Part shown: positions 1-64,000 of the stretch, piece after piece
Position numbering within the stretch: position 1 is the first letter of the stretch
Layout: each line of letters opens with the position of its first letter
Assembly (NCBI RefSeq): GCF_014697355.1
Contig: NZ_JACJRQ010000005.1
Span: forward strand, 124,001 to 188,000
Reading direction: 5' to 3'
DNA from: Nostoc calcicola FACHB-3891
GTDB taxonomy: Bacteria > Cyanobacteriota > Cyanobacteriia > Cyanobacteriales > Nostocaceae
DNA length: 64,000 nucleotides
The notes under the pieces: generated by a model
Seen by the model: only the letters and a program-made list of their open reading frames with translations
Databases searched by the model: none
Told to the model about the DNA's origin: nothing
Position numbers and translations under genes: made by a program

Positions 1-196
1 AAGTCTGAAGTTCGGCTACAGAGAATATGCCACAATTAATTTGAGGCTATCATTGCTTGAACTGGATGCATGGCACGATCGCATTTCTTGATGAATTTTG
101 GGTCAAGTTTCCAGCCGGGTTTCCGTTTGTAGCAAACTTTTCCAGACGAATTTGGAATTGCTTAAACGTGCTAAACCACTTAATAAATATTTAATT

Positions 197-1867
197 ATGA
201 GTTTTGTACTCCCCACTTTGACTGCTAGCCAGATGTTCGGGCAAAAAATAATTCGACCGCTGACTGCTGCTACCCTGTCCGGTATTGCTTTCGTTAAAGA
301 TAGACTGATTGCCATTGACAGCCTGAAAGGGCATCTACTGGAGATCGATCCCACCTCTGACAACAGTAAAATTATCAATCCGCATCAAGTTAAGGAATTT
401 ACCGATGTCACTGGTTTAGCCATCTGGGAAGATACCCTGTGGGTGAGTCGCGATCGCAGTGTTTATTTGTGCAAGCTGAATGCCTTGGGTCTAGAACATT
501 TTGTGACATTGCCTTATGCAGCGGACGGCGTTGCTGTTTGGGAAACAACGGTCTACGTCAGTTGCCAAAGACTAGGCTACATTCTGATTTTTGACCTGGA
601 AACCCGAAAAGAAATTACCAGATTTTATGCCCCTGGAGTTGGGGTAGAAAATTTGGCAGTTACTCAGGATATGTTGTGGATTTGCGATCGCACAGAACAA
701 ACAGTTTACGCGATGGATAGGGCAACTGGAGAAGTTAAATTTAGTGTTCTGACTCCCTTTGAATCGCCTACAGGCATAGCGATACATAAAGATGGCGAAA
801 CTGGCAAAGAAAGTATCTATGTCGCCTACGCCTCCGAGGAGCCTTATATCCGGGACAATCCCAATGCCGATCCGAATCATGAGCTAACTTACCGCGATCG
901 TACTTTTATTCATCCCCTGTATTATCATTACGAGCCAGATAAGCGCTACGCCCTCTCTAATGGCTATCTCATTGAAATGTCCTATGCTGAAGAGATTGCA
1001 CCCTTAGATGAGGTTTATTTACCCGATGTAGAATGGCGCATTGCCCTACCATCGGAAACCGAGCGTCAAAAGGTGAAACACGTTGAAGCCATTGGTCTAC
1101 CCTTCACCGAAGAAGTAATAGATGGGCAACGTGTAGCAGTATTTAAATTTGATGCTCTTACTCCAGGCGAACGCCATATATTTGGCTGGAAAGCACTTTT
1201 GGAAGTTCGAGGGATTAAGTATCGCATCACACCCAAAGATGTGGAAAGTATACCCGAACTTTCACCAGAATTGCAAAGCCGCTACCTAGTGGATGACGAC
1301 GATTTAGCAATGGACACTACCATTGTCCGCCGTGCCGCCAGAGAAGCAATTGGCTCTGAAACCAATGTGTTGCGGAAAATGTACAGCATCCGTAATTATG
1401 TATACGACGAATTATCCTATGGTATTAAACCGTACATCGATCCGCCAGATATAGTTTTAGAACGCGGCGTTGGTTCCTGTGGTGAATATGTCGGCGTTTT
1501 ACTGGCATTATGCCGCTTAAATGGCATCCCCTGTCGCACCGTTGGCAGATATAAATGTCCACCTAACAGCGAACACCAAGGCGTACCTCTACAACCTGAT
1601 TTTAATCATGTTTGGCTAGAGTTCTACGTACCGAATTTTGGCTGGTTGCCAATGGAATCCAATCCTGATGATGTCGGTCATGGCGGACCATATCCCACGC
1701 GCTTTTTTATGGGCTTGTCCTGGTATCACATTGAAATTGGTAAAGGTATCACCTTTGAAACCGTGACCAGCCAAGGTGCGCGGTTAACCAAAGAAGATGT
1801 CCCCATTGGCGACTTAGCAATCAATCACATTCGGTTCACAATTCTTAAAGAATTGCCACCTTTTTGA
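197..1867 (+). CDS. Beta-propeller/transglutaminase-like domain protein
   Basis: The N-terminal ~220 residues read as repeating beta-propeller blades of the SMP-30/NHL type (patterns such as VTGLAIWEDTLWVS and VAVWETTVYVS). The C-terminal part is a transglutaminase-like cysteine protease fold. From ATG 197 the likely catalytic Cys is C428 in GSCGEYVG and the His is H471 in FNHVWLEF; the third position lies in GWLPMESN, where Glu occupies the place of the usual Asp. The longest frame opens at TTG 98, but the 33 extra residues look non-conserved, so I prefer ATG 197; neither start has a strong Shine-Dalgarno. No signal peptide is evident. Substrate unknown; a protease or amidase role is inference. 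It stands alone upstream of an inverted-repeat region. Confidence 0.75.
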   Translation: MSFVLPTLTASQMFGQKIIRPLTAATLSGIAFVKDRLIAIDSLKGHLLEIDPTSDNSKIINPHQVKEFTDVTGLAIWEDTLWVSRDRSVYLCKLNALGLEHFVTLPYAADGVAVWETTVYVSCQRLGYILIFDLETRKEITRFYAPGVGVENLAVTQDMLWICDRTEQTVYAMDRATGEVKFSVLTPFESPTGIAIHKDGETGKESIYVAYASEEPYIRDNPNADPNHELTYRDRTFIHPLYYHYEPDKRYALSNGYLIEMSYAEEIAPLDEVYLPDVEWRIALPSETERQKVKHVEAIGLPFTEEVIDGQRVAVFKFDALTPGERHIFGWKALLEVRGIKYRITPKDVESIPELSPELQSRYLVDDDDLAMDTTIVRRAAREAIGSETNVLRKMYSIRNYVYDELSYGIKPYIDPPDIVLERGVGSCGEYVGVLLALCRLNGIPCRTVGRYKCPPNSEHQGVPLQPDFNHVWLEFYVPNFGWLPMESNPDDVGHGGPYPTRFFMGLSWYHIEIGKGITFETVTSQGARLTKEDVPIGDLAINHIRFTILKELPPF

Positions 1868-2047
1868 ATTTGGGCATTGGAAGAGGACACGGGGACGCGG
1901 GCACACCGGGACGCGGCGAAAGAAGAGGATGTGAGACAAGCCAAGAAGTCTGAACTGAGGCCAGAACTTTGGAGGAAAGACTTCTTGCAATTTTTCTCTT
2001 CATCTCTCTCATCCCCGCGTCCCCGCGTCTCCCCATGCCCCAAAATA
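1868..2047. repeat. Intergenic inverted repeat
   Basis: The gap between the transglutaminase-like gene and the nuclease gene is mostly inverted repeat. The 11-mer GGGGACGCGGG (1891-1901) pairs with CCCGCGTCCCC (2014-2024), flanked by GGGCAT (1872-1877) and ATGCCC (2035-2040). A second nested pair is AGAAGTC (1944-1950) with GACTTCT (1979-1985). The two genes converge here, so it may act as a bidirectional terminator, but the layout also fits a non-autonomous dispersed repeat. Confidence 0.6.
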
Positions 2048-2902
2048 TTAGCTGTGAGCTCTTAAACTGGGTAATGGATACGATTGATGCTGCTTAAAAT
2101 CAGCAAACTCGCAAATAGAATTAAATGGACAAAAGCGGCAGTGAGAACCAGGATTGGGAGGGAAAATTTTACTAAAATCACTCGTTTCTTCCTGATATTT
2201 TTGTAAATCTTGCTGGTGTTTGTGGGCAATATTCGCTAAATCAAATTTTAAGGCTTCTAATTCGGTATTATTAATGCTAATCAACTCAGATTTTTTACAA
2301 ATTTCTAGATTGTAAAATGATGCGACAGCTTGTCTTCCAGGATAAAGATAACGAGCCGCTAACAAATAAACTAAAGCTTGTCGTCGGTCAAAAGCCGATT
2401 TTCCAGTTTTGAAATCCAAAATATGTAAGGTGCGATCGCTCTCAATAAAAACGCAGTCCATAGCCGCATATAACCGAAAGCAATAATCTTGTTGTTCAAT
2501 GACAATCGGTTTCGGAAAACCTTCATCACCAGGAGTTAATTGAATAATATTTTTATCCATCAGCAACGGCGCATCATGATATTTTCTCAAAATTTGCAGC
2601 ACCCGTTGCCGGACTTGTTCGCTGGAGTTGCCTAATTTTAGTAGCTGTGCAACTTTTTCTACGCCATCTGATTGCTGCAAAAGGTGTCTGTGATTATGAA
2701 ACTCATAAACGCCTTTTTGGGCAAGTATCCCAATCCGCTGGGGTGCAGTGGCTTTCGCTAATAGTGCTTTGACTTGTGGTTCGTGTTGCCGCGCTTTGAT
2801 AAACCCCCGTCTCATCTGGCAATGCCAGCGTTCTTGCCCTGACGCCGGGGCAACTAAAGACCAAAGGTGATAACTGGCAAAAGGTCGATCGGGGGTTGAC
2901 AT
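2048..2902 (-). CDS. PD-(D/E)XK nuclease with predicted 4Fe-4S cluster
   Basis: RecB/AddB/Cas4-like nuclease domain. From the start chosen here the core motif is D149 (AAMDCVF) and D163-x-K165 in ILDFKTGK, the canonical acidic/Lys triad. Four cysteines, C28 plus C255-x2-C258-x5-C264 (CRFCPFNSIC), match the arrangement that staples the nuclease fold with an iron-sulfur cluster in AddB and Cas4. The open frame extends upstream to 3040, but that would overlap the divergent mutase gene and adds non-conserved sequence; ATG at 2902 gives 284 residues. No cas genes are nearby, so a CRISPR role is unlikely; stand-alone DNA repair or processing is the inference. Confidence 0.8.
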   Translation of the reverse strand: MSTPDRPFASYHLWSLVAPASGQERWHCQMRRGFIKARQHEPQVKALLAKATAPQRIGILAQKGVYEFHNHRHLLQQSDGVEKVAQLLKLGNSSEQVRQRVLQILRKYHDAPLLMDKNIIQLTPGDEGFPKPIVIEQQDYCFRLYAAMDCVFIESDRTLHILDFKTGKSAFDRRQALVYLLAARYLYPGRQAVASFYNLEICKKSELISINNTELEALKFDLANIAHKHQQDLQKYQEETSDFSKIFPPNPGSHCRFCPFNSICEFADFKQHQSYPLPSLRAHS

Positions 2903-3049
2903 TGCTCGGAAACAGTGAGAGAAAGTACGGTGGGAAGAACTATGTTCGACAATTTCCGCCGAACATAACTTCGGAGGATACTTGCTGCTACACACGCTTT
3001 GCGGGAAGCTTTTAATAGTACTGATGATGTACGGGAGCAAGTGGCAAAA

Positions 3050-4480
3050 ATGAGCGCTAGTAGCAATTCCAGCAAGATAAAATTTGGTACCGATGGATGG
3101 CGAGGCATTATTGCCGATGACTTTACTTTCCCCAATGTGCGGAAAGTAACAAGAGCGATCGCCAGTTACCTCGAAACAGCCTACACAAAAGATAGACCAG
3201 TACTTATTGCCTACGATACTAGGTTTTTAGCTGACCAGTTTGCCCAAACAGCCGCCCAAGTCTTGGCAGATTTGGGTTGGACTGTGAAAATTACCGATCG
3301 GGATTGTCCCACACCAGTAATTGCCTACAACGCCCGTCACCTAAATTCCGCTGGGGCGTTAATGTTTACTGCTAGTCATAATCCAGCACCATACTGTGGA
3401 ATTAAATATATCCCCGATTATGCTGGACCTGCCACTCCAGAGATTACTGATACTATTGTGGCAAATATAGAAAGTGCATCGGATGAACTGCCTAGTAGCA
3501 GCCGACCCGATTTAATTTCCACTTTCGATCCCAAGCCAGATTACCTGGAATTTATCTATACCCTGCTTGATGTAGAACGAATTAGGAGCGCTAATTTAAA
3601 GGTAAAATACGATGCTCTCTATTCTACTTCTCGCGGTTATTTAGATGAAGTTTTGCAACATAGTGGTGTTCAGTTAGAAAGTTTCCACACTTGGAGGGAT
3701 GTATTATTTGGCGGTGGGATGCCAGAACCCAAAGGAGAACAATTAGTTGAGTTAGTGGAAGCAGTAGTCAAGGATCGCGCCGATTTGGGTTTGGCGACAG
3801 ATGGAGATAGCGATCGCTTTGGTATTGTTGATGAACAAGGTACTGTCCTCACTCCGAATACTGTGCTGTTAGTTCTAGCACGACATTTAATCAAAAATAA
3901 AGGCAAAAGCGGCGCCATCGTCCGCACTGTGGCTACAACCCACCTACTGGATAACTTCGCAGCTAAATACGGGCTGCAAATTTATGAAACAGCAGTGGGC
4001 TTTAAATACATCGGTGAAAAAATGCGGGAAACTGCTGTACTCATTGGTGGAGAAGAATCAGGCGGATTAAGTGTAATTGGGCATATTCCCGAAAAAGACG
4101 GTGTTTTAGCTGATATGCTGGTGGCAGAAGCCATCGCCTATGAAGGGAAACCCCTAAGTCAGCTAGTTAAAGAAGCGATCGCTGAAGCTGATGGGCCACT
4201 TTACAACACCCGCCTTGACTTGCACCTCACCGAGTCTCACAAAATTGCTGTCATCGACTCCTTTACCAAAAATCCACCCACAGAGGTAGCCGGAATTAAA
4301 GTCAAGGAAGTCGGGCGTAAAGACGGTATTAAACTCTATTTAGAAGAAGGTAGCTGGGTACTGCTGCGTCCTTCCGGTACAGAACCCTTGGTGCGCGTTT
4401 ACCTAGAAACCAACTCTCCCGAAAAACTCACCCAAATCTCTCAAGAGATGGAAAGTGTCATTGCTAAGCTAGAAGCATAA
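3050..4480 (+). CDS. Phosphoglucomutase/phosphomannomutase family protein
   Basis: Alpha-D-phosphohexomutase interconverting hexose 1- and 6-phosphates. From ATG 3050 (476 residues) the active-site phosphoserine is S109 in FTASHNP, the Mg loop is DGDSD (251-255), the sugar-binding loop is GGEESGG (333-339) and the phosphate-binding loop is RPSGTEP (440-446). All four family signatures are intact. The frame is open from 2999, but ATG 3050 sits at the conserved N-terminus (KIKFGTDGWRG). It diverges from the nuclease gene with ~150 bp between starts. Substrate preference (glucose, mannose or glucosamine phosphate) cannot be fixed from sequence alone. Confidence 0.92.
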   Translation: MSASSNSSKIKFGTDGWRGIIADDFTFPNVRKVTRAIASYLETAYTKDRPVLIAYDTRFLADQFAQTAAQVLADLGWTVKITDRDCPTPVIAYNARHLNSAGALMFTASHNPAPYCGIKYIPDYAGPATPEITDTIVANIESASDELPSSSRPDLISTFDPKPDYLEFIYTLLDVERIRSANLKVKYDALYSTSRGYLDEVLQHSGVQLESFHTWRDVLFGGGMPEPKGEQLVELVEAVVKDRADLGLATDGDSDRFGIVDEQGTVLTPNTVLLVLARHLIKNKGKSGAIVRTVATTHLLDNFAAKYGLQIYETAVGFKYIGEKMRETAVLIGGEESGGLSVIGHIPEKDGVLADMLVAEAIAYEGKPLSQLVKEAIAEADGPLYNTRLDLHLTESHKIAVIDSFTKNPPTEVAGIKVKEVGRKDGIKLYLEEGSWVLLRPSGTEPLVRVYLETNSPEKLTQISQEMESVIAKLEA

Positions 4481-4486
4481 GAGTCT

Positions 4487-4877
4487 AGGAGTTAGGAGTT
4501 AAGAGTTAAGAGTTAGGAGTTAGGAGTTAAGAGTTAAGAGTTGTAAATTAGCAATTCTTAACTCTTAATTTATAACTTCGCTCAAAATCCTCACTCCTAA
4601 CTCCTCACTCCTAACTTCTAACTCCTCACTCCTAACTCCTCACTCCTCACTTCTAACTCCTCACTCCTAACTCCTCACTCCTAACTTCTAACTCCTCACT
4701 CCTAACTCCTCACTCCTAACTTCTAACTCCTCACTCCTAACTCCTCACTCTTAACTTCTAACTCCTCACTCCTAACTCCTCACTCCTAACTTCTAACTCC
4801 TCACTCCTAACTTCTAACTCCTCACTCCTAACTCCTCACTCCTCACTCCTAACTTCTAACTCCTCACTCCTAACTTT
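4487..4877. repeat. STRR array of heptamers, inverted halves
   Basis: Left part (about 4490-4550) is repeated GAGTTAG/GAGTTAA heptamers; right part (about 4590-4876) is the complementary CTAACTC/CTCACTC series. On the right the heptamers form a higher-order 35-nt unit of five: TCTAACT, CCTCACT, CCTAACT, CCTCACT, CCTAACT, repeated several times with small changes. The halves can fold back on each other. No unique spacers occur, so this is not CRISPR. It is the largest such array in the window and ends ~10 bp before the LapA-like start codon. Confidence 0.95.
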
Positions 4878-4886
4878 TATTAAAAT

Positions 4887-5165
4887 ATGAAAACTTTAGC
4901 TCCTTTATTGACAATCGTAGTTGTAGCTGTTTGGGTAATGGCGATCGCAATTATTTCAGTTCAAAATGCCACGCCAGTATCGTTAAAATTCTTAACATTT
5001 CAATCAATACAAATACCAGCAGGTTTAGTTTTAGCTTTTAGTGCAGTTATCGGATTAATTGGCACGGCACTGCTGCAACCACTGTGGAATCATAGTGGTT
5101 ATAGACAGGGTAATTCTCGGTTAGAAGACGATGCCGAATTTTTTGTTGACGATCAAGATTTTTGA
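4887..5165 (+). CDS. LapA-domain (DUF1049) membrane protein
   Basis: Small protein of 92 residues with two hydrophobic helices, approximately residues 7-27 and 43-65, joined by the short segment SVQNATPVSLKFLTFQSIQIP. The QN-x-TPVSLKF pattern between the helices is typical of the lipopolysaccharide assembly protein A domain family. The C-terminus is short, acidic and cytoplasmic-looking (EDDAEFFVDDQDF). Its function in cyanobacteria is not established; a role in envelope assembly is inferred from the family only. The heptamer array abuts it, so no clean upstream ribosome site is visible. Confidence 0.75.
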   Translation: MKTLAPLLTIVVVAVWVMAIAIISVQNATPVSLKFLTFQSIQIPAGLVLAFSAVIGLIGTALLQPLWNHSGYRQGNSRLEDDAEFFVDDQDF

Positions 5166-5256
5166 GGATTGAAAAGCTGTGCAGTACCAAAACATTATTA
5201 CAATCGAACCGGGGAAGCGAGGAACTTGAGCGAATTGGAAAATGAGGTGAGGGGCT

Positions 5257-5700
5257 ATGAGTGCAACCCATACAACAGATTTTAATTTGTGGATTGAACA
5301 GACAGCCCAATTATTGCGATCGCATCGCTGGGATGAAATCGATCTCGAACATCTGATTGAAGAGGTTGAAGGCTTGGGCAAAAGCGAACGGCGGGCTATT
5401 ACCAGTCAACTAACTCGCTTGCTTTTGCATTTACTGAAATGGCAATATCAGCCCCAGCGTCGCTCAGATAGTTGGCTGGATTCCATCACTGATTCTCGCA
5501 CCCAAATTGAGTTAGCCATAGTCGATAGTCCTAGTCTTAAGAACTATCCTACAGAGCAACTTGAAGAAAGTTATCAAAGGGCACGTAGGCAAGCAGCCAA
5601 GCAAACAGGAATACTTGTATCCGTATTTCCAGAAGAATGCCCATATTCTTTAGAATTAGTGTTAGATGAAGACTGGCTACCGCAAGCAAGCGATATTTGA
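5257..5700 (+). CDS. DUF29 family protein
   Basis: 147-residue DUF29 protein: starts with DFNLWIEQTAQLLRS, then DLEHLIEEVEGLGKSERRAI, the helix LLLHLLKWQYQP, and the typical end FPEECPYSLELVLDEDWLP. The start is supported by a G-rich Shine-Dalgarno (GGTGAGGGG) just before ATG 5257. The family is greatly expanded in cyanobacteria, with no settled biochemical function. Two further copies occur in this window (39055-39498 and 47968-48432). Confidence 0.9.
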   Translation: MSATHTTDFNLWIEQTAQLLRSHRWDEIDLEHLIEEVEGLGKSERRAITSQLTRLLLHLLKWQYQPQRRSDSWLDSITDSRTQIELAIVDSPSLKNYPTEQLEESYQRARRQAAKQTGILVSVFPEECPYSLELVLDEDWLPQASDI

Positions 5701-5717
5701 TAACTTTAGTGCCACAT

Positions 5718-5746
5718 GAAAAAAGCCCGTGTTAACAGGCTTTTTC
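5718..5746. terminator. Bidirectional intrinsic terminator
   Basis: Hairpin with AAAAAGCC on the left and GGCTTTTT on the right around a ~10-nt loop. It has an A-run on one side and a T-run on the other, so it can serve both the DUF29 gene (+) and the convergent 130-residue gene (-). Confidence 0.8.
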
Positions 5747-5782
5747 GGAAACTTTTAAGAGAGCGATCGCACTTTTATAAAA

Positions 5783-6175
5783 TCAAAATGTCCATTCGTG
5801 ATCTGGATCGTCAAGGGCAGCGCAAACAGAAGCTAAATTTGCAAGTTCTTTGAATGGGCTGGATTTAGCTATTTCTGTAATTGAGTTTAAGGTAAGGGCT
5901 AGTTGTTCATTATTGCCGGATGCGATCGCATTATCAACGACAGCAAATAAAGCACGAAAGTTTTCTGCACGCTCATCAAAAGAACGATCTAGATACGCCA
6001 TCAGCAACTCTCGCTGGGCATTAATCTTTGTGATTGTTTCTTTTTCCCACGCCTCAATATCACGTCTCTTTGTCTGTTCCTCTTCGGCAACCTTAAGGTA
6101 ATCGGTGTAAGCTGAAACCATTTGCTGTAAGGATTCAGCAGGATTCATAAATTCTTTGACTACTTTGATTGACAT
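5783..6175 (-). CDS. Small helical partner of glycine-rich membrane protein
   Basis: 130 residues, predicted mostly alpha-helical and highly charged, ending DDPDHEWTF. The stretch 62-115 (LDRSFDERAENF to SSPFKELANLA) resembles a widely distributed uncharacterised bacterial family, from memory; I cannot name a Pfam accession. It starts 2 bp after the stop of the upstream glycine-rich gene (6178-7149), with AGGA directly before the ATG, so the two are translationally coupled. No signal peptide, membrane segment or enzyme motif is seen. Function unknown; the coupling suggests a cytosolic regulator or immunity-like partner of the membrane protein. Confidence 0.7.
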   Translation of the reverse strand: MSIKVVKEFMNPAESLQQMVSAYTDYLKVAEEEQTKRRDIEAWEKETITKINAQRELLMAYLDRSFDERAENFRALFAVVDNAIASGNNEQLALTLNSITEIAKSSPFKELANLASVCAALDDPDHEWTF

Positions 6176-6177
6176 TC

Positions 6178-7149
6178 CTAATTGCCTCTCAAAGTACGAT
6201 ACTTGGCTTTAATAGTCGCAGTAGCGGGATTAAGCTGCCCTTCACTATCTAAAACAGGAGTTTTCATAATTTCTGCAAGTGCTTTAACGAAAAGTGCGAC
6301 TTTTTGAAACTTCTTAGCATCCCTGTTTTTGTCGAATGATGGTAAAGATTCAAGTTCTTGAAGACCTAGAATAGCGCATTCATTTAGGCACTCAAATACG
6401 CCCTGTAACTCAGTAATCCGGCGTCTTACTTGTTGCATAAAGTCTTTTGCTGCGTCAATTTTAGCGATCGCAGTGTTGACTTCAGCGTTGTACTCCCATG
6501 CCTTTGTCAATGCTTTTTCGCCTTCACCAGCAAGCACAAAACCTCCAATAAGGACAGCAGGACCAACGGTGATACCACCTAACACAAGAGAACCAAGAGC
6601 CATACCTCCGCCACCAGCAGCTAATGAGCCACCACCCAGCCATGCTAGAGTTGCATTCCAAGCTGCTGCACCGCTAAGTCCTCCTATGAGTGTCCCAGTA
6701 CTCGCTACTCCTACAGAGGTAGCAAGACTCATTGCACCACCGTACCCTGCTGCTGCTGCCCCAATAGCCTTGGCTCCACCTTTGAAAAACTGTTCAGCTT
6801 CCGTTGCAGCAGTTTTGTACTCCTTAATCTGCTGAACTGAAATTCCGTCTAACCCCTCTAAAAACTCCTTTTCACTTTGTTTTGCTTTACCAATGTTTCG
6901 TTCAATAAAGTCAACAAAGCGCCCAATTGTACTCATCATCACATCAAGCTGGAGTTGGCCATACTCTTCTGCAAGCTTGTTAGTTACCTCCCAGTCTGCT
7001 TTCAACTCACTGACTGCATTTGAGTGGCGCTTTTCAGCACGTTCACCAATTTCTTTTGCCTGATTCATATTGCCAACACCTTCAGCACCTTTTACTGCTC
7101 CGAAAGCAGCGGTTCCTAAAGCAATAGCACCCAAGATAAGTGGAATCAT
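6178..7149 (-). CDS. Glycine-rich putative membrane-inserting protein
   Basis: 323 residues in three parts. Residues 1-25 are a hydrophobic Gly/Ala helix. Residues 30-120 are charged, coiled-coil-like helix. Residues 123-210 are an extremely Gly/Ala-rich hydrophobic block (motifs GGLSGAAAWNATLAWLGGGS and AAGGGGMALGSLVLGG) that resembles glycine zippers in pore-forming or membrane-inserting proteins. Residues 215-323 are again charged helices. I recognise the NATLAWLGGGSLAAGGGGM signature as widespread in uncharacterised bacterial proteins but know no assigned function. It is the first gene of a two-gene unit with 5783-6175. An alpha-pore-forming or membrane-remodelling role is inference. Confidence 0.7.
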   Translation of the reverse strand: MIPLILGAIALGTAAFGAVKGAEGVGNMNQAKEIGERAEKRHSNAVSELKADWEVTNKLAEEYGQLQLDVMMSTIGRFVDFIERNIGKAKQSEKEFLEGLDGISVQQIKEYKTAATEAEQFFKGGAKAIGAAAAGYGGAMSLATSVGVASTGTLIGGLSGAAAWNATLAWLGGGSLAAGGGGMALGSLVLGGITVGPAVLIGGFVLAGEGEKALTKAWEYNAEVNTAIAKIDAAKDFMQQVRRRITELQGVFECLNECAILGLQELESLPSFDKNRDAKKFQKVALFVKALAEIMKTPVLDSEGQLNPATATIKAKYRTLRGN

Positions 7150-7391
7150 GAAATACTCCTGATTGTGATTAGTATTTGGCTAGTACTTGTCTACGGATTA
7201 AACATCAAAATAAGGCATCACCTTATACTTATATTTCCCTGGGATACCAACTAATGAACATTCAGAAGGTATAAGTTTGATGCTGCGGTAAATGTATTTA
7301 TCAATCTTTTTCGTCTTGAGGGCGATCGCTGGTCAACTAGAAGAAAACAGTAAAATAGTCAGCACATCTTTTTGAGGGCAGCATAACAGCT
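7150..7391. other. Intergenic region, likely divergent promoters
   Basis: About 240 bp between the glycine-rich gene (-) and the 73-residue gene (+). It contains a HIP1 octamer near 7322 and no repeat array. No promoter could be assigned with confidence. Confidence 0.4.
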
Positions 7392-7613
7392 ATGACCAAG
7401 TTACTTGAACAAGCGATCGCACGAGTGAAACAGCTTCCTGAAACTGAACAAGATGCCATTGCTGCGCTTATTCTGGAAGAACTGGAAGACGAAGCACGAT
7501 GGGACAAAGCATTTGCACAGTCTCATGATGTACTAGCTGAACTTGCAGCGGCAGCCTTAGCTGAAGACCAAGCAGGCAAAACTCAAGAACTAGATCCAGA
7601 GCTAAAATATTAA
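7392..7613 (+). CDS. Small antitoxin-like protein
   Basis: 73 residues, acidic and helical. The start MTKLLEQAIARVKQLPETEQDAIA and the following LILEELEDEARWDKAFA match the small antitoxin-like proteins that precede RelE/ParE-type toxins in many cyanobacteria. Here no such toxin follows; the next gene is HicB, 26 bp downstream. It may be an orphan antitoxin or part of a composite locus with hicBA. No DNA-binding motif is recognisable. Confidence 0.65.
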   Translation: MTKLLEQAIARVKQLPETEQDAIAALILEELEDEARWDKAFAQSHDVLAELAAAALAEDQAGKTQELDPELKY

Positions 7614-7639
7614 GCGCAGTCTTGTGGAGATGATTGGCG

Positions 7640-7828
7640 ATGAAAATTAAAGCAGTTATCTGGCAAGAAGATGGTGTATGGTGTGGTTCTGTACCTGCTT
7701 TACCAGGATGTCACACTTGGGGAGAAAGCTACGAACATTTGTTAGAGATGCTGGAAGATGCAATTCAAGGTTGGTTAGAAGTTGCTAGCGAACGAGAAGA
7801 ACTTGACTCTGATAAAGAGTTAGTTTAA
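7640..7828 (+). CDS. hicB: HicB-type antitoxin
   Basis: 62 residues from ATG 7640. The sequence MKIKAVIWQEDGVWCGSVPALPGCHTWG has the partially degraded RNase H-like fold of HicB, with the family pattern of a beta strand followed by VPALPGCHTWGES. There is no C-terminal DNA-binding domain, so it is the short HicB form. The TTG six bases upstream is an alternative start. It is followed after 8 bp by a hicA gene carrying an in-frame stop, so this antitoxin probably lacks its cognate functional toxin. Confidence 0.85.
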   Translation: MKIKAVIWQEDGVWCGSVPALPGCHTWGESYEHLLEMLEDAIQGWLEVASEREELDSDKELV

Positions 7829-7836
7829 ATCTGGCT

Positions 7837-8046
7837 ATGAAAGCTGTTTCAGGTAAAGTACTTTGTAAAGTTTTGGAACGGCAGGGTTGGAAATTGAAAC
7901 GGATTACTGGTAGTCATCACATTTATGCAAAAGAAGGTTTTGATGTGATACTTTCCATTCCGGTTCATAGTAATTGAGATTTACCGATTGGAACTTTAAA
8001 AAGTATTATGAAAGATGCTGGACTTACTGAAGAAGATTTGGACTAA
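7837..8046 (+). pseudogene. hicA: hicA toxin gene interrupted by in-frame TGA
   Basis: Reads MKAVSGKVLCKVLERQGW, then LKRITGSHHIYAKEGFDVIL, SIPVHSN, then a TGA at 7975-7977, then DLPIGTLKSIMKDAGLTEEDLD to TAA 8044-8046. This is a full-length HicA mRNA-interferase (about 69 codons) with the dsRBD-like fold and the catalytic His region GSHHIY. The stop falls where related proteins have Arg, Lys or Gly before DLPIGTL, so one substitution explains it. The truncated product of 46 residues lacks the last helix. The ATG and spacing from hicB (8 bp) are intact, suggesting recent inactivation. Confidence 0.85.
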
Positions 8047-8116
8047 TGTCTGATATTTGGGCGATGTCTACGACGGGCTACGCCTACGCAATTATCCAAA
8101 TCTCACGCAACAGCAA

Positions 8117-8827
8117 CTAAATTTGGCAGTTTTGAGCTAGTTTTCCTTGCAGGTAATCAATGAAGTCAAGAATTTCTGTATCAGTGAGTTGTAAACGCGA
8201 TCGCTTGCCATATTTCTGCTGCAAATATTCCCTACCCTGCTCTGGAGTCCAATTTAATTGTGCTAAATATCTGTCACTTTGAGCTATCAAAACTGCATGG
8301 ACTTCTGAGGGCGTTGTATTAGCAGATATTTGTATTGATTCTTGATTTGAATTTGGAAGAGAGTTAATTTTTAAACTTACTTTTTTTCCTATAGCTTGCC
8401 AGTCAATCTCCTTGTGTTCATCCCAACTAACATCTATAGAGCGATAAGTGACTGGATCGTAAATCTTACAAAAAACTACATTACTATCTCCTGGGCTAAG
8501 AGAAATAGTTAGCGGACTACGTAGTTGTTCACAAGTAAGGACTTCTAAAGATAACAACAAACTTTTAGAAAAGTAAGATTCACTTCCGGAACGAATAATA
8601 TAAGGTTTATCTGCCAAAACATATAAATCATTTTTTTCAACTACTTTAAACTTAGTTTCAACCTTTTTATTAACTTCTATTTTTGTGATCGCTCCAGTTA
8701 AAGCTCTTTCATAAATTGGAATGCGTTTTTCATCTTCAGATAGCATATACCAGCAGTGATCGGCTTCTTTGCTGACAAAGACATATTGAGGTTTGGGAAT
8801 AGCTCCGAATCCTAATTTAACTTGCAT
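8117..8827 (-). CDS. Hypothetical protein with C-terminal cyanobacterial motif
   Basis: 236 residues from ATG 8827. An alternative TTG start at 8893 has GAAGGG upstream but adds 22 residues that look unconserved. The body is beta-rich without an enzyme motif I recognise. The last ~40 residues, with LNWTPEQGREYLQQKYGKRS and LTDTEILDFIDYLQ, resemble a short helical tail found in several cyanobacterial proteins of unknown function, from memory. It stands alone after the hicBA remnant. No signal peptide and no transmembrane segment from the preferred start. Confidence 0.6.
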   Translation of the reverse strand: MQVKLGFGAIPKPQYVFVSKEADHCWYMLSEDEKRIPIYERALTGAITKIEVNKKVETKFKVVEKNDLYVLADKPYIIRSGSESYFSKSLLLSLEVLTCEQLRSPLTISLSPGDSNVVFCKIYDPVTYRSIDVSWDEHKEIDWQAIGKKVSLKINSLPNSNQESIQISANTTPSEVHAVLIAQSDRYLAQLNWTPEQGREYLQQKYGKRSRLQLTDTEILDFIDYLQGKLAQNCQI

Positions 8828-8893
8828 ATTTTTAATGAAGATTTTTGTAAATAGATTTATTTGCGAACAAGGATTGACGATTGACTCTATCAA

Positions 8894-9690
8894 CCGATGA
8901 ATTCCCTTCTAAATATAATTCCCTAGCCAACAAGCAAATTAACAACACAGGTATTTAGATTTTTTCACGCAATCAAATCGGATTGCTATATCAAATTCAA
9001 AAACAAACTCTTCTCAACTCTTACTCTCTGCGCCTCTGCGCCTCTGCGTGAGACGAATTCATTCTAAAATTGATACTAATGGCTTCTAGTCTAGATATTT
9101 TAATATTTCTTAACGACTACCTATTTATTTTTGATTCAGTCCAGAGATTTTAAGAATTTAGAAAATATTTAGCAAATTAATAATATTTTACAAAATCAGA
9201 CTAACTTGCTCTCAAGCAGGAATTAAATGGTCTTGACTATCGTCTGAAAGTTGGGAATTTAGAGCAGATTTCAAATGTCAGTGGCATTTGCAACATATGG
9301 CTGTATATACCTCCGTCTAGCCTTGAACCTGCGCCCCGAACCTCTGAAAACAGCTTGTATGAGAATCGGTTAATTCTATGAAAACCATTTAAAAAAGGGA
9401 ACCTTAGCTTTTTGTATTTTGTAACTATTTTTATAAAAAAAGTTAGATAAAAATTTTTAATAAAGATTTTTAGGCTTATATAAATCTTTTAAGGCGATAT
9501 AAAGCTAAATAGCCATATTTAAACTAGCTAGCACGAAATAACAACCTTTTACATATTCAGACCCACTTTCTTTTCTACGTAATTTGCCCAATAATGACAT
9601 CCATAGACCTCACGCATCGCCGTCTCAGGCAAGGTGAAGGCAAATGTTTGAGCCACAAGTTTGATAAGAAGCTATAAGAGGCAAACAACA
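8894..9690. other. Long leader/intergenic region upstream of chlL
   Basis: Nearly 800 bp with no credible gene. It is AT-rich, especially 9400-9560. A 9-bp tandem, CTCTGCGCC about 2.7 times, lies at 9029-9052; related GCGCAGAGG runs occur at 13088-13110 and 16190-16220. The long AT-rich leader before chlL probably holds the operon promoter and regulatory sites, but I could not place -10/-35 boxes or a riboswitch with confidence. Confidence 0.45.
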
Positions 9691-10557
9691 GTGAAACTAG
9701 CAGTCTACGGAAAAGGTGGTATTGGCAAATCCACAACTAGCTGTAATATATCCGTCGCCCTAGCTAAACGTGGCAAGAAAGTGCTACAAATTGGCTGCGA
9801 TCCAAAACATGACAGCACCTTCACCCTGACAGGGTTTTTGATTCCCACAATTATCGACACCCTCCAAGAAAAGGACTATCACTACGAAGATGTCTGGCCG
9901 GAAGACGTAATTTACAAAGGCTACGGCGGTGTTGATTGCGTAGAAGCTGGTGGCCCACCTGCGGGTGCTGGATGTGGCGGTTACGTCGTTGGTGAAACAG
10001 TAAAATTACTGAAAGAACTCAACGCCTTTGATGAATACGATGTAATTTTGTTTGACGTTCTCGGCGACGTAGTTTGCGGTGGATTTGCAGCACCACTCAA
10101 CTATGCAGATTACTGCCTGATTGTTACTGACAATGGCTTTGATGCTTTATTTGCTGCTAATCGCATTGCTGCTTCAGTCCGTGAAAAAGCACGAACTCAC
10201 CCATTGCGTTTAGCTGGGTTAATTGGCAATCGCACCTCCAAGCGCGACTTGATTGAAAAATATATAGAAGCTGTGCCAATGCCAGTTCTAGAGGTTTTAC
10301 CTTTGATTGAAGATATCCGCGTTTCTCGTGTTAAAGGTAAGACTTTGTTTGAAATGGCAGAGCAAGATCCTTCCCTGGACTACGTTTGCGATTATTATCT
10401 CAACATCGCTGACCAAATTTTGGCGCGTCCGGAAGGAGTTGTACCTAACGACTCACCAGATCGGGAATTGTTCTCTTTGTTGTCCGATTTTTATCTAAAT
10501 CCGGGTAAACCCCAGGTTGCTAATTCAGAAGAGGAACTAGACTTGATGATTGTATAA
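9691..10557 (+). CDS. chlL: Light-independent protochlorophyllide reductase iron protein ChlL
   Basis: ATP-dependent reductase component of dark-operative protochlorophyllide oxidoreductase; it passes electrons to ChlN/ChlB to reduce ring D of protochlorophyllide. 288 residues from GTG 9691, preceded by GAGG; the longer TTG 9661 frame adds ten non-conserved residues. The P-loop GKGGIGKST is at 7-15, and the two cysteines ligating the intersubunit 4Fe-4S cluster are C95 (GAGCGG) and C129 (DVVCGG), as in nitrogenase NifH. It is followed by a DUF5331 gene and chlN on the same strand, the arrangement familiar from Nostoc. chlB is not in this window. Confidence 0.98.
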
Positions 10558-10589
10558 ATCACCAAGTTCTCAGGATGGGGGACAATAAC

Positions 10590-11408
10590 ATGGCATTCTT
10601 TCACAGCTTTACAGATTCATTAAAGCAGAAGTGGTTGCAATTTTTCCAGATCAATCGGGATTGGATTACCCTGCACATGGAAGTGGAATCAGTCTACACA
10701 CCTGATGGCGGGAAGCGGCCACCTTCTTACCTCATCCTGGGAGTAGTTAACGCCTTAGAACCAAAGTTAGCGCAATTAATGTTGCCCTTTGCCAAACTTA
10801 ATCCTGATGCTGATACGCTGATTGAAGTGCTGGATTTGCATTTTGACCCAGATATTGCTCTCGGTAATCGCTTTGTCGTCAGCCCAGATGTAGACAGATA
10901 TGTAGAAGAAGCAGCAGCTGTAATTCATGAAAAGCCTGAAGATGAGACATTGACACATTCCCATACAAATGGCTTTGAGCCGATGGCAGTGTCTCAACAA
11001 TTCACAATGGTGGATGCTGATGATGAAAATCTGGGGTTAAGCGAGTCTGGGGAAAGTGAAAATGGCTTTGGTGATATTTCCGAAAGTGAAAATGGCTTTG
11101 GTGATATTTCCTTATCCAACGACGAAGATTTAAAAGATGAGTCCCTCCAAATCTCTAGTGTAGAAGCAGATGAATTTGGCGAAATTACCTTCGATGCAAC
11201 AACAGCTGCCATTGAAGTAAAGCTGGATGATGACCAACTTGAAGACAGTCCACTAGACGAGAATGCGTTTAGTGACGTGCTGTCAGATGTTTGGGGTGAT
11301 GAAACATCACTGCAAAAGGCTGAAGAAAATAACGATTTGTTAGGGGAAGAACTGCCAGCTGGCGTTTTTGATGAATCCGAAATTGCCCGTCTCTTCCCCA
11401 ACGCTTAA
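10590..11408 (+). CDS. DUF5331 protein between chlL and chlN
   Basis: 272 residues from ATG 10590, which has GGGGGA upstream; ATG 10575 is a possible earlier start. The N-terminal ~100 residues (AFFHSFTDSLKQKWLQFF, then a domain rich in hydrophobics) are the DUF5331 domain that accompanies chlLN in cyanobacteria. The C-terminal half is strongly acidic and low-complexity, with a perfect 30-bp tandem duplication (11052-11081 and 11082-11111) encoding SENGFGDISE twice. Function unknown; the operon position suggests help in assembling or regulating the dark reductase, which is inference only. Confidence 0.8.
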   Translation: MAFFHSFTDSLKQKWLQFFQINRDWITLHMEVESVYTPDGGKRPPSYLILGVVNALEPKLAQLMLPFAKLNPDADTLIEVLDLHFDPDIALGNRFVVSPDVDRYVEEAAAVIHEKPEDETLTHSHTNGFEPMAVSQQFTMVDADDENLGLSESGESENGFGDISESENGFGDISLSNDEDLKDESLQISSVEADEFGEITFDATTAAIEVKLDDDQLEDSPLDENAFSDVLSDVWGDETSLQKAEENNDLLGEELPAGVFDESEIARLFPNA

Positions 11409-11411
11409 TTA

Positions 11412-13013
<1,602 letters not shown>

Positions 13014-13057
13014 GATTTGAGTTTTTATTGGGCAACAATGTAAGACTATGTGAGAGG

Positions 13058-13084
13058 GGCGAAAGTAAAATTTCGCCTTTTTTT
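13058..13084 (+). terminator. Intrinsic terminator after chlN
   Basis: Stem GGCGAAA (13058-13064) and TTTCGCC (13071-13077), six-base loop, followed by seven T residues. It marks the end of the chlL-chlN transcription unit. Confidence 0.92.
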
Positions 13085-13324
13085 ATCACGCAGAGGCGCA
13101 GAGAACGCAGAGGAAGAAGGTTTCTCTTCCTTTTGAGAGTTTAGCCCTAACAATGCTCCTATCAATCCATCAAATCCAATAGTTAAATTCTGTCTAATAA
13201 AAATCGCTACTTTCAAAAACCCATAATATAAAAATGGCGATCGCTCAATTTCATCTCAATCAAACACAATTACAATAAGCAGAGATTAAATCACTTTTGG
13301 AAAGTTAAATCAGGAGAAATTTAG

Positions 13325-13550
13325 ATGAATCTTGAGGAAGCAGTATTAGAAATATTACGCCATTTACCTGTGGATAAACAGCGACAACTATTAAGATTTT
13401 GCGGAATTTTTATATCAAAAAACTACTCTGAAGACTCCTTTACGGACTGTTAGAGGATTATGCGCTGATTTAAAAGTAGATATTACTGAAGAAGATATTG
13501 CTCAAGCACGTCAAGAAATGTGGGGTAATTTTCCCAAGGATATCGTTTAA
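13325..13550 (+). pseudogene. Frameshifted antitoxin-like gene
   Basis: Begins MNLEEAVLEILRHLPVDKQR QLLRF and then runs to an early stop. Skipping one T in the run at 13397-13400 restores AEFLYQKTTLKTPLRTVRGL, then CADLKVDITEEDIAQARQEM, to TAA 13548-13550. The repaired product of about 74 residues has the shape of cyanobacterial small antitoxins that end in IAQARQEMW. A single-base insertion is therefore the lesion. No toxin follows it directly; the next genes are a different intact pair. Confidence 0.75.
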
Positions 13551-13599
13551 AGTCAAACACAGTTACAATAAGTAGTAAAGATTAGAGTAAATACCAATT

Positions 13600-13851
13600 A
13601 TGCTTAGTGGAATTAAACAAAAGGCTATTGTTGGGAAAAATGGCAAGATTGAACTTTCAGCAACTGAGCTACCAGAAGGAACGGTTGTAGAAGTCATTGT
13701 GCTAGTCGAACCATCAACTCAAGAAGATGAAACTAATTATCTTTTGAAATCAGAAACTAACAAAAATCATTTGCTCAAAGCTTTAGAAAATGTAGAAGCA
13801 GGAAATCTAATTTATGTTGATTTAGATGAATATGAAAAAAGTTGCCTTTGA
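13600..13851 (+). CDS. Antitoxin of YoeB-type toxin pair
   Basis: 83 residues. The N-terminus MLSGIKQKAIVGKNGKIELS and LPEGTVVEVIVLVE looks like a beta-rich AbrB/SpoVT-type DNA-binding fold, followed by an acidic helical tail that would wrap the toxin. It overlaps the toxin gene by 26 nt, typical of a coupled toxin-antitoxin operon, and would repress its own promoter if the family analogy holds. Assignment as antitoxin rests mainly on context. Confidence 0.75.
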   Translation: MLSGIKQKAIVGKNGKIELSATELPEGTVVEVIVLVEPSTQEDETNYLLKSETNKNHLLKALENVEAGNLIYVDLDEYEKSCL

Positions 13852-14083
13852 ACCAGAAGCTTTTGAACAATTAGGTCAGTGGGCAACAGAAGATAAAAAA
13901 ATCTTGGAACTGATTAGAGATATACAAAGAGATCCTTTTGCAGGGATAGGTAAGCCAGAACCATTAAAATATGAACTACAAGGTTACTGGTCAAGGCGGA
14001 TTACAGATGAACATAGATTAGTTTACAAAGTCGATGAAGATTTGTTGATTATTTTGAGTTGTAAATATCATTATGAACAATAA
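13826..14083 (+). CDS. Txe/YoeB family mRNA-interferase toxin
   Basis: 85 residues, MNMKKVAFEPEAFEQLGQWA start. Family features visible: ILELIRDIQRDPFAGIGKPE, LKYELQGYWSRRITDEHRLV, YKV, and the C-terminal ILSCKYHYEQ ending that carries the catalytic His/Tyr of YoeB. It cleaves ribosome-bound mRNA in characterised relatives. Start could also be ATG 13832. All key residues appear intact, so the pair is likely functional. Confidence 0.92.
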   Translation: MNMKKVAFEPEAFEQLGQWATEDKKILELIRDIQRDPFAGIGKPEPLKYELQGYWSRRITDEHRLVYKVDEDLLIILSCKYHYEQ

Positions 14084-14159
14084 AATTTATTGACTTGGGA
14101 TATTATTTTAGTTGAGGCGATCGCCTTTTTAGCTTATGAATTTATGATGAGAGAAATCT

Positions 14160-14390
14160 ATGAATAAAACACCCTCTCCCCATGAAAGTCAGCAAATGCT
14201 GAAGTGGCTAAACCAGAATCGCCAAATGTTATTAGATTTATATAAAAATCAATATATTGCTTACAATGCCAATGGGTTAATCGCTCACAGTGAAAATTTG
14301 CGTCAAGTTCTAAAATTGGCAGAAGCGTCAAACGAAATATTTGCAATTTACTTAGTTCCGCGTCGCACTGCTTCTATCAAGATTTTATGA
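14160..14390 (+). CDS. DUF5678-like small protein
   Basis: 76 residues. WLNQNRQMLLDLYKNQYIAYN, NGLIAHSENLRQVLKLAEA and FAIYLVPR form the pattern of the DUF5678 family (a short beta-alpha domain common in cyanobacteria). Its function is unknown. Its last codons overlap the 3' end of the convergent LysR gene by 6 bp. AGAGAAAT lies just upstream of the ATG as a possible ribosome site. Confidence 0.65.
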   Translation: MNKTPSPHESQQMLKWLNQNRQMLLDLYKNQYIAYNANGLIAHSENLRQVLKLAEASNEIFAIYLVPRRTASIKIL

Positions 14391-15275
14391 ATTTCGGTTT
14401 CGTACTTGAACCATTTGCAAAAACTCTTGGAGGACAGGCGTAATATCTTCTTCCCGCCAAACTATAGCCGTTTCTACTAATGGTGTTTTCTCCTCGAAAC
14501 TATGATAAACTACACCAGTTCTTTGAAGATTTTGCAATGAAGATGGCACGATCGCAATTCCCATTCCTGCTGAAACTAACCCGATAATTGTCTGCATTTG
14601 AATCGCTTCTTGAGTCACTTTCGGTCTAAAATTTGCTTGCTGACAAAGACTCATAATTTGGTCATAAAGTCCTGAGCCTAAATGCCGAGGAAACACGATC
14701 AAGTTTTCGTTGATTAGCGATCGTACTGCAATTTTTTCTTGTTCAGCTAACAAATGAGTTTCGGCTAAAGCCACAATTAAAGCTTCTTGCTGAATGCACT
14801 TGTGATTGAGTGTGTTGTCTTCCAATGGTGGATGAGCAAAGCCTACATGAATGCGGTTTTCTTGTAGCGCTCTTTCTTGCTCAGTTGTAGTTAATTCGTG
14901 CAAAATTAACTCTACTTCTGGAAACTTTTCTCGAAATTGTCGCAAAATTACTGGAAGCAAATTATAAGTTACCAAACTGGTAAACCCAATTCGTAATTGT
15001 CCTTTTTCACCTTTTCCAATTTTTTGAGTTAGCTCAATTGCTTTTTGGAGTTGAGCTAAAAGTTGATAAGCTTCTTGCAAAAATACTTGTCCCGCTTCCG
15101 TTAATTGCACCTGTCGCTTGGTTTTGCGGTGAAACAGTTCTACTCCCAATTGCGCTTCTAGTTGCTGAATTTGCTGGCTTAACGGCGGTTGAGCAATATG
15201 CAATCGTTCGGCGGCTCTACTGAAGTGTAGTTCCTCAGCCACAGCGATAAAGTAGCGCAGATGTCGCAATTCCAT
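14385..15275 (-). CDS. LysR family transcriptional regulator
   Basis: 296 residues. The N-terminal winged helix (1-60) is textbook LysR: MELRHLRYFIAVAEELHFSR, AAERLHIAQPPLSQQIQQLE. The C-terminal effector domain follows from about residue 90 (LRIGFTSLVTYNLLPVILRQ). It diverges from the methyltransferase gene with ~100 bp between starts; LysR proteins usually bind such divergent spacers and control the neighbour, so the methyltransferase is the likely target. The effector is unknown. Confidence 0.95.
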   Translation of the reverse strand: MELRHLRYFIAVAEELHFSRAAERLHIAQPPLSQQIQQLEAQLGVELFHRKTKRQVQLTEAGQVFLQEAYQLLAQLQKAIELTQKIGKGEKGQLRIGFTSLVTYNLLPVILRQFREKFPEVELILHELTTTEQERALQENRIHVGFAHPPLEDNTLNHKCIQQEALIVALAETHLLAEQEKIAVRSLINENLIVFPRHLGSGLYDQIMSLCQQANFRPKVTQEAIQMQTIIGLVSAGMGIAIVPSSLQNLQRTGVVYHSFEEKTPLVETAIVWREEDITPVLQEFLQMVQVRNRNS

Positions 15276-15317
15276 TTTTTTGATATTTTATAAGTCTCAA
15301 TTTTATATCAATATATA

Positions 15318-15347
15318 TTGGACATCTAAAAAATACCTGCGTATGAT
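15318..15347 (+). promoter_or_regulatory. Sigma70-type promoter of methyltransferase gene
   Basis: TTGGAC (15318-15323) and TATGAT (15342-15347) separated by 18 bp, each one mismatch from consensus, 31 bp before the ATG. The AT-rich partly palindromic stretch ATATCAATATATATTGG overlaps the -35 box and is a plausible LysR operator. Confidence 0.65.
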
Positions 15348-15378
15348 ACTCATACATATATCGTAAAGAGTTATAGCA

Positions 15379-16173
15379 ATGCAGGAAAAGTATACTCCAG
15401 GTTATTCGAGCAATGCGACGAATTTCATGTCAAAACGCACCTTAGATACTCATGGTGCGTTTTTTAAGCCTTATTTACGTCCAGGCATGAAATTGCTAGA
15501 TTGCGGTTGCGGTCCTGGGACGATCGCTTTGGGTTTAGCAAAAGCAATTTTCCCTGGTATGCTTACGGGTATCGATCGCGAAGTTTCTCAAATCCAAATA
15601 GCTACTGAGAGTGCTTTCACGCAATGTGTGAGTAATGCTGAGTTTTTGCAGGCGAATATTTATGCTTTACCCTTCGCGGATAATTCTTTTGATGCAATCT
15701 TCTCCCATGCATTGTTTGAACATCTGCAAGAACCGACGCAGGCGTTACGCGAAATGTGGCGAGTTTTGAAACCAGGGGGAGTTGTTGGAGTTCGTAGTCC
15801 TGACTGGGGCGGGTTTTTGATTGCGCCGTCTACACCAGAACTGGAAAAAGCATTTTCTTATTACAAGTGGCTTCAACAACAGAATTCTGGTAATCCTAAT
15901 GTGGGTAGAGAGTTACGCGCCCTGTTGCGCCAAAGTGGGTTTACTAATATTAAAGCTTCGGCTTGTTATCAAGATTATGAACCGTTGAGTGAAATTACAG
16001 AATATTTGGCAGTGCGAATTGAGGCTTCTGCAAAGGTGGATGAAGCTGTAGAGAAAGGTTGGACTGATGAGCGATCCTTAACAGCAATGAGCGAGGCTTT
16101 GCGAAAATGGAGTCAGCACCCAGATGCATTTTTTGCTCAATCTTGGTGTGAAGCTGTGGGACAAAAGGGTTAG
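15379..16173 (+). CDS. Class I SAM-dependent methyltransferase
   Basis: 264 residues. SAM-binding motif I is LLDCGCGPGTIALGLA (39-54), followed by GIDREVSQIQIA (motif II acidic Asp), NIYALPFADNSFDAIFSHAL (motif IV-like) and LREMWRVLKPGGVVGVRSPD. The closest general type is the UbiE/Ubie-like Methyltransf_11 group. The substrate cannot be read from sequence. It is transcribed divergently from a LysR regulator, suggesting an inducible small-molecule modification. Confidence 0.88.
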   Translation: MQEKYTPGYSSNATNFMSKRTLDTHGAFFKPYLRPGMKLLDCGCGPGTIALGLAKAIFPGMLTGIDREVSQIQIATESAFTQCVSNAEFLQANIYALPFADNSFDAIFSHALFEHLQEPTQALREMWRVLKPGGVVGVRSPDWGGFLIAPSTPELEKAFSYYKWLQQQNSGNPNVGRELRALLRQSGFTNIKASACYQDYEPLSEITEYLAVRIEASAKVDEAVEKGWTDERSLTAMSEALRKWSQHPDAFFAQSWCEAVGQKG

Positions 16174-16223
16174 AAGTGAAACGCACAGGGGCGCAGAGGT
16201 AAGCGCGAAGGGGCGCAGAGGTT

Positions 16224-16967
16224 TTAGAGAATTTGTGATAAAAATTTGCGTGTTCTTTCTTCTTTAGGGTTGCTGAAAAATGTCTCAGGGGTAGCTGATT
16301 CGACGAGGGTACCGCTATCCATGAGAATAACTCGGTCGGCGACTTCACGGGCAAATCCAACTTCGTGGGTGACGACTACCATTGTCATTCCATCACGGGC
16401 GAGATTTCGCATTACATCTAATACTTCCCGTACCACTTCTGGATCTAAGGCTGAGGTGGGTTCGTCAAACAACATGATTTTAGGTTGCATGGCTAAAGCA
16501 CGTGCGATCGCCACCCGCTGCTGTTGTCCACCAGATAACTGTCCTGGATATTTGTGTGCTTGTTCTAAAATGCCTACTCTTTCTAATAGTTTCATCGCCG
16601 ATTCTTGAGCTTGTATTTTTGGCGATCGCCTTACCCAAATTGGTGCCAAAGTAATATTTTGCAGCACCGTCAAATGGGGAAATAAATTAAACTGTTGAAA
16701 TACCATTCCGACTTCTTGGCGAATTGCTTCAATATTTCGCAAGTCATGACCAAGAGTAATCCCATCAATTTCGATTTTTCCTTGTTGGTATTCTTCTAAA
16801 GCATTGAATGTGCGAATAAAAGTAGATTTACCTGAACCGGAAGGTCCCATCAAAACCACAACTTCTTTGCGATTTACTGTCAAACTCACACCTTGAAGAA
16901 CGTGGAATTTGCCATACCACTTGTGAACATTCTCAGCAATAATTATCGGTTTTTGTTCTGTTGACAC
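16224..16967 (-). CDS. Polar amino-acid ABC transporter ATPase
   Basis: 247 residues, one nucleotide-binding domain: Walker [11 protein letters not shown]-loop [16 protein letters not shown], signature [15 protein letters not shown], Walker [14 protein letters not shown]-loop [10 protein letters not shown]. This is the GlnQ/AapP/BgtA group. Two permease genes and a binding-protein gene lie upstream on the same strand, so it energises that importer. It is separated from the permease by 404 bp holding a large inverted repeat, so it may have its own promoter. Confidence 0.93.
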
Positions 16968-17119
16968 AGATTTGCACCTCCGAATTTTTTAGCAAATTAG
17001 CGATGCTTGACGAAAAGCTGATGGAGTGATGAGCAATTACTTGCTGATTATAGGTAGTAGCGCTCAATTTCGAGTATAGCGATCGCCTATTAATAATAAC
17101 TCTAATTAGTCCCAGTACA

Positions 17120-17238
17120 GTTCGGTTAAGGTTTCTCGATCAAAATTCTACATGATAAAGACGCGATAAATCGCCGTCTCTACAAAGAATTGATTGTTGT
17201 AGAGACGGCGATTTATCGCGTCTCTTGCTTAACCGAAC
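17120..17238. repeat. Nested inverted repeat (MITE-like)
   Basis: Outer 11-bp arms GTTCGGTTAAG (17120-17130) and CTTAACCGAAC (17228-17238) enclose inner perfect 27-bp arms (17159-17185 and 17197-17223) with an 11-nt loop. The inner arm reads AGACGCGATAAATCGCCGTC then TCTACAA, related to the AGACGCGATTAATCGCGTCT palindrome found at 41.4, 52.3 and 59.3 kb. No open frame inside. It splits the importer genes from their ATPase. Confidence 0.85.
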
Positions 17239-17371
17239 AGTATTCAGAGTGTAGGGGATTAGAAATATTCAAAATTTGGTGTGGTGTTTCACCGTTTATT
17301 TATTCGTCACCAGACTCCAATGACTCCAATTTCCTTTTCTGAATTCTGAATTCTTTTTCAAAATATCTTAA

Positions 17372-18547
17372 CTACTGACTTAACTGTTTTTCTAAATGCC
17401 GAGAAACCAGCGACATTGAGTAACAAAATATCCAGTAAATAAATCCAATAAAGAGATAAACTTCTGCATAGCGACCAAGAAATTCTGGCTGTGCCAAGAT
17501 AGAACGGGCAATACCTGTGAGTTCTACTAATCCCAGCAAAGATAAGAGTGAAGTGTCTTTAAATAAGCTGATAAATTGACCAACGATCGCAGGAATCACT
17601 GCACGTAAAGCTTGAGGTAAAACAATTAATAAAACCACCAAAGCTGTATTTAATCCTAATGCTTTGGCAGCTTCAATTTGTCCCCGTGGAATTGATTGAA
17701 GTCCGCCACGTACATTTTCTGCCATGTAAGCAGCACTAAATAAAATCAATCCAGCAATTCCTCGCAATACCCGATCTAAACGCACATCTGCTGGTAAAAA
17801 TAAGGGAAGCATTACCTGAGCAAGGAACAAAATCCCAATCAATGGGACTCCTCTAATGATTTCAATGTAGACGATAGAAAACCAACGCACTACGGGTAAA
17901 TCACTTGTCCGCCCCAAAGCCAGTAAAACCCCAATGGGAAAGGAAAGTACAATACTAACTGCTGCCATTAGTAGGGTAAGTAGTAAACCATTCCACAAGT
18001 TTGTGGGTACAGATTGCAATCCAAATCCACCGCCAATTAACCACAAAATGACGGGAAAAGATAATAACCATAATAGCGAAAGCCAAGGAGTTAATACTTC
18101 AGCAAAGTTCCTTCCAATTCCAAAACCTGCAAATATTAAAACTGCAATTAATAGTAACTGTAAGCGGTATATCAAATCCAGTGGTAAAATAATCAACAAA
18201 ATACCGACTATAAACGCAAAAAAAGCAATTACACGTCTTGTTAACTGTTGCTTGCTAAAGAAGACACCCCCAGTTATAGCCGCTAAAATCGCAGCGATCG
18301 CCAACACAATCCAAGGTCGCCAATATAGCGTTTGGGGAAACCTTCCAACTAAAAATAAACGTAAATTAAGCTGAATTACTGCCCATTGTGCTTGAGTCGT
18401 TGCCCAAGTTATTATTCCTCGTGCTACCCAAAACAACAACACCAAACAGACAACAGTTAACAAGCTGTTGTACCAAGTACTGAATAGGTTTTTACGCAAC
18501 CACAACAATTTTTGATTTTGAATTTTGGATTTTGGATTGCTTGTCAT
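17372..18547 (-). CDS. natH: Amino-acid ABC transporter permease (NatH/AapM type)
   Basis: 391 residues, longer than simple His/Gln permeases because of extra N-terminal membrane helices (about residues 28-50, 78-98, 107-160) before the BPD_transp_1 domain from about 190. The conserved EAA loop is visible as EAAKALGLNTALVVLL to VLPQALRAVIPAI. The first ~14 residues (SNPKSKIQNQKL) are encoded by a TTTTGGATTTTGAA-type intergenic repeat. Pairs with the upstream permease 18679-19584. The nat name follows the Anabaena N-II system and is by similarity of gene set and order. Confidence 0.88.
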   Translation of the reverse strand: MTSNPKSKIQNQKLLWLRKNLFSTWYNSLLTVVCLVLLFWVARGIITWATTQAQWAVIQLNLRLFLVGRFPQTLYWRPWIVLAIAAILAAITGGVFFSKQQLTRRVIAFFAFIVGILLIILPLDLIYRLQLLLIAVLIFAGFGIGRNFAEVLTPWLSLLWLLSFPVILWLIGGGFGLQSVPTNLWNGLLLTLLMAAVSIVLSFPIGVLLALGRTSDLPVVRWFSIVYIEIIRGVPLIGILFLAQVMLPLFLPADVRLDRVLRGIAGLILFSAAYMAENVRGGLQSIPRGQIEAAKALGLNTALVVLLIVLPQALRAVIPAIVGQFISLFKDTSLLSLLGLVELTGIARSILAQPEFLGRYAEVYLFIGFIYWIFCYSMSLVSRHLEKQLSQ

Positions 18548-18678
18548 CTTAATTATTTATTCTCCTCATACCTTTGCTAGACTAATTTAAAAAATAATTC
18601 CGACAAAGGAAAACCAAAAAGCAATTAACACTAAATCTTCCCCAATCTAAAACCTAAAATTTAAAATCTAAAATTGTA

Positions 18679-19584
18679 TTATCTCTCTTTAATTTGCACG
18701 GCGCGATTAAACAAATTCATAATTAGAGAGATACTCAAACTGAGGATGAGATAGGTGAGCGTAATCAGTAATATTACTTCTACAGCTCTCCCTGTTAGGT
18801 TAAAAGTGGTGGAGGCGACAAAATAAATATCAGGGTAGCCGATGGCGATCGCTAAGCTGGAATTTTTCGTCAAATTAAGATATTGACTCGTCAACGGTGG
18901 AATAATTACCCGCAAGGCTTGGGGAAAAATCACCAGGCGCATTACCAACCCTGGTTTTAATCCTAGCGATCGCCCTGCTTCCCACTGTCCCTGAGGCACT
19001 GATTGAATTCCACCCCGGACTATTTCTGCAATAAACGCACCCGTGTAAAAAGTTAATCCCAACAACAAAGCTGAAAATTCTGGTGATACCGTAAACCAAG
19101 GAAGTTCTAAACCATTTTGACTAACGCCAATAAAACCCCAAAGAGATATTTTATTTTCTGTTTTCGGAAAACTGAGGAAAACAGCAAAGTACCAAAATAA
19201 TAATTGCAGCAGCAAGGGGGTATTACGGAAAATCTCCACATAAACCATAGTGATATTCCGCACTAGCCAGTTGTCAGAAAGTCGGGCAATCCCAGCGGTG
19301 ATTCCCACAATTGTCGTGAGAAAAATTCCTGCAATTGCCACCCGCAAGGAGTTAATTAACCCCACCCATAAGGCGCGGCTGTAGGTATCAGTTGGTTTGT
19401 AGCTAATCAGCGTTTCACCAATATCAAAAGAAGCTTGCTGTTTAAGAAAATCAAATCCAAACTCAATGCCCAATCGCTGCAAATTGTGGTTCAGATTTAC
19501 CCACAGTATTGTTACTACAACTACTGTTAAAAATACTGCAAAAAATTGCCCAACAATTCTCCAAAAACGATAGTCATTTGTCAT
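18679..19584 (-). CDS. natG: Amino-acid ABC transporter permease (NatG/AapQ type)
   Basis: 301 residues with a BPD_transp_1 domain: an N-terminal helix (12-30), a large periplasmic loop, then helices and the EAA loop EAGRSLGLKPGLVMRLVIFP. The typical FRNTPLLLQLLFWYF segment is present. Its start codon and first codons (MTND) lie inside tandem CATTTGT repeats (plus-strand reading), so several ATGs occur 7 bp apart in rotating frames and only 19584 is in frame. It forms the membrane channel with NatH. Confidence 0.88.
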   Translation of the reverse strand: MTNDYRFWRIVGQFFAVFLTVVVVTILWVNLNHNLQRLGIEFGFDFLKQQASFDIGETLISYKPTDTYSRALWVGLINSLRVAIAGIFLTTIVGITAGIARLSDNWLVRNITMVYVEIFRNTPLLLQLLFWYFAVFLSFPKTENKISLWGFIGVSQNGLELPWFTVSPEFSALLLGLTFYTGAFIAEIVRGGIQSVPQGQWEAGRSLGLKPGLVMRLVIFPQALRVIIPPLTSQYLNLTKNSSLAIAIGYPDIYFVASTTFNLTGRAVEVILLITLTYLILSLSISLIMNLFNRAVQIKER

Positions 19585-19589
19585 TTGTC

Positions 19590-19712
19590 ATTTGTCATTT
19601 GTAATTGGGCATGGAAAAGAGGATGGGGACACTGGGGGAAGGATAGCTCTTTCCCCTCATCTCCCTCATCTCCCTCATCTCCCTCATCCCCCTCATCTCC
19701 CCACTCCCATCT
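19590..19712. repeat. STRR block between natF and natG
   Basis: CATTTGT heptamers at the natG start (to about 19605), then CTCATCTCCCTCATCTCC tandems (about 19655-19700). Same repeat class as in the recO insert, the metalloprotease linker and the gaps near 51.3 and 56.75 kb. Confidence 0.9.
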
Positions 19713-20801
19713 CTACCGAAACGGCGGAGAATAAAGCAGTCCCTTTTTATTCCAGAGTTGATTTTGACCGCGAGCTAGATTGAGTTTTGTTTTGGGTCCG
19801 AGATTGCGATCGTAAATCTCAGCATAATTGCCGACATGCTTAATTACTCGTGCTGCAAAGTCGTTTGTTAAGCCGAGTCCTTCACCAAGGTTGCCTTCTG
19901 TCCCTAAAAAACGCTTAATATCTGGGTCATTACTAGCGGCTAACTGACCTACATTCTGGGAAGTAATGCCTAATTCTTCAGCTTTTACCAGAGAATAAAC
20001 CACCCACTTAAGGGCATCACCCAGCCTAGTGTCTCCTTTAGCAACTGCTGGCGCAAGGGGTTCTGAAGAAATGACTTCTTCAAGAATCACATTGTCTTCT
20101 GGTTTGGGCAGGGTTGTACGCCGAGAAACCAATGCCGAGCGATCGGCTGTAATGCCATCGCAGCGCCCTTGAACATAAGTACCAAAGGTAACATTCACGT
20201 CTTCAAAAACAACGGGTTTGTAAGTAATGCCCCTTTTTCGCATTTGGTCTGCTAAGTTCTGTTCGGTAGTAGTCCCAGTTTGAACGCAAATAGCTTTATT
20301 TTTCAAATCTGCCAGGGATTTAATATTGCTACTTTTGCGAACCATGATGCTTTGTCCGTCGTAAAAGACTACGGGTGCAAATTCCAGACCAACTGAAGTA
20401 TCACGACTCAAAGTCCAGGTAGTGTTACGACTGAGAACGTCTACTTCCCCAGTCTGCAAGGCCGTAAACCGCTCTTTGGTATTGAGATTGCGAAATTCTA
20501 CTGCATCTGGTTTGTCAAACAAAGCCGCTGCCATCGCTCTGCAAATATCTACGTCAATGCCGCTGTATTTACCATCAGTTCCGACAAAGCTGAACCCTGG
20601 AATTTCACCACTTACACCGCAAATTACTTGACCACGGCTTTTAATACTATCCCAACGATTTGTAGTTGCTGGTACTGGTCGATTGGCGCCTGGGCTGCTG
20701 GCTGTATTTGGTGTTTGTCCTGAGCCTCCACCACAAGCACTCATGGTCAAGATTAGGGGAGCGATCGCTACAATGAAACCTGATTTATACATAAACTTCA
20801 T
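19713..20801 (-). CDS. natF: Amino-acid ABC transporter binding lipoprotein (NatF/AapJ type)
   Basis: 362 residues from ATG 20801. Signal peptide with hydrophobic core GFIVAIAPLILTM and a lipobox-like SAC with lipidated Cys C23, then a Gly/Ser/Pro-rich linker. Then a family-3 solute-binding domain: VICGVSGEIPGFSFVGTDGK, YSGIDVDICRAMAAALF. Its role is to capture amino acids in the periplasm for NatG/NatH and the ATPase. The frame could begin 12 bp earlier at a TTG. First gene of the importer cluster, so its upstream region holds the main promoter. Confidence 0.92.
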   Translation of the reverse strand: MKFMYKSGFIVAIAPLILTMSACGGGSGQTPNTASSPGANRPVPATTNRWDSIKSRGQVICGVSGEIPGFSFVGTDGKYSGIDVDICRAMAAALFDKPDAVEFRNLNTKERFTALQTGEVDVLSRNTTWTLSRDTSVGLEFAPVVFYDGQSIMVRKSSNIKSLADLKNKAICVQTGTTTEQNLADQMRKRGITYKPVVFEDVNVTFGTYVQGRCDGITADRSALVSRRTTLPKPEDNVILEEVISSEPLAPAVAKGDTRLGDALKWVVYSLVKAEELGITSQNVGQLAASNDPDIKRFLGTEGNLGEGLGLTNDFAARVIKHVGNYAEIYDRNLGPKTKLNLARGQNQLWNKKGLLYSPPFR

Positions 20802-20813
20802 AGTTATAGACAA

Positions 20814-21321
20814 TAAAATGTATTATTCACTACATTTGTTTGAGTAAAAACAATTTGTTGCTTGTCATATAAAACTCTACCAGCCTCCAGGCTATATTTC
20901 TTCACCGTTAAAAGCAGTAGTTGAAGTTTTGACTGATTTGTTAAAAGCCTGAGATATTTTGTGGAAATTGTCTTAACTTAGCTTCAACTTCCCACTTTTA
21001 TTTAAAACTCTATCAGGATACTAGATAGCAATCTGTTTATCAAACCTGGAAGATAATATTAAAATTCTAGCGAGACCAATTCTATATTTTTCACTACCTA
21101 AGAGTTGGTAACAACCAATTCTTTCATCTTTAATTACGAACAAAAGAGCTTCATCAAATACTATTCACAGCCCAGCATCAAAATCTGTTTTTCCTATCCC
21201 CAATGCCCCATTCCCCATACCCCATTCATCCATAAGTAGCCACACTAACTCAAAACTTCTACCACTAGCAGGTTAAACTAGGTCTGGTGACAGCTGCTCC
21301 ACCATTCCTTATGAGGCTTTT
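20814..21321. other. Intergenic region between natF and YbjN-like gene
   Basis: About 500 bp of divergent upstream sequence. It holds a short CCCCATG/CCCCATA heptamer run (about 21198-21230), a class also inserted in recO. No small gene, RNA or clear NtcA-type site (GTA-N8-TAC) could be assigned. Confidence 0.4.
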
Positions 21322-21879
21322 ATGGGAGCTAACCTCAAACAGATTGCCAAGTACTTAGATAACCTTGGTTGGGACTACCGTTTTGATGATGAAGAAGACC
21401 GTATTATAACAGGTGTAGAAGCTGATAACTTAGAAGATTTTCTCATAGTTGTTCAGTTGGATGAGGACGGAAAATTTTTCCGAGTATTTGCCCCTCAAGT
21501 TCTGGCAGGAATTCAAGAGCATCCTCACAAGGCAGCCATCCTACAGACAATGCTTGCCATTTCCTGGGAAACCAAAATGTTGCAATGGGAGTACGATCCA
21601 TCCGATGGCGAAATCCGTGCCATCATCGAGTTTCCCCTGGAAGACTCAATTCTCACAGAAAGGCAATTTCACCGTTGTCTGAGTGGATTAATTCAGATTG
21701 TAGATGGTATGGCGATTCCTCGCCTGAAAGAAGTCATGGCAACAGGCCTCGATCCGGGAAATATAGAACTTGGAGAAAGACTATTACTCAGTATCCAAGA
21801 AGAAGCTCCAGGATTGCTAGATTTACTCGAAAAAGCAATGGAAGCACGAAAAAAACGAGGAAGTTTTCCCAATGAGTGA
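21322..21879 (+). CDS. YbjN-like (type III secretion chaperone-fold) protein
   Basis: 185 residues. The N-terminus IAKYLDNLGWDYRFDDEEDR, then LIVVQLDEDGKFFRVFAPQV and LAISWETKMLQWEYDPSDGE, follow the alternating beta/alpha plan of YbjN-domain proteins, which share the fold of type III secretion chaperones. In cyanobacteria this is a conserved cytosolic protein of unknown function. GAGG lies 7 bp before the ATG. Followed 77 bp later by the DUF3318 gene, same strand; co-transcription is plausible. Confidence 0.75.
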   Translation: MGANLKQIAKYLDNLGWDYRFDDEEDRIITGVEADNLEDFLIVVQLDEDGKFFRVFAPQVLAGIQEHPHKAAILQTMLAISWETKMLQWEYDPSDGEIRAIIEFPLEDSILTERQFHRCLSGLIQIVDGMAIPRLKEVMATGLDPGNIELGERLLLSIQEEAPGLLDLLEKAMEARKKRGSFPNE

Positions 21880-21956
21880 GACGGATCGTTACTGAAATAG
21901 CTATACTCCAAAGTGATACCCTCACTATATACTGAAATTTTCTGGGGCTGGATATT

Positions 21957-22601
21957 ATGACATCCTATGCAACCTCCTCTGCTAAAGCGGAAATGAGTGA
22001 ACTCCGGCGGTTGAAAGGCTTACTACCGCCAGAATTGCAGAGCTGGGTCACGGTAGAAGGCACAACTGAGGTCAATCCACCCCTGATCCGCTGCGAAGAA
22101 ATTGGTAAAGACCAGGTAGAAATTCAAATTGACTTGGTGAAATGGGATGCCCTCGCAATGGATCAGCGTAATCTGCTGTTCTGGCATGAAGTTGCTCGCG
22201 TTCAAAATGACACAATTCCCAAAGATGGTTGGGAAATGGCAGCACTAGCCATCGGTTTAGGTGGTGCTGTCGGTGAATTATGGGTACAAGATGGATTGCT
22301 TTTGGTGTTAGCTTTGGCACTGTGTGGTGTGTCAGGCTGGCGATTATATCAAAAGAATAATGGGGAAAAGCAGCAAAGAGAACTGCTCAATGCTGATGAA
22401 AAAGCGATCGCCTTGGCAACTCGTTTTGGCTATACCCTCCCCAACGCCTACAAGAGTCTTGGTAGCGCCTTAAAAACCCTGATTGACAACACTCCTAGCA
22501 AGCGTCAACGATCGAAATACGAAGCAAGGCTCTCTGCCCTTAAACGCAGCGCTAATAAAGCAAAAGCTAAATCTAAAACGATGGACGAAGGCGCACTGTA
22601 G
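21957..22601 (+). CDS. DUF3318 family protein
   Basis: 214 residues. ELRRLKGLLPPELQSWVTVE and the WHEVARVQNDTIPKDGWEMA segment are characteristic of DUF3318, a cyanobacteria-restricted family. Residues 95-125 (ALAIGLGGAVGELWVQDGLL to ALCGVSGWRLYQ) form one or two membrane helices; the C-terminus is very basic. The WHEVAR motif vaguely resembles the HExxH region of zinc proteases but lacks the second His. Function unknown. Confidence 0.85.
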   Translation: MTSYATSSAKAEMSELRRLKGLLPPELQSWVTVEGTTEVNPPLIRCEEIGKDQVEIQIDLVKWDALAMDQRNLLFWHEVARVQNDTIPKDGWEMAALAIGLGGAVGELWVQDGLLLVLALALCGVSGWRLYQKNNGEKQQRELLNADEKAIALATRFGYTLPNAYKSLGSALKTLIDNTPSKRQRSKYEARLSALKRSANKAKAKSKTMDEGAL

Positions 22602-22616
22602 GAACCAGAAAGTAGG

Positions 22617-22641
22617 TTGGGTGGGCGATACCCACCCCCAA
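22617..22641 (+). terminator. Probable terminator after DUF3318 gene
   Basis: GTGGG-CGATA-CCCAC hairpin extended by TTGG/CCAA, 16 bp after the stop codon. No T-run follows, so termination strength is uncertain. Confidence 0.45.
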
Positions 22642-22841
22642 AATATCTTAATAATTGACCGTGCTAACTTCAGATTCTTGCAAGGTGCTTTTTGATAGCT
22701 AGCAACTTTATCGAGCAACAAAAGCTTAATAAAAATTCATATATTGATTTCATTAACAAAAATTAATATAAATTTATATTTCTCTTAACGATATCTTTAG
22801 TAAGACTTACCTTTTATATAGCCAAATATAAACAGGCTATT

Positions 22842-23639
22842 TTACAGTTGGTTGAGCATTTTATGTGTCTGGGGTATTACCCGCACTTGCTTGAGAAACT
22901 GTTTCATCAAAGCTTGCCACATCAAAACTCTATCGGGCGCAGGGGCAAGCGCAGGTATTGGAGAAAATTGTTCAGACTCTATCAAAGGCGTAACAGGCTG
23001 TAAAAATACTGGTATATCTGGACTCACATCTGCCACCAGCAGAGCTGAACGTTCCAACTCAGCAGGATCTGTGTTTTGAGACACAATTATCTTGACAAAA
23101 ACATTTAAATATGAATCACGACATAATTGGAGAAATTTAGCATGTTCTTGCCAATGACTTTCGCCGCTGACACTGGGCAACTTGAAATCCATCCCCACGG
23201 AGTCTAAGTAGGGGAGAATCATCGCCAGTTGTTCTGGGCGGTGTCCGCCAGTTTCTAAGTATATGGGTAGACCAGTTATGGCTCGCACTTCGGGTAGAAA
23301 CTGCGTTAAAAATTGGGCATGAAGAAGTGGTTCGCCCCCCGTTAAGCTAATGCTATCGTGTAGAGAAGGTAGATTTTGTCTTTGAACCCATTCTATTAAT
23401 ATGGGTAATGGGACGGGATTAGAGTAAATTTCAAAGTCGCGTAATCCAGGCGATCGCTCTATCCGGCAATTAAGAGGTGCATTCCAAGTGTGGGCGCTAT
23501 CACAAAAATGACAGCGCAAATCACACAAAGCAAAACGAATAAAAATCTGACGTGTTCCTACATTGAGTCCTTCGCCTTGAATGGCAGAGAAGACCTCAAC
23601 TAGGCGTGCGGTGGATGTAACCGTAGTTTTAGCAATCAT
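22842..23639 (-). CDS. queE: 7-carboxy-7-deazaguanine synthase QueE
   Basis: Radical-SAM enzyme that converts 6-carboxytetrahydropterin to 7-carboxy-7-deazaguanine in queuosine biosynthesis. 265 residues. VEVFSAIQGEGLNVGTRQIF is the QueE N-terminal signature and the radical-SAM cysteines are C39-x3-C43-x2-C46 (CDLRCHFC), the CxxxCxxC form. SLTGGEPLLH is the SAM-binding GGEP motif. Other queuosine genes are not adjacent. Confidence 0.93.
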   Translation of the reverse strand: MIAKTTVTSTARLVEVFSAIQGEGLNVGTRQIFIRFALCDLRCHFCDSAHTWNAPLNCRIERSPGLRDFEIYSNPVPLPILIEWVQRQNLPSLHDSISLTGGEPLLHAQFLTQFLPEVRAITGLPIYLETGGHRPEQLAMILPYLDSVGMDFKLPSVSGESHWQEHAKFLQLCRDSYLNVFVKIIVSQNTDPAELERSALLVADVSPDIPVFLQPVTPLIESEQFSPIPALAPAPDRVLMWQALMKQFLKQVRVIPQTHKMLNQL

Positions 23640-23821
23640 TTGATCGGAGTAACGGGATCGCGTTGCGTCGGCACAACAGCAAGAATATTTTTTAGCTTCT
23701 TGTTCTATTGTGAATCGTCGCTGGCGATTTCTAATCTGAGAAACAGCAAATAATAATTAGTCCTAATTACACTTAAGTAATTTTCAAAGGACAAAATAAT
23801 GTTTGGCAGATCACATTATAC

Positions 23822-24871
23822 ATGGCAACGAAAGTGCAGAGCTTCATGACTAGCCAACCGACAGAGGTCGATTTTCCAGTTCATTCCCTAAACGACACGG
23901 TTATAGTGCAGGTGCCGACACGGTTGAGCGTGCTGGAGGCTTTGGCCTTTAAGCAAACCTGCCAAAACTTAATCCAACCGAATTCATATCCCAAGCAAAT
24001 CATCATTGACTTTGACCAAACTACTTTTATGGATAGTAGTGGTTTGGGTGCCTTGGTCAGTAATTTTAAATACGCCCAAACTAAAGGGATTGCATTCAGA
24101 CTGCGGAATGTAACACCCCAGGTGATGGCAGTTTTAAAACTCACGGGATTGGATCAAGTTTTCCCCCTAGAGTCTGTAGATAATGAGTCGCCAATAGAAC
24201 AACAAGACCTAAAAGATAACCGGAGGACAACTTCCCGTCAAGTAGAGCAGTTACCCACGACTCATCCTTCCGTAGCATCTTGGATGAAACGATTCTTAGA
24301 TATTATCGGGTCAGTGGTTGGCTTATTAATTACAGGAATTTTGTCGATTCCCATTGCGATCGCTATTCAAATTAACGATCCCGGACCGATTTTCTTTAGT
24401 CAAACCCGCTGTGGTTGGATGGGAAAACGGTTTACAATTTGGAAGTTCCGCTCTATGTGTGTGGATGCGGAAGCAAAGAAATCCCAAGTCAAAAACCAAG
24501 TGCAAGGTGCCTTTTTCAAGAATGAAAATGACCCCAGAATTACCAAGGTAGGGCGTTTTTTACGGCGAACTAGTCTTGACGAACTACCCCAATTTTGGAA
24601 CGTACTCAAAGGGGAAATGAGTTTAGTTGGTACCAGACCACCCACACCCGATGAAGTCGAACGCTATGAAGTACCAGAGTGGCAACGTTTAGATGTCAAA
24701 CCCGGTATGACTGGCGAATGGCAAGTAAATGGCCGTTCTACAGTCCGTAGTTTTGAAGATGTAATTCGCCTAGATTTGCAGTATCAAAAAAATTGGAGTT
24801 TGGTTTACGATTTAAAGCTAATTTTCAAAACTATAGCGATTCTGTTTAATAGAAACAGTGGTGCTGTTTAG
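23822..24871 (+). CDS. STAS domain fused to bacterial sugar transferase
   Basis: 349 residues, two domains. Residues 25-118 are an anti-sigma-factor-antagonist-like STAS domain: LSVLEALAFKQTCQNLI, IIDFDQTTFMDSSGLGALVS, with phosphorylatable Ser S72/S73. Residues 120-150 are a linker. Residues 155-349 are an initiating undecaprenyl-phosphate sugar-1-phosphate transferase (WcaJ/RfbP C-terminal type) with one membrane helix (160-182), then KRFTIWKFRSM, TSLDELPQFWNVLKGEMSLV and GTRPPTPDEVERYEVPEWQR. Such enzymes start exopolysaccharide repeat units. The STAS part suggests partner-switch phosphorylation control, an inference. Confidence 0.9.
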   Translation: MATKVQSFMTSQPTEVDFPVHSLNDTVIVQVPTRLSVLEALAFKQTCQNLIQPNSYPKQIIIDFDQTTFMDSSGLGALVSNFKYAQTKGIAFRLRNVTPQVMAVLKLTGLDQVFPLESVDNESPIEQQDLKDNRRTTSRQVEQLPTTHPSVASWMKRFLDIIGSVVGLLITGILSIPIAIAIQINDPGPIFFSQTRCGWMGKRFTIWKFRSMCVDAEAKKSQVKNQVQGAFFKNENDPRITKVGRFLRRTSLDELPQFWNVLKGEMSLVGTRPPTPDEVERYEVPEWQRLDVKPGMTGEWQVNGRSTVRSFEDVIRLDLQYQKNWSLVYDLKLIFKTIAILFNRNSGAV

Positions 24872-24932
24872 CTAACTATCCTTATTCACAATTTTTTGCT
24901 AACTCGCAACTCTTACGAATATTATTCCACAC

Positions 24933-24962
24933 ACCCAAGCTCATTATGAGCTTGGGTAAATT
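24933..24962 (+). terminator. Intrinsic terminator after sugar transferase gene
   Basis: Perfect 11-bp stem ACCCAAGCTCA / TGAGCTTGGGT with a TTA loop (24933-24957) followed by AAATTTTT. Confidence 0.85.
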
Positions 24963-25005
24963 TTTAGTTTTACTTATTTTTAGATTTTTAAAGACAATAG
25001 GGAAA

Positions 25006-25106
25006 AATTATAGCGATTTTCATTTGAATGAGGTACACGGTATGGTAGGACAGCTTACTACCCTACGAATTGTCTATACTCCACGCAATTCTAAACCGCT
25101 ATAATT
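25006..25106. repeat. Terminal-inverted-repeat element, copy 1
   Basis: 101-bp element bounded by perfect 10-bp inverted ends AATTATAGCG (25006-25015) and CGCTATAATT (25097-25106). Its interior GATTTTCATTTGAATGAGGT and CCTACGAATTGTCT is shared with 38908-39010 and more loosely with 49586-49682. No reading frame. MITE-like. Confidence 0.75.
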
Positions 25107-25193
25107 CTCTGTTGCCTTCAGTGTAAGGTCGTAGATATTGAATCATTCAATCCAAAATCCAAAATCTAAAATTCGCTCATTCTCTGTGTGAGA

Positions 25194-26651
25194 TTATCCC
25201 ACCGCCTTCTGAACACCAACTAGTTCTACCTGCTGTGTCTCTGGCAACAAACGCTTCACGCCTTGCTTAACAAAATTTTGCAAAAAGCCAATTTGCTGAT
25301 TTTGTTGAAACACATTTTGCAAAGTTTGCCGCAACTTCTCGAAATTTAAACCAGTCCCAGAATCTACTGCTATTTCTTGCTGTTGGAAATATTCAACTAA
25401 ACTTAATCCTGCGACTCTGGTCAGATAAGCTGCACTTACTCCCTGCACTAAGCCACCAGCAACAAAGGTAACGGCATTACTTTTGAGAACAGTACTAATA
25501 GCCTTGGTAGAAAGTTCAACTAAACCGAGTTTTAGCATTAAACTTCCCATTGTTCCAGCTACGGTTTGCGCCTGTTCTAGGGAAAATTTCTGCTGATAGA
25601 TACTACCCAAATCCATAACCATCTGAGCATTAATGGCCGCAGTCGCCAAAATATCAAGGGCTGGTACTGGGTTAGCAAAGGCAGCAGCAGCAGCTATCCA
25701 CTGATATTGTTCAATAATTGGGGTGGCGCGATCGCATCTGATTCCATTCAGGCAGTTTTTCGCCTCAGCTTTCAACAACCCGGCTTTTCTCATGGTAGTT
25801 ACCCAAACTAGCCGTTGTTTTTGCTGTGCTAAAATTTCACTCAACTGCTGGGTTAACTGCTGAATATCTGGTGCTGGTTGTTCCATCCACTCTTGCACAG
25901 AACCATCAGCGTCATGCTTTCGTACTTTGACGGGGATGGGAGAAGCCGCAGTTGCAACTACATTTCCCTGCACCCGCTGTTTTAATGACAGCAAGACGCT
26001 ACCACGTTCATCGGCTAAATACTGGTCTTGTTTATTAAAAACCAGCATTGTAGCCTGATTTGCTGCTTTTAGCTGCTGTAAAGTTTGAAATTCTGAGTCT
26101 GTCAAATCACCGTTTGTCAAGAACAGCACAAAATCAGATTTTGCTACTTCTGCCAAAACAGATGCATCGGAATTCTCACCTGCTTCTCTAAAAAAAGGTG
26201 CTGTTTCTTGTAGAGAAACAAAATTTACTGCCTCTAGATTTTGCTCTAGCACTTGAATTAAAGTGCTTTTACCGACGGATTTTCCACCAGTCACAGCCAC
26301 TTTAATTTCTTGCCTGTCTAATTCCAACGACAATTGGGCAAGTTGTTCTCTGAGTGTTTCTAGTGCCTGATGGTTTTCTGCTTCTTCTGCTAGTTGGTTA
26401 ATTACAACTTCAGCAATAGAAATCGCACTTTCTACAGTAGCCCGATCTACAAGCATACTATCTAGCTGTTCTAAAGCGTCTTTCGGGCGATTTTGTTGGA
26501 ATAACCACAAACCACCGCCTACAGCTAAGGCACTCAATAAACTAAACTCACCCACCTGCATTATTGAATGATGCCAACTTTGTAACATCCACAGAGAAAA
26601 GGACAGTCCCAATCCTCCCACTAAAATTGGTCGCTGCAACTTCACAACCAT
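25194..26651 (-). CDS. DUF697 dynamin-like/GTPase membrane protein
   Basis: 485 residues. Two N-terminal hydrophobic helices (10-22, 37-51), then a GTPase domain with P-loop TGGKSVGKST (121-130), a hydrophobic strand FVLFLTNGDLTDSE (G3 region) and NKQD (G4). The C-terminal 180 residues are the DUF697 region: AAAAAFANPVPALDILATAA, with several hydrophobic helices, matching YcjF-like proteins. It resembles conserved cyanobacterial GTPases of unknown role, and membrane association is clear. The upstream ATG 26651 is acceptable. Confidence 0.8.
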   Translation of the reverse strand: MVVKLQRPILVGGLGLSFSLWMLQSWHHSIMQVGEFSLLSALAVGGGLWLFQQNRPKDALEQLDSMLVDRATVESAISIAEVVINQLAEEAENHQALETLREQLAQLSLELDRQEIKVAVTGGKSVGKSTLIQVLEQNLEAVNFVSLQETAPFFREAGENSDASVLAEVAKSDFVLFLTNGDLTDSEFQTLQQLKAANQATMLVFNKQDQYLADERGSVLLSLKQRVQGNVVATAASPIPVKVRKHDADGSVQEWMEQPAPDIQQLTQQLSEILAQQKQRLVWVTTMRKAGLLKAEAKNCLNGIRCDRATPIIEQYQWIAAAAAFANPVPALDILATAAINAQMVMDLGSIYQQKFSLEQAQTVAGTMGSLMLKLGLVELSTKAISTVLKSNAVTFVAGGLVQGVSAAYLTRVAGLSLVEYFQQQEIAVDSGTGLNFEKLRQTLQNVFQQNQQIGFLQNFVKQGVKRLLPETQQVELVGVQKAVG

Positions 26652-26693
26652 GACTCTCCGCGCCTTTTAGATGGCTATTTATTCCAGAATAGA

Positions 26694-27176
26694 TTAAAAT
26701 CCTGCTTCTTGGAATTGAACAGGCGATCGAACACAATTTTCTTTACTTACAGATACTTGTGAGATTAACTCCCAAGCATCCCTATATTGTGCGGAACGAG
26801 GTTTACGCTGTCGTTTTTCAGCCTCAACAAGGTGTACTTCGCTTCCATAACCTATGAACACATCTATGGGAAAAACATAGAACAGGTCAAGTTTTTCTAT
26901 ATATGCCAGGGCAAAATCAAAGTCTGATAGCTGATATGCTTCTCGAACCATCAGCCGCCGATTTGTTTTGGTGCGGCGATTATCTACAACGTAATTGCCA
27001 GAAGCCCGATCGAACCATGCGTATTTGACTTGGATTTTTATTACAGTTCCCTCTACATCAAATGCTAGATCGTAAGGTAACCTATCACCAAAAGGTTTTA
27101 AAACTCCCCAACCACGCTTTAAAGCATGAAGAACAGCAGCTTGTTCTGCTATGTCTCCTCTAAGCTTTGTGTCCAT
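26694..27176 (-). CDS. I-Ssp6803I-like group I intron endonuclease
   Basis: 160 residues from ATG 27176, preferred over a 12-codon longer frame. It begins MDTKLRGDIAEQAAVLHALK and contains PYDLAFDVEGTVIKIQVKYA, the PD-(D/E)XK core with E11, D36, Q49 and K51. This is the rare homing-endonuclease family whose founder is encoded inside the tRNA-fMet intron of Synechocystis. Here the gene lies 91 bp outside the tRNA-fMet 3' end, beyond the tRNA terminator, and the intron itself carries no ORF. Catalytic residues appear intact, so the protein may still be active or may have taken another role. Confidence 0.85.
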   Translation of the reverse strand: MDTKLRGDIAEQAAVLHALKRGWGVLKPFGDRLPYDLAFDVEGTVIKIQVKYAWFDRASGNYVVDNRRTKTNRRLMVREAYQLSDFDFALAYIEKLDLFYVFPIDVFIGYGSEVHLVEAEKRQRKPRSAQYRDAWELISQVSVSKENCVRSPVQFQEAGF

Positions 27177-27212
27177 TACTGAGATCAAGATGAAGTAGCT
27201 GACAATCAGCAT

Positions 27213-27256
27213 AAAACAAAACCCTGCGATCTTTTAGGAAAACAGGGTTTTGTTTT
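27213..27256 (-). terminator. Terminator of tRNA-fMet gene
   Basis: 14-bp arms AAAACAAAACCCTG (27213-27226) and CAGGGTTTTGTTTT (27243-27256). T-rich end in the minus direction, 11 bp past the encoded CCA. Confidence 0.9.
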
Positions 27257-27267
27257 ATCTTTGAATT

Positions 27268-27588
27268 TGGTGGCGGGAAGTGGATTTGAACCACTGACCT
27301 TCGGGTTATGCTTACCAACTACAACTTTCGTTGCCCAGATTAACTGGTTTGTGGTCTGGACTGTCCCTTCACCCTCGGCGTTACCGTTAGGGTGTCTGCC
27401 TTCCAGTCTCTACACCTTCTCCACTTCTGGAGCTTGGTTCGGGATTACCGCGCTATTGGCTTCCCCGAGTTTGACAGATAAACGCACATAAGTTTCTTTA
27501 TGTGCCGCCCACAGCAAACTTAACTAATAAGCGTCTAGTTAACTTTGCCCGTTGAGCCCGACGAGCTACCAGGCTGCTCTATCCCGCG
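27268..27588 (-). tRNA. tRNA-fMet(CAU) split by a group I intron
   Basis: Exon 1 is 27555-27588 (starts CGCGGGATAGAGCAGCCTGG), exon 2 is 27268-27310 (CATAACCCGAAGG to CCA). Joined they give a 77-nt initiator tRNA with anticodon loop CTCATAA, an unpaired first base pair (C1 versus C), the GGG/CCC anticodon stem typical of initiators, T-loop TTCAAAT and an encoded CCA. The intron lies within the anticodon loop, immediately 5' of the anticodon. This is the position known from Synechocystis tRNA-fMet. Confidence 0.95.
27311..27554 (-). ncRNA. Group I intron (IC3-like) in tRNA-fMet
   Basis: 244 nt. The 5' exon ends in U and the intron ends in G, as group I splicing requires. Core elements are readable: P-like GGTAATCCCGAACCAAGC, R-like GTAGAGACTGGAAGGCAGAC and S-like AAGGGACAGTCCAGACC, each closely resembling the cyanobacterial tRNA-Leu intron core. 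There is no internal ORF, so it is the minimal form. Confidence 0.9.
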
Positions 27589-27605
27589 TCGCTCTTGACT
27601 TTTCT

Positions 27606-27634
27606 AGTCTAACTCAAAGTCAAGAGTTTGGCAA
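27606..27634 (-). promoter_or_regulatory. Putative promoter of tRNA-fMet
   Basis: On the minus strand TTGCCA (27634-27629), 17-bp spacer, TAGACT (27611-27606), about 17 bp before the mature 5' end. It overlaps an 11-bp inverted repeat CTCTTGACTTT/AAAGTCAAGAG (27592-27602, 27616-27626) that may also end the asparaginase transcript. Confidence 0.5.
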
Positions 27635-28588
27635 CTACAAAAACGATAATTCTCCAATGACTTCTAAACGCTTGTATTTTCCTAAGGTGACAAACTTTTC
27701 ACTGAGGCTTTCGGCGGCGCTGGGACTAATCCAACCCATTTGTTGGAGTAAGTGAATAGCAACGGCATGTTTTGCTCGTTTTGCCCCATCCATAACTTTA
27801 ATTGCTAATCCCATGCCTTCACCGAGTCTACCAATGCACTGCACTCCTTCGGCACCCGATTTGCTGACCAGTTCCCCTGGAGTTAAACGCATCAGTTCCG
27901 TATCAAATTCTCCATCTCCTGCTACCATTGCTGGGTGATGAGTCATGGCACGGACAATGCGCTCCATATCCAAGTTGGTACTAGAAGCTAGCAGGGCGTA
28001 TAAAGAGGCCATTTGACCGAGTTGCATCAAATAAGTCGGTGCGCCACAGTCATCATGGGCGCTAATAAATTCCTCTGCTGGCATTCGTAGCAATTCTGCT
28101 ACTTTGCCCACAATTAGCTGCTGTATTGGGTGTTTGCGTTCCAAGTAGTTGTTTAAAGGCCAATGGCGTTGCTGACAAACAGCTAGCATCCCCGCATGTT
28201 TACCAGAGCAATTGTATTCCAGAGGACTGCGTTTGCCTTCAGGAATTGGACACTGGAGTATAGTGGGGTCAAGATCCGCCCGCCAAAGGATGTTAAATAC
28301 CTGTCGGACTTGCTCTATTGTTCCTTTATGGGAACTTGTGATGATTGCTAAATCGCGATCGCTAAGGTCATAGCGTTCCAGTGTACCTGTAGTGGTGACT
28401 GCGAGTGCCTGAAATGGTTTGAGTGCTGAACGAATAAATGCAGCAGTTTCCGAGTTTCCGGCGACGGTTAAAACCCGTCCGCGTTCGTCGCATACAACAG
28501 CCTGGACTATATGCTTGGATTCAATGATACCTTCACGCAGCAACCGGACTTCCAGTGCTGTGGCTTGAGTTCGTTTTCCCATTGTCAT
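27635..28588 (-). CDS. Asparaginase family protein (PF06089 type)
   Basis: 317 residues. Matches the bacterial asparaginase family distinct from the classical AnsA/AnsB fold: EVRLLREGIIESKHIVQAVV, SALKPFQALAVTTTG, ITSSHKGTIEQVRQVF, NCSGKHAGMLAVC and SAHDDCGAPTYLMQLGQMAS. It would hydrolyse L-asparagine to aspartate and ammonia. Cytosolic, with no signal peptide. The start ATG 28588 is followed by a second ATG two codons on. It ends just upstream of the tRNA-fMet promoter. Confidence 0.9.
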   Translation of the reverse strand: MTMGKRTQATALEVRLLREGIIESKHIVQAVVCDERGRVLTVAGNSETAAFIRSALKPFQALAVTTTGTLERYDLSDRDLAIITSSHKGTIEQVRQVFNILWRADLDPTILQCPIPEGKRSPLEYNCSGKHAGMLAVCQQRHWPLNNYLERKHPIQQLIVGKVAELLRMPAEEFISAHDDCGAPTYLMQLGQMASLYALLASSTNLDMERIVRAMTHHPAMVAGDGEFDTELMRLTPGELVSKSGAEGVQCIGRLGEGMGLAIKVMDGAKRAKHAVAIHLLQQMGWISPSAAESLSEKFVTLGKYKRLEVIGELSFL

Positions 28589-28615
28589 GGGTTTATTATT
28601 ATCACTTTTTTATTA

Positions 28616-28791
28616 TTTGCCATTAGTCATTTGTCGTTTGTCGTTTGTCTTCTGTCATTTGTCCTCTGTTACAAAATTCTGATGGTTGGAAACCTCCGCT
28701 CAGACTTTGCGCTTCGTCCTTCGTCCTTTGTTTATTTACTAATGACCAATGACTAATGACCAATGACCAATGACCAATGACCAATGACGGT
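28616..28791. repeat. STRR: CATTTGT series then AATGACC series
   Basis: TCATTTGTCGTTTGTCGTTTG-like heptamers on the left and GACCAATGACTAATGACC-like on the right, which are reverse complements with differences, so the whole can fold back. It fills the gap between the asparaginase and CGLD27 genes. Confidence 0.9.
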
Positions 28792-29292
28792 TTACAACAA
28801 ATGCCAAACTATAGTACCAGTAACGAACATTCCCGCCAAGCCAGCAAAGGTAAATTGCAACCGTCTGAGTATAGGTTTGATTTCGTATGCCACAATCAAG
28901 CGATCGCGATTCAGGATTTCTTGTGGCTTTGTCCAGGTTTGACCGTCGTACCAGCCTGACTCTTCATAAAATACTGTGGGGGAGCAAAGGCGATCGCACA
29001 CGTAAAACCAGCCCAGATATAACCTTAATACTGCCAGGAGTACACCTAGACTTGCTCCTCCTGCACCACAGAGAATAAAATGGGCAATATACTTTTGTGG
29101 GGGAAAACTTGCTGCTGCTACAGGCCCAGCTACTAGCCAAGATAAACCCCAAATCCAAACCATTTTCATGATATAATCGCGCCAGTGTAAAGTGCTATCA
29201 CGAAACAGCCACGAAGCTTTTAACTCTTCGTACTCATTGAGCGGTTGTTGGTCTGTGGGAACTGGGCAATTTGAAACCGACGACCTCATCAT
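28792..29292 (-). CDS. CGLD27 family membrane protein
   Basis: 166 residues, the CGLD27/DUF1230 family conserved in cyanobacteria and chloroplasts of the green lineage. NEYEELKASWLFRDSTLHWR and the core FYVCDRLCSPTVFYEESGWY are diagnostic. Two central hydrophobic helices (about 46-64, 71-91) and one near the C-terminus (147-163). The algal homologue is linked to photosynthetic function, with mechanism unknown. It overlaps the rsfS stop by 4 nt (ATGA), so it is translationally coupled. Confidence 0.9.
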   Translation of the reverse strand: MMRSSVSNCPVPTDQQPLNEYEELKASWLFRDSTLHWRDYIMKMVWIWGLSWLVAGPVAAASFPPQKYIAHFILCGAGGASLGVLLAVLRLYLGWFYVCDRLCSPTVFYEESGWYDGQTWTKPQEILNRDRLIVAYEIKPILRRLQFTFAGLAGMFVTGTIVWHLL

Positions 29293-29747
29293 GTTGGTTT
29301 ACCCCCACCCTCATCAGATTCTGGAAGGGAAATACGTTCTGCATGAATCCAGAACGCTTCTAAATTATAAAACTCGCGTTCCTTGGGCATCATGATGTGA
29401 ACGATGACTTCACCGTAGTCTTGTAGTACCCAACTGCCCTCGGCTTTTCCTTCTGTCCTCAAGGGGCGTCGTTGCAATTCTGTTTCGACTTTTGCTTCAA
29501 TTGCTTGAGCGATCGCCCTTACCTGTACCCTAGAATAACCAGTCATCATCACAAAGTAATCTGCCAGATAAGATACATCTGCTACTCTGAGCAATAAAAT
29601 ATCACCAGCTTTGCGATCTGATGCAGCTTCAGCTATCGTTGCAGCTAATTTTTGGCTTGCTTCTTCTATTTGGGTGGGGTTTCTCAGCACACTCTTCGTC
29701 AGTGGGACAGATTGTAATGGGAAATTTCCTTGGAAATAATCAGTCAT
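29289..29747 (-). CDS. rsfS: Ribosomal silencing factor RsfS
   Basis: 152 residues. RsfS (YbeB/Iojap) binds L14 (encoded at 62483-62851 in this window) and blocks subunit joining when nutrients are limiting. The core KAGDILLLRVADVSYLADYF, VRAIAQAIEAKVE, GKAEGSWVLQDYGEVIVHIM and REFYNLEAFW is complete. It carries a ~35-residue N-terminal extension relative to the E. coli protein. Coupled to the CGLD27 gene, which overlaps its stop. Confidence 0.95.
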   Translation of the reverse strand: MTDYFQGNFPLQSVPLTKSVLRNPTQIEEASQKLAATIAEAASDRKAGDILLLRVADVSYLADYFVMMTGYSRVQVRAIAQAIEAKVETELQRRPLRTEGKAEGSWVLQDYGEVIVHIMMPKEREFYNLEAFWIHAERISLPESDEGGGKPT

Positions 29748-30453
29748 TAAACCTCAGGTGATTTCTGCCTTTTGAAACAATTGTTTACATTTACTTAACA
29801 AATAACAAACAATTGATCTGAAAATTGTGTCAATGGGTTTTTTTGAATACTAACAAAAAAACAGGTGTCTATGGAGGCTAGCTTAAAAAAGGGAGTAGGG
29901 AGTGGCGAGTAGGAAGGAGGGGAAGAAACGTTTTTTATGTTTGGTTGCGAGATTTTCCCGTGATTGACTGTCTTGAAAAAGCGAGTGGGGACTGGGAAAA
30001 GAATATTTTGATGCGATCGTTGTATGATTGCTGATGCGACCGTCTAGCTTGAAAATAGGAATTAAAAATCAGGGCGCGATTCGTTGTCGCCTTTATGGAG
30101 ATATTCGGAATTTTGCTTTGCAAAACTAGACTTTAGGCTGGCTATTACAACTTACGATACAAGAGAACGCACTCGTGCCCGATCTGCCAAAAGTCTGATT
30201 GGCATAAATGTACCAGTAGGTGTTTCTGGATACTAAAGCAGCCTTATTATATTAAGTAAAAAAATTCATATTCCCACGCCTTGAATGAAGTGAAGCCGTG
30301 GGATTTTTGATTCAATACCAATCCAGCTAAAAGCTTGCTTGAGTATTGTTATTTTTTAAGTAAAATTGAATACAATCAACTTTTATGTGATTGAGATTTT
30401 GACATCAACTCTACTGAAAGCCCAAATATGAAACGTAACTGCACTGTCGTAGA
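29748..30453. other. Intergenic region with IS200/IS605-like hairpin remnant
   Basis: About 700 bp without an intact gene. 30272-30303 holds TCCCACG and CGTGGGA around an 18-nt loop, followed by TTTTT; this is the hairpin type seen at ends of cyanobacterial IS200/IS605 elements. 30100-30235 has a frame readable as KLDFRLAITTYDTRERTRAR and SLIGINVPVGVSGY before a stop, with no start: a possible coding relic. G-rich GGGAGTAGGGAGTGG lies at about 29890. Confidence 0.5.
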
Positions 30454-31725
30454 TTACACCTCTTGTTTGGTGACTATTGTCGAGTGAATTGCTCTACGAT
30501 CTGCGATTAATGAGTAACACAATGATTCATATTGATTTAAAGCTTGCTCAAAAGCATACTGCTCAACGGCATATTGGCGGCTGTTGTAACCCAGAGTTTT
30601 AACTTTTTCGGGGTTTTCATACAAGTTTAAAATTGCCATTGCTAAAGCTTGGGGATCTTCTGGAGGAACGATAACCCCGCCGCCACTTTGCTTGATAGCC
30701 CTTGCTGCGGTACCGTTATCAGGCACAGAGGCGACTAAAGCCCGTCCACTAGCAAGTAGCACTTGAATTTTTGACGGCATATTGAAGGATATCACATTTT
30801 TCTTTTGCACCACCAAACCAACATCCGCGGCTGCTAACATTTGTGGTAAATTTTTCCGGGGTTGAAATGGCAGTAGCAAAACATTATCTGCACCGCAGTC
30901 TAAACATTCCTGTTGCAATCGCTGTAAACCTTTTGCCTCTCCGACGATAACAAAGGCAATATCTGGGATGTGGCGCAACATAGAAGCAGCTTTGACAACG
31001 CTTTCTAAGCCTTGGGTGAGGGCAATGTTACCAGAATACAGGACTACAAATTTATCATTCAGGTTGTGTGTGGTGCGGAAAGGGTTATTTTTTTGAGGCA
31101 AGGGGCGGATAAAATTAACATCAACCCAGTTAGGAATTTGCACAATTTTGTCAGCTTCTACGCCCTTAGATCGCAAATTTTCCACAAATCCATCGGCGAT
31201 GACGCTAATTTTACTAGCACTGCGGTAAGCAAATTTTTCCAAGAATGTGAACAACTGGATGAGTAATTTATTTTTAAGTAGACCGACGTGAACAGCTGCT
31301 TCTGGTAATATGTCTTGTAGATTCAAAACCACAGGGCAAGCACGTAACCATCCTAAAAGAGCAACTGGTACACAGCTTGGTAGGGATGGCGAGGTTGAGA
31401 GAATAACATCTGGACGCCAACCTATGAGGGCAGGTACAAAACTAGTCACAACGAAACTAGCATCTAGCAACACTCGATCTAGTAGATTGGGTTGTGGACG
31501 AATCCAAACGTAACTACGTTGAATTTCAACGCCATTTTTGTATTCGGTGAGATACCACTTGCCCCGATATTCCTGGTAAATTTGACGTTCAGGATAGTTA
31601 GGCATAGCAGTAACTACGCGCACTTGGTGTCCCCGCTTCACTAGTCCCTCTGCTAATTCAGTCATTAGTGGGGCAATACCAATTGGTTCTGGATAGTAGT
31701 TGTAGGAGTAAATTAAAATTCGCAT
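30454..31725 (-). CDS. Glycosyltransferase family 4, WcaI-like
   Basis: 423 residues, GT-B fold. N-terminal domain MRILIYSYNYYPEPIGIAPL, the pattern of colanic-acid-type WcaI transferases, with HQVRVVTAMPNYPERQIY. C-terminal nucleotide-sugar domain with VLYSGNIALTQGLESVVKAA, DNVLLLPFQPRKNLPQMLAA and the acidic/Pro region GGGVIVPPEDPQALAMAI. It likely adds a sugar in exopolysaccharide assembly. No transport or polymerase genes flank it. Start ATG 31725 is well supported by the conserved N-terminus. Confidence 0.9.
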   Translation of the reverse strand: MRILIYSYNYYPEPIGIAPLMTELAEGLVKRGHQVRVVTAMPNYPERQIYQEYRGKWYLTEYKNGVEIQRSYVWIRPQPNLLDRVLLDASFVVTSFVPALIGWRPDVILSTSPSLPSCVPVALLGWLRACPVVLNLQDILPEAAVHVGLLKNKLLIQLFTFLEKFAYRSASKISVIADGFVENLRSKGVEADKIVQIPNWVDVNFIRPLPQKNNPFRTTHNLNDKFVVLYSGNIALTQGLESVVKAASMLRHIPDIAFVIVGEAKGLQRLQQECLDCGADNVLLLPFQPRKNLPQMLAAADVGLVVQKKNVISFNMPSKIQVLLASGRALVASVPDNGTAARAIKQSGGGVIVPPEDPQALAMAILNLYENPEKVKTLGYNSRQYAVEQYAFEQALNQYESLCYSLIADRRAIHSTIVTKQEV

Positions 31726-32011
31726 AAAAAATTAGTCTCAAGTGCCCGGGCTTTTTATTTAATGACAATAGTTGTCTTAAATATCTCTGGGAGGTTGAAA
31801 TATCCTATATTTAATTGTGGCTTCCGAGTCTCTTGATGTCAGGGATTTTTCTTAAAGATTGAGTAAATTTTGATATTAAATGCTTACGGAGTGTGCGAAT
31901 AATATTGACTATTTAATACACAATTTAAAATGTTTATCGATCGTTGGTACGTAAGTAAAAACCCTAAAATCTATGAAATTCATACCAGTATTTCAGAATA
32001 ATAGTGATTGA
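31726..32011. other. Divergent upstream region
   Basis: Spacer of ~290 bp between the glycosyltransferase (-) and the DNA methyltransferase (+). AT-rich, with no gene, RNA or repeat array recognised. Confidence 0.4.
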
Positions 32012-33190
32012 ATGAGCGATCGCCCTTGTATTTTCTCTTTTTTTGCTGGTTCAGGTTTCCTGGATTTAGGTTTTGAAACCAGTGGTTTTAACATTGTTTA
32101 TGTTAATGAAATTTTTTCCCCATTCATGGCAGCATACCGCTATTCACGGCAGGTTCTGAATCTAGGGTTGCCAGAATACGGATATTATGACGGCGAAGCA
32201 GGAGACGTAAGTAAACTCATCCAAGGTTCACAAGCACAACATATTTGCGAGTTAGTCAAAGATTGCCGTAAATTTAATCATATTGTTGGCTTTATTGGTG
32301 GGCCTCCCTGTCCTGATTTTTCCATTGGGGGAAAAAACAGAGGCAATTTAGGAGATAATGGCAAGCTTTCGACTTCCTATGTGGAATTAATTTGTCAAAA
32401 TCTCCCAGATTTCTTTTTATTTGAGAATGTTAAGGGTTTGTGGAAGACGAAGAAGCACCGTTTATTTTTTGAATCCCTGAAGCAACAATTACAGCAAGCA
32501 GGATATATATTAACAGAGCGGTTAATTAATGCAATTGAATATGGCGTACCCCAAGATCGGGAAAGAATTATTTTGATGGGATTCCAAAATAATTTTCTCA
32601 AGGAGATGGGTAGAAAGTTTAGTAGGCAAGAGTTACTAAATGAACATATTTTTCCTTGGCAAAATCAGATTTTATACGAGAAAAAAAATGTTTTTGCTTA
32701 CCCTTGGCGTAAGTGCGATCCATTTCAAGAAAATTCCATTATTCCTTGTCCTCCTGATGTTCCTCAAAAATTAACAGTTGAATACTGGTTTAGAAAAAAT
32801 AATGTCCTCAAGCATCCCAATGCTGAACATTACTTTCAACCAAGGGCAGGTATCACAAAATTTGCTGCTGTTGATGAAGGAGATGATTCTAAGAAATCTT
32901 TTAAACGTCTGCATAGATGGCGTTATTCTCCAACAGCTTGCTATGGGAATAATGAAGTACATTTACATCCTTATAAAATCCGACGAATTTCTGTAGCAGA
33001 AGCTTTAGCTATCCAATCTTTACCTGCCAATTTCGTGCTTCCAGAGAATATGTCACTTACAAATATGTTTAAAACTATTGGTAATGGCGTACCATATTTG
33101 GCATCAAAGGCGTTAGCTCAAACTATTATTAATTTCTTAGTAACTGACGTAAAAAATACTGTTGATATTCATAACCTTACTGGCACTTAA
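32012..33190 (+). CDS. DNA (cytosine-5) methyltransferase
   Basis: 392 residues with the ordered C5-methyltransferase motifs: I FSFFAGSGFLDLGFE (SAM binding), IV GGPPCPDFS with catalytic C100, VI FLFENVKGL (ENV 138-140), VIII QDRERIILMGF, IX RRISVAEALAIQSLPANF and X FKTIGNGVPYLASKALA. The target-recognition region between VIII and IX is ~130 residues, mono-specific size. No restriction endonuclease gene adjoins, so it may be a solitary regulatory or protective methylase, as known in Nostoc. The recognition sequence cannot be deduced. Confidence 0.93.
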   Translation: MSDRPCIFSFFAGSGFLDLGFETSGFNIVYVNEIFSPFMAAYRYSRQVLNLGLPEYGYYDGEAGDVSKLIQGSQAQHICELVKDCRKFNHIVGFIGGPPCPDFSIGGKNRGNLGDNGKLSTSYVELICQNLPDFFLFENVKGLWKTKKHRLFFESLKQQLQQAGYILTERLINAIEYGVPQDRERIILMGFQNNFLKEMGRKFSRQELLNEHIFPWQNQILYEKKNVFAYPWRKCDPFQENSIIPCPPDVPQKLTVEYWFRKNNVLKHPNAEHYFQPRAGITKFAAVDEGDDSKKSFKRLHRWRYSPTACYGNNEVHLHPYKIRRISVAEALAIQSLPANFVLPENMSLTNMFKTIGNGVPYLASKALAQTIINFLVTDVKNTVDIHNLTGT

Positions 33191-33360
33191 TGTCAACTTA
33201 AATACTTACATAAATTCCGAGACATCTGCAAAGCTGATATCCGAGATAAGTTAGCAGCTTATTTTCAGAATAAACTCGTAATAAATGTGGTTTAATATAT
33301 ATATAAAAAATGTTTTAATTTTTTATAAACTTTAATAATCAATCACTGGTACAAGACACG

Positions 33361-34041
33361 ATGGCAGCAGACTATCCGGACATTGATATTGCGCCATTCA
33401 TCGATCATGCCCTTTTAACGCCAACGGCTACTCCAGAGCAAGTTGAGCAATGGTGTGAAGAAGCATATAGATTCAATTTTGCGGCGGTTTGCCTGTACCC
33501 CGCCTATGTCAAGCAAGCAGTTGAACTCCTCCACGGTAAGAACCCGAAAGTCTGTACAGTGATTGGCTTTCCTGCTGGTGCGACAACTTCAGCAGTCAAG
33601 TTATATGAGGCTCAAGAAGCGGCGGAAAATGGGGCTACTGAGTTGGATGTGGTAATCAACTTGGGTTGGTTGAAAGCTGGCAAAACGGAAGAAGTTCATC
33701 GCGAGATTGCCGAAATTTGCGAGGAGACTGGACAAACTGTCAAGGTAATTTTGGAAACCAATCTGTTGACAGATGCGGAGAAAAAAATAGCTGCTGAAAT
33801 ATCTATGGAAGCAGGAGCAAGTTTCTTAAAAACCAGTACTGGTTGGAATGGTGGTGCCACTGTGGCTGATGTGCGACTTTTGAAGGAATTGGGGAAAGAA
33901 AAGGTGGGAATTAAAGCTTCAGGTGGTATCCGTACTATCAATCAAGCTTTAGACTTAATCGTAGCAGGTGCTACTAGATTAGGCACATCTCGCGGCATCG
34001 ATTTGATCCGCCAGCGCGATAACCTGGAAAAGGGTGAATAG
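33361..34041 (+). CDS. deoC: Deoxyribose-phosphate aldolase
   Basis: 226 residues. Class I aldolase interconverting 2-deoxyribose 5-phosphate with glyceraldehyde 3-phosphate and acetaldehyde. Schiff-base Lys K157 in FLKTSTGW; the second active-site Lys is in [11 protein letters not shown]; the Asp of [11 protein letters not shown] activates it. Full length, ATG 33361. It is followed by an STRR and recO on the same strand. Confidence 0.96.
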
Positions 34042-34159
34042 TCATTTGTTTTTTGTTCTTTGTCATTTGTCCAAAGTCCAATATGTTTATTTACTAATAA
34101 CCAATGACCAATGACCAATGACCAATGACCAATGACTAATAACTAATGACTAATGACTA
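34042..34159. repeat. STRR between deoC and recO
   Basis: CATTTGTT/CATTTGTCC on the left, then GACCAATGACCAATGACC and CTAATGACTAATGAC runs reaching the recO ATG itself (ACTAATGAGTAG), so the recO start codon is part of the last repeat unit. Confidence 0.92.
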
Positions 34160-35083
34160 ATGAGTAGAACCTATAAAGCAACCGGAATTAATCTTAAAAC
34201 CCAGGCGCTCGGAGAATCGGATAAAATAGTGACAATTTTGACACCAGAATTCGGTCTAATTCGAGCAGTGGCTCCAGGGGCGCGCAAGCACAACTCCAGT
34301 TTGGGCGGCAGGAGCGGTATGTTCGTTGTTAATGAACTATTGATTGCCAAAGGGCGATCGCTTGATAAAATTACTCAAGCACAGACCTTAAAAACTTATC
34401 CAGGTCTAGCTAAAAATTTGGGAAAATTAGCTGCTGGCCAGTATTTAGCAGAAATAGTACTGTGTCAAGCTTTGAGCGAACAACCCCAAGAAGAACTTTA
34501 TGAGTTACTCAACGAACATCTCCATCGATTGGAGGTGTTGTCTAGTGGAAATACATCTGGTGTTTTGGCTCATCTGGCTCATGGGGTTTTTCACCTTTTA
34601 GCCTTAGCAGGATTGACACCGCAAGTACAAATTTGTTGCCTATCTGGGCGAAGCCTCACACCAGATTTTACACACCCCAACTGGCAGGTAGGATTTAGCA
34701 TCCCTGCGGGTGGAATTGTTTGTTTAGAAGCTTGGGAACGTTTGCGAAGCGAGGGGGAGATGAGGAAGATGAGGGAGATGAGGGAGATTAATAATGAATC
34801 CCCGATGCCCCATGCCCCATACCCCATGCCCTATGCCCAAACAGTTGTTGTCCATCGGCAAGAAATACCTGTGATTTCCAGTCGTCTTGGTGCAATGGAA
34901 CTAGCTTTGCTTCAAAATCTATCGCAACCAGAAATCGTGCAAATTGATGGTGCAAGAGATCATAACTGGTTATCTGTTGAGCAGATTTTACGCCACTATG
35001 CTCAGTATCAATTAGGCCGCCCTATTCGCTCTGCTACCTCGATCGACTCTTATTTTGCTGCCAACCATGATGCAATCGTCTGA
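34160..35083 (+). CDS. recO: DNA repair protein RecO with repeat-encoded insertion
   Basis: 307 residues. RecO anneals complementary strands and loads RecA with RecR in the RecFOR pathway. N-terminal OB fold 1-80 ([20 protein letters not shown]), helical domain 85-155, and a C-terminal region where the usual four-Cys zinc site is partly degenerate ([14 protein letters not shown]). Residues 198-227 ([20 protein letters not shown] and [10 protein letters not shown]) are encoded by GATGAGGGA and CCCCATG STRR units inserted in frame at ~34750-34840. The frame is preserved, and the insert sits where a surface loop is expected. Confidence 0.92.
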
Positions 35084-36722
35084 TTTGGATAAAAAAATCC
35101 TGCCTTTATCACCAAGCCTCGTCAAAAAACAGAATAGGGCATCAGATCATACAGTCACTAATCACCTGAGTGCCGTTTCTAAGTCTACACCTAATCAAAT
35201 CAATGGGCAAGAAATGTCCCCAAAAGACGTTTCTAAAAACGATCAAAGTTGCACGGAAACACCAAAAGCTCATGTTACAAGCCAATCAGAAACACCAACC
35301 CCAGACCAATTAACCACTGTTCAAATAGATAAAAATAATGATAACGGTAACGGGATAGACCTACGCAATGGTAAGAATTTGCCAGTAACCATTATTCCAG
35401 AAACAGAACCAGCGAAATTACATGAGCCTGGTTCAGAGAATTTAAAGCAACGGGGGTTTGTGCCAGTATTAAAAAACTTTAATTTCCTGGCTCTTTGGGG
35501 CGGTCAAGTTTTCTGCCAACTAGCAGATAAAGTTTATTTGGTGCTGATGATTGCTTTGATTAATACTCAGTTTCAGGGTGGGAATCAAAGTATTAGTGGA
35601 TGGGTGTCAGCCTTGATGATGGCTTTCACTATTCCAGCGGTATTATTTGGTTCTGTCGCTGGTGTGTTTGTAGACCGCTGGCCGAAAAAAGCTGTGCTGG
35701 TGGCAACAAATGTTTGGCGGGGTATTTTGGTTTTCTCAATTCCCTTCCTAATGTGGGTGACTCATGATTGGAAACCCATAGGGGTGTTACCAGTAGGTTT
35801 TTTAATCATTCTGGGTGTGACTTTTTTAGTTTCCACACTGACGCAGTTTTTTGCCCCGGCGGAACAGGCGGCAATTCCTTTAGTAGTAGAAGAACAGCAT
35901 TTACTCTCAGCTAATTCGCTTTACACAACAACGATGATGGCATCGGTAATTGTTGGGTTTGCTGTTGGTGAACCGTTGTTAGCGATCGCCGATAGACTTT
36001 GGTTGCAATTTAGTGGTAGTAGTGGTTTGGGCAAAGAACTTTTAGTGGGTGGCAGTTATGCGATCGCTGGAATCATTTTGTTCCTCCTGAGAACTAACGA
36101 AAAACCTCACCCACCCGAAACAGAATTCCCTCACGTGTTCTCTGACTTACGGGATGGTCTGGCTTACCTAAAAGCTAATCATCGCGTCCGTAATGCTTTA
36201 CTCCAGCTCATTATCTTGTTTTCTGTCTTCGCAGCCTTAACTGTTTTAGCTGTTCGCATGGCAGAAATAATTCCCAATATGAAAGCCTCCCAATTCGGCT
36301 TTTTACTTGCAGCCGGTGGTGTTGGCATTGCAGCTGGAGCAACAATTCTCGGTCAATTTGGTCAAAGGTTTTCCTACACCCAACTAAGTTTGTGCGGTTG
36401 TCTGGGTATGGCAGCATCGCTCATTGGTCTGTCAATATTTACCACACAATTGTGGTTAATTTTGTTACTAGTTGCTTTGTTAGGTGTCTTTGGGGCACTA
36501 GTAGGCATTCCCATGCAAACGACGATTCAAACAGAAACACCTCCAGAAATGCGTGGTAAAGTTTTTGGTCTACAGAACAATGTCATTAACATTGCTCTTT
36601 CCTTACCTTTGGCATTAGCTGGTGTAGCAGAAACCTTTGTGGGGTTACAGGCAGTTTTTTTGGGATTAGCAGCGATCGTTTTTTCAGGAGGAATATTAAC
36701 CTGGTATAACTCACATCAGTAG
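35067..36722 (+). CDS. MFS transporter with long N-terminal extension
   Basis: 551 residues from ATG 35067, overlapping recO by 17 nt. Residues 1-125 are hydrophilic, low-complexity and probably disordered. Residues 130-551 are a 12-helix major-facilitator core of the enterobactin-exporter/DHA3-like type: [40 protein letters not shown] (motif A-like) and [20 protein letters not shown]. The substrate is unknown. The overlap implies co-translation with recO. Confidence 0.85.
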
Positions 36723-37066
36723 TTATCAACAGCAGCTATTATTCATGACCTTGAAGTAATTACTAATTTACTTAAAACTTTTGCGTTCGTGTTAAACTAA
36801 GGTCAGTCAAAATTTATCGCATACTTGCCGGATATCAATCTGACATTAGCCAGAATAAGTTGTTTAAATATAAGAGATTAACAACTTATAAGTTGAATCA
36901 ATAAAGCCATCAATTCACCAGTTTAATTAGCTAATAAATTAGCTTTTTGAACTAATTTTTGGCATGTATTACTAATAAGTAAAAACCAGCAAGTATAGCA
37001 CGATAAAAGCAACAAAGGACGCAAAACTAATACATCAAACCCGCTTTTCTTACAGCTAAATAAAGA
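36723..37066. other. Intergenic region
   Basis: About 340 bp, AT-rich, no repeat array, RNA or small gene recognised. It presumably carries the promoter of the downstream glycosyltransferase. Confidence 0.4.
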
Positions 37067-38215
37067 ATGCGTATAGCCTGGATTGGAAAAAAATCGCCCT
37101 TTTGCGGCAATGTCACCTACAGTAGAGAAATTACAAATGCCTTGCTAGACAAGGGACATCAAGTTAGCTTTCTCCACTTCGCTCAAGAAGAATCAGAACC
37201 TGACAATTGGCCAAATCTCCAAGAAGTTCCCCTACCTTTTATTTATAAATCTCAGGTTTACACAATCCCGACTTTTAAAGCGACTAAAGTTTTAACTGAC
37301 TCGCTGCGGAAAATTAAGCCAGATGTTGTACATGCTTCCTTAACCCTATCTCCTCTTGATTTTGTTTTACCGGAAATCTGTGAGGAACTGAGGTTACCTT
37401 TAGTTGCTACTTTTCATACACCGTTTGCTGGGAAGGGAGCAAAGCTGATATCAGGAACACAGCTTTTGGCTTATCAACTCTACGCGCCTTTTTTGGTTAA
37501 CTACGATCGCGTAATTGTATTTTCCCAAATTCAGCGGGAATTATTGGCACGTATGGGTGTAAGGGAAGAAAATATTGCGATTATTCCCAACGGTGTTGAT
37601 CCCATCAAGTATTCTCCAGGGGCTTCTAAACTCAAAGCAGAATTTCAAGCCGAACGCTTGTTTGTTTATCAAGGTCGAATAGCCCCAGAGAAAAATGTGG
37701 AAGCCCTCCTGAGAGCTTGGAAGCAGTCGCAAATGGAGGCTAATAGCAAGCTGTTGATTGTTGGCGATGGGCCTTTGAAGTCTTCTTTAGAGCCGTTTTA
37801 TGGTTGGGAATACGGCATTAATTGGTTAGGATTTGTTGCTGATGAAAATAGGCGCATCGAAATTTTGCGGGGCGCGGATGTATTTATTTTGCCTTCATTA
37901 GTAGAGGGACTATCTTTGTCTTTGTTAGAAGCAATGTCATGTGGGGTGGCTTGTTTGGCAACAGATGTCGGTGCAGATGGAGAAGTTTTGGAAAAGGGAG
38001 CGGGTATAGTTATTAATACCAAAACAGTGCGATCGCAATTGAGAACTCTTTTACCAGTGTTACAAGACCATCCAGAGTTAACAACCCTACTGGGGCAAAA
38101 AGCCAGACAGCGTGTATTAGACCGCTATACTTTAACTAAGAATGTTACTCTGCTGGAAGAACTTTATAAAGAAGTTTTAACACAACCATCTTTACCTCTC
38201 AGTCGTAGAGCATAG
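37067..38215 (+). CDS. Glycosyltransferase family 4
   Basis: 382 residues, GT-B fold. MRIAWIGKKSPFCGNVTYSR with G-x-GxxxY acceptor-binding pattern, VVHASLTLSPLDFVLPEICE, and a complete donor site: VYQGRIAPEKNVEALLRAWK, KLLIVGDGPLKSS, FILPSLVEGLSLSLLEAMSC (E-x7-E motif). A cyanobacterial lipid or polysaccharide sugar transferase; similarity to the cyanobacterial digalactosyl-lipid synthase group is possible but I cannot confirm it. A degenerate copy of its C-terminal region occurs at 38349-38395. Confidence 0.85.
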   Translation: MRIAWIGKKSPFCGNVTYSREITNALLDKGHQVSFLHFAQEESEPDNWPNLQEVPLPFIYKSQVYTIPTFKATKVLTDSLRKIKPDVVHASLTLSPLDFVLPEICEELRLPLVATFHTPFAGKGAKLISGTQLLAYQLYAPFLVNYDRVIVFSQIQRELLARMGVREENIAIIPNGVDPIKYSPGASKLKAEFQAERLFVYQGRIAPEKNVEALLRAWKQSQMEANSKLLIVGDGPLKSSLEPFYGWEYGINWLGFVADENRRIEILRGADVFILPSLVEGLSLSLLEAMSCGVACLATDVGADGEVLEKGAGIVINTKTVRSQLRTLLPVLQDHPELTTLLGQKARQRVLDRYTLTKNVTLLEELYKEVLTQPSLPLSRRA

Positions 38216-38397
38216 GGAAAGAGGAAAAGTGCGATCGCACTGTAAATTCTAAAATGGTAATGAGTGCGATCGGGCAGCAATGTTAGGCAGCATTGGGTAG
38301 TATTCTAGTCATGCAATGATTTGTGACTTATTATGAATACAGATAGCTGACTAAGAATTCTCTTACCAGTTTTACAAGACCATCTAGAGTTAAGGAA

Positions 38398-38793
38398 ATG
38401 AAGTATGACGCAAGTCAGATAAAGTTGAAAAATATCCCTGACTTAGAGCAGCTAGAAGATGGAAAATGCTGTCGAACATACGTCTATTGCTTCATAAATC
38501 CGTTGCCTGAACAAAACCTTATCGATCAAATTGCAAATAGTTTGGAGAAGAGATTCACCTTTTCAAAGGAAGTATACGAGATTCCTGAAGATGTTGAAAT
38601 TTGTGCATCTATTTTCATAGAACGTTTACAAGATGACGAAGCTAGAGTTCGTGTTTTGACATATCAACCAGAAGAAGATTGCGTTTACATCTTTGGGATA
38701 TACACTCTGCCACGCAAAATTGAGGAAAAGTTTGGAATTGTACAGTCGATTCAGGGAGAACAGCGAGAGACTTGGATCGCTGATAAACGGTAG
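38398..38793 (+). CDS. Hypothetical protein
   Basis: 131 residues, no recognised domain. Acidic, beta/alpha mix, with CRTYVYCFINPLPEQNLIDQ at the start and VYIFGIYTLPRKIEEKF near the end. No signal peptide. The 47 bp immediately upstream are a diverged copy of part of the glycosyltransferase gene. AAGGAA abuts the ATG, too close for ideal initiation. Confidence 0.5.
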   Translation: MKYDASQIKLKNIPDLEQLEDGKCCRTYVYCFINPLPEQNLIDQIANSLEKRFTFSKEVYEIPEDVEICASIFIERLQDDEARVRVLTYQPEEDCVYIFGIYTLPRKIEEKFGIVQSIQGEQRETWIADKR

Positions 38794-38907
38794 GGTGGAA
38801 CTTTTGGTTGGTTGTTCCTCTGGGAGTCGCTGGATATCTTCTGACTTAACTTATGGGTGCTGTGTATCTTTTTTTTTGGGCAATTATAGGCAAAAATTAA
38901 TAAATTA

Positions 38908-39010
38908 GTTATGGCGATTTTCATTTGAATGAGGTGGTACACGGTAGGTTAGCACAGCTGTGCTAACCTACGAATTGTCTGTAGCCAATGCAATTGCAAA
39001 CCGCCTTAAC
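38908..39010. repeat. Terminal-inverted-repeat element, copy 2
   Basis: 103 bp with imperfect 9-bp ends GTTATGGCG / CGCCTTAAC and a perfect 28-bp palindrome at 38944-38971 (GTAGGTTAGCACAG and its complement). Related to 25006-25106 and 49586-49682. Confidence 0.75.
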
Positions 39011-39054
39011 ATAAAATAATAAATAACAGTAAATTAAAGCTACAAAATCAACAA

Positions 39055-39498
39055 ATGACTGCAATTATTGACCTAAAAACATTATATGAATCCGATTACC
39101 TGCAATGGTTAGAGGAGACTATTAAATGTCTCAAAAATCGACAATTAGCAGACGTTGACTATGAAAACTTAATAGAAGAACTGGAAAATTTGGCGAAAAA
39201 CGAGAAAAGGCGAGTCAGAAGTCTGTTGGAACAGATTATCAGACATTTATTGCTTTATCAATATTGGGATTTAGAAAAGCCAAGAAATGCTAATCATTGG
39301 GCTGCCGAAATTATTAGTTTTCGCAACCAACTAAATGAAGATTTAAGCGCCAATTTACGCAACCATTTAGAAGAGGATTTCAGCATAATTTATGGTAATG
39401 CCTTAGATTATGTTAAGGCTAAAACAAAGCTGACCAATTTACCTGAATTATGTCCTTATACCTTAGAGAAAATTTTCGATAAAAATTGGTTACCTTAA
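39055..39498 (+). CDS. DUF29 family protein
   Basis: 147 residues. ESDYLQWLEETIKCLKNRQL, DVDYENLIEELENLAKNEKR, IIRHLLLYQYWD and LPELCPYTLEKIFDKNWLP are the DUF29 landmarks. Second of three DUF29 genes here; only moderately similar to the 5257 copy, so not a recent duplicate. Function unknown. Confidence 0.9.
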   Translation: MTAIIDLKTLYESDYLQWLEETIKCLKNRQLADVDYENLIEELENLAKNEKRRVRSLLEQIIRHLLLYQYWDLEKPRNANHWAAEIISFRNQLNEDLSANLRNHLEEDFSIIYGNALDYVKAKTKLTNLPELCPYTLEKIFDKNWLP

Positions 39499-39532
39499 TC
39501 TGAAATTTTGATTTTTTGCGCTAATTAAGTCG

Positions 39533-39769
39533 CTACAGTTTATCATATTCTTCTGGTTCTACATTAGCCACTTTATTCAAAACTTTTTGAAATTTTTCCC
39601 AACTACCACTTTTGGCTTTTTCTTCCAAATAGTCTTTGGTCATCCATGCGGAAACTTGTGCAGATAAGGCAATAGTTGTAAGTTGTTCAATAGAAATATT
39701 TTCTCTTGCTGCTAAAGCTTCAATTTGTTTATATAAAGATTCGGGTAGTTGTACATTTAAGTTAGTCAT
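39533..39769 (-). CDS. Antitoxin of PIN-type pair
   Basis: 78 residues. MTNLNVQLPESLYKQIEALA followed by ENISIEQLTTIALSAQVSAW has the strand-helix-helix pattern of ribbon-helix-helix DNA-binding antitoxins. Its ATG overlaps the PIN toxin stop by 4 nt. The toxin is upstream, the reverse of the common order. Likely neutralises the PIN RNase and represses the operon. Confidence 0.8.
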   Translation of the reverse strand: MTNLNVQLPESLYKQIEALAARENISIEQLTTIALSAQVSAWMTKDYLEEKAKSGSWEKFQKVLNKVANVEPEEYDKL

Positions 39770-40197
39770 GGGATTTCTCCTACTATTTGCAAGAATTCTT
39801 TGGGTGAAACTACCCTCAGTCCAAATTTTTGGGCGCCTTGTAAATCTTTTTCATTGTAAATGATGATAAAGTCGGCTTGGCATTCAACAGCTAAATCGAT
39901 GAGAAAATCATCATCAGGATCGCGTGCTACTGGCCGCCATAAATAAAAAATGCTACATCTATTAGCGATTCTACAAATAGCTTCAATAACGTTGTCAATA
40001 TCTTCATCACTCAATCCAAGGTGTTTTTTTTCTCGTTTGAGAATTTCTTCATACTCAAATACTAAGGTAGTAGAGATATTCAACTGCCAACGCTTATCAT
40101 TAAGTATTGTTAATAGTTTGTAAGATGCACCACGGTTAGATCGTAAACCAGAAAGCAGTACATTAGTATCAAGTACAATTTGGTAGGGTTTTGTCAT
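39766..40197 (-). CDS. PIN-domain toxin
   Basis: 143 residues. PIN RNase fold with acidic residues in VLDTNVLLSG (D9), FEYEEIL, and RDPDDDFLIDLAVECQADFI; the closing VVSPKEFL is typical of the COG1569-type putative toxin component. Mg-dependent RNA cleavage is expected by family. Encoded just upstream of its antitoxin. Confidence 0.88.
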   Translation of the reverse strand: MTKPYQIVLDTNVLLSGLRSNRGASYKLLTILNDKRWQLNISTTLVFEYEEILKREKKHLGLSDEDIDNVIEAICRIANRCSIFYLWRPVARDPDDDFLIDLAVECQADFIIIYNEKDLQGAQKFGLRVVSPKEFLQIVGEIP

Positions 40198-40254
40198 AAT
40201 TTTGGAGTAGTATTTTTGCTCTAGCGACGAGCTAATACTCTACCTATCGATCGA

Positions 40255-41082
40255 TCAATTTATCTTTGAATTATCCACTAAAGGCCATCCTAAACTTGTT
40301 GGCTGTTCATAAACTCGCTTCAAAGTATTCACATCCCTAACAGAAATAGGCGACGGTTTACGAACTTGGGAAAAGTATAAAGCATCAGTTTGTAGCGGAC
40401 TATGACCCCAAATTCCTAAAGCGTGTCCGAGTTCGTGGCGGGCTGCTGCTTGGATATACTCACCTGTTTGACTGGGACTTAGCAAGATGGTGAAGCGGTG
40501 GGATAAAACTTTGTTGTTGGTGTATAACTCGTAAGTAGTTTGTGCCGATCGCGCACGAGGTATATTACTATCTGGAGAAATTTGTAGAGGTGGTGCTTTT
40601 CGCACTATCGTAATATCCGCAACTTCTGGCTGTTGGACTACTATCAAAGGCAAATAAGCATTCCATTCTTGCACAGCCTGTAAGACACTGCTTACCCATA
40701 TTTGAGCTTGTTTTTCGCTAACGGCTTTTGGTGTTTCGACGTAAACTTTGATAGGAAATTGTGACCAAACTAAATAACCAACTTGAGTTGTTGTGACTTG
40801 AGAAAAGTAGTCACCACTGTTGGTGTTATCTTGCCACCGTGCGAGTGTGGGTGGTAAGGGATGGGGTTTTGGAGGAGATGAGGGAGATGAGGGAGTGGGC
40901 AGAGAGATTATTAAGTCTGAAGATGCATATTTTGATATTTTTGTAAAGTTATAACTCGACTGGAGATTAATAAAAAATATTAACAGCCCTGTGCCAATAA
41001 ACAAGGCAAGAGCTGTAGTTAACTGTCGTGAAATTAAATTTAATACGGTGTTAAGTATCGGGTGTTGGGTTCTTCTCCCCAT
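40255..41082 (-). CDS. Metzincin-like zinc metalloprotease, membrane anchored
   Basis: 275 residues. N-terminal membrane anchor (residues 22-41), then a Ser/Pro linker (60-80: LPTPSSPSSPPKPHPLPPT) encoded by CTCATCTCC-type repeats, then a matrixin-like catalytic domain. Zinc motif HELGHALGIWGH at 216-227: H216, E217, H220, and the third His is H227, one residue later than in the standard HExxHxxGxxH spacing. The FSQVR and SVRDVNTLKRVYEQP region follows. Extracytoplasmic protease, substrate unknown. Confidence 0.82.
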   Translation of the reverse strand: MGRRTQHPILNTVLNLISRQLTTALALFIGTGLLIFFINLQSSYNFTKISKYASSDLIISLPTPSSPSSPPKPHPLPPTLARWQDNTNSGDYFSQVTTTQVGYLVWSQFPIKVYVETPKAVSEKQAQIWVSSVLQAVQEWNAYLPLIVVQQPEVADITIVRKAPPLQISPDSNIPRARSAQTTYELYTNNKVLSHRFTILLSPSQTGEYIQAAARHELGHALGIWGHSPLQTDALYFSQVRKPSPISVRDVNTLKRVYEQPTSLGWPLVDNSKIN

Positions 41083-41092
41083 TTACCTATCC

Positions 41093-41326
41093 TTATTTAG
41101 GCAGCCAACCGGCACTTAAAACTACTGTTAAGCCAAGGAAAATGACTGTCAGCGCCCAAGTAACTCGGTTCAATGTGTTTTCTGCACTTTTGGTGCTGCT
41201 AAATAGCTGGGCTTGTCCGCCAATGGCTCCAATACCATCACCTTTGGGGCTATGCAGCAAAACCAAGATAATCAAACCAGTGGCGGAAAATGCCCAAATG
41301 CCTTGCACGATATTAGTAACTGTCAT
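41093..41326 (-). CDS. secG: Preprotein translocase subunit SecG
   Basis: 77 residues, two membrane helices (about 5-23 and 53-73) separated by LLHSPKGDGIGAIGGQAQLF, the conserved SecG loop. It assists SecYE during protein export across plasma and thylakoid membranes. Located 111 bp downstream of gpmI on the same strand, with a palindrome between them. Confidence 0.93.
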   Translation of the reverse strand: MTVTNIVQGIWAFSATGLIILVLLHSPKGDGIGAIGGQAQLFSSTKSAENTLNRVTWALTVIFLGLTVVLSAGWLPK

Positions 41327-41405
41327 GGTAGCAATCTCATCTATAACAAATTTTAAAAAACAGAATTCAGAAGTTAGGAGTTTACTAAAAACTCCTAACT
41401 CTTGT

Positions 41406-41429
41406 ACAGACGCGATTAATCGCGTCTGT
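41406..41429. repeat. Palindrome AGACGCGATTAATCGCGTCT, copy 1
   Basis: 24-nt perfect palindrome between gpmI and secG (core 41408-41427). The same 20-nt core occurs at 52321-52340 and 59267-59286; a related longer form is at 17159-17223. Confidence 0.9.
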
Positions 41430-41437
41430 GCAATCTT

Positions 41438-43036
41438 TTACAAGCCTACTTGCACGGGGGTGCGAGTGCGTTGCAGGTCATATTCTGCTGTTTTGAGCAG
41501 CGATCGCCCTGTCATTTCTGGTGGTTGAGGCAGCTGTAAAATCTCTAGGATGGTGGGAGCGATGTCGGATAGCTTGCCATCGCTTCGCAGTTCGACATTT
41601 GTACCATATCCAGGGATTTTGACTTTTTCTCCTTCCACGAGGATAAAGGGGACTGGATTAGTTGTGTGAGCTGTCCAGGGATTACCCCCTTCATCTAGCA
41701 TATACTCAGCGTTGCCATGATCGGCAGTAATAATTGTTGTGCCGCCAGCTTTGATAACGCTCTCTAATAAGCGTCCTAAACAGCGATCGACTGTTTCAAT
41801 GGCTGTAATCGTGGCTTCGATTTGACCAGTATGCCCTACCATGTCTGGGTTAGCATAATTAATCACAACTAAAGAATATAAACCCTTTTGAATGGCAGCG
41901 ATCGCTACGTCTGTAACTGCTTTTGCTGACATCGCTGGGGCGTGGTCATAAGTCGCTACCATTGGGCTACTTACTAATTCCCGGTCTTCACCAGGAAAAG
42001 GTTCCTCCAAACCGCCGTTAAAGAAATACGTGACGTGGGCATATTTTTCTGTTTCGGCGGTGCGGAATTGCTTGAGATTGTGATTCGCTATCACTCCTCC
42101 CAAAATATTATTGAGATTTTGTGGCTCAAAAGCCACAGCTACGGGTAAGTCTTGGTCGTATTGGGTAAACGTGACAAATGACAGCGGTGTGATTTGCTGT
42201 CTTTCAAAACCGTTAAATTCAGGGCTGACAAAGGCTTGAGTTAGTTGTCTGGCGCGATCGGGGCGGAAGTTGAAAAATATCACTCCATCCCCTGGTTTTA
42301 CTGCACCTGGGGCAATTCGGATTGGTAGGACAAATTCGTCCTTCACTCCTTGGGCGTAAGATGCTTCCAACACTTCCACAGCCGTGAGACCATTACCAAC
42401 AGTATCTTGGGTCATGACATCGTAGGCGCGTTTTACTCGATCCCAGCGGCGATCGCGATCCATCGCGTAGTAGCGACCGCTGACGGTGACTATGCGCCCG
42501 ATGCCGATGCGGTCTATATAATCTTGTAGCTGAGCGATCGCTTTTACGCCCTCGGTTGGCGCGGTGTCACGACCATCAGTAATTGCGTGGATACAAACTT
42601 CTGAAATTCGCTGCTCTTTAGCTAAGTCAAGTAGACCAAATAGATGGGTGATATGGGAATGTACCCCACCCTCAGAACAAAGCCCTATTAGATGTAGCTT
42701 GCCATTTTGAGAGCGAACTTTCTGGCAAATTTTGACAAGTGCTGGGTTTGAAGTGATAGAACCATCTTCGACCGCATCGGAGATGCGTACCAGTTCTTGC
42801 GGTACAACTCGCCCAGCACCAATGTTCAAATGACCAACTTCTGAGTTGCCCATTTGACCATCTGGCAACCCTACGGCTTTTCCTGATGTGTGGATGAGGG
42901 TATGCGGGTAAGCTGCCCATAAACTGTCCACAATGGGAGTTTTAGCAGCAACAATAGCGTTTCCTCGCGTCTGCTCGCAGTAGCCCCATCCGTCTAAAAT
43001 GACTAGCACCACAGGAGCAACAGGTGCTTTGGTCAT
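41438..43036 (-). CDS. gpmI: 2,3-bisphosphoglycerate-independent phosphoglycerate mutase
   Basis: 532 residues. Glycolytic conversion of 3- to 2-phosphoglycerate with a two-Mn alkaline-phosphatase-like site. D15 in VILDGWGY and nucleophile S65 in GNSEVGHLNIGAG are present, with ITDGRDTAP, FFNFRPDRARQLT and TADHGNAEYM metal ligands. Full length. Transcribed ahead of secG. Confidence 0.97.
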   Translation of the reverse strand: MTKAPVAPVVLVILDGWGYCEQTRGNAIVAAKTPIVDSLWAAYPHTLIHTSGKAVGLPDGQMGNSEVGHLNIGAGRVVPQELVRISDAVEDGSITSNPALVKICQKVRSQNGKLHLIGLCSEGGVHSHITHLFGLLDLAKEQRISEVCIHAITDGRDTAPTEGVKAIAQLQDYIDRIGIGRIVTVSGRYYAMDRDRRWDRVKRAYDVMTQDTVGNGLTAVEVLEASYAQGVKDEFVLPIRIAPGAVKPGDGVIFFNFRPDRARQLTQAFVSPEFNGFERQQITPLSFVTFTQYDQDLPVAVAFEPQNLNNILGGVIANHNLKQFRTAETEKYAHVTYFFNGGLEEPFPGEDRELVSSPMVATYDHAPAMSAKAVTDVAIAAIQKGLYSLVVINYANPDMVGHTGQIEATITAIETVDRCLGRLLESVIKAGGTTIITADHGNAEYMLDEGGNPWTAHTTNPVPFILVEGEKVKIPGYGTNVELRSDGKLSDIAPTILEILQLPQPPEMTGRSLLKTAEYDLQRTRTPVQVGL

Positions 43037-43538
43037 AGTAAAATTGCCCTTTACTTTTTGTAATACCCGAATGATACCATTGCTAATCGCCGCCGCAAGT
43101 GAATTTCTGCTTATTAACTTCTTTTATGAACGACTTGCAGCTTTTTGAGACATTTATTAAAAAATAGTAATCTTTCTATGATGTTTTTGATCTTGAATAA
43201 TGAGTGATTATTTAGTAAGCTGTGATGCATTTAAGTTGCACATTAACTCGTCAGGTTGTCCTTTGTTCTTTGTCATTTGTTGGTTGTAACCTATGACTAA
43301 ATAACTACTGGCCAATGACAGTGTTGATATAAAAATGCAACATCTAGCTGCGTTAGCTGAGTAGCATTTAAAAATTAACAGTTATTAGCTGTATGTTACA
43401 GACTTAAATCAGTGAACAGTTATCAGTGACAACGGTAATTGGTAACTGATAACTGTAGAAGAGAGGGGTTGTTAACCAAGGCAAAAACTGACCAAAGTTC
43501 AACAGTTGAACTTTACGACTAAAAAATTTTCCAGTTTC
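43037..43538. repeat. Intergenic region with STRR and small inverted repeat
   Basis: 500 bp without a gene. CTTTGTTCTTTGTCATTTGT heptamers near 43260-43285; inverted pair ACAGTTATCAGT (43416-43427) and ACTGATAACTGT (43445-43456). Confidence 0.7.
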
Positions 43539-45233
43539 TCATTTTCGTTTCGTGGCAGCTTTGGCAGCTTTAGCAGCTTTTTTAGCAGCTTTTTCGGCTT
43601 CTATTGCAGCTAACCTTGCTTCTTCTTTTTCTTCGGCAATTTTCTGGAGATAGTAATGATAATCTCCTAAATAAACGCGGAATTCGCCATCCCGAATTTC
43701 GACAATTTTGTTGGCTACCTGAGAGATAAAGTAGCGATCGTGGGATACGACAATTGCCGTACCATCATAGTTTTGCAGGGCTTCTTCCAACATTTCTTTT
43801 GCTGGAATATCTAGGTGATTTGTCGGCTCATCCAAGATTAATAAGTTTGCAGGACGTAAAAGCATTTTTGCCAATGCCAAACGAGCTTTTTCTCCTCCAC
43901 TTAATGCCCCAACTGCCTTAAATACTGTGTCACCAGTAAATAAAAATCGTCCTAAAAGTGTCCGGACCTCTTCATTTTTCCAGTCTGGAACTTCATCATG
44001 GATTGTTTCCATGACAGTTCTTTTCAAGTCCAAAGCTTCAGCCTGATTTTGTTCAAAGTAACCAGGAATAACGTTATGATCGCCTAATTGGACAACACCT
44101 TCTGTAGGTGGTTCCATACCCATAATTAAGCGCAGAAGTGTAGATTTCCCAGCACCATTGGGACCGAGAAAAGCAATGCGATCGCCTCTTTCAATTAAGA
44201 GATTCGCTGCCAAAAACAAAATCTTATCATCATAGATATGAGTTAACTCTTTTATATTTACTACCTCACGTCCGCTGCGGGGTGCCGGAGGAAAGCGGAA
44301 GTGTAGAGTTCTCACTCCAGCGATAGGTGCTTCGATGCGCTCGATTTTTTCCAGTTGCTTTTCCCGGCTTTTTGCCTGGGTACTGCGGGTAGCACTAGCG
44401 CGGAATCGATCGACAAAAACTTGTTGTTTTTCTAATTCTTTTTGCTGGCGTTCGTAAGCACTCAGTTGTGCTGATTGATTCTCAGCTTTTTGTTGCAAAT
44501 ATGCGGAATAATTTCCCAGGTAGGTGGCAGAAACACCGCGTTCAGTTTCCACAACTTGGGTGCAGAGACGGTCAAGAAATTCCCGGTCATGGGAAACTAT
44601 GACCATCGGCGTAATTAGACCCCTAAGGTAATTTTCTAACCACTCAATGGTTTCTAAATCCAGATGGTTAGTCGGTTCGTCCAGCAGTAACAAGTCGGGT
44701 TTTTGCAGGAGAATTTTACCCAAACTCATCCGCATTTGCCAACCGCCACTAAAGGCACTGACAAGGCGATCGCCATCTTCTACCCCAAATCCCATTTCTG
44801 GTAGGATTTTCCCAATGCGTGCGTCTAAGCCATAGCCATCCAAAGCTTCAAATTGGCGCTGTAAACGATCCAATTTGTTGATTAGTCGATCCAGTTCCTC
44901 TGGATCGGCCGCTTCCATGTCACGTTGTACCTGCGTTAGAGATAGCTGTACTTCGTTGGCTTGTTTGAAAACTGTCCAAAATTCTTCTCTAACGGTGCGG
45001 GTGGGGTCTACTTCAAACTCTTGGTTGAGGTAAGCTATGTGTAAACTGGAAGGACGAATGATTTCGCCAGCAGTAGGTTCAATTTCCCCAGTGATAATTT
45101 TGAGTTGGGTAGACTTTCCGGCACCGTTGACACCGACTAAGCCAATGCGATCGCCTGGTTTTACTTCCCAGTTGATATCTTTGAGAACTTCGCCTGTAGG
45201 ATAAATTTTACTAATATGTTCGAGTCGCAGCAT
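43539..45233 (-). CDS. ABC-F family ATPase
   Basis: 564 residues with two ABC cassettes and no membrane segment. Walker A1 GVNGAGKST (34-42), signature FSGGWQMRMSLGKILL, Walker B LLLLDEPTNHLD; the P-site-tRNA-interaction linker LSAYERQQKELEKQQVFVDR in the middle; Walker A2 LGPNGAGKST and signature LSGGEKARLALAKML. The C-terminus is a basic Lys/Ala tail. Ribosome-associated translation factor of the EttA/Uup/YfmR group; the subgroup is not resolved. Confidence 0.93.
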   Translation of the reverse strand: MLRLEHISKIYPTGEVLKDINWEVKPGDRIGLVGVNGAGKSTQLKIITGEIEPTAGEIIRPSSLHIAYLNQEFEVDPTRTVREEFWTVFKQANEVQLSLTQVQRDMEAADPEELDRLINKLDRLQRQFEALDGYGLDARIGKILPEMGFGVEDGDRLVSAFSGGWQMRMSLGKILLQKPDLLLLDEPTNHLDLETIEWLENYLRGLITPMVIVSHDREFLDRLCTQVVETERGVSATYLGNYSAYLQQKAENQSAQLSAYERQQKELEKQQVFVDRFRASATRSTQAKSREKQLEKIERIEAPIAGVRTLHFRFPPAPRSGREVVNIKELTHIYDDKILFLAANLLIERGDRIAFLGPNGAGKSTLLRLIMGMEPPTEGVVQLGDHNVIPGYFEQNQAEALDLKRTVMETIHDEVPDWKNEEVRTLLGRFLFTGDTVFKAVGALSGGEKARLALAKMLLRPANLLILDEPTNHLDIPAKEMLEEALQNYDGTAIVVSHDRYFISQVANKIVEIRDGEFRVYLGDYHYYLQKIAEEKEEARLAAIEAEKAAKKAAKAAKAATKRK

Positions 45234-45389
45234 TAAGTTTCTCTCAGGTAGGGAGTGGGTGATTGAGGACGAAGTACCAATACCGCTTCCAATATTAACA
45301 AAAATTAACTATAAATTGGCTGCGATCGAGTTTGGAGAGGCGCAAACCAAATTTGGCTTGAGCCACGGATAAAATTTACCACATCTATC

Positions 45390-46196
45390 TTAAGGCTGAC
45401 TTTGTGCTACTTGTCTGACTTCTTCGACACTCAAATCTAACGCCTGTGCTACTTGTTCTACAGTCAACCCTGCTGCCAACATTGCTGGTACTGCTTTGAG
45501 TTTCCCTTTAAGCTCACCTCTAACCTCACCTTGTTCAACACCTTCCTGAAAGGCTTCTTGATAAAATCTGGTTTGCTTTAACTCGCTTAAGCCAAACATT
45601 TCTTCCATCTCCTCCCTACTCATTGCAAGAAACTTGTAAGCCAATATAGTCTCTATAAATTGTAATAATTGCTGCTGTTTTGGTGGTGAGCTGATTTCTG
45701 ACTTGGTTCTGTTTATCAACACCCAAGCTTAAGCGATCGCTATGTCGTCGGTTGCAATTACTAATTTAGCAGTTGCAATGCCAATTGGAAGCGATGCAGC
45801 CTCACCTAATTCATCAAGATAAATCCGTCTGACGCGCCCACTTGTGAAAAACTCATGGTAATGTTTGATATCTCCTGTATCTACAATTTTATTTGGGTAT
45901 AAAATTACAGGACTCCAGTTATTTTCTGGTTTATTCTGACGCAGGTATAAACATATTTCTGCAAATAGCCGTGAATAAATTTCTCCATCGGCTTGAAATT
46001 GCACTTCGACAAAATAAATCTGGTTATCGCTTCCTTGGGTAGGCAGAAATACACCATCAATTCTGAAGGCTGTTTGTTTGATTTAAACTGATGAAAATTG
46101 ATAAAGGCTAGCTTCTTCTGGAGGATTACCAATAAGTTCAAAGAAGATATCAGGGAATTCTTGAAACAGGCGATAAAAGATGATGTCTGTTTTCAG
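45390..46196 (-). pseudogene. DUF2887/Rpn-type nuclease gene with three lesions
   Basis: One continuous minus-strand frame reads KTDIIFYRLFQEFPDIFFEL, IGNPPEEASLYQFSSV, stop (TAA 46085-46083), IKQTAFRIDGVFLPTQGSDN, QIYFVEVQFQADGEIYSRLF and on to TATAKLVIATDDIAIA, stop (TAA 45731-45729), then AWVLINRTKSEISSPPKQQQ to the natural stop at 45390. The expected ATG is CTG (46196-46194). The PD-(D/E)XK signature (D of FRIDGVF, EVQ) is visible. Intact relatives are called Rpn-family recombination-promoting nucleases. Confidence 0.85.
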
Positions 46197-46230
46197 AATT
46201 TGATATCAATTGAAGATTTTGATTTGCTGT

Positions 46231-46728
46231 TCACGTGTTACTTTCTTTTTCAGAACCATAACGCACTTCTAGCAACCGCTCTTTTGCCATCCCTAATATA
46301 CGTGATAGGGGTGCTAATAAACTATCATCAAATGCTTCTCCAGCATAAATATTATTCAGTTCAGTGGGGGATAGTTTAAAAGTATCGCAGAATTTAGTAA
46401 ACTCCTGGTTACTTAGGTCAAGTTCCTTTTGGCGATCGCGGAGTAAAAGAGCGATCGCTCTAGTTCCATATTTGGGGCGCTCACTACTTTTGACATATCT
46501 TTGAATTAAATAATTGACTTTATTGGTGTCGCCACCCATTTTTTTGATTAAATCAGTGCAAGCTTGTTTAAGTGCTTTTTTAAATACTTCTTCATCATTC
46601 AAAAAACTAATTATTTCGCTGGCATATTCTTGTTTAAAAAATCCTACTAAATTGCCTTGATGGTAAATTGGTATATAAGCATTGTTATTTTCAACTTGCC
46701 AGTCTAAAGGCTCATTGCGTAGCGACAT
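46231..46728 (-). CDS. Hypothetical protein, possible helix-turn-helix C-terminus
   Basis: 165 residues. The N-terminus MSLRNEPLDWQVENNNAYIP and ...QGNLVGFFKQEYASEIISFL; the C-terminal third (LSNQEFTKFCDTFKLSPTEL, APLSRILGMAKERLLEVR) looks helical and may be HTH-like. No family recognised. It lies 34 bp upstream of the decayed nuclease gene on the same strand. Confidence 0.5.
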   Translation of the reverse strand: MSLRNEPLDWQVENNNAYIPIYHQGNLVGFFKQEYASEIISFLNDEEVFKKALKQACTDLIKKMGGDTNKVNYLIQRYVKSSERPKYGTRAIALLLRDRQKELDLSNQEFTKFCDTFKLSPTELNNIYAGEAFDDSLLAPLSRILGMAKERLLEVRYGSEKESNT

Positions 46729-47285
46729 AGATACCCCTTTAAATCATTTAAGATTTCACCATTTTAAAACCATTTTTTATTACCTGCCAGTGGTTATATT
46801 TTGGTCAGATATCTAAAAACATCAATTGTTAAAGCAAGTATCATTTGCCGCCAGAATCACAGGTTATTTTAAAGCATCTCACTTTTGCAAATCGTTTACA
46901 CTAATTGCCATTGCCTGACAAACAAAGCTTTATCCACGAGGGCTATATCTAAGTAATTCCGGGCTTATGGACTATATTTATGTAGCCAGACTTGAGACGT
47001 TTTAAGTATTTATACTATGATATTAAGCTAAACTAAAATTAGCGATCGCCTTGTTAGGGACTTGCAGTTAAAAAAATATCCCGTCGTAGGGGCGCATAGC
47101 TATGCGCCCCTACAAATGTACAAATAATTTGGGATAATTTATTTTTTGGAAGTCCCTTAATCACCAAATGCCTGAAGTCTTCGTGGAGTTCCGTTAGGCA
47201 ATTTTCTCAAGTTGGCGTTAGATATTTAACTACACTGGGCATACTCTAAATATCAAGCGAGTAGCATCGAAACGGAGTAGACAGT
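46729..47285. other. Intergenic region with 28-bp palindrome
   Basis: About 550 bp without a gene. 47086-47113 is a perfect 28-bp palindrome, GTAGGGGCGCATAG and its complement, a form common as a dispersed repeat in filamentous cyanobacteria (from memory). Confidence 0.6.
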
Positions 47286-47886
47286 ATGTTAACCATAACT
47301 TGGCAAGAAGAAATTGCATCCTTGAAACAAGATTTGAATAATCAAATAAATAAAATTTCACATAATTATGAGATTAATATACCTACAAAAATAGAGATTT
47401 TAAACCATATTACCCTCCCGTAATGATTGTGGAAGTAAAGCGAGAAGAAGAAAACTTACATAATCACGAGAAACAAATTGAAAAATACCTAACAAAATCT
47501 TGTTCAGAAATTGGTATTTTATATAATTATCATCAGATAATTATATAAAACAAGATGCAGTATTTACGACTAAATATCTTAATAGCCTTGGATATATAGG
47601 GTCTTTACTTTTGCAAAATTATAATAACACCGACAAAGATTTGTTGGACTTTGAAAAAGCTGTAAATGGAAATTTCGATAGCTTTAGTTACCTTGCTAAA
47701 AAGTATGGAAAATATGCTTTAAACATCATAAATTTTAGACTTAAAAGTGAGCAATTGCCCATAGCAGGATGCTTCTTAAAATTTCAAGATCGTAAAGTGT
47801 ACTATGACATATATGGAAAATATGCTAAAAAACAGCAAAGTTTTAATTACCAAGATTTTGAAAAATTAATTTCTATTACCTATTGA
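47286..47886 (+). pseudogene. Degenerate nuclease-like gene with two frameshifts
   Basis: Three consecutive frames join logically. Frame one from ATG 47286: MLTITWQEEIASLKQDLNNQ to IEILNH. After a shift near 47407: YPPVMIVEVKREEENLHNHE, KQIEKYLTKSCSEIGILYNY. After another near 47530: NYIKQDAVFTTKYLNSLGYI to FEKLISITY, TAA 47886. The VMIVEVKRE stretch resembles the E-x-K core of type I restriction HsdR N-terminal-like nuclease domains. A 91-residue ORF (47611-47886) is the last piece. AT-rich relative to neighbours, suggesting acquisition. Confidence 0.6.
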
Positions 47887-47967
47887 TAACTTGTTTTCGG
47901 TTGGCGATCGCCTGAAGTTTTTTTGGCAATTTTTATGTTATGAATTAATCAAGAAAAATGGTAGTAA

Positions 47968-48432
47968 TTATCCTTCCCAGTCTTGACGAGTATCGCACAG
48001 AAAATTGTCTGCGATCGCATCATCAAATAAATACGGGCAATGCTCTGGAAAAGTTCGTAATGGTAAGTTAGTTTCTCGTAGCGCCAAATCGACTCCTGCT
48101 TCAAAGCCATCTAACAAGGCTTCTTCTATTCGAGACTTTAAGCTAGGGTTCTGTCGCAAATGCCTGTGGATGGCACGACGCTGTTCTCGAATTGTTAAAA
48201 ACCAACTGCGAGAGCGTTGTTCGGGTTGATATTCCCACTTCAAAAGATGACCGAGTAATACACTCAGACGACTCACGAGTTCCCGATACTCCTGTCTGCC
48301 CAAAGCTTGAATTTCCTCTTGCAGGTGTTGCCAGTCTAGTTCCATAACTAGCTTCTGCTCTAACGCTTTAGCCTGCTGCTGTGTCCAGCCATAGAAATCT
48401 TCGTCATACAAACAAGGTTTGTCCATATCCAT
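47968..48432 (-). CDS. DUF29 family protein
   Basis: 154 residues from ATG 48432. LYDEDFYGWTQQQAKALEQK, LDWQHLQEEIQALGRQEYRE, LLGHLLKWEYQPEQRSRSW and FPEHCPYLFDDAIADNFLC fit DUF29. The frame opens 7 codons earlier (48453), but MDMDKPCLYDEDF matches the family start. Third DUF29 copy of the window. Function unknown. Confidence 0.9.
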   Translation of the reverse strand: MDMDKPCLYDEDFYGWTQQQAKALEQKLVMELDWQHLQEEIQALGRQEYRELVSRLSVLLGHLLKWEYQPEQRSRSWFLTIREQRRAIHRHLRQNPSLKSRIEEALLDGFEAGVDLALRETNLPLRTFPEHCPYLFDDAIADNFLCDTRQDWEG

Positions 48433-48504
48433 ATAAATGAATCTTGACACCAAGAAACCACAAGCTAGTTTGATCGGATTTTCCCTTAAATCGTCCTTAA
48501 AAAA

Positions 48505-48536
48505 CTTAATTACGAATTACGAATTACGAATTATTT
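48505..48536. repeat. STRR of GAATTAC heptamers
   Basis: GAATTAC repeated about four times between the DUF29 and XRE genes. Confidence 0.85.
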
Positions 48537-48542
48537 TAATAT

Positions 48543-48905
48543 TCAACTAGCTTTTGCTTCATCCTCTGACGCTTCTGCCACAGCCGCGAACCTATCCGCC
48601 GCAGCCTGAACAATTTGAGCCACTTGGCTAAGAGGCATATGCTGTATTTGTCTAAGAATCAAACTCAAATCAGAGGTTTCTTGTATTGGCTTGCCATCCA
48701 AACAACTAAGTAACTCTTGGAGTGTGTAACCCGCTCTCGCTGCGATTTTTGCCAAATATTCAGTATCTGGCACATTCACACCCTTTTCCCACAACTGAAC
48801 AGCAGTAGCAGAAACTCCCAAAAGCTTGCCGAAAGCTCGCTGGCTCATGGAACCGCGAGCTAGTTTGATGATTTCAATCAGTTTTTCTCTGCTTTCGATG
48901 TTCAC
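48543..48905 (-). CDS. XRE-family helix-turn-helix regulator
   Basis: 120 residues, GTG start 48905. Helix-turn-helix in residues 18-65: SMSQRAFGKLLGVSATAVQL then WEKGVNVPDTEYLAKIAARA. The C-terminal half is helical and Ala-rich (IVQAAADRFAAVAEASEDEA). Cytosolic DNA-binding protein; its target is unknown, and autoregulation is possible given the AT-rich upstream. Confidence 0.88.
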   Translation of the reverse strand: MNIESREKLIEIIKLARGSMSQRAFGKLLGVSATAVQLWEKGVNVPDTEYLAKIAARAGYTLQELLSCLDGKPIQETSDLSLILRQIQHMPLSQVAQIVQAAADRFAAVAEASEDEAKAS

Positions 48906-49097
48906 TGCTTGTGTAGCTAGTCAACTGCATTTATTAGTTTAGTGAGAAAGTTTAAAATTTTAATTTTATATTGACAAGTTTCATTGTTAATGATAACTTA
49001 AAATGAAGATTGTAAATAAGCAACGTTCATTTCAATTATAGACTATAGACGCTGCTAGGTTATTTGGCATTTTTGCCGATCGCATAAAAGGTGCATC

Positions 49098-49532
49098 ATG
49101 TTTTCTCAGCCACGCCAAATAAAAAAATATCGCCGCAAAGGTCGAAATTTCATAGCCACTAATAAAATTAAACCAGAACAGTGGCACATTTCAAACAGTG
49201 AAGCAAAAGAAGCTCTCAAAACCAAAGGCTATAAAATTAAGCAAATCAAGAAAATCCACTGTCTAAAGCATCAGGTGTGTATTTCTTACTGGGATGCGGC
49301 AGGTAACATCTGTAGTAGCTTTTTCAGCTACCGGATTTTTGGGCGTTGGCAACAAGAAGTAGAAAAATTAATTTATACCTGCGAAACCCTGAAGGAATGG
49401 ACAAATGTAAATTACGTTATGAAACACGAACTTGCTTATTACATTTATCCCAGTAAAATTGAAGATGCACTTCGGGCTGCATTAGAAAACCGCTTGCATG
49501 TATTAGAAGTAACGTTACAACAAGCGGTTTAA
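49098..49532 (+). CDS. Hypothetical protein
   Basis: 144 residues, basic N-terminus (PRQIKKYRRKGRNFIATNKI) and aromatic core (CISYWDAAGNICSSFFSYRI, FGRWQQEVEKLIYTCE). No recognised domain, signal peptide or membrane segment. Upstream AT-rich spacer shared divergently with the XRE regulator, which might control it. Confidence 0.55.
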   Translation: MFSQPRQIKKYRRKGRNFIATNKIKPEQWHISNSEAKEALKTKGYKIKQIKKIHCLKHQVCISYWDAAGNICSSFFSYRIFGRWQQEVEKLIYTCETLKEWTNVNYVMKHELAYYIYPSKIEDALRAALENRLHVLEVTLQQAV

Positions 49533-49585
49533 CAGCATTTTTACTAATCAACCCACATTCCGCAGGTTAGTTAAGAAAGAAGGTA

Positions 49586-49682
49586 ATACAACGATTCTCG
49601 TTTGGATGCAACACACTGTAGGTTAGCACAGCTGTGCTAACCTACGAATCGGCGTATTTTACCCAATTGAGAAGCGCTATAT
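49586..49682. repeat. Terminal-inverted-repeat element, copy 3 (diverged)
   Basis: Carries the same perfect 28-bp palindrome as 38944-38971, here 49618-49645, and the right-hand end CGCTATA, but the left end has decayed. Confidence 0.65.
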
Positions 49683-49795
49683 TTTCGACAAGGAGTACCA
49701 AAAAACTGGAAAATCAATTGCCTTTTATCTGACTTTCCGCTAAATCCCCCACTCATCGCATTCTGAATTCTGAGTTCTGAATTCTGACTTCTGTT

Positions 49796-50893
49796 TTAAT
49801 TAGCGCTAGCAGTTGCCAATTCAGCTAGACGTTCCTGTTGGTCTTGGGAGATGCAAGATTGGACAATAGTCTCTAAATCGCCTTCCAAGACAGGGTTAAG
49901 AGAATAGTTTTGACCTAAACGGTGGTCGGTAACGCGGTTGTCTTTATAATTGTAGGTGCGAATTTTTTCCGATCGCGATCCTGTACCAACTTGCGATCGC
50001 CGCATGGAAGTTACAGCTTCTTGTTGTTCGCGTAACTTCATCTCATACAACTTCGCCCGCAGAATTTGCATCGCCCGTTCTTTGTTTTGCAACTGGCTGC
50101 GTTCTTCCGTACAGAAAATGCGAATTCCCGTTGGTTTGTGCATCAAGTCAACGGCTGTTTCCACCTTGTTGACGTTTTGTCCGCCAGCACCGCCAGAACG
50201 AGCCGTGGTCATTTCAATATCTTTCGGGTCAATATGAATTTCCACATCATCCACCTCTGGCATAATTGCTACCGTAGCAGTGGAAGTATGAACCCGTCCG
50301 CCTGCTTCTGTCAGGGGCACCCGCTGCACGCGATGCACTCCAGCTTCAAACTTTAGCTGGCTGTAAACGTCGTCACCTTTAATTTCCAGAATCACCTCTT
50401 TCCAGCCACCCATTTCTCCCAGAGATTCGCTCATTAGAGAAACTTTCCAACCTTGAGTTTGGGCGTAGCGAGTGTACATCCGCATCAAATCGCCAGCCCA
50501 AATACTGGCTTCATCGCCACCTGTACCAGCGCGGATTTCCAACATGATATTCTTTTCATCATTGGGGTCGCGTGGTAGCAGTAAGACTTTCAAGCGAGAC
50601 TCTAAGTATTCTATTTTTTCTTCAAGTTCATCTACTTCCAGTGCTGCCATTTCTTGCAACTCTGGATCGCTGGCAGATTCTTTATAAACCTGACGCGCTC
50701 CTGTTAAGTCTTCTTGGGCTATTTTCCAAGTTTCATAGGTATTAACTACCTCTTCCAAAGAAGAACGAGACTTAGCAATTTGTTGATACTCATCAGGGTT
50801 GCTAGCGGTATCGGGGTCGCCAAGACGACGAGTTAATTCATTAAAGGTTTGTTCAACGGATTTTAGTTTGTCCAGTAAGTATGATTCAGCCAT
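49796..50893 (-). CDS. prfA: Peptide chain release factor 1
   Basis: 365 residues. Terminates at UAA/UAG. GGQ hydrolysis motif 237-239 in [13 protein letters not shown]; codon-recognition tripeptide PLT (193-195) in [13 protein letters not shown], the RF1 form rather than the SPF of RF2. Last gene of the long ribosomal cluster, 105 bp after rpmE. Confidence 0.97.
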
Positions 50894-50952
50894 GACGAGT
50901 GCGATCGCTCCTTAAAAAAATAACAAATTGGCTCGAGCATATAAATGACAAT

Positions 50953-50975
50953 CGACCCCGAAAAATGCAGGGTCG
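50953..50975 (-). terminator. Hairpin between rpmE and prfA
   Basis: CGACCC (50953-50958) and GGGTCG (50970-50975). No strong T-run, so perhaps an attenuating or processing hairpin. Confidence 0.45.
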
Positions 50976-50998
50976 TCCTTAACAGCAGAGCCAACCCG

Positions 50999-51238
50999 CT
51001 ACTTTTTCTTTTTGGTGCCGGTGCTTTGTTCGCTGGACATACCGTATTTGCGGAGGAAACGTTCAACTCGACCCTCAGTATCAATAATCTTCTGAGTGCC
51101 GGTGTAAAATGGGTGATTTCCAGACCAAACATCTACGTGTAATTCTGGCTTGGTAGAGCCAACGGTCATCACAACTTGACCGTTACAGTAGACTTTAGCG
51201 TCTGGATACCACTTGGGATGAATATCAGATTTAGCCAT
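50999..51238 (-). CDS. rpmE: 50S ribosomal protein L31
   Basis: 79 residues. MAKSDIHPKWYPDAKVYCNG start and NHPFYTGTQKIIDTEGRVER. Of the zinc-binding cysteines of the C+ form only C18 remains, so this is the zinc-free C- type. C-terminal tail SSEQSTGTKKKK is basic. Confidence 0.97.
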   Translation of the reverse strand: MAKSDIHPKWYPDAKVYCNGQVVMTVGSTKPELHVDVWSGNHPFYTGTQKIIDTEGRVERFLRKYGMSSEQSTGTKKKK

Positions 51239-51294
51239 TGTTCCTTTTGTGGTGAATCTATAAGAATTATAACTTTTTGGTTGGAATCAGGTTA

Positions 51295-51362
51295 GGGAGT
51301 GGGGAGATGAGGGAGATGAGGGAGAATAACTCCTAACTCCTAACTCCTAACTCAGCACTCCC
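51295..51362. repeat. STRR between rpsI and rpmE
   Basis: GATGAGGGAGATGAGGGAG followed by CTCCTAACTCCTAACTCC, two repeat classes side by side within the ribosomal cluster. Confidence 0.88.
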
Positions 51363-51367
51363 AATCA

Positions 51368-51784
51368 CTAACGCTTAGAGTACTGAGGCGCTTTCCGGGC
51401 TTTGTGTAAACCATATTTTTTCCGTTCCTTTGCCCGAGGATCGCGAGTGAGATAACCTTCGGTTTTCAAAGGTGGGCGGTTGTCTGGGTCTAGTTGGCAC
51501 AAAGCACGAGCAACTCCCAAGCGAACAGAATCAGCCTGTCCGGTCAAGCCGCCGCCTTCTGCTTTTACCAAAATGTCATATTCGTTTTCTAGTCCCAAAG
51601 TTTCCAAGGGTGCTTTGATGACTCCCAGGTAGTTGGCATTGAATTGGAAATACAAGTTTCCATCTTTACCGTTTACAGTCAGTTGACCAGTACCTGGAAC
51701 GAGGCGTACTCTTGCTACTGCGGACTTTCGACGGCCAGTCCCCCAGTACACAGCGCGGCCGCTATTGGTGTCTACTGCTACCAT
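51368..51784 (-). CDS. rpsI: 30S ribosomal protein S9
   Basis: 138 residues. [20 protein letters not shown] and the universally conserved C-terminal [19 protein letters not shown] whose last Arg reaches the P-site tRNA. Its ATG overlaps the rplM stop (TAATG). Confidence 0.98.
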
Positions 51785-52245
51785 TAATTTTCTTCTCCAG
51801 GAATTGTATTAATTTTTAGTTCTTTGGGTTTTTGAGCTTCGTGGGGATGAGTTGGCCCGGCGTAAACTTTCAGCTTGGTGAATAACTGCTTACCCAGGCT
51901 ATTTTTAGGTAGCATCCCTTTGACAGCGTGTTCTAAAATGCGTTCTGGTAGGCGCTGTTGCAACTTAGCAAAGGTTTCCGTTTTCATCCCACCGGGACGA
52001 CCAGAATGGCGACGGTACAATTTTTGAGTGCGCTTTTTGCCTGTGACTGCTACTTTCTCGGCATTGATGACAATCACGAAGTCACCCGTATCTAGGTGGG
52101 GTGTAAATTCGGGTTTGTTTTTGCCTCTGAGGACTTGAGCGATTTCACTGGCGAGGCGTCCGAGGCGTTTATCGGTAGCGTCTACTATGTACCACTCACG
52201 CTCAAGGGATGCCTCAGGAGGAAGGTATGTTTTAACTATTGTCAT
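51784..52245 (-). CDS. rplM: 50S ribosomal protein L13
   Basis: 153 residues from ATG 52245 ([20 protein letters not shown]). The frame stays open 21 codons further upstream, but those codons are CATTTGT-type STRR units and not protein. The repeat unit CAAAGGACAAATTACAAATG supplies both an AAGGA Shine-Dalgarno and the [17 protein letters not shown] is the family core. Coupled to rpsI. Confidence 0.97.
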
Positions 52246-52350
52246 TTGTAATTTGTCCTTTGTCCTTTGTAATTTGTCATTTGTCCTTTGTTGTTCACTA
52301 ATGACCAATGACTATTGTACAGACGCGATTAATCGCGTCTCTACCAATGA
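52246..52350. repeat. STRR plus palindrome between truA and rplM
   Basis: CATTTGT/CCTTTGT heptamers (52243-52292), AATGACCAATGAC unit, then the AGACGCGATTAATCGCGTCT palindrome (52321-52340), then ACCAATGACTAATGACC that encodes the end of truA. Confidence 0.9.
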
Positions 52351-53171
52351 CTAATGACCAACTTTGGCAGGCTGTCGTACCAAATCTCCTTCGGGAAGGG
52401 AAAATCTGGATAGCCGACTCGCAATAAGCACAAACCTTGGGCTGGTGCGGCGTGTTTGACTTCTTGGCGGCGTTGTTCTTTCCAGAGTTCGGTGAAGTTG
52501 GAAAGTGTGCGTTCTCCAGAACCTACTTGTACCAACATTCCTACCAACAGCCGTACCATGCCATACAAAAATCCATCTGCCTGTATTTCAATATGGATAA
52601 ATGGCCCACTGCGACGACACTCTGCTGCTTGTACCTCTACCCAGGAATGCGATCGCTTTGAGCCTGCACGGTGAAAAGCAGCTAAGTGATGCTTTCCCAA
52701 GAGAGGTTTGAGGGCAGCTTCGATTAATGATTCATCCAGGGGTGCATAATAATAATGCCAACTGAAGGGTTTCACGAACAAGTTAAGTCGATCTTCAGTG
52801 TATATTGTGTAGCGATACCGCCGATAGGCTGCGCTAAAGCGAGCGTGCCAACGGCAGTCTACACCAGCTGAAGCCCTGATTAATATATCTGGTGGCAGAT
52901 AGCTGTTGAGGATTGTTGCCCACTTGTGAGCCGGAATTAAACCTGTTGCTTCAAAATGGGCGACTTGAGCAGCAGCGTGGACTCCGGAATCGGTTCGTCC
53001 GGCGCCGTGTAATGTCACATGATGTCCGAGAATAGTGGCGATCGCAATTTCTATCTCTTCTTGGACTGTACGCTGGTTTTTTTGCCGTTGCCAGCCATGA
53101 AAATGAGTGCCCAGGTATTGGATTACCAAGGCTACTCGATGAGTTTGTGTAGGCTGGTGGCTTTCTAACAT
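52341..53171 (-). CDS. truA: tRNA pseudouridine(38-40) synthase TruA
   Basis: 276 residues. VALVIQYLGTHFHGWQRQKN and the catalytic Asp in GAGRTDSGVHAAAQVAHFE. YRRYRYTIY and MVRLLVGMLVQVGSGE are conserved. The final residues LVISHW and the stop are encoded by AATGAC-type STRR units, so its natural C-terminus has been rewritten by the repeat. Normal place in cyanobacteria between rplQ and rplM. Confidence 0.96.
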   Translation of the reverse strand: MLESHQPTQTHRVALVIQYLGTHFHGWQRQKNQRTVQEEIEIAIATILGHHVTLHGAGRTDSGVHAAAQVAHFEATGLIPAHKWATILNSYLPPDILIRASAGVDCRWHARFSAAYRRYRYTIYTEDRLNLFVKPFSWHYYYAPLDESLIEAALKPLLGKHHLAAFHRAGSKRSHSWVEVQAAECRRSGPFIHIEIQADGFLYGMVRLLVGMLVQVGSGERTLSNFTELWKEQRRQEVKHAAPAQGLCLLRVGYPDFPFPKEIWYDSLPKLVISHW

Positions 53172-53179
53172 ACAGATTT

Positions 53180-53294
53180 TGTTCTTTGTCTTTTGTCATT
53201 TATCCTTTGTCCTTCGTCATTTGTCCTTTGTCTTTTGCTAATGACTAGTGACCAATGACTAATAACCAATGACTAATGACCAATGACCAATGAC
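53180..53294. repeat. STRR between rplQ and truA
   Basis: TTTGTCATTTATCCTTTGTC series then TAATGACCAATGACCAATG series, an imperfect inverted repeat in the ribosomal cluster. Confidence 0.9.
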
Positions 53295-53645
53295 TTAAAC
53301 CAATTCGATGATTGCCATCTCGGCACGATCGCCCCGGCGGGGTACGGTATGCAGGATACGGGTATAACCGCCCTGACGATTACCATAGCGAGTGGGAGCT
53401 TGTTCAAACAGAGCATGAACAAGGGCTTTATCGAAGATGTAGCCAAGGGCTTCCCGACGTGCAGCCAAGGAACCGTTTTTGGCTAAGGTAATCATTTTAT
53501 CTACTTCACTACGGACAACTTTAGCGCGAACTAAAGTGGTGGTGATTTTACCATGACGGATCAGCTCAGTGGTGAGCGATCGCAATAAAGCGCGGCGCTG
53601 GTCTGCTGGTTTACTAAGTTGTTTGACGCGACAACGGTGACGCAT
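53295..53645 (-). CDS. rplQ: 50S ribosomal protein L17
   Basis: 116 residues. [40 protein letters not shown] and the ending [12 protein letters not shown] are complete. It follows rpoA by ~120 bp. Confidence 0.98.
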
Positions 53646-53767
53646 AATTAAGCACTTATGAACTACAAACGGTTTTCACATCATGTCCACTTAATCACTT
53701 ATCAAAAAAACTCAGCGTATTTACGTGTGTTTTCAAATGATAAGTAACCAACCGGACTCGATATCAC

Positions 53768-54715
53768 TTAAGGGTGTTTAGAGCCTCTTTCTTGGGGCAA
53801 GGTGATGCCCAAGCGTCGCTGCAAAGCTTCTACGACCTCTTCTGCTGACTTTTGACCAAAGTTTTTAATTTCTAGCAGATCTTCTTGGGTATAATCCAAT
53901 AAGTCAGCTACAGAGTTAACTTGTGCCCGTTTGAGACAGTTATATGCCCGTACAGAAAGTTGCAACTCTTCGATTGGAATCTGAGCAGTTGGATCTTCTG
54001 AAATTTCCGAACCTGTATCCGTTGGTTCCAGGGAAATATCTTTCAACGGGTTGAATAAATCTACCAAGATTCCAGCAGCAGAGGATAGCGCTTCTTGGGG
54101 AGAGATACTGCCATTTGTCCAAACTTCCAACAGTAGTCGGTCTTTTGGTATTAAGCCTTCCCCGCGAGATTCTTCAACACTATAGTTGACTTTTCGCACC
54201 GGCATAAATATTGAGTCGATTTGGAGAAAGTCCAATGATGTGGCTTCCTCACGTCCTCGCTCTACGGTGCGATAACCTTTACCTTTCTCGATCCGAAATT
54301 CCATTTCCAGCTTTCCACCTTCGGCGATGGTGGCTACATACTGGGTCGGATCGATCACTTCTACTTCACTGGGCAAATCAAAATGCGCCGCAGTAATTGT
54401 TGCTGGCCCGTTGACGAGTAATCTGCCAATTTGGGGTTGCGAGGAATAGTTTTTCAGGATAACTTCCTTCATTTTCATGAGGATTTCCAGCACGTCTTCC
54501 CGCACGCCCGGAACTGTAGCAAACTCATGTGAAACGCCTGCAATCCGGACTGCTGTAACTGCCGTACCCTCTAGATTGGACAGTAAAACCCGCCGCAGTG
54601 CGTTGCCAACAGTTGTTCCTTGACCGCGTTCTAGAGGTTCCAAAACAAATTTACTGTAATGGTTGCGGCTTTCTTCAGTATTAGACTCTACACATTCAAT
54701 TTGAAACTGCGCCAC
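53768..54715 (-). CDS. rpoA: RNA polymerase subunit alpha
   Basis: 315 residues, GTG start 54715. N-terminal dimerisation/assembly domain (GQGTTVGNALRRVLLSNLEG) and alpha-CTD (LQLSVRAYNCLKRAQVNSVA, DLLDYTQEDLLEIKNFGQKS) that binds UP elements and activators. Full-length. Confidence 0.98.
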   Translation of the reverse strand: MAQFQIECVESNTEESRNHYSKFVLEPLERGQGTTVGNALRRVLLSNLEGTAVTAVRIAGVSHEFATVPGVREDVLEILMKMKEVILKNYSSQPQIGRLLVNGPATITAAHFDLPSEVEVIDPTQYVATIAEGGKLEMEFRIEKGKGYRTVERGREEATSLDFLQIDSIFMPVRKVNYSVEESRGEGLIPKDRLLLEVWTNGSISPQEALSSAAGILVDLFNPLKDISLEPTDTGSEISEDPTAQIPIEELQLSVRAYNCLKRAQVNSVADLLDYTQEDLLEIKNFGQKSAEEVVEALQRRLGITLPQERGSKHP

Positions 54716-55164
54716 GGATTAGCCTCCCTTTTTTAAGGTGCTGCTTGCAGACAAATCAATTGCCTCCCGAATTGAGTGTCAATTTTTGATTTTTGATTTT
54801 TGATTTTTGATTGTGCTTTTTCGGTTAATTTCCCCCCTGTTATGGGCGGAACAAATCTCAAAGATCCTCGATGTGCTTGGCTACGCTATCATCAACTTAA
54901 AATCCACGAAGTCGCCACCTTTGTTTAGGATTAATCTCAAATCGCAAATCTCAAATCTCAAATTGATTGATACTATTTTGGGTTGACGGAAGTTAAACAG
55001 CTTTTCCTCTGGGAAAATCTGACGCACTTCTAGTCGTCCAACCCGTCCAAAGTTTCAGCCTTGATTTAATGCAGTTTCGACACTAGACGCCCAAGGGGTC
55101 ATTGCAAGTGACTTGACTTCACATTGGCCATAACTTATCGTCCTTACTGTCCAAGTTTTGATGA
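54716..55164. other. Long gap between rpsK and rpoA
   Basis: 450 bp in an otherwise tight cluster. Contains (TTTTTGA)n heptamers (54781-54812) and AAATCTC heptamers (54937-54965). No gene. May hold an internal promoter for rpoA-rplQ. Confidence 0.6.
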
Positions 55165-55560
55165 TTAAACTCGACGGCGCTTGGGTGGACGACAACCATT
55201 GTGAGGAATCGGGGTAATATCCCGAATGAGTGTAATTTCCAGTCCTGCTCCTTGAAGTGCCCGGATAGCCGTTTCTCTACCTGCTCCTGGACCACTGACC
55301 ATTACCTCGATTTGGCGCATTCCTTGATCGATGGCTCGACGGGCTGCACTTTCAGCGGCGGTTTGCGCTGCAAAGGGAGTTCCCTTTTTTGCTCCCTTGA
55401 AGCCGCTCGAACCAGCGCTAGCCCAGGAGATAACATCTCCATTTTGATCGGTAATGGTGACAATGCTATTGTTGAAAGTAGACTGGATGTAGGCCATCCC
55501 ATTGGGGACGTTCCGTTTCTGCTTTTTGCTCCCGGATTTTTTAGTTGGTTGTCTCGCCAT
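55165..55560 (-). CDS. rpsK: 30S ribosomal protein S11
   Basis: 131 residues. [40 protein letters not shown] and [15 protein letters not shown] are the standard S11 blocks. Confidence 0.98.
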
Positions 55561-55618
55561 ACTTGTTTAGTTGATTTAAGGTAAAACTTGCTCTGTTTGG
55601 CAAGCATTGTCAAATTAT

Positions 55619-55999
55619 TTATTTACCTGGTGCTTTCTTCTTACCAGCCACTGTCTGCCTTCTGCCTCGACGGGTTCGAGCGTTGGTGCGAGTTCTCTGT
55701 CCTCTAACTGGCAAGCCCATGCGATGACGACGCCCTCTGTAGGTACCAATGTCAACTAAGCGCTTGATGTTCATCGACTCCCAACGCCGTAAGTCTCCTT
55801 CGACTTCATAGTTGGTTTCTATTTCTGCTCGCAGCTTAGCTACATCGGCGTCACTCAACTCTTTAACGCGGGTGTCTGGGTTCACACCTGTAGTCGCTAG
55901 AATTTCTTGCGATCGCGATAAACCTATTCCATAAATGTAAGTTAGACCAATCTCAACGCGCTTATCGCGTGGAAGGTCTACTCCGGCAATACGTGCCAC
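55619..55999 (-). CDS. rpsM: 30S ribosomal protein S13
   Basis: 126 residues, GTG start. [39 protein letters not shown] and the basic tail [16 protein letters not shown] are diagnostic. Confidence 0.98.
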
Positions 56000-56116
56000 A
56001 ATGAACTCTCCCTATTGTTGTCGCAATTACTGGTAGTTAAAAAACGCAATTCATCACGTTTTTTCGTTTTAATCAATGATACGCGTCCTGCAACACTACT
56101 CTGTTAATTCAGAGCC

Positions 56117-56230
56117 TTATCCTTGACGTTGCTTGTGTTTGGGGTTAACGCAAATCACCATAACGCGACCACGACGTTTGATCACATTACATTTTTCACA
56201 GATTTTCTTGACTGAGGCTCTGACTTTCAT
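56117..56230 (-). CDS. rpmJ: 50S ribosomal protein L36
   Basis: 37 residues: [20 protein letters not shown] then [17 protein letters not shown]. The zinc-binding C11-x2-C14-x12-C27-x4-H32 set is intact. Placed between infA and rpsM as expected. Confidence 0.97.
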
Positions 56231-56346
56231 GCCTTTTCTACTTTGACTCCAAATATTAAATTATAGCATTTTTTGGGAAATTATTCAGCTAAGTGACTAG
56301 GAAACAGTCCAAAAGATGGTTTTATGGTAAAATTGTCTACATATAC

Positions 56347-56571
56347 TTACTTCTTTCTGAGTCGGTACGTGATTCTGCCTTTGGTCAAGTCGTAGGGGGT
56401 TAACTCTACCTTGACGCGATCGCCAGGCAAAATCTTGATATAATTACGGCGAATCTTGCCAGAAATGTGTGCTAGCACGTTAAAGCCATTGTCCAAGTCA
56501 ACGCGAAACATCGCATTGGGCAAAGACTCTGTAACCGTGCCTTCCATTTCAATCAAATCTTGCTTAGACAA
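56347..56571 (-). CDS. infA: Translation initiation factor IF-1
   Basis: 74 residues, single S1/OB fold: [40 protein letters not shown]. The start codon is TTG (56571), the only one giving the conserved [11 protein letters not shown]-terminus. Confidence 0.97.
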
Positions 56572-56704
56572 TTTGTTTTTTCCTCAACTCAACAATCTCC
56601 TGTTCTTTTACAGCACTTCATCTGCAAGAGAACACATTTTGATAAATATATCAACACTTTCTTAATATATTTTAGCTAAAATTGTTCAACTTCCTGAGTG
56701 GATG

Positions 56705-56792
56705 GGGAGTGCTGAGTTAGGAGTTAGGAGTTAGGAGTTTTTATTCTCCCTCATCCCCCTCATCTCCCTCATCTCCCTCATCCCCCTCACCC
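56705..56792. repeat. STRR between adk and infA
   Basis: GAGTTAGGAGTTAGGAGTT then CTCCCTCATCCCCCTCATC tandems; two repeat classes adjacent. Confidence 0.88.
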
Positions 56793-57344
56793 TTAAGCAA
56801 TTATCTTTTGCAGTTCATTAGTGACTTCTTCTTGGGATTGGTTGCCATTGACTGTTAGGAGTTTTTGGCGATCGCGGTAATAATCAATTAGAGGTGCTGT
56901 TTCAGCACGGTAAACTTCTAAACGACGACGAATGACTTCTTCGTTATCATCTTTTCGTCCTCGTGCAAGTAAACGCACTACTACCACATCATCTGGGACT
57001 TCCAGACTGACTACTCTTTCACCAGACTGGTCTAGCTGTTCGAGTAATTCCTCAAGAAAAACTGCTTGCTTGACAGTCCGAGGAAAACCATCGAGAATCC
57101 AACCATGCTTGGCATCTAACTGACTCAGGCGTTCCTGTACCATTTCCTGTACTAGAATGTCTGGGACTAGTTCCCCTTTATCCATATAACTTTGAGCTTT
57201 AATGCCCAAACGGGTTTGCTTGGATAATGCTTCGCGCAATATATCACCCGTAGAAACATGGGGAACATGCCGATGGTCAGCTAATGTCTTAGCTTGTGTT
57301 CCTTTACCAGCTCCAGGCGGTCCCAAGAAGATTAGTCGCGTCAC
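56793..57344 (-). CDS. adk: Adenylate kinase
   Basis: 183 residues, short-lid form. P-loop GPPGAGKGTQ (8-17), HVSTGDILREALS, WILDGFPRTVKQAVFLEELL and RLLARGRKDDNEEVIRRRL. GTG start overlapping the secY stop (TAGTG). Confidence 0.97.
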   Translation of the reverse strand: MTRLIFLGPPGAGKGTQAKTLADHRHVPHVSTGDILREALSKQTRLGIKAQSYMDKGELVPDILVQEMVQERLSQLDAKHGWILDGFPRTVKQAVFLEELLEQLDQSGERVVSLEVPDDVVVVRLLARGRKDDNEEVIRRRLEVYRAETAPLIDYYRDRQKLLTVNGNQSQEEVTNELQKIIA

Positions 57345-58657
57345 TATTGTTTCACCATTCCTTCATAGCGCTGAGAGATAACGTAAGTTTGGATTTGTCT
57401 TGCCGTATCTATCGCCACACCAACTAAAATTAACAAAGAGGTAGCACCCAATCCCTTAAATGTGGGTACTCCTAAGGCACTTTCCACACCTGTTGGGATA
57501 ATAGCAACTAAGCCCAAAAAGATAGCACCCAAAAAAGTGAGTCGATTTGACACCCGTTCGATATATTCGCTAGTTGCCTTGCCAGGACGAATACCAGGAA
57601 TACTGGAACCCATTTTCTTCAAGTTTTGTGCTACATCTACTGGGTTGAGAATCAACGAAGAATAGAAGTAGCTGAAGAAAACGATGGAAATCATGTAGAC
57701 TAGGGCATAAAGCCAAGAACCAGAACCGCTGGGACTCAGATAAGTGTTAACTATATTGGCCAATTCAGCATTTTTGGTGAAATTGGCGATTAACAATGGC
57801 AAACTGAGGATAGCAGCAGCAAAAATAATTGGCATCACGCCGCCTTGATTGAGGCGCAAAGGTAGGAAACTACGCTGTTCTGCCAAAACTCGCCGACCAA
57901 CTTGGCGACGAGCCGAAATAATTGGGATGCGACGCATTCCTTCCTGCACAACCACAATACCAACAATTGTTGCCAGGAATACTAAGATTAACACGATCAC
58001 GCGGCCTACTGTTTCCCGACCGCCCACTTGCACCAAATCGATGGTATCGCCTAAAGCTTTAGGTAATGACGCAACAATGTTGACAAAAATCAACAAAGAT
58101 GCACCATTACCAATGCCGCGTTCTGTAATCAGTTCTGATGCCCACATAACGAACATGGAACCAGCAGTGAGGGCGATCGCAGTTTCAGCGACAAATAGTG
58201 GTCCTGGTGTTAAGGCAAACTGCTGGAGGAATAATGCCGAAAAAGCGGTACTTTGAACAATTGCCCAACCTACAGTGACGTAGCGGGTAATTTGCGAGAT
58301 TTTCCGCCGGCCAGCTTCCCCTTCATTTTTCTGTAAATTTTCTAAAGACGGAATCGCAGCGGTGAGCAATTGGATGATAATGGACGCATTAATAAAGGGC
58401 AAAATCCCTAAAGCAAAGACTCCCAAAGTTGAAAGTCCCCGCCCAGAGAATATATCCAATAAACCGAATATGGAATTATTACCCGATATGGCGTCGTGAA
58501 ACCGCCCTCTATCAATCCCTGGTACTGGCAAGAAGATACCAAGACGAACCAAAATTAAAATACCGACAGTGACAAGCAGCCTACCTCTCAGCCCGGCTGC
58601 TTGTGCCATCTGCATAAAAGTTTCTTGAGCCGTTGGGGCTTTATCTCGACTGATCAT
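57344..58657 (-). CDS. secY: Preprotein translocase subunit SecY
   Basis: 437 residues with ten membrane helices. Plug region and loops such as SIFGLLDIFSGRGLSTLGVF, NEGEAGRRKISQITRYVT, and the C-terminal ribosome-binding loop near EYIERVSNRLTFLGA are readable. Works with SecG (41093-41326). No map gene follows adk. Confidence 0.98.
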   Translation of the reverse strand: MISRDKAPTAQETFMQMAQAAGLRGRLLVTVGILILVRLGIFLPVPGIDRGRFHDAISGNNSIFGLLDIFSGRGLSTLGVFALGILPFINASIIIQLLTAAIPSLENLQKNEGEAGRRKISQITRYVTVGWAIVQSTAFSALFLQQFALTPGPLFVAETAIALTAGSMFVMWASELITERGIGNGASLLIFVNIVASLPKALGDTIDLVQVGGRETVGRVIVLILVFLATIVGIVVVQEGMRRIPIISARRQVGRRVLAEQRSFLPLRLNQGGVMPIIFAAAILSLPLLIANFTKNAELANIVNTYLSPSGSGSWLYALVYMISIVFFSYFYSSLILNPVDVAQNLKKMGSSIPGIRPGKATSEYIERVSNRLTFLGAIFLGLVAIIPTGVESALGVPTFKGLGATSLLILVGVAIDTARQIQTYVISQRYEGMVKQ

Positions 58658-58731
58658 AGAGTGCTACCTTTATAGTGAACCAGGCGCTGGCTGCGAGTTG
58701 GCTTGCATCTAAGTGCCCTATTCCGGTTCAC

Positions 58732-59175
58732 TCATAAGACTTCACAACTCCCACCAGCTGCCTCAATTTTGCTCCGAGCTGTACCTGTGAAAGCTGCCGC
58801 TTTTACATTGAGCGGAACGCTCAATTCCCCGTTACCCAAAATTTTCAATGGGCCTTTAGCACCAGTGATAATACCTGCTGCTTCCAAGGAGGTCAAAGTT
58901 ACTTCTGTATTAGCGGGAAGGGAGGCTAGCTTCTCTACATTAATCGTAGTGTAATTCTTCCGATTCACAACCGGAAAGCCCTTGAGTTTGGGCAAGCGGC
59001 GGTACAATGGCTGTTGACCACCTTCAAAACCTGGTCTGGTACCACTACCAGAGCGAGATTTTTGACCCCGCATACCTAGACCAGCACTGGCACCTTGACC
59101 GGCAGAAATACCCCTACCTACGCGCTTCTTGCGTTTCTTTGAGCCTTTTTGCGGCTTAACATCGTTGAGTCTCAT
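58732..59175 (-). CDS. rplO: 50S ribosomal protein L15
   Basis: 147 residues. [20 protein letters not shown], the Gly-rich [20 protein letters not shown] and [19 protein letters not shown] are standard. No rpmD (L30) precedes it, as usual in cyanobacteria. Confidence 0.98.
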
Positions 59176-59176
59176 A

Positions 59177-59304
59177 AGCTAAAAATGTCATTTGTCGTTG
59201 GTCTTATGTCATTTGTCAATTGTCGTTTGTCATTTGTCCTTTGTTATTCACTAATGACGATTGTACAGACGCGATTAATCGCGTCTCTACTGACTAATGA
59301 CTAA
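59177..59304. repeat. STRR plus palindrome between rpsE and rplO
   Basis: CATTTGTCGTT-type heptamers, then the AGACGCGATTAATCGCGTCT palindrome at 59267-59286, then CTAATGACTAATTAG. Same architecture as 52246-52350. Confidence 0.9.
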
Positions 59305-59832
59305 TTAGATGTAGAGATTTTGAATAGGAATACCACGATCTTCGGCGACTTCAGAAAGGGTACGCAGCGTAGATAGGGCGTTGACTGCGGCTCTGGCATT
59401 GTTGAGCGGATTGTTGGAGCCAAGTTGCTTAGCTAGGACGTTGCGAACTCCTGCCAATTCCAATACAGTCCGCACGGCACCACCGGCAATTACCCCAGTA
59501 CCGGGTGCGGCTGGGCGCATAATCACCTTTGCACCACCACCGACACCATCAATGGGATGAGGGATCGAGTTGGATTTGGTGATTGGGATATCAATGAGGT
59601 GTTTTTTGCCGTCAGCTACACCTTTTTTGACTGCTCCAATCACATCTGAGGCTTTGCCTACTCCTACACCAACTTGACCGCGTTCGTTACCAACGACTAC
59701 GATCGCTCGGAAGCTCAGTTTTTTACCGCCTTTAACAACCTTACTCACGCGTCGGATTTGAATTACCCGCTCTTGCCAAGTGGTTTCTTCTTTTTTGGCA
59801 CGCTTGGTTCTACTTTTACGCTCTGTTGCCAT
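59305..59832 (-). CDS. rpsE: 30S ribosomal protein S5
   Basis: 175 residues from ATG 59832 ([20 protein letters not shown]), preceded by AAGAGAA. Core [20 protein letters not shown] and [20 protein letters not shown] complete. Confidence 0.98.
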
Positions 59833-59849
59833 AATCAATGTTCTCTTAA

Positions 59850-60000
59850 TGTCATTTGTCAGTTGTCATTTGTCAGTTGTCATTTGTCTTTTGTCTTTTG
59901 TCATTTGTCAGTTGTCCTTTGTCATTTGTCCTTTGCAAATGACGAATGACGAATGACGAATGACTAATAACTAATGACCAATGACTAATGACCAATGACT
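59850..60000. repeat. STRR between rplR and rpsE
   Basis: Long run of GTCATTTGTCAGTT/GTCTTTT heptamers (59850-59938) and of GACGAATGACGAATGACG/ACTAATGACC (59938-60000), complementary halves. Confidence 0.92.
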
Positions 60001-60363
60001 TTAGAAATCTAAACCAGCTTCGCGGGCTGCATCAGCCAGTGCTTTGACACGACCATGATATAAGTTACCACCGCGATCGAAGACTACTTTCGTGATGCCT
60101 TTTTCTAGCGATCGCACTGCTATCAACTTACCAACTTGTACCGATGCGTCACGGTTAGCGCCAGAAGCTAAACTCGATTTCAAATCTGGTTCTACAGTTG
60201 ATGCTGCCACTATGGTGTGATGCTGTGTATCATCAATTACCTGGGCATAAATATGCTCATTAGAACGAAATATTGCTAAACGCGGGCGTTCTGGAGAGCC
60301 AATCACTTTGCCACGAACGCGTCGATGGCGACGCTGTTTTGATTCTCTACGAGTAAGTTTCAT
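60001..60363 (-). CDS. rplR: 50S ribosomal protein L18
   Basis: 120 residues. [20 protein letters not shown] and [20 protein letters not shown]; 5S rRNA-binding protein. Starts 2 bp after the rplF stop. Confidence 0.98.
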
Positions 60364-60365
60364 TT

Positions 60366-60914
60366 TTACTTCTTACCACTCTTACCAGTCTTACCAGCTT
60401 TACGTCTTACCACTTCACCGGCATAGCGAATACCTTTGCCTTTGTAAGGTTCTGGTGGGCGAACGGCACGAATTTTCGCTGCTGTGTTGCCGACAATTTC
60501 TTTGTCATAGCCACTGACGATGACGTTAGTGGTACCTTCTACTGCAAACTGAATTCCTTCTGGTGGTTCAATTTGCACCTGATGGCTGTAACCCATATTT
60601 AAAATCAGGTTACGTCCTTGAACTTGTGCCCGATAACCAACACCTTGAATTTCCAGACGGCGCTGAAAACCTTGGGAAACTCCCTCAACCATGTTGGCAA
60701 CTAAAGTGCGACTCAAGCCGTGCAATTGCCTGGAAGTACGGGTGTCATCTCGACGAGTTACTTGTAATATTTCTCCCTCTTGGGAGACGATAACGTTAGC
60801 GGGTAAATTGCGAGAAAGTTCTCCTTTGGGCCCTTTCACCACAACCTTAGTACCATCAATCGCCACTTGTACTTTGGCGGGAACAGTAATTGGACGTTTA
60901 CCAATACGAGACAT
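60366..60914 (-). CDS. rplF: 50S ribosomal protein L6
   Basis: 182 residues. [20 protein letters not shown] and the C-terminal [20 protein letters not shown] signature. Adjacent to rplR. Confidence 0.98.
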
Positions 60915-60927
60915 GACTTTTTGTCCT

Positions 60928-61010
60928 TTATGGAGTTATGAGTTATGAGTTATGAGTTATGAGTTTTGATGACTAACTTTTCACTCCTCATTCCTAACTC
61001 TTCACTTTTC
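60928..61010. repeat. STRR between rpsH and rplF
   Basis: TGGAGTTATGAGTTATGAG heptamers (GAGTTAT) then CTCCTCATTCCTAACTC complement. Confidence 0.88.
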
Positions 61011-61014
61011 TTGA

Positions 61015-61416
61015 CTACCAAACGTAGCAAAGTACTTCGCCACCCAAGTTCTGACGCCGCGCTTCACGGTCAGTCATAATGCCACTGGATGTGGAAATAA
61101 TGGCGATGCCGATGCCGCCTAGTACCCTTGGTAATTCTTTTCTATTGGAGTAAACACGCAAACCAGGCTTACTGACTCGCTTGAGGGCGGTGATCAGAGG
61201 CTGACGATTTTTACCCTTGTATTTCAAGGAAATCACCAGATTGCGTTTTACTTCATCTCCTGCTTCTTCAAATTCACCAATAAAACCTTCCTCCCGCAGC
61301 ACTTTAGCAATACTACGGGTCATTCTTGTAGCTGGCACTTGTGTAGTTTGATGCCGCGCCAGGTTGGCATTGCGGATGCGCGTCAGCATATCTGCAATTG
61401 TGTCGTTAGCCGCCAT
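61015..61416 (-). CDS. rpsH: 30S ribosomal protein S8
   Basis: 133 residues. [20 protein letters not shown] and the C-terminal [20 protein letters not shown] signature. Follows rplE directly; there is no rpsN between them, as in cyanobacteria and plastids. Confidence 0.98.
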
Positions 61417-61436
61417 CGTTCCCTCTATAGATGAAC

Positions 61437-61985
61437 TTATTGATCGCGAAAGGGCATTCCTAATTCTTTAAGTAAGGCGCGACCCTCTTCGTCGTTTTTT
61501 GCTGTGGTGATAATGGAAATATCCAAACCACGGACTTGATCGATGCTGTCGTACTCGACTTCTGGAAAAATTAGCTGTTCTCTGACACCCAGAGTATAGT
61601 TCCCGCGTCCATCAAAGCTTTTAGGGCTGACGCCGCGAAAATCTCTAATTCTGGGTAGTGATAGGCTAACGAGTCGGTCAAGAAAGGCATACATTCTCTC
61701 GGCTCTCAGGGTTACCATAATACCCACAGGCATCCCTTGACGAATTTTAAAGCCAGCGATCGCTTTTTTCGCCCGCGTCACTACTGGTTTTTGACCAGTG
61801 ATTAACGCAATTTCGTTGATAGAAGCTTCCAGCGCCTTCGCATTTTGAGCTGCTTCACCCAAACCCCGGTTAATAGTAATTTTTACCAACTTCGGTACTT
61901 GATGAACGTTGGTAAATTGAAACTGCTGGGTCAGCTTGGGGACGATTGTCTCTTGATATAAGGTTTTGAGTCTTGTTGTCGCCAT
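61437..61985 (-). CDS. rplE: 50S ribosomal protein L5
   Basis: 182 residues. [40 protein letters not shown] and [20 protein letters not shown]. Contacts 5S rRNA and the P-site tRNA. Confidence 0.98.
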
Positions 61986-62027
61986 AGTTTTTTGTGCTGA
62001 TGTCCCTGGGCTTGGTCAGGGAACAAA

Positions 62028-62127
62028 GTTATGAGTTATGAGTTATGAGTTGTGAGTTATGAGTTATGAGTTATGAGTTAAATTTAATTCCTAACTTTTA
62101 ATTCCTAACTCTTAATTCCTAACTTCT
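62028..62127. repeat. STRR between rplX and rplE
   Basis: GAGTTATGAGTTATGAG heptamers, then AATTCCTAACTTTTAATTCC complement series. Confidence 0.9.
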
Positions 62128-62129
62128 AA

Positions 62130-62483
62130 CTATTTATCAAGAATTTCACCCGTTTTCTTGAGCTTTCTGACTTTTTTCCCTTCTGACGTAAAAGTGTAAC
62201 AAACACGACTAGCAACGTTTTGCTTGGTGGAATAAAGCATCACGTTAGAACTGTGAATGGGGAATTCCTGGGTGACAATCCGCCCTGATTCACCTTCTTG
62301 CTGGGGTTTGACGTGCTTGGTTTTAATGTTGACACCTTTGACGACAACTTTACTCAGTTGGGGAAGTGCTTGGATAATTTCACCAACTTTTCCTTTGTCT
62401 TTGCCAGCAATTACTTGTACGGTGTCGCCAGTTTTGACGTGCATTTTGTGGAATACTTTGGGCGTACCCTGTTTGGCTGCCAT
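62130..62483 (-). CDS. rplX: 50S ribosomal protein L24
   Basis: 117 residues. [20 protein letters not shown] is the KOW motif; [20 protein letters not shown] follows. Start overlaps the rplN stop by 1 nt. Confidence 0.98.
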
Positions 62484-62851
62484 TACAGCACCTCCGGAGC
62501 CAGAGAAACAATTTTGGTAAAGTTTTTATCGCGGAGTTCCCGAGCTACTGGGCCAAAAACCCGTGTGCCTCTTGGATTACCGTCTTTGTTAATAATTACA
62601 GCGGCGTTATCGTCAAAGCGAATACTCATACCGCTATCACGATTTACGGCTTTACGAGTACGGACAATTACTGCTTCCACAACATCAGACTTCTTGACAG
62701 CCATATTGGGTGTAGCATCTTTAACAACAGCAATAATCTTGTCGCCAATAAAACCATAACGGCGGTTACCTCCACCTAAAACGCGGATGCACATTAGTTT
62801 TCGGGCACCGCTATTATCTGCGACATTTAAGTAAGTCTGGGGTTGAATCAC
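62483..62851 (-). CDS. rplN: 50S ribosomal protein L14
   Basis: 122 residues, GTG start. [20 protein letters not shown], ending REKNF-like [19 protein letters not shown]. It is the docking site of RsfS (29289-29747). Confidence 0.98.
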
Positions 62852-62898
62852 GATTGTACTCCCTTGTAATGTTGTTAAAAAACTAACAACTATGAGGT

Positions 62899-63147
62899 TT
62901 AAGTAGGTTTGACGTTCAGGATTTCTGTGATTTTCCAGCGTTTGGTTTTACTCAGGGGTCTAGTTTCCTGAATCCGGACGCGATCGCCCACTTTACACTG
63001 ATTTTCTTCGTCGTGAACTTTATAGCGCTGGGTGTTGACTACAATCTTGCCGTACTTGGGATGAGGAGCGCGGTTTTCTATAGCAACTACTACCGTTTTT
63101 TGCATTTTGTCGCTCACTACCAAGCCAACTCGTTCTTTGACTGCCAT
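62899..63147 (-). CDS. rpsQ: 30S ribosomal protein S17
   Basis: 82 residues. [20 protein letters not shown] and [20 protein letters not shown]. Six bp after rpmC. Confidence 0.98.
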
Positions 63148-63153
63148 AATCTC

Positions 63154-63381
63154 CTACTCTTCTGCTTGCGGCGGTTGATTTGCTGCCCGTTTGCGTTCTC
63201 CCTCGACCGTCAGCAACTGGGCTAGACGGTGCTTAGCATGTTTGAACTGGTGGGGCTTGTCTAGCTGTCTTGTAGCTTTTTGCAAGCGCAACTGAAACAG
63301 TTGTCTTTTAACAGCGAGAATTTCCTCAGAAATTTTCTCGTCACTTAATTCTCTTGCTTCTGAAATTTTGGGAAGAGGCAT
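63154..63381 (-). CDS. rpmC: 50S ribosomal protein L29
   Basis: 75 residues. EARELSDEKISEEILAVKRQ and FKHAKHRLAQLLTVEGERK, the two-helix L29 pattern; contacts the exit tunnel rim. Confidence 0.97.
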   Translation of the reverse strand: MPLPKISEARELSDEKISEEILAVKRQLFQLRLQKATRQLDKPHQFKHAKHRLAQLLTVEGERKRAANQPPQAEE

Positions 63382-63390
63382 AACCTTAAC

Positions 63391-63816
63391 CTACTCCTGC
63401 TCCTGTGGTTGAGAGCGCACAATAAATTTGGTTTTTATTGGCAGCTTAAATGAAGCCAAGCGCATAGCTTCACGGGCAATTTCTTCAGAAACGCCAGCGA
63501 TTTCAAACATAATTCGCCCTGGCTTGACTACAGCCACCCAAAACTCTGGCGAACCTTTACCGGAACCCATCCGGGTTTCAGCGGGACGCATGGTTACAGG
63601 TTTATCAGGGAAAATCCGAATCCAGATTTGTCCACCCCGGCGAATATAACGAGTCATTGCCCGACGAGAGGCTTCTATTTGCCGAGAGGTAATCCAAGCA
63701 GGTTCTTGAGCTTGGAGTGCAAAATCACCGAAGTTAAGGGTACTGCCACGGCTGGCTAGTCCCTCCATCCGTCCGCGCTGTTGTTTGCGGAATTTAGTTC
63801 TTCTAGGACTTAACAT
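63391..63816 (-). CDS. rplP: 50S ribosomal protein L16
   Basis: 141 residues. [60 protein letters not shown]. Complete. Confidence 0.98.
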
Positions 63817-63948
63817 GGTTTGTCACTTGTCATTTGTCGTTTGTCATTGGTCATTTGTCATGTGTCATTTACTAATGAACGCCACTTGCTTCAACGGGGG
63901 GAACCCCCGCAACGCAGTGGCTCCTAATGACTAATGACTAATGACGAT
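63817..63948. repeat. STRR with embedded hairpin between rpsC and rplP
   Basis: GTCACTTGTCATTTGTCG heptamers, then hairpin GCCACT (63881-63886) with AGTGGC (63916-63921) around a GGGGGGAACCCCC core, then CTAATGACTAATGACTAATG. 132 bp between two genes that are usually only a few bases apart. Confidence 0.9.
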
Positions 63949-64000
63949 TTATCCTTCATTTGAGCGGTCTTCAAATTGTTGGCGACGGCGTTGTTGTTGA
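63949..64000 (-). CDS. rpsC: 30S ribosomal protein S3, C-terminal end
   Basis: Only the last 16 codons are in the window: QQQRRRQQFEDRSNEG then TAA. The basic and glutamine-rich tail followed by an FEDRS ending fits the cyanobacterial S3 C-terminus, and the position before rplP is that of rpsC. The rest lies beyond the window edge. Confidence 0.85.
   Translation of the reverse strand, partial: QQQRRRQQFEDRSNEG

Follow-up and report, generated by a model that had tools for sequence, protein, structure and literature searches.

The endonuclease gene described here most likely escaped from a group I intron. In the window, a stretch of 64,000 nucleotides from Nostoc calcicola FACHB-3891, the tRNA-fMet gene is interrupted by a group I intron that holds no reading frame, and a free-standing gene for a homing endonuclease of the I-Ssp6803I family lies just behind it. 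We consider it probable (roughly 0.7) that these are the two halves, now apart, of a single homing element, in which a relocated intron ORF works with the intron in the manner of collaborative homing and the intron confers immunity.

On the minus strand, the window presents an asparaginase II gene, tRNA-fMet, the endonuclease gene and an slr1306-family gene, in that order (Table 1). The whole tRNA-fMet gene runs from 27588 to 27268, and the intron sits immediately before the anticodon, after the base on its 5′ side. The endonuclease insert occupies the space between the terminator and the slr1306 leader, which are joined in relatives without the insert, and the source genome contains one copy of the endonuclease.

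Table 1. Features of the interrupted tRNA-fMet locus and its surroundings, in coordinates of the window.
Feature	Position	Strand	Basis
Asparaginase II family gene, upstream of the tRNA; synteny marker	27635-28588	minus	
tRNA-fMet exon 1, to the base before the anticodon	27555-27588	minus	sequence reading; uninterrupted tRNA-fMet of relatives
ORF-less group I intron, 244 nt	27311-27554	minus	Rfam Intron_gpI, relatives, fold
Intron nt 14-96: probable relic of the endonuclease ORF 3′ end, then the 5′ strands of P2, P3 and P4	27459-27541	minus	
tRNA-fMet exon 2 with encoded CCA; anticodon CAT at 27310-27308	27268-27310	minus	sequence reading
Terminator-like hairpin between the tRNA and the endonuclease gene	27211-27258	minus	folding energy; relatives
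Free-standing PD-(D/E)XK homing endonuclease gene, 160 aa, I-Ssp6803I family (ORF open from 27212)	26694-27176	minus	
3′ end of the free endonuclease gene, matching intron nt 14-96; last part a probable intron-derived tail	26704-26786	minus	
slr1306-family gene, downstream; other border of the endonuclease insert	25194-26651	minus	

The intron matches the Rfam model Intron_gpI at 27319-27539 of the minus strand over the full length of the model with 47 bits (E 6.9e-11), which is 3 bits below the gathering score of 50, so that a scan at the gathering threshold listed nothing. ARAGORN found no tRNA in the window, as expected for a tRNA-fMet gene that is split. In the genus, 13 other genomes carry a copy of the intron with 94-99% identity along its length, the exons and intron together fold with a z of -3.1, and sequence comparison places the group I core at the known anticodon-loop position of tRNA-fMet introns. 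The sequence and the Rfam match thus bear out what the sequence-only reading had proposed, namely that a 244-nt intron without an ORF splits tRNA-fMet directly 5′ of the anticodon. tRNA-fMet is essential, and the intron is presumably removed by splicing. For its helices we use the names P2, P3 and P4, following the Rfam alignment and what is generally known about group I introns. The hairpin behind the tRNA has a folding energy of -25.4 kcal/mol (z -6.9), which none of 200 shuffles equalled; it is absent from the list of a consensus terminator scan, and a similar hairpin is visible at the same place in the compared loci, both with and without an endonuclease.

The endonuclease frame is open from an ATG at 27212, which would give 172 residues. 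We consider the ATG at 27176, 91 nt past the tRNA, to be the likely start of a 160-residue protein, because the upstream ATG falls inside the terminator hairpin and because four intact homologues (L070, L154, L180 and L141) have a stop codon between the two starts, at residue 11 or 12 of the long frame. Numbered from this start, the catalytic residues E11, D36, Q49 and K51 (residues 23, 48, 61 and 63 of the long ORF) are found in 39 of 39 intact homologues. The protein matches PDDEXK_5 (E 2.3e-53), and its closest solved structure is that of I-Ssp6803I (2ost; E 9e-66 over 144 residues); an NCBIfam search at 1e-3 returned no family. The ORF and the 2ost match agree with the earlier observation of an intact homologue beyond the tRNA and its hairpin, and both the sequence and the catalytic E, D, Q and K assign the protein to the I-Ssp6803I/PDDEXK_5 family. 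Because its gene lies outside the intron, it is a member of this protein family but not an intron-encoded endonuclease.

Might an unrelated nuclease of the restriction type simply happen to adjoin the tRNA? What speaks for such an accident is nothing beyond a fold common to restriction enzymes, and we regard it as scarcely credible, given the degree of similarity to I-Ssp6803I, the segment common to the gene tail and the intron that is described below and, above all, the linkage, which refutes it. Each of the 38 intact free-standing copies that were examined has tRNA-fMet upstream on its own strand, at a distance of 56-136 nt in 29 and of 237-2083 nt in 9. The sequence-only reading had suggested mapping the homologues relative to tRNA-fMet and had named consistent absence of linkage as its refutation; the linkage stood for every intact free copy examined, although a distant branch of the family adjoins another tRNA gene instead, as discussed below.

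The arrangement extends beyond the family to which the genome belongs. An intron together with a free enzyme gene was also found in Phormidium sp. LEGE 05292, Microseira wollei and Phormidium tanganyikae; in the last of these, the usual neighbour genes are missing from the locus. The single case of an enzyme gene adjacent to an uninterrupted tRNA-fMet that we found outside Cyanobacteria is that of Arsenicibacter rosenii (Bacteroidota; L147, 2859-3408), in which a related endonuclease gene, with an in-frame stop at residue 74, lies 69 nt downstream of an uninterrupted tRNA-Met(CAT). Relatives were absent from 44 candidate stretches of viral contigs, no match was found on plasmids, and 50,697 phage records yielded 14 distant relatives with 27-39% identity. 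Several loci have further peculiarities. In seven (L231, L235-L238, L240 and L241), 772-2083 nt of other sequence separate tRNA-fMet from the endonuclease gene. Two loci with a broken endonuclease, L068 (G005) and L081 (G026), share an insert behind the terminator that begins with the same first ~20 bases and is perhaps a small mobile element. At L055 (G091) and in G059:C116, from another family, two tandem copies of tRNA-fMet lie ~150 bp apart.

In which direction did the endonuclease gene move? Elsewhere, the gene lies inside the intron (G066, G093, where it is frame-shifted, G178, G210, G181 and two metagenome-assembled genomes that are assigned to Armatimonadetes and Deltaproteobacteria and are possibly misbinned), just behind the 5′ splice site and extending into P2 and beyond. 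We aligned the 3′ end of the free gene to the intron of the same locus in 38 loci, with 200 dinucleotide-preserving shuffles for each. First, the match in 30 of these loci was reached by at most 2 of the 200 shuffles, and 30 of the 38 alignments shared two neighbouring diagonals (25 on one, 5 on the other); control pieces of the same genes were significant in 4 of 114 tests, and the match was not significant in the other 8 loci, Phormidium tanganyikae among them. Second, on the fixed diagonal, the shared segment consists of two halves. Intron nt 14-51 are 48% identical to the last conserved codons of the gene (mean on other diagonals, 24%), which suggests that the intron once held the gene, and intron nt 52-96, which comprise P2, P3 and P4, are 48% identical to the gene tail (26% elsewhere), which points to a former position of the gene inside the intron. 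Each half has a z of 6.0 over the diagonals (30 loci), a value that is only descriptive because the 30 loci are related to each other. Third, in a genome of another family (G198, locus L243), an intron without an ORF has the start codon and first codons of the gene joined directly to the ORF's end, and this intron is evidently a deletion product.

Because the free gene ends in intron-core sequence and the intron keeps the last codons of the gene, we infer that the gene most likely escaped from the tRNA-fMet intron. This had been one of the origins put forward in the sequence-only reading, and the shared segment favours it over the unfused ancestral arrangement that had been proposed beside it. 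The dN/dS of the free gene was 0.106 in the core and 0.600 in the tail, measured on copies preselected as intact, with 295 of 595 pairs retained by the dS filter; by this measure, the core is under purifying selection, and the looser evolution of the tail fits a leftover.

The opposite history would have the gene free-standing beside tRNA-fMet from the beginning, entering the intron later in Synechocystis and others, with the tail match being the result of a subsequent exchange. The endonuclease tree is compatible with such a history, and a distant branch of the family (~30% identity, ~230 residues) is free-standing directly behind an uninterrupted tRNA-Arg(UCU) in all 14 loci scanned (L019-L022, L024-L030, L167, L168 and L170). 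A 2014 review (PMC3984707) also takes phage work to favour an origin of intron-borne enzymes from free-standing ones. However, an additional exchange would be needed to place a group I core in the gene tail and the last codons of the gene in the intron, and the deletion product in G198 would be explained only if the gene had first entered that intron; we therefore consider this history improbable. The endonuclease tree was tried as a guide to direction and set aside: its base is not resolved, and neither the grouping of the copies outside the intron as one clade nor that of the in-intron copies was rejected (p-AU 0.37 and 0.42).

If the enzyme did leave its intron, do the two still belong together? 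We searched 217 genomes of the family separately for the enzyme and for the intron alone, and then read the loci. The intron is present in 50 genomes (match below E 1e-50), and the remaining 167 were counted as lacking it; 15 further genomes gave weaker partial matches only (E 3e-11 to 8e-4), which we took to be other group I introns. Beside the intron, the endonuclease is intact in 35 genomes, broken in 9 (including G377, where the match begins at residue 21) and was not found in 6 (including G550, whose contig ends just behind the tRNA). No intact endonuclease was found in the 167 genomes that lack the intron; in 57 of these (19 with remnants, 38 without) the tRNA-fMet sequence itself was read, and for the others the count rests on the searches. 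The 19 genomes with remnants retain broken pieces of the endonuclease downstream of an uninterrupted tRNA-fMet, from directly behind the tRNA to ~2.2 kb off and, where slr1306 is on the contig, in the interval towards it. Thus, where any endonuclease sequence is present, the gene is intact in 35 of 44 loci with the intron and in 0 of 19 without it (Fisher p 1e-9). Independent pairs on the flank-gene tree agree: the state of the endonuclease tracked that of the intron in a mean of 8.4 of 12 pairs (median p 0.008) and, in a larger set, in 11.5 of 15 (median p 0.0005), with no pair in the opposite direction in either. The confinement of the intact enzyme to intron carriers is what would be expected if a working enzyme attacks the uninterrupted tRNA-fMet gene and the intron acts as a shield.

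Recent homing is not visible in these data, in that the distances of both intron and endonuclease follow those of the flanking genes (correlations 0.75-0.84), no surplus is shared by the two, and no co-conversion tract, which would appear as raised divergence, was seen in the flanks of 22 sister pairs differing in state, in 4 of which no alignment of the downstream side was obtained. A partial Mantel test gave no support for a transfer of the two parts together (r 0.09, with 838 of 5000 permutations as high). Collaborative homing, as proposed in the sequence-only reading, is consistent with the restriction of intact copies to intron carriers, but a recent joint transfer is not supported. We considered that the locus might be a frozen relic, inherited vertically and repeatedly lost, with an enzyme that has ceased to drive homing or whose activity is retained for something else. 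Both the agreement of the distances with the flanks and the missing tracts are in keeping with this idea, as are the 9 broken copies beside an intron and the 19 remnants without one. On the other hand, a relic would not be expected to show purifying selection on its core, its distribution is patchy, with 25 state changes on the flank tree, and the endonuclease of G015 groups with other genera and not with its own, to which the intron of G015 is nearest. Although we do not favour the relic, we regard it as a possibility to be kept in mind; vertical loss and occasional homing are compatible with each other, and the present pattern, as read from these comparisons, appears to be mostly one of inheritance with repeated loss and some exchange.

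Under the reading that we prefer, that of a homing element with its halves apart, the ancestor would have carried the endonuclease ORF within the tRNA-fMet intron, close to the 5′ end of the intron, where the ORF overlapped P2 to P4. On the way to this family, a copy of that ORF whose 3′ end was the P2-P3-P4 stretch of the intron would have settled behind the terminator of the tRNA, and the intronic copy would have been deleted, its last codons excepted. In a carrier, the site of the nuclease would be interrupted by the intron, which would make the carrier immune; when an intronless allele is cut, its repair would bring in a copy of the intron and, by way of the adjoining DNA, of the endonuclease gene. 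With the nuclease encoded outside, a cell that lost its intron while the nuclease still worked would be harmed, and the nuclease would have to die first. A free-standing endonuclease gene beside an ORF-less intron is the arrangement found in collaborative homing systems, and by this analogy the likely mode is collaborative homing, in which the intron would protect the cell against its own nuclease.

The intron of Synechocystis PCC 6803 tRNA-fMet is described in PMC1995217 as being 655 nt long with a 150-codon ORF, and PMC3073962 places the I-Ssp6803I ORF inside the intron, in P1, overlapping P1/P2 by 61 nt. Our locus shares with this system the enzyme family, the tRNA and the insertion point, and the exon junction is identical in relatives of the Synechocystis lineage: of 13 loci compared, 10 have the same 28 nt there, and the in-intron lineages f8, f9 and f54 belong to these 10. 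It differs in that the ORF lies outside the tRNA gene, behind a terminator. For F-CphI of cyanophage S-PM2, PMC6083498 describes collaborative homing by a free-standing enzyme encoded beside the intron-bearing gene, with the intron blocking self-cleavage. Our locus resembles this in having a free-standing homing endonuclease gene that adjoins an intron-bearing gene, whereas F-CphI belongs to another endonuclease family and to phage psbA and the present case concerns a bacterial chromosome and a tRNA gene, with a fossil of the exit of the enzyme. Gene 5.3 of phage T3 and the intronic I-TslI of phage PhiI are reportedly free-standing and intronic relatives aimed at one gene, and a free-standing enzyme and an intron are said to have joined later; the locus described here would represent the reverse step. 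In the ICP1 terminase locus, an endonuclease gene adjoins an intron-bearing gene, and the 2023 paper (PMC10448857) calls the origin of such loci unclear and suggests turnover to a new free-standing enzyme; in our case, by contrast, it would be the intron's own enzyme that was relocated. The 2014 review (PMC3984707) describes collaborative homing on the basis of two phages and sees in it a way for a free enzyme to enter an intron later. The direction here is most likely the opposite, out of the intron, and within a bacterial chromosome, and we found no earlier report of such a locus in a bacterial chromosome or tRNA gene in the open-licence PMC literature.

The branch linked to tRNA-Arg(UCU) invites a broader speculation. 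Within the genus (30 loci, L249-L278), tRNA-Arg(UCU) occurs with two alleles of the anticodon arm, the remaining tRNA being nearly the same, and each allele is accompanied by its own enzyme type (9 and 7 loci). One allele-B locus is an exception and carries only a scrap of the other enzyme type; 6 allele-A loci have no enzyme, and 7 more distant loci gave no match. Untabulated searches across the whole family were in line with this pairing. One tRNA-Arg-linked copy (L168, in G072:C32) lies among 18 tRNA genes within 3.3 kb. The endonuclease family could conceivably be a parasite of anticodon arms that resides beside tRNA genes, with immunity provided by the intron in tRNA-fMet or by a recoded arm in tRNA-Arg, so that the intron would be an antidote and the pair would resemble an addiction module; we put this forward as a doubtful idea. 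Should the enzyme be directed at the anticodon arm, recoding of that arm may serve tRNA-Arg in the way that the intron would serve tRNA-fMet.

How mobile introns and endonucleases join and part is an open question in the field. In the present case, a single enzyme family and a single intron occur in both arrangements at one site, and the probable direction, out of the intron, can be read from a sequence fossil. Because the enzyme now lies outside the intron, losses of the intron leave remnants behind, so that the death of the enzyme and the loss of the intron can be followed in the genomes of this cyanobacterial family. It appears that a selfish gene can separate from its intron while the two go on depending on each other.
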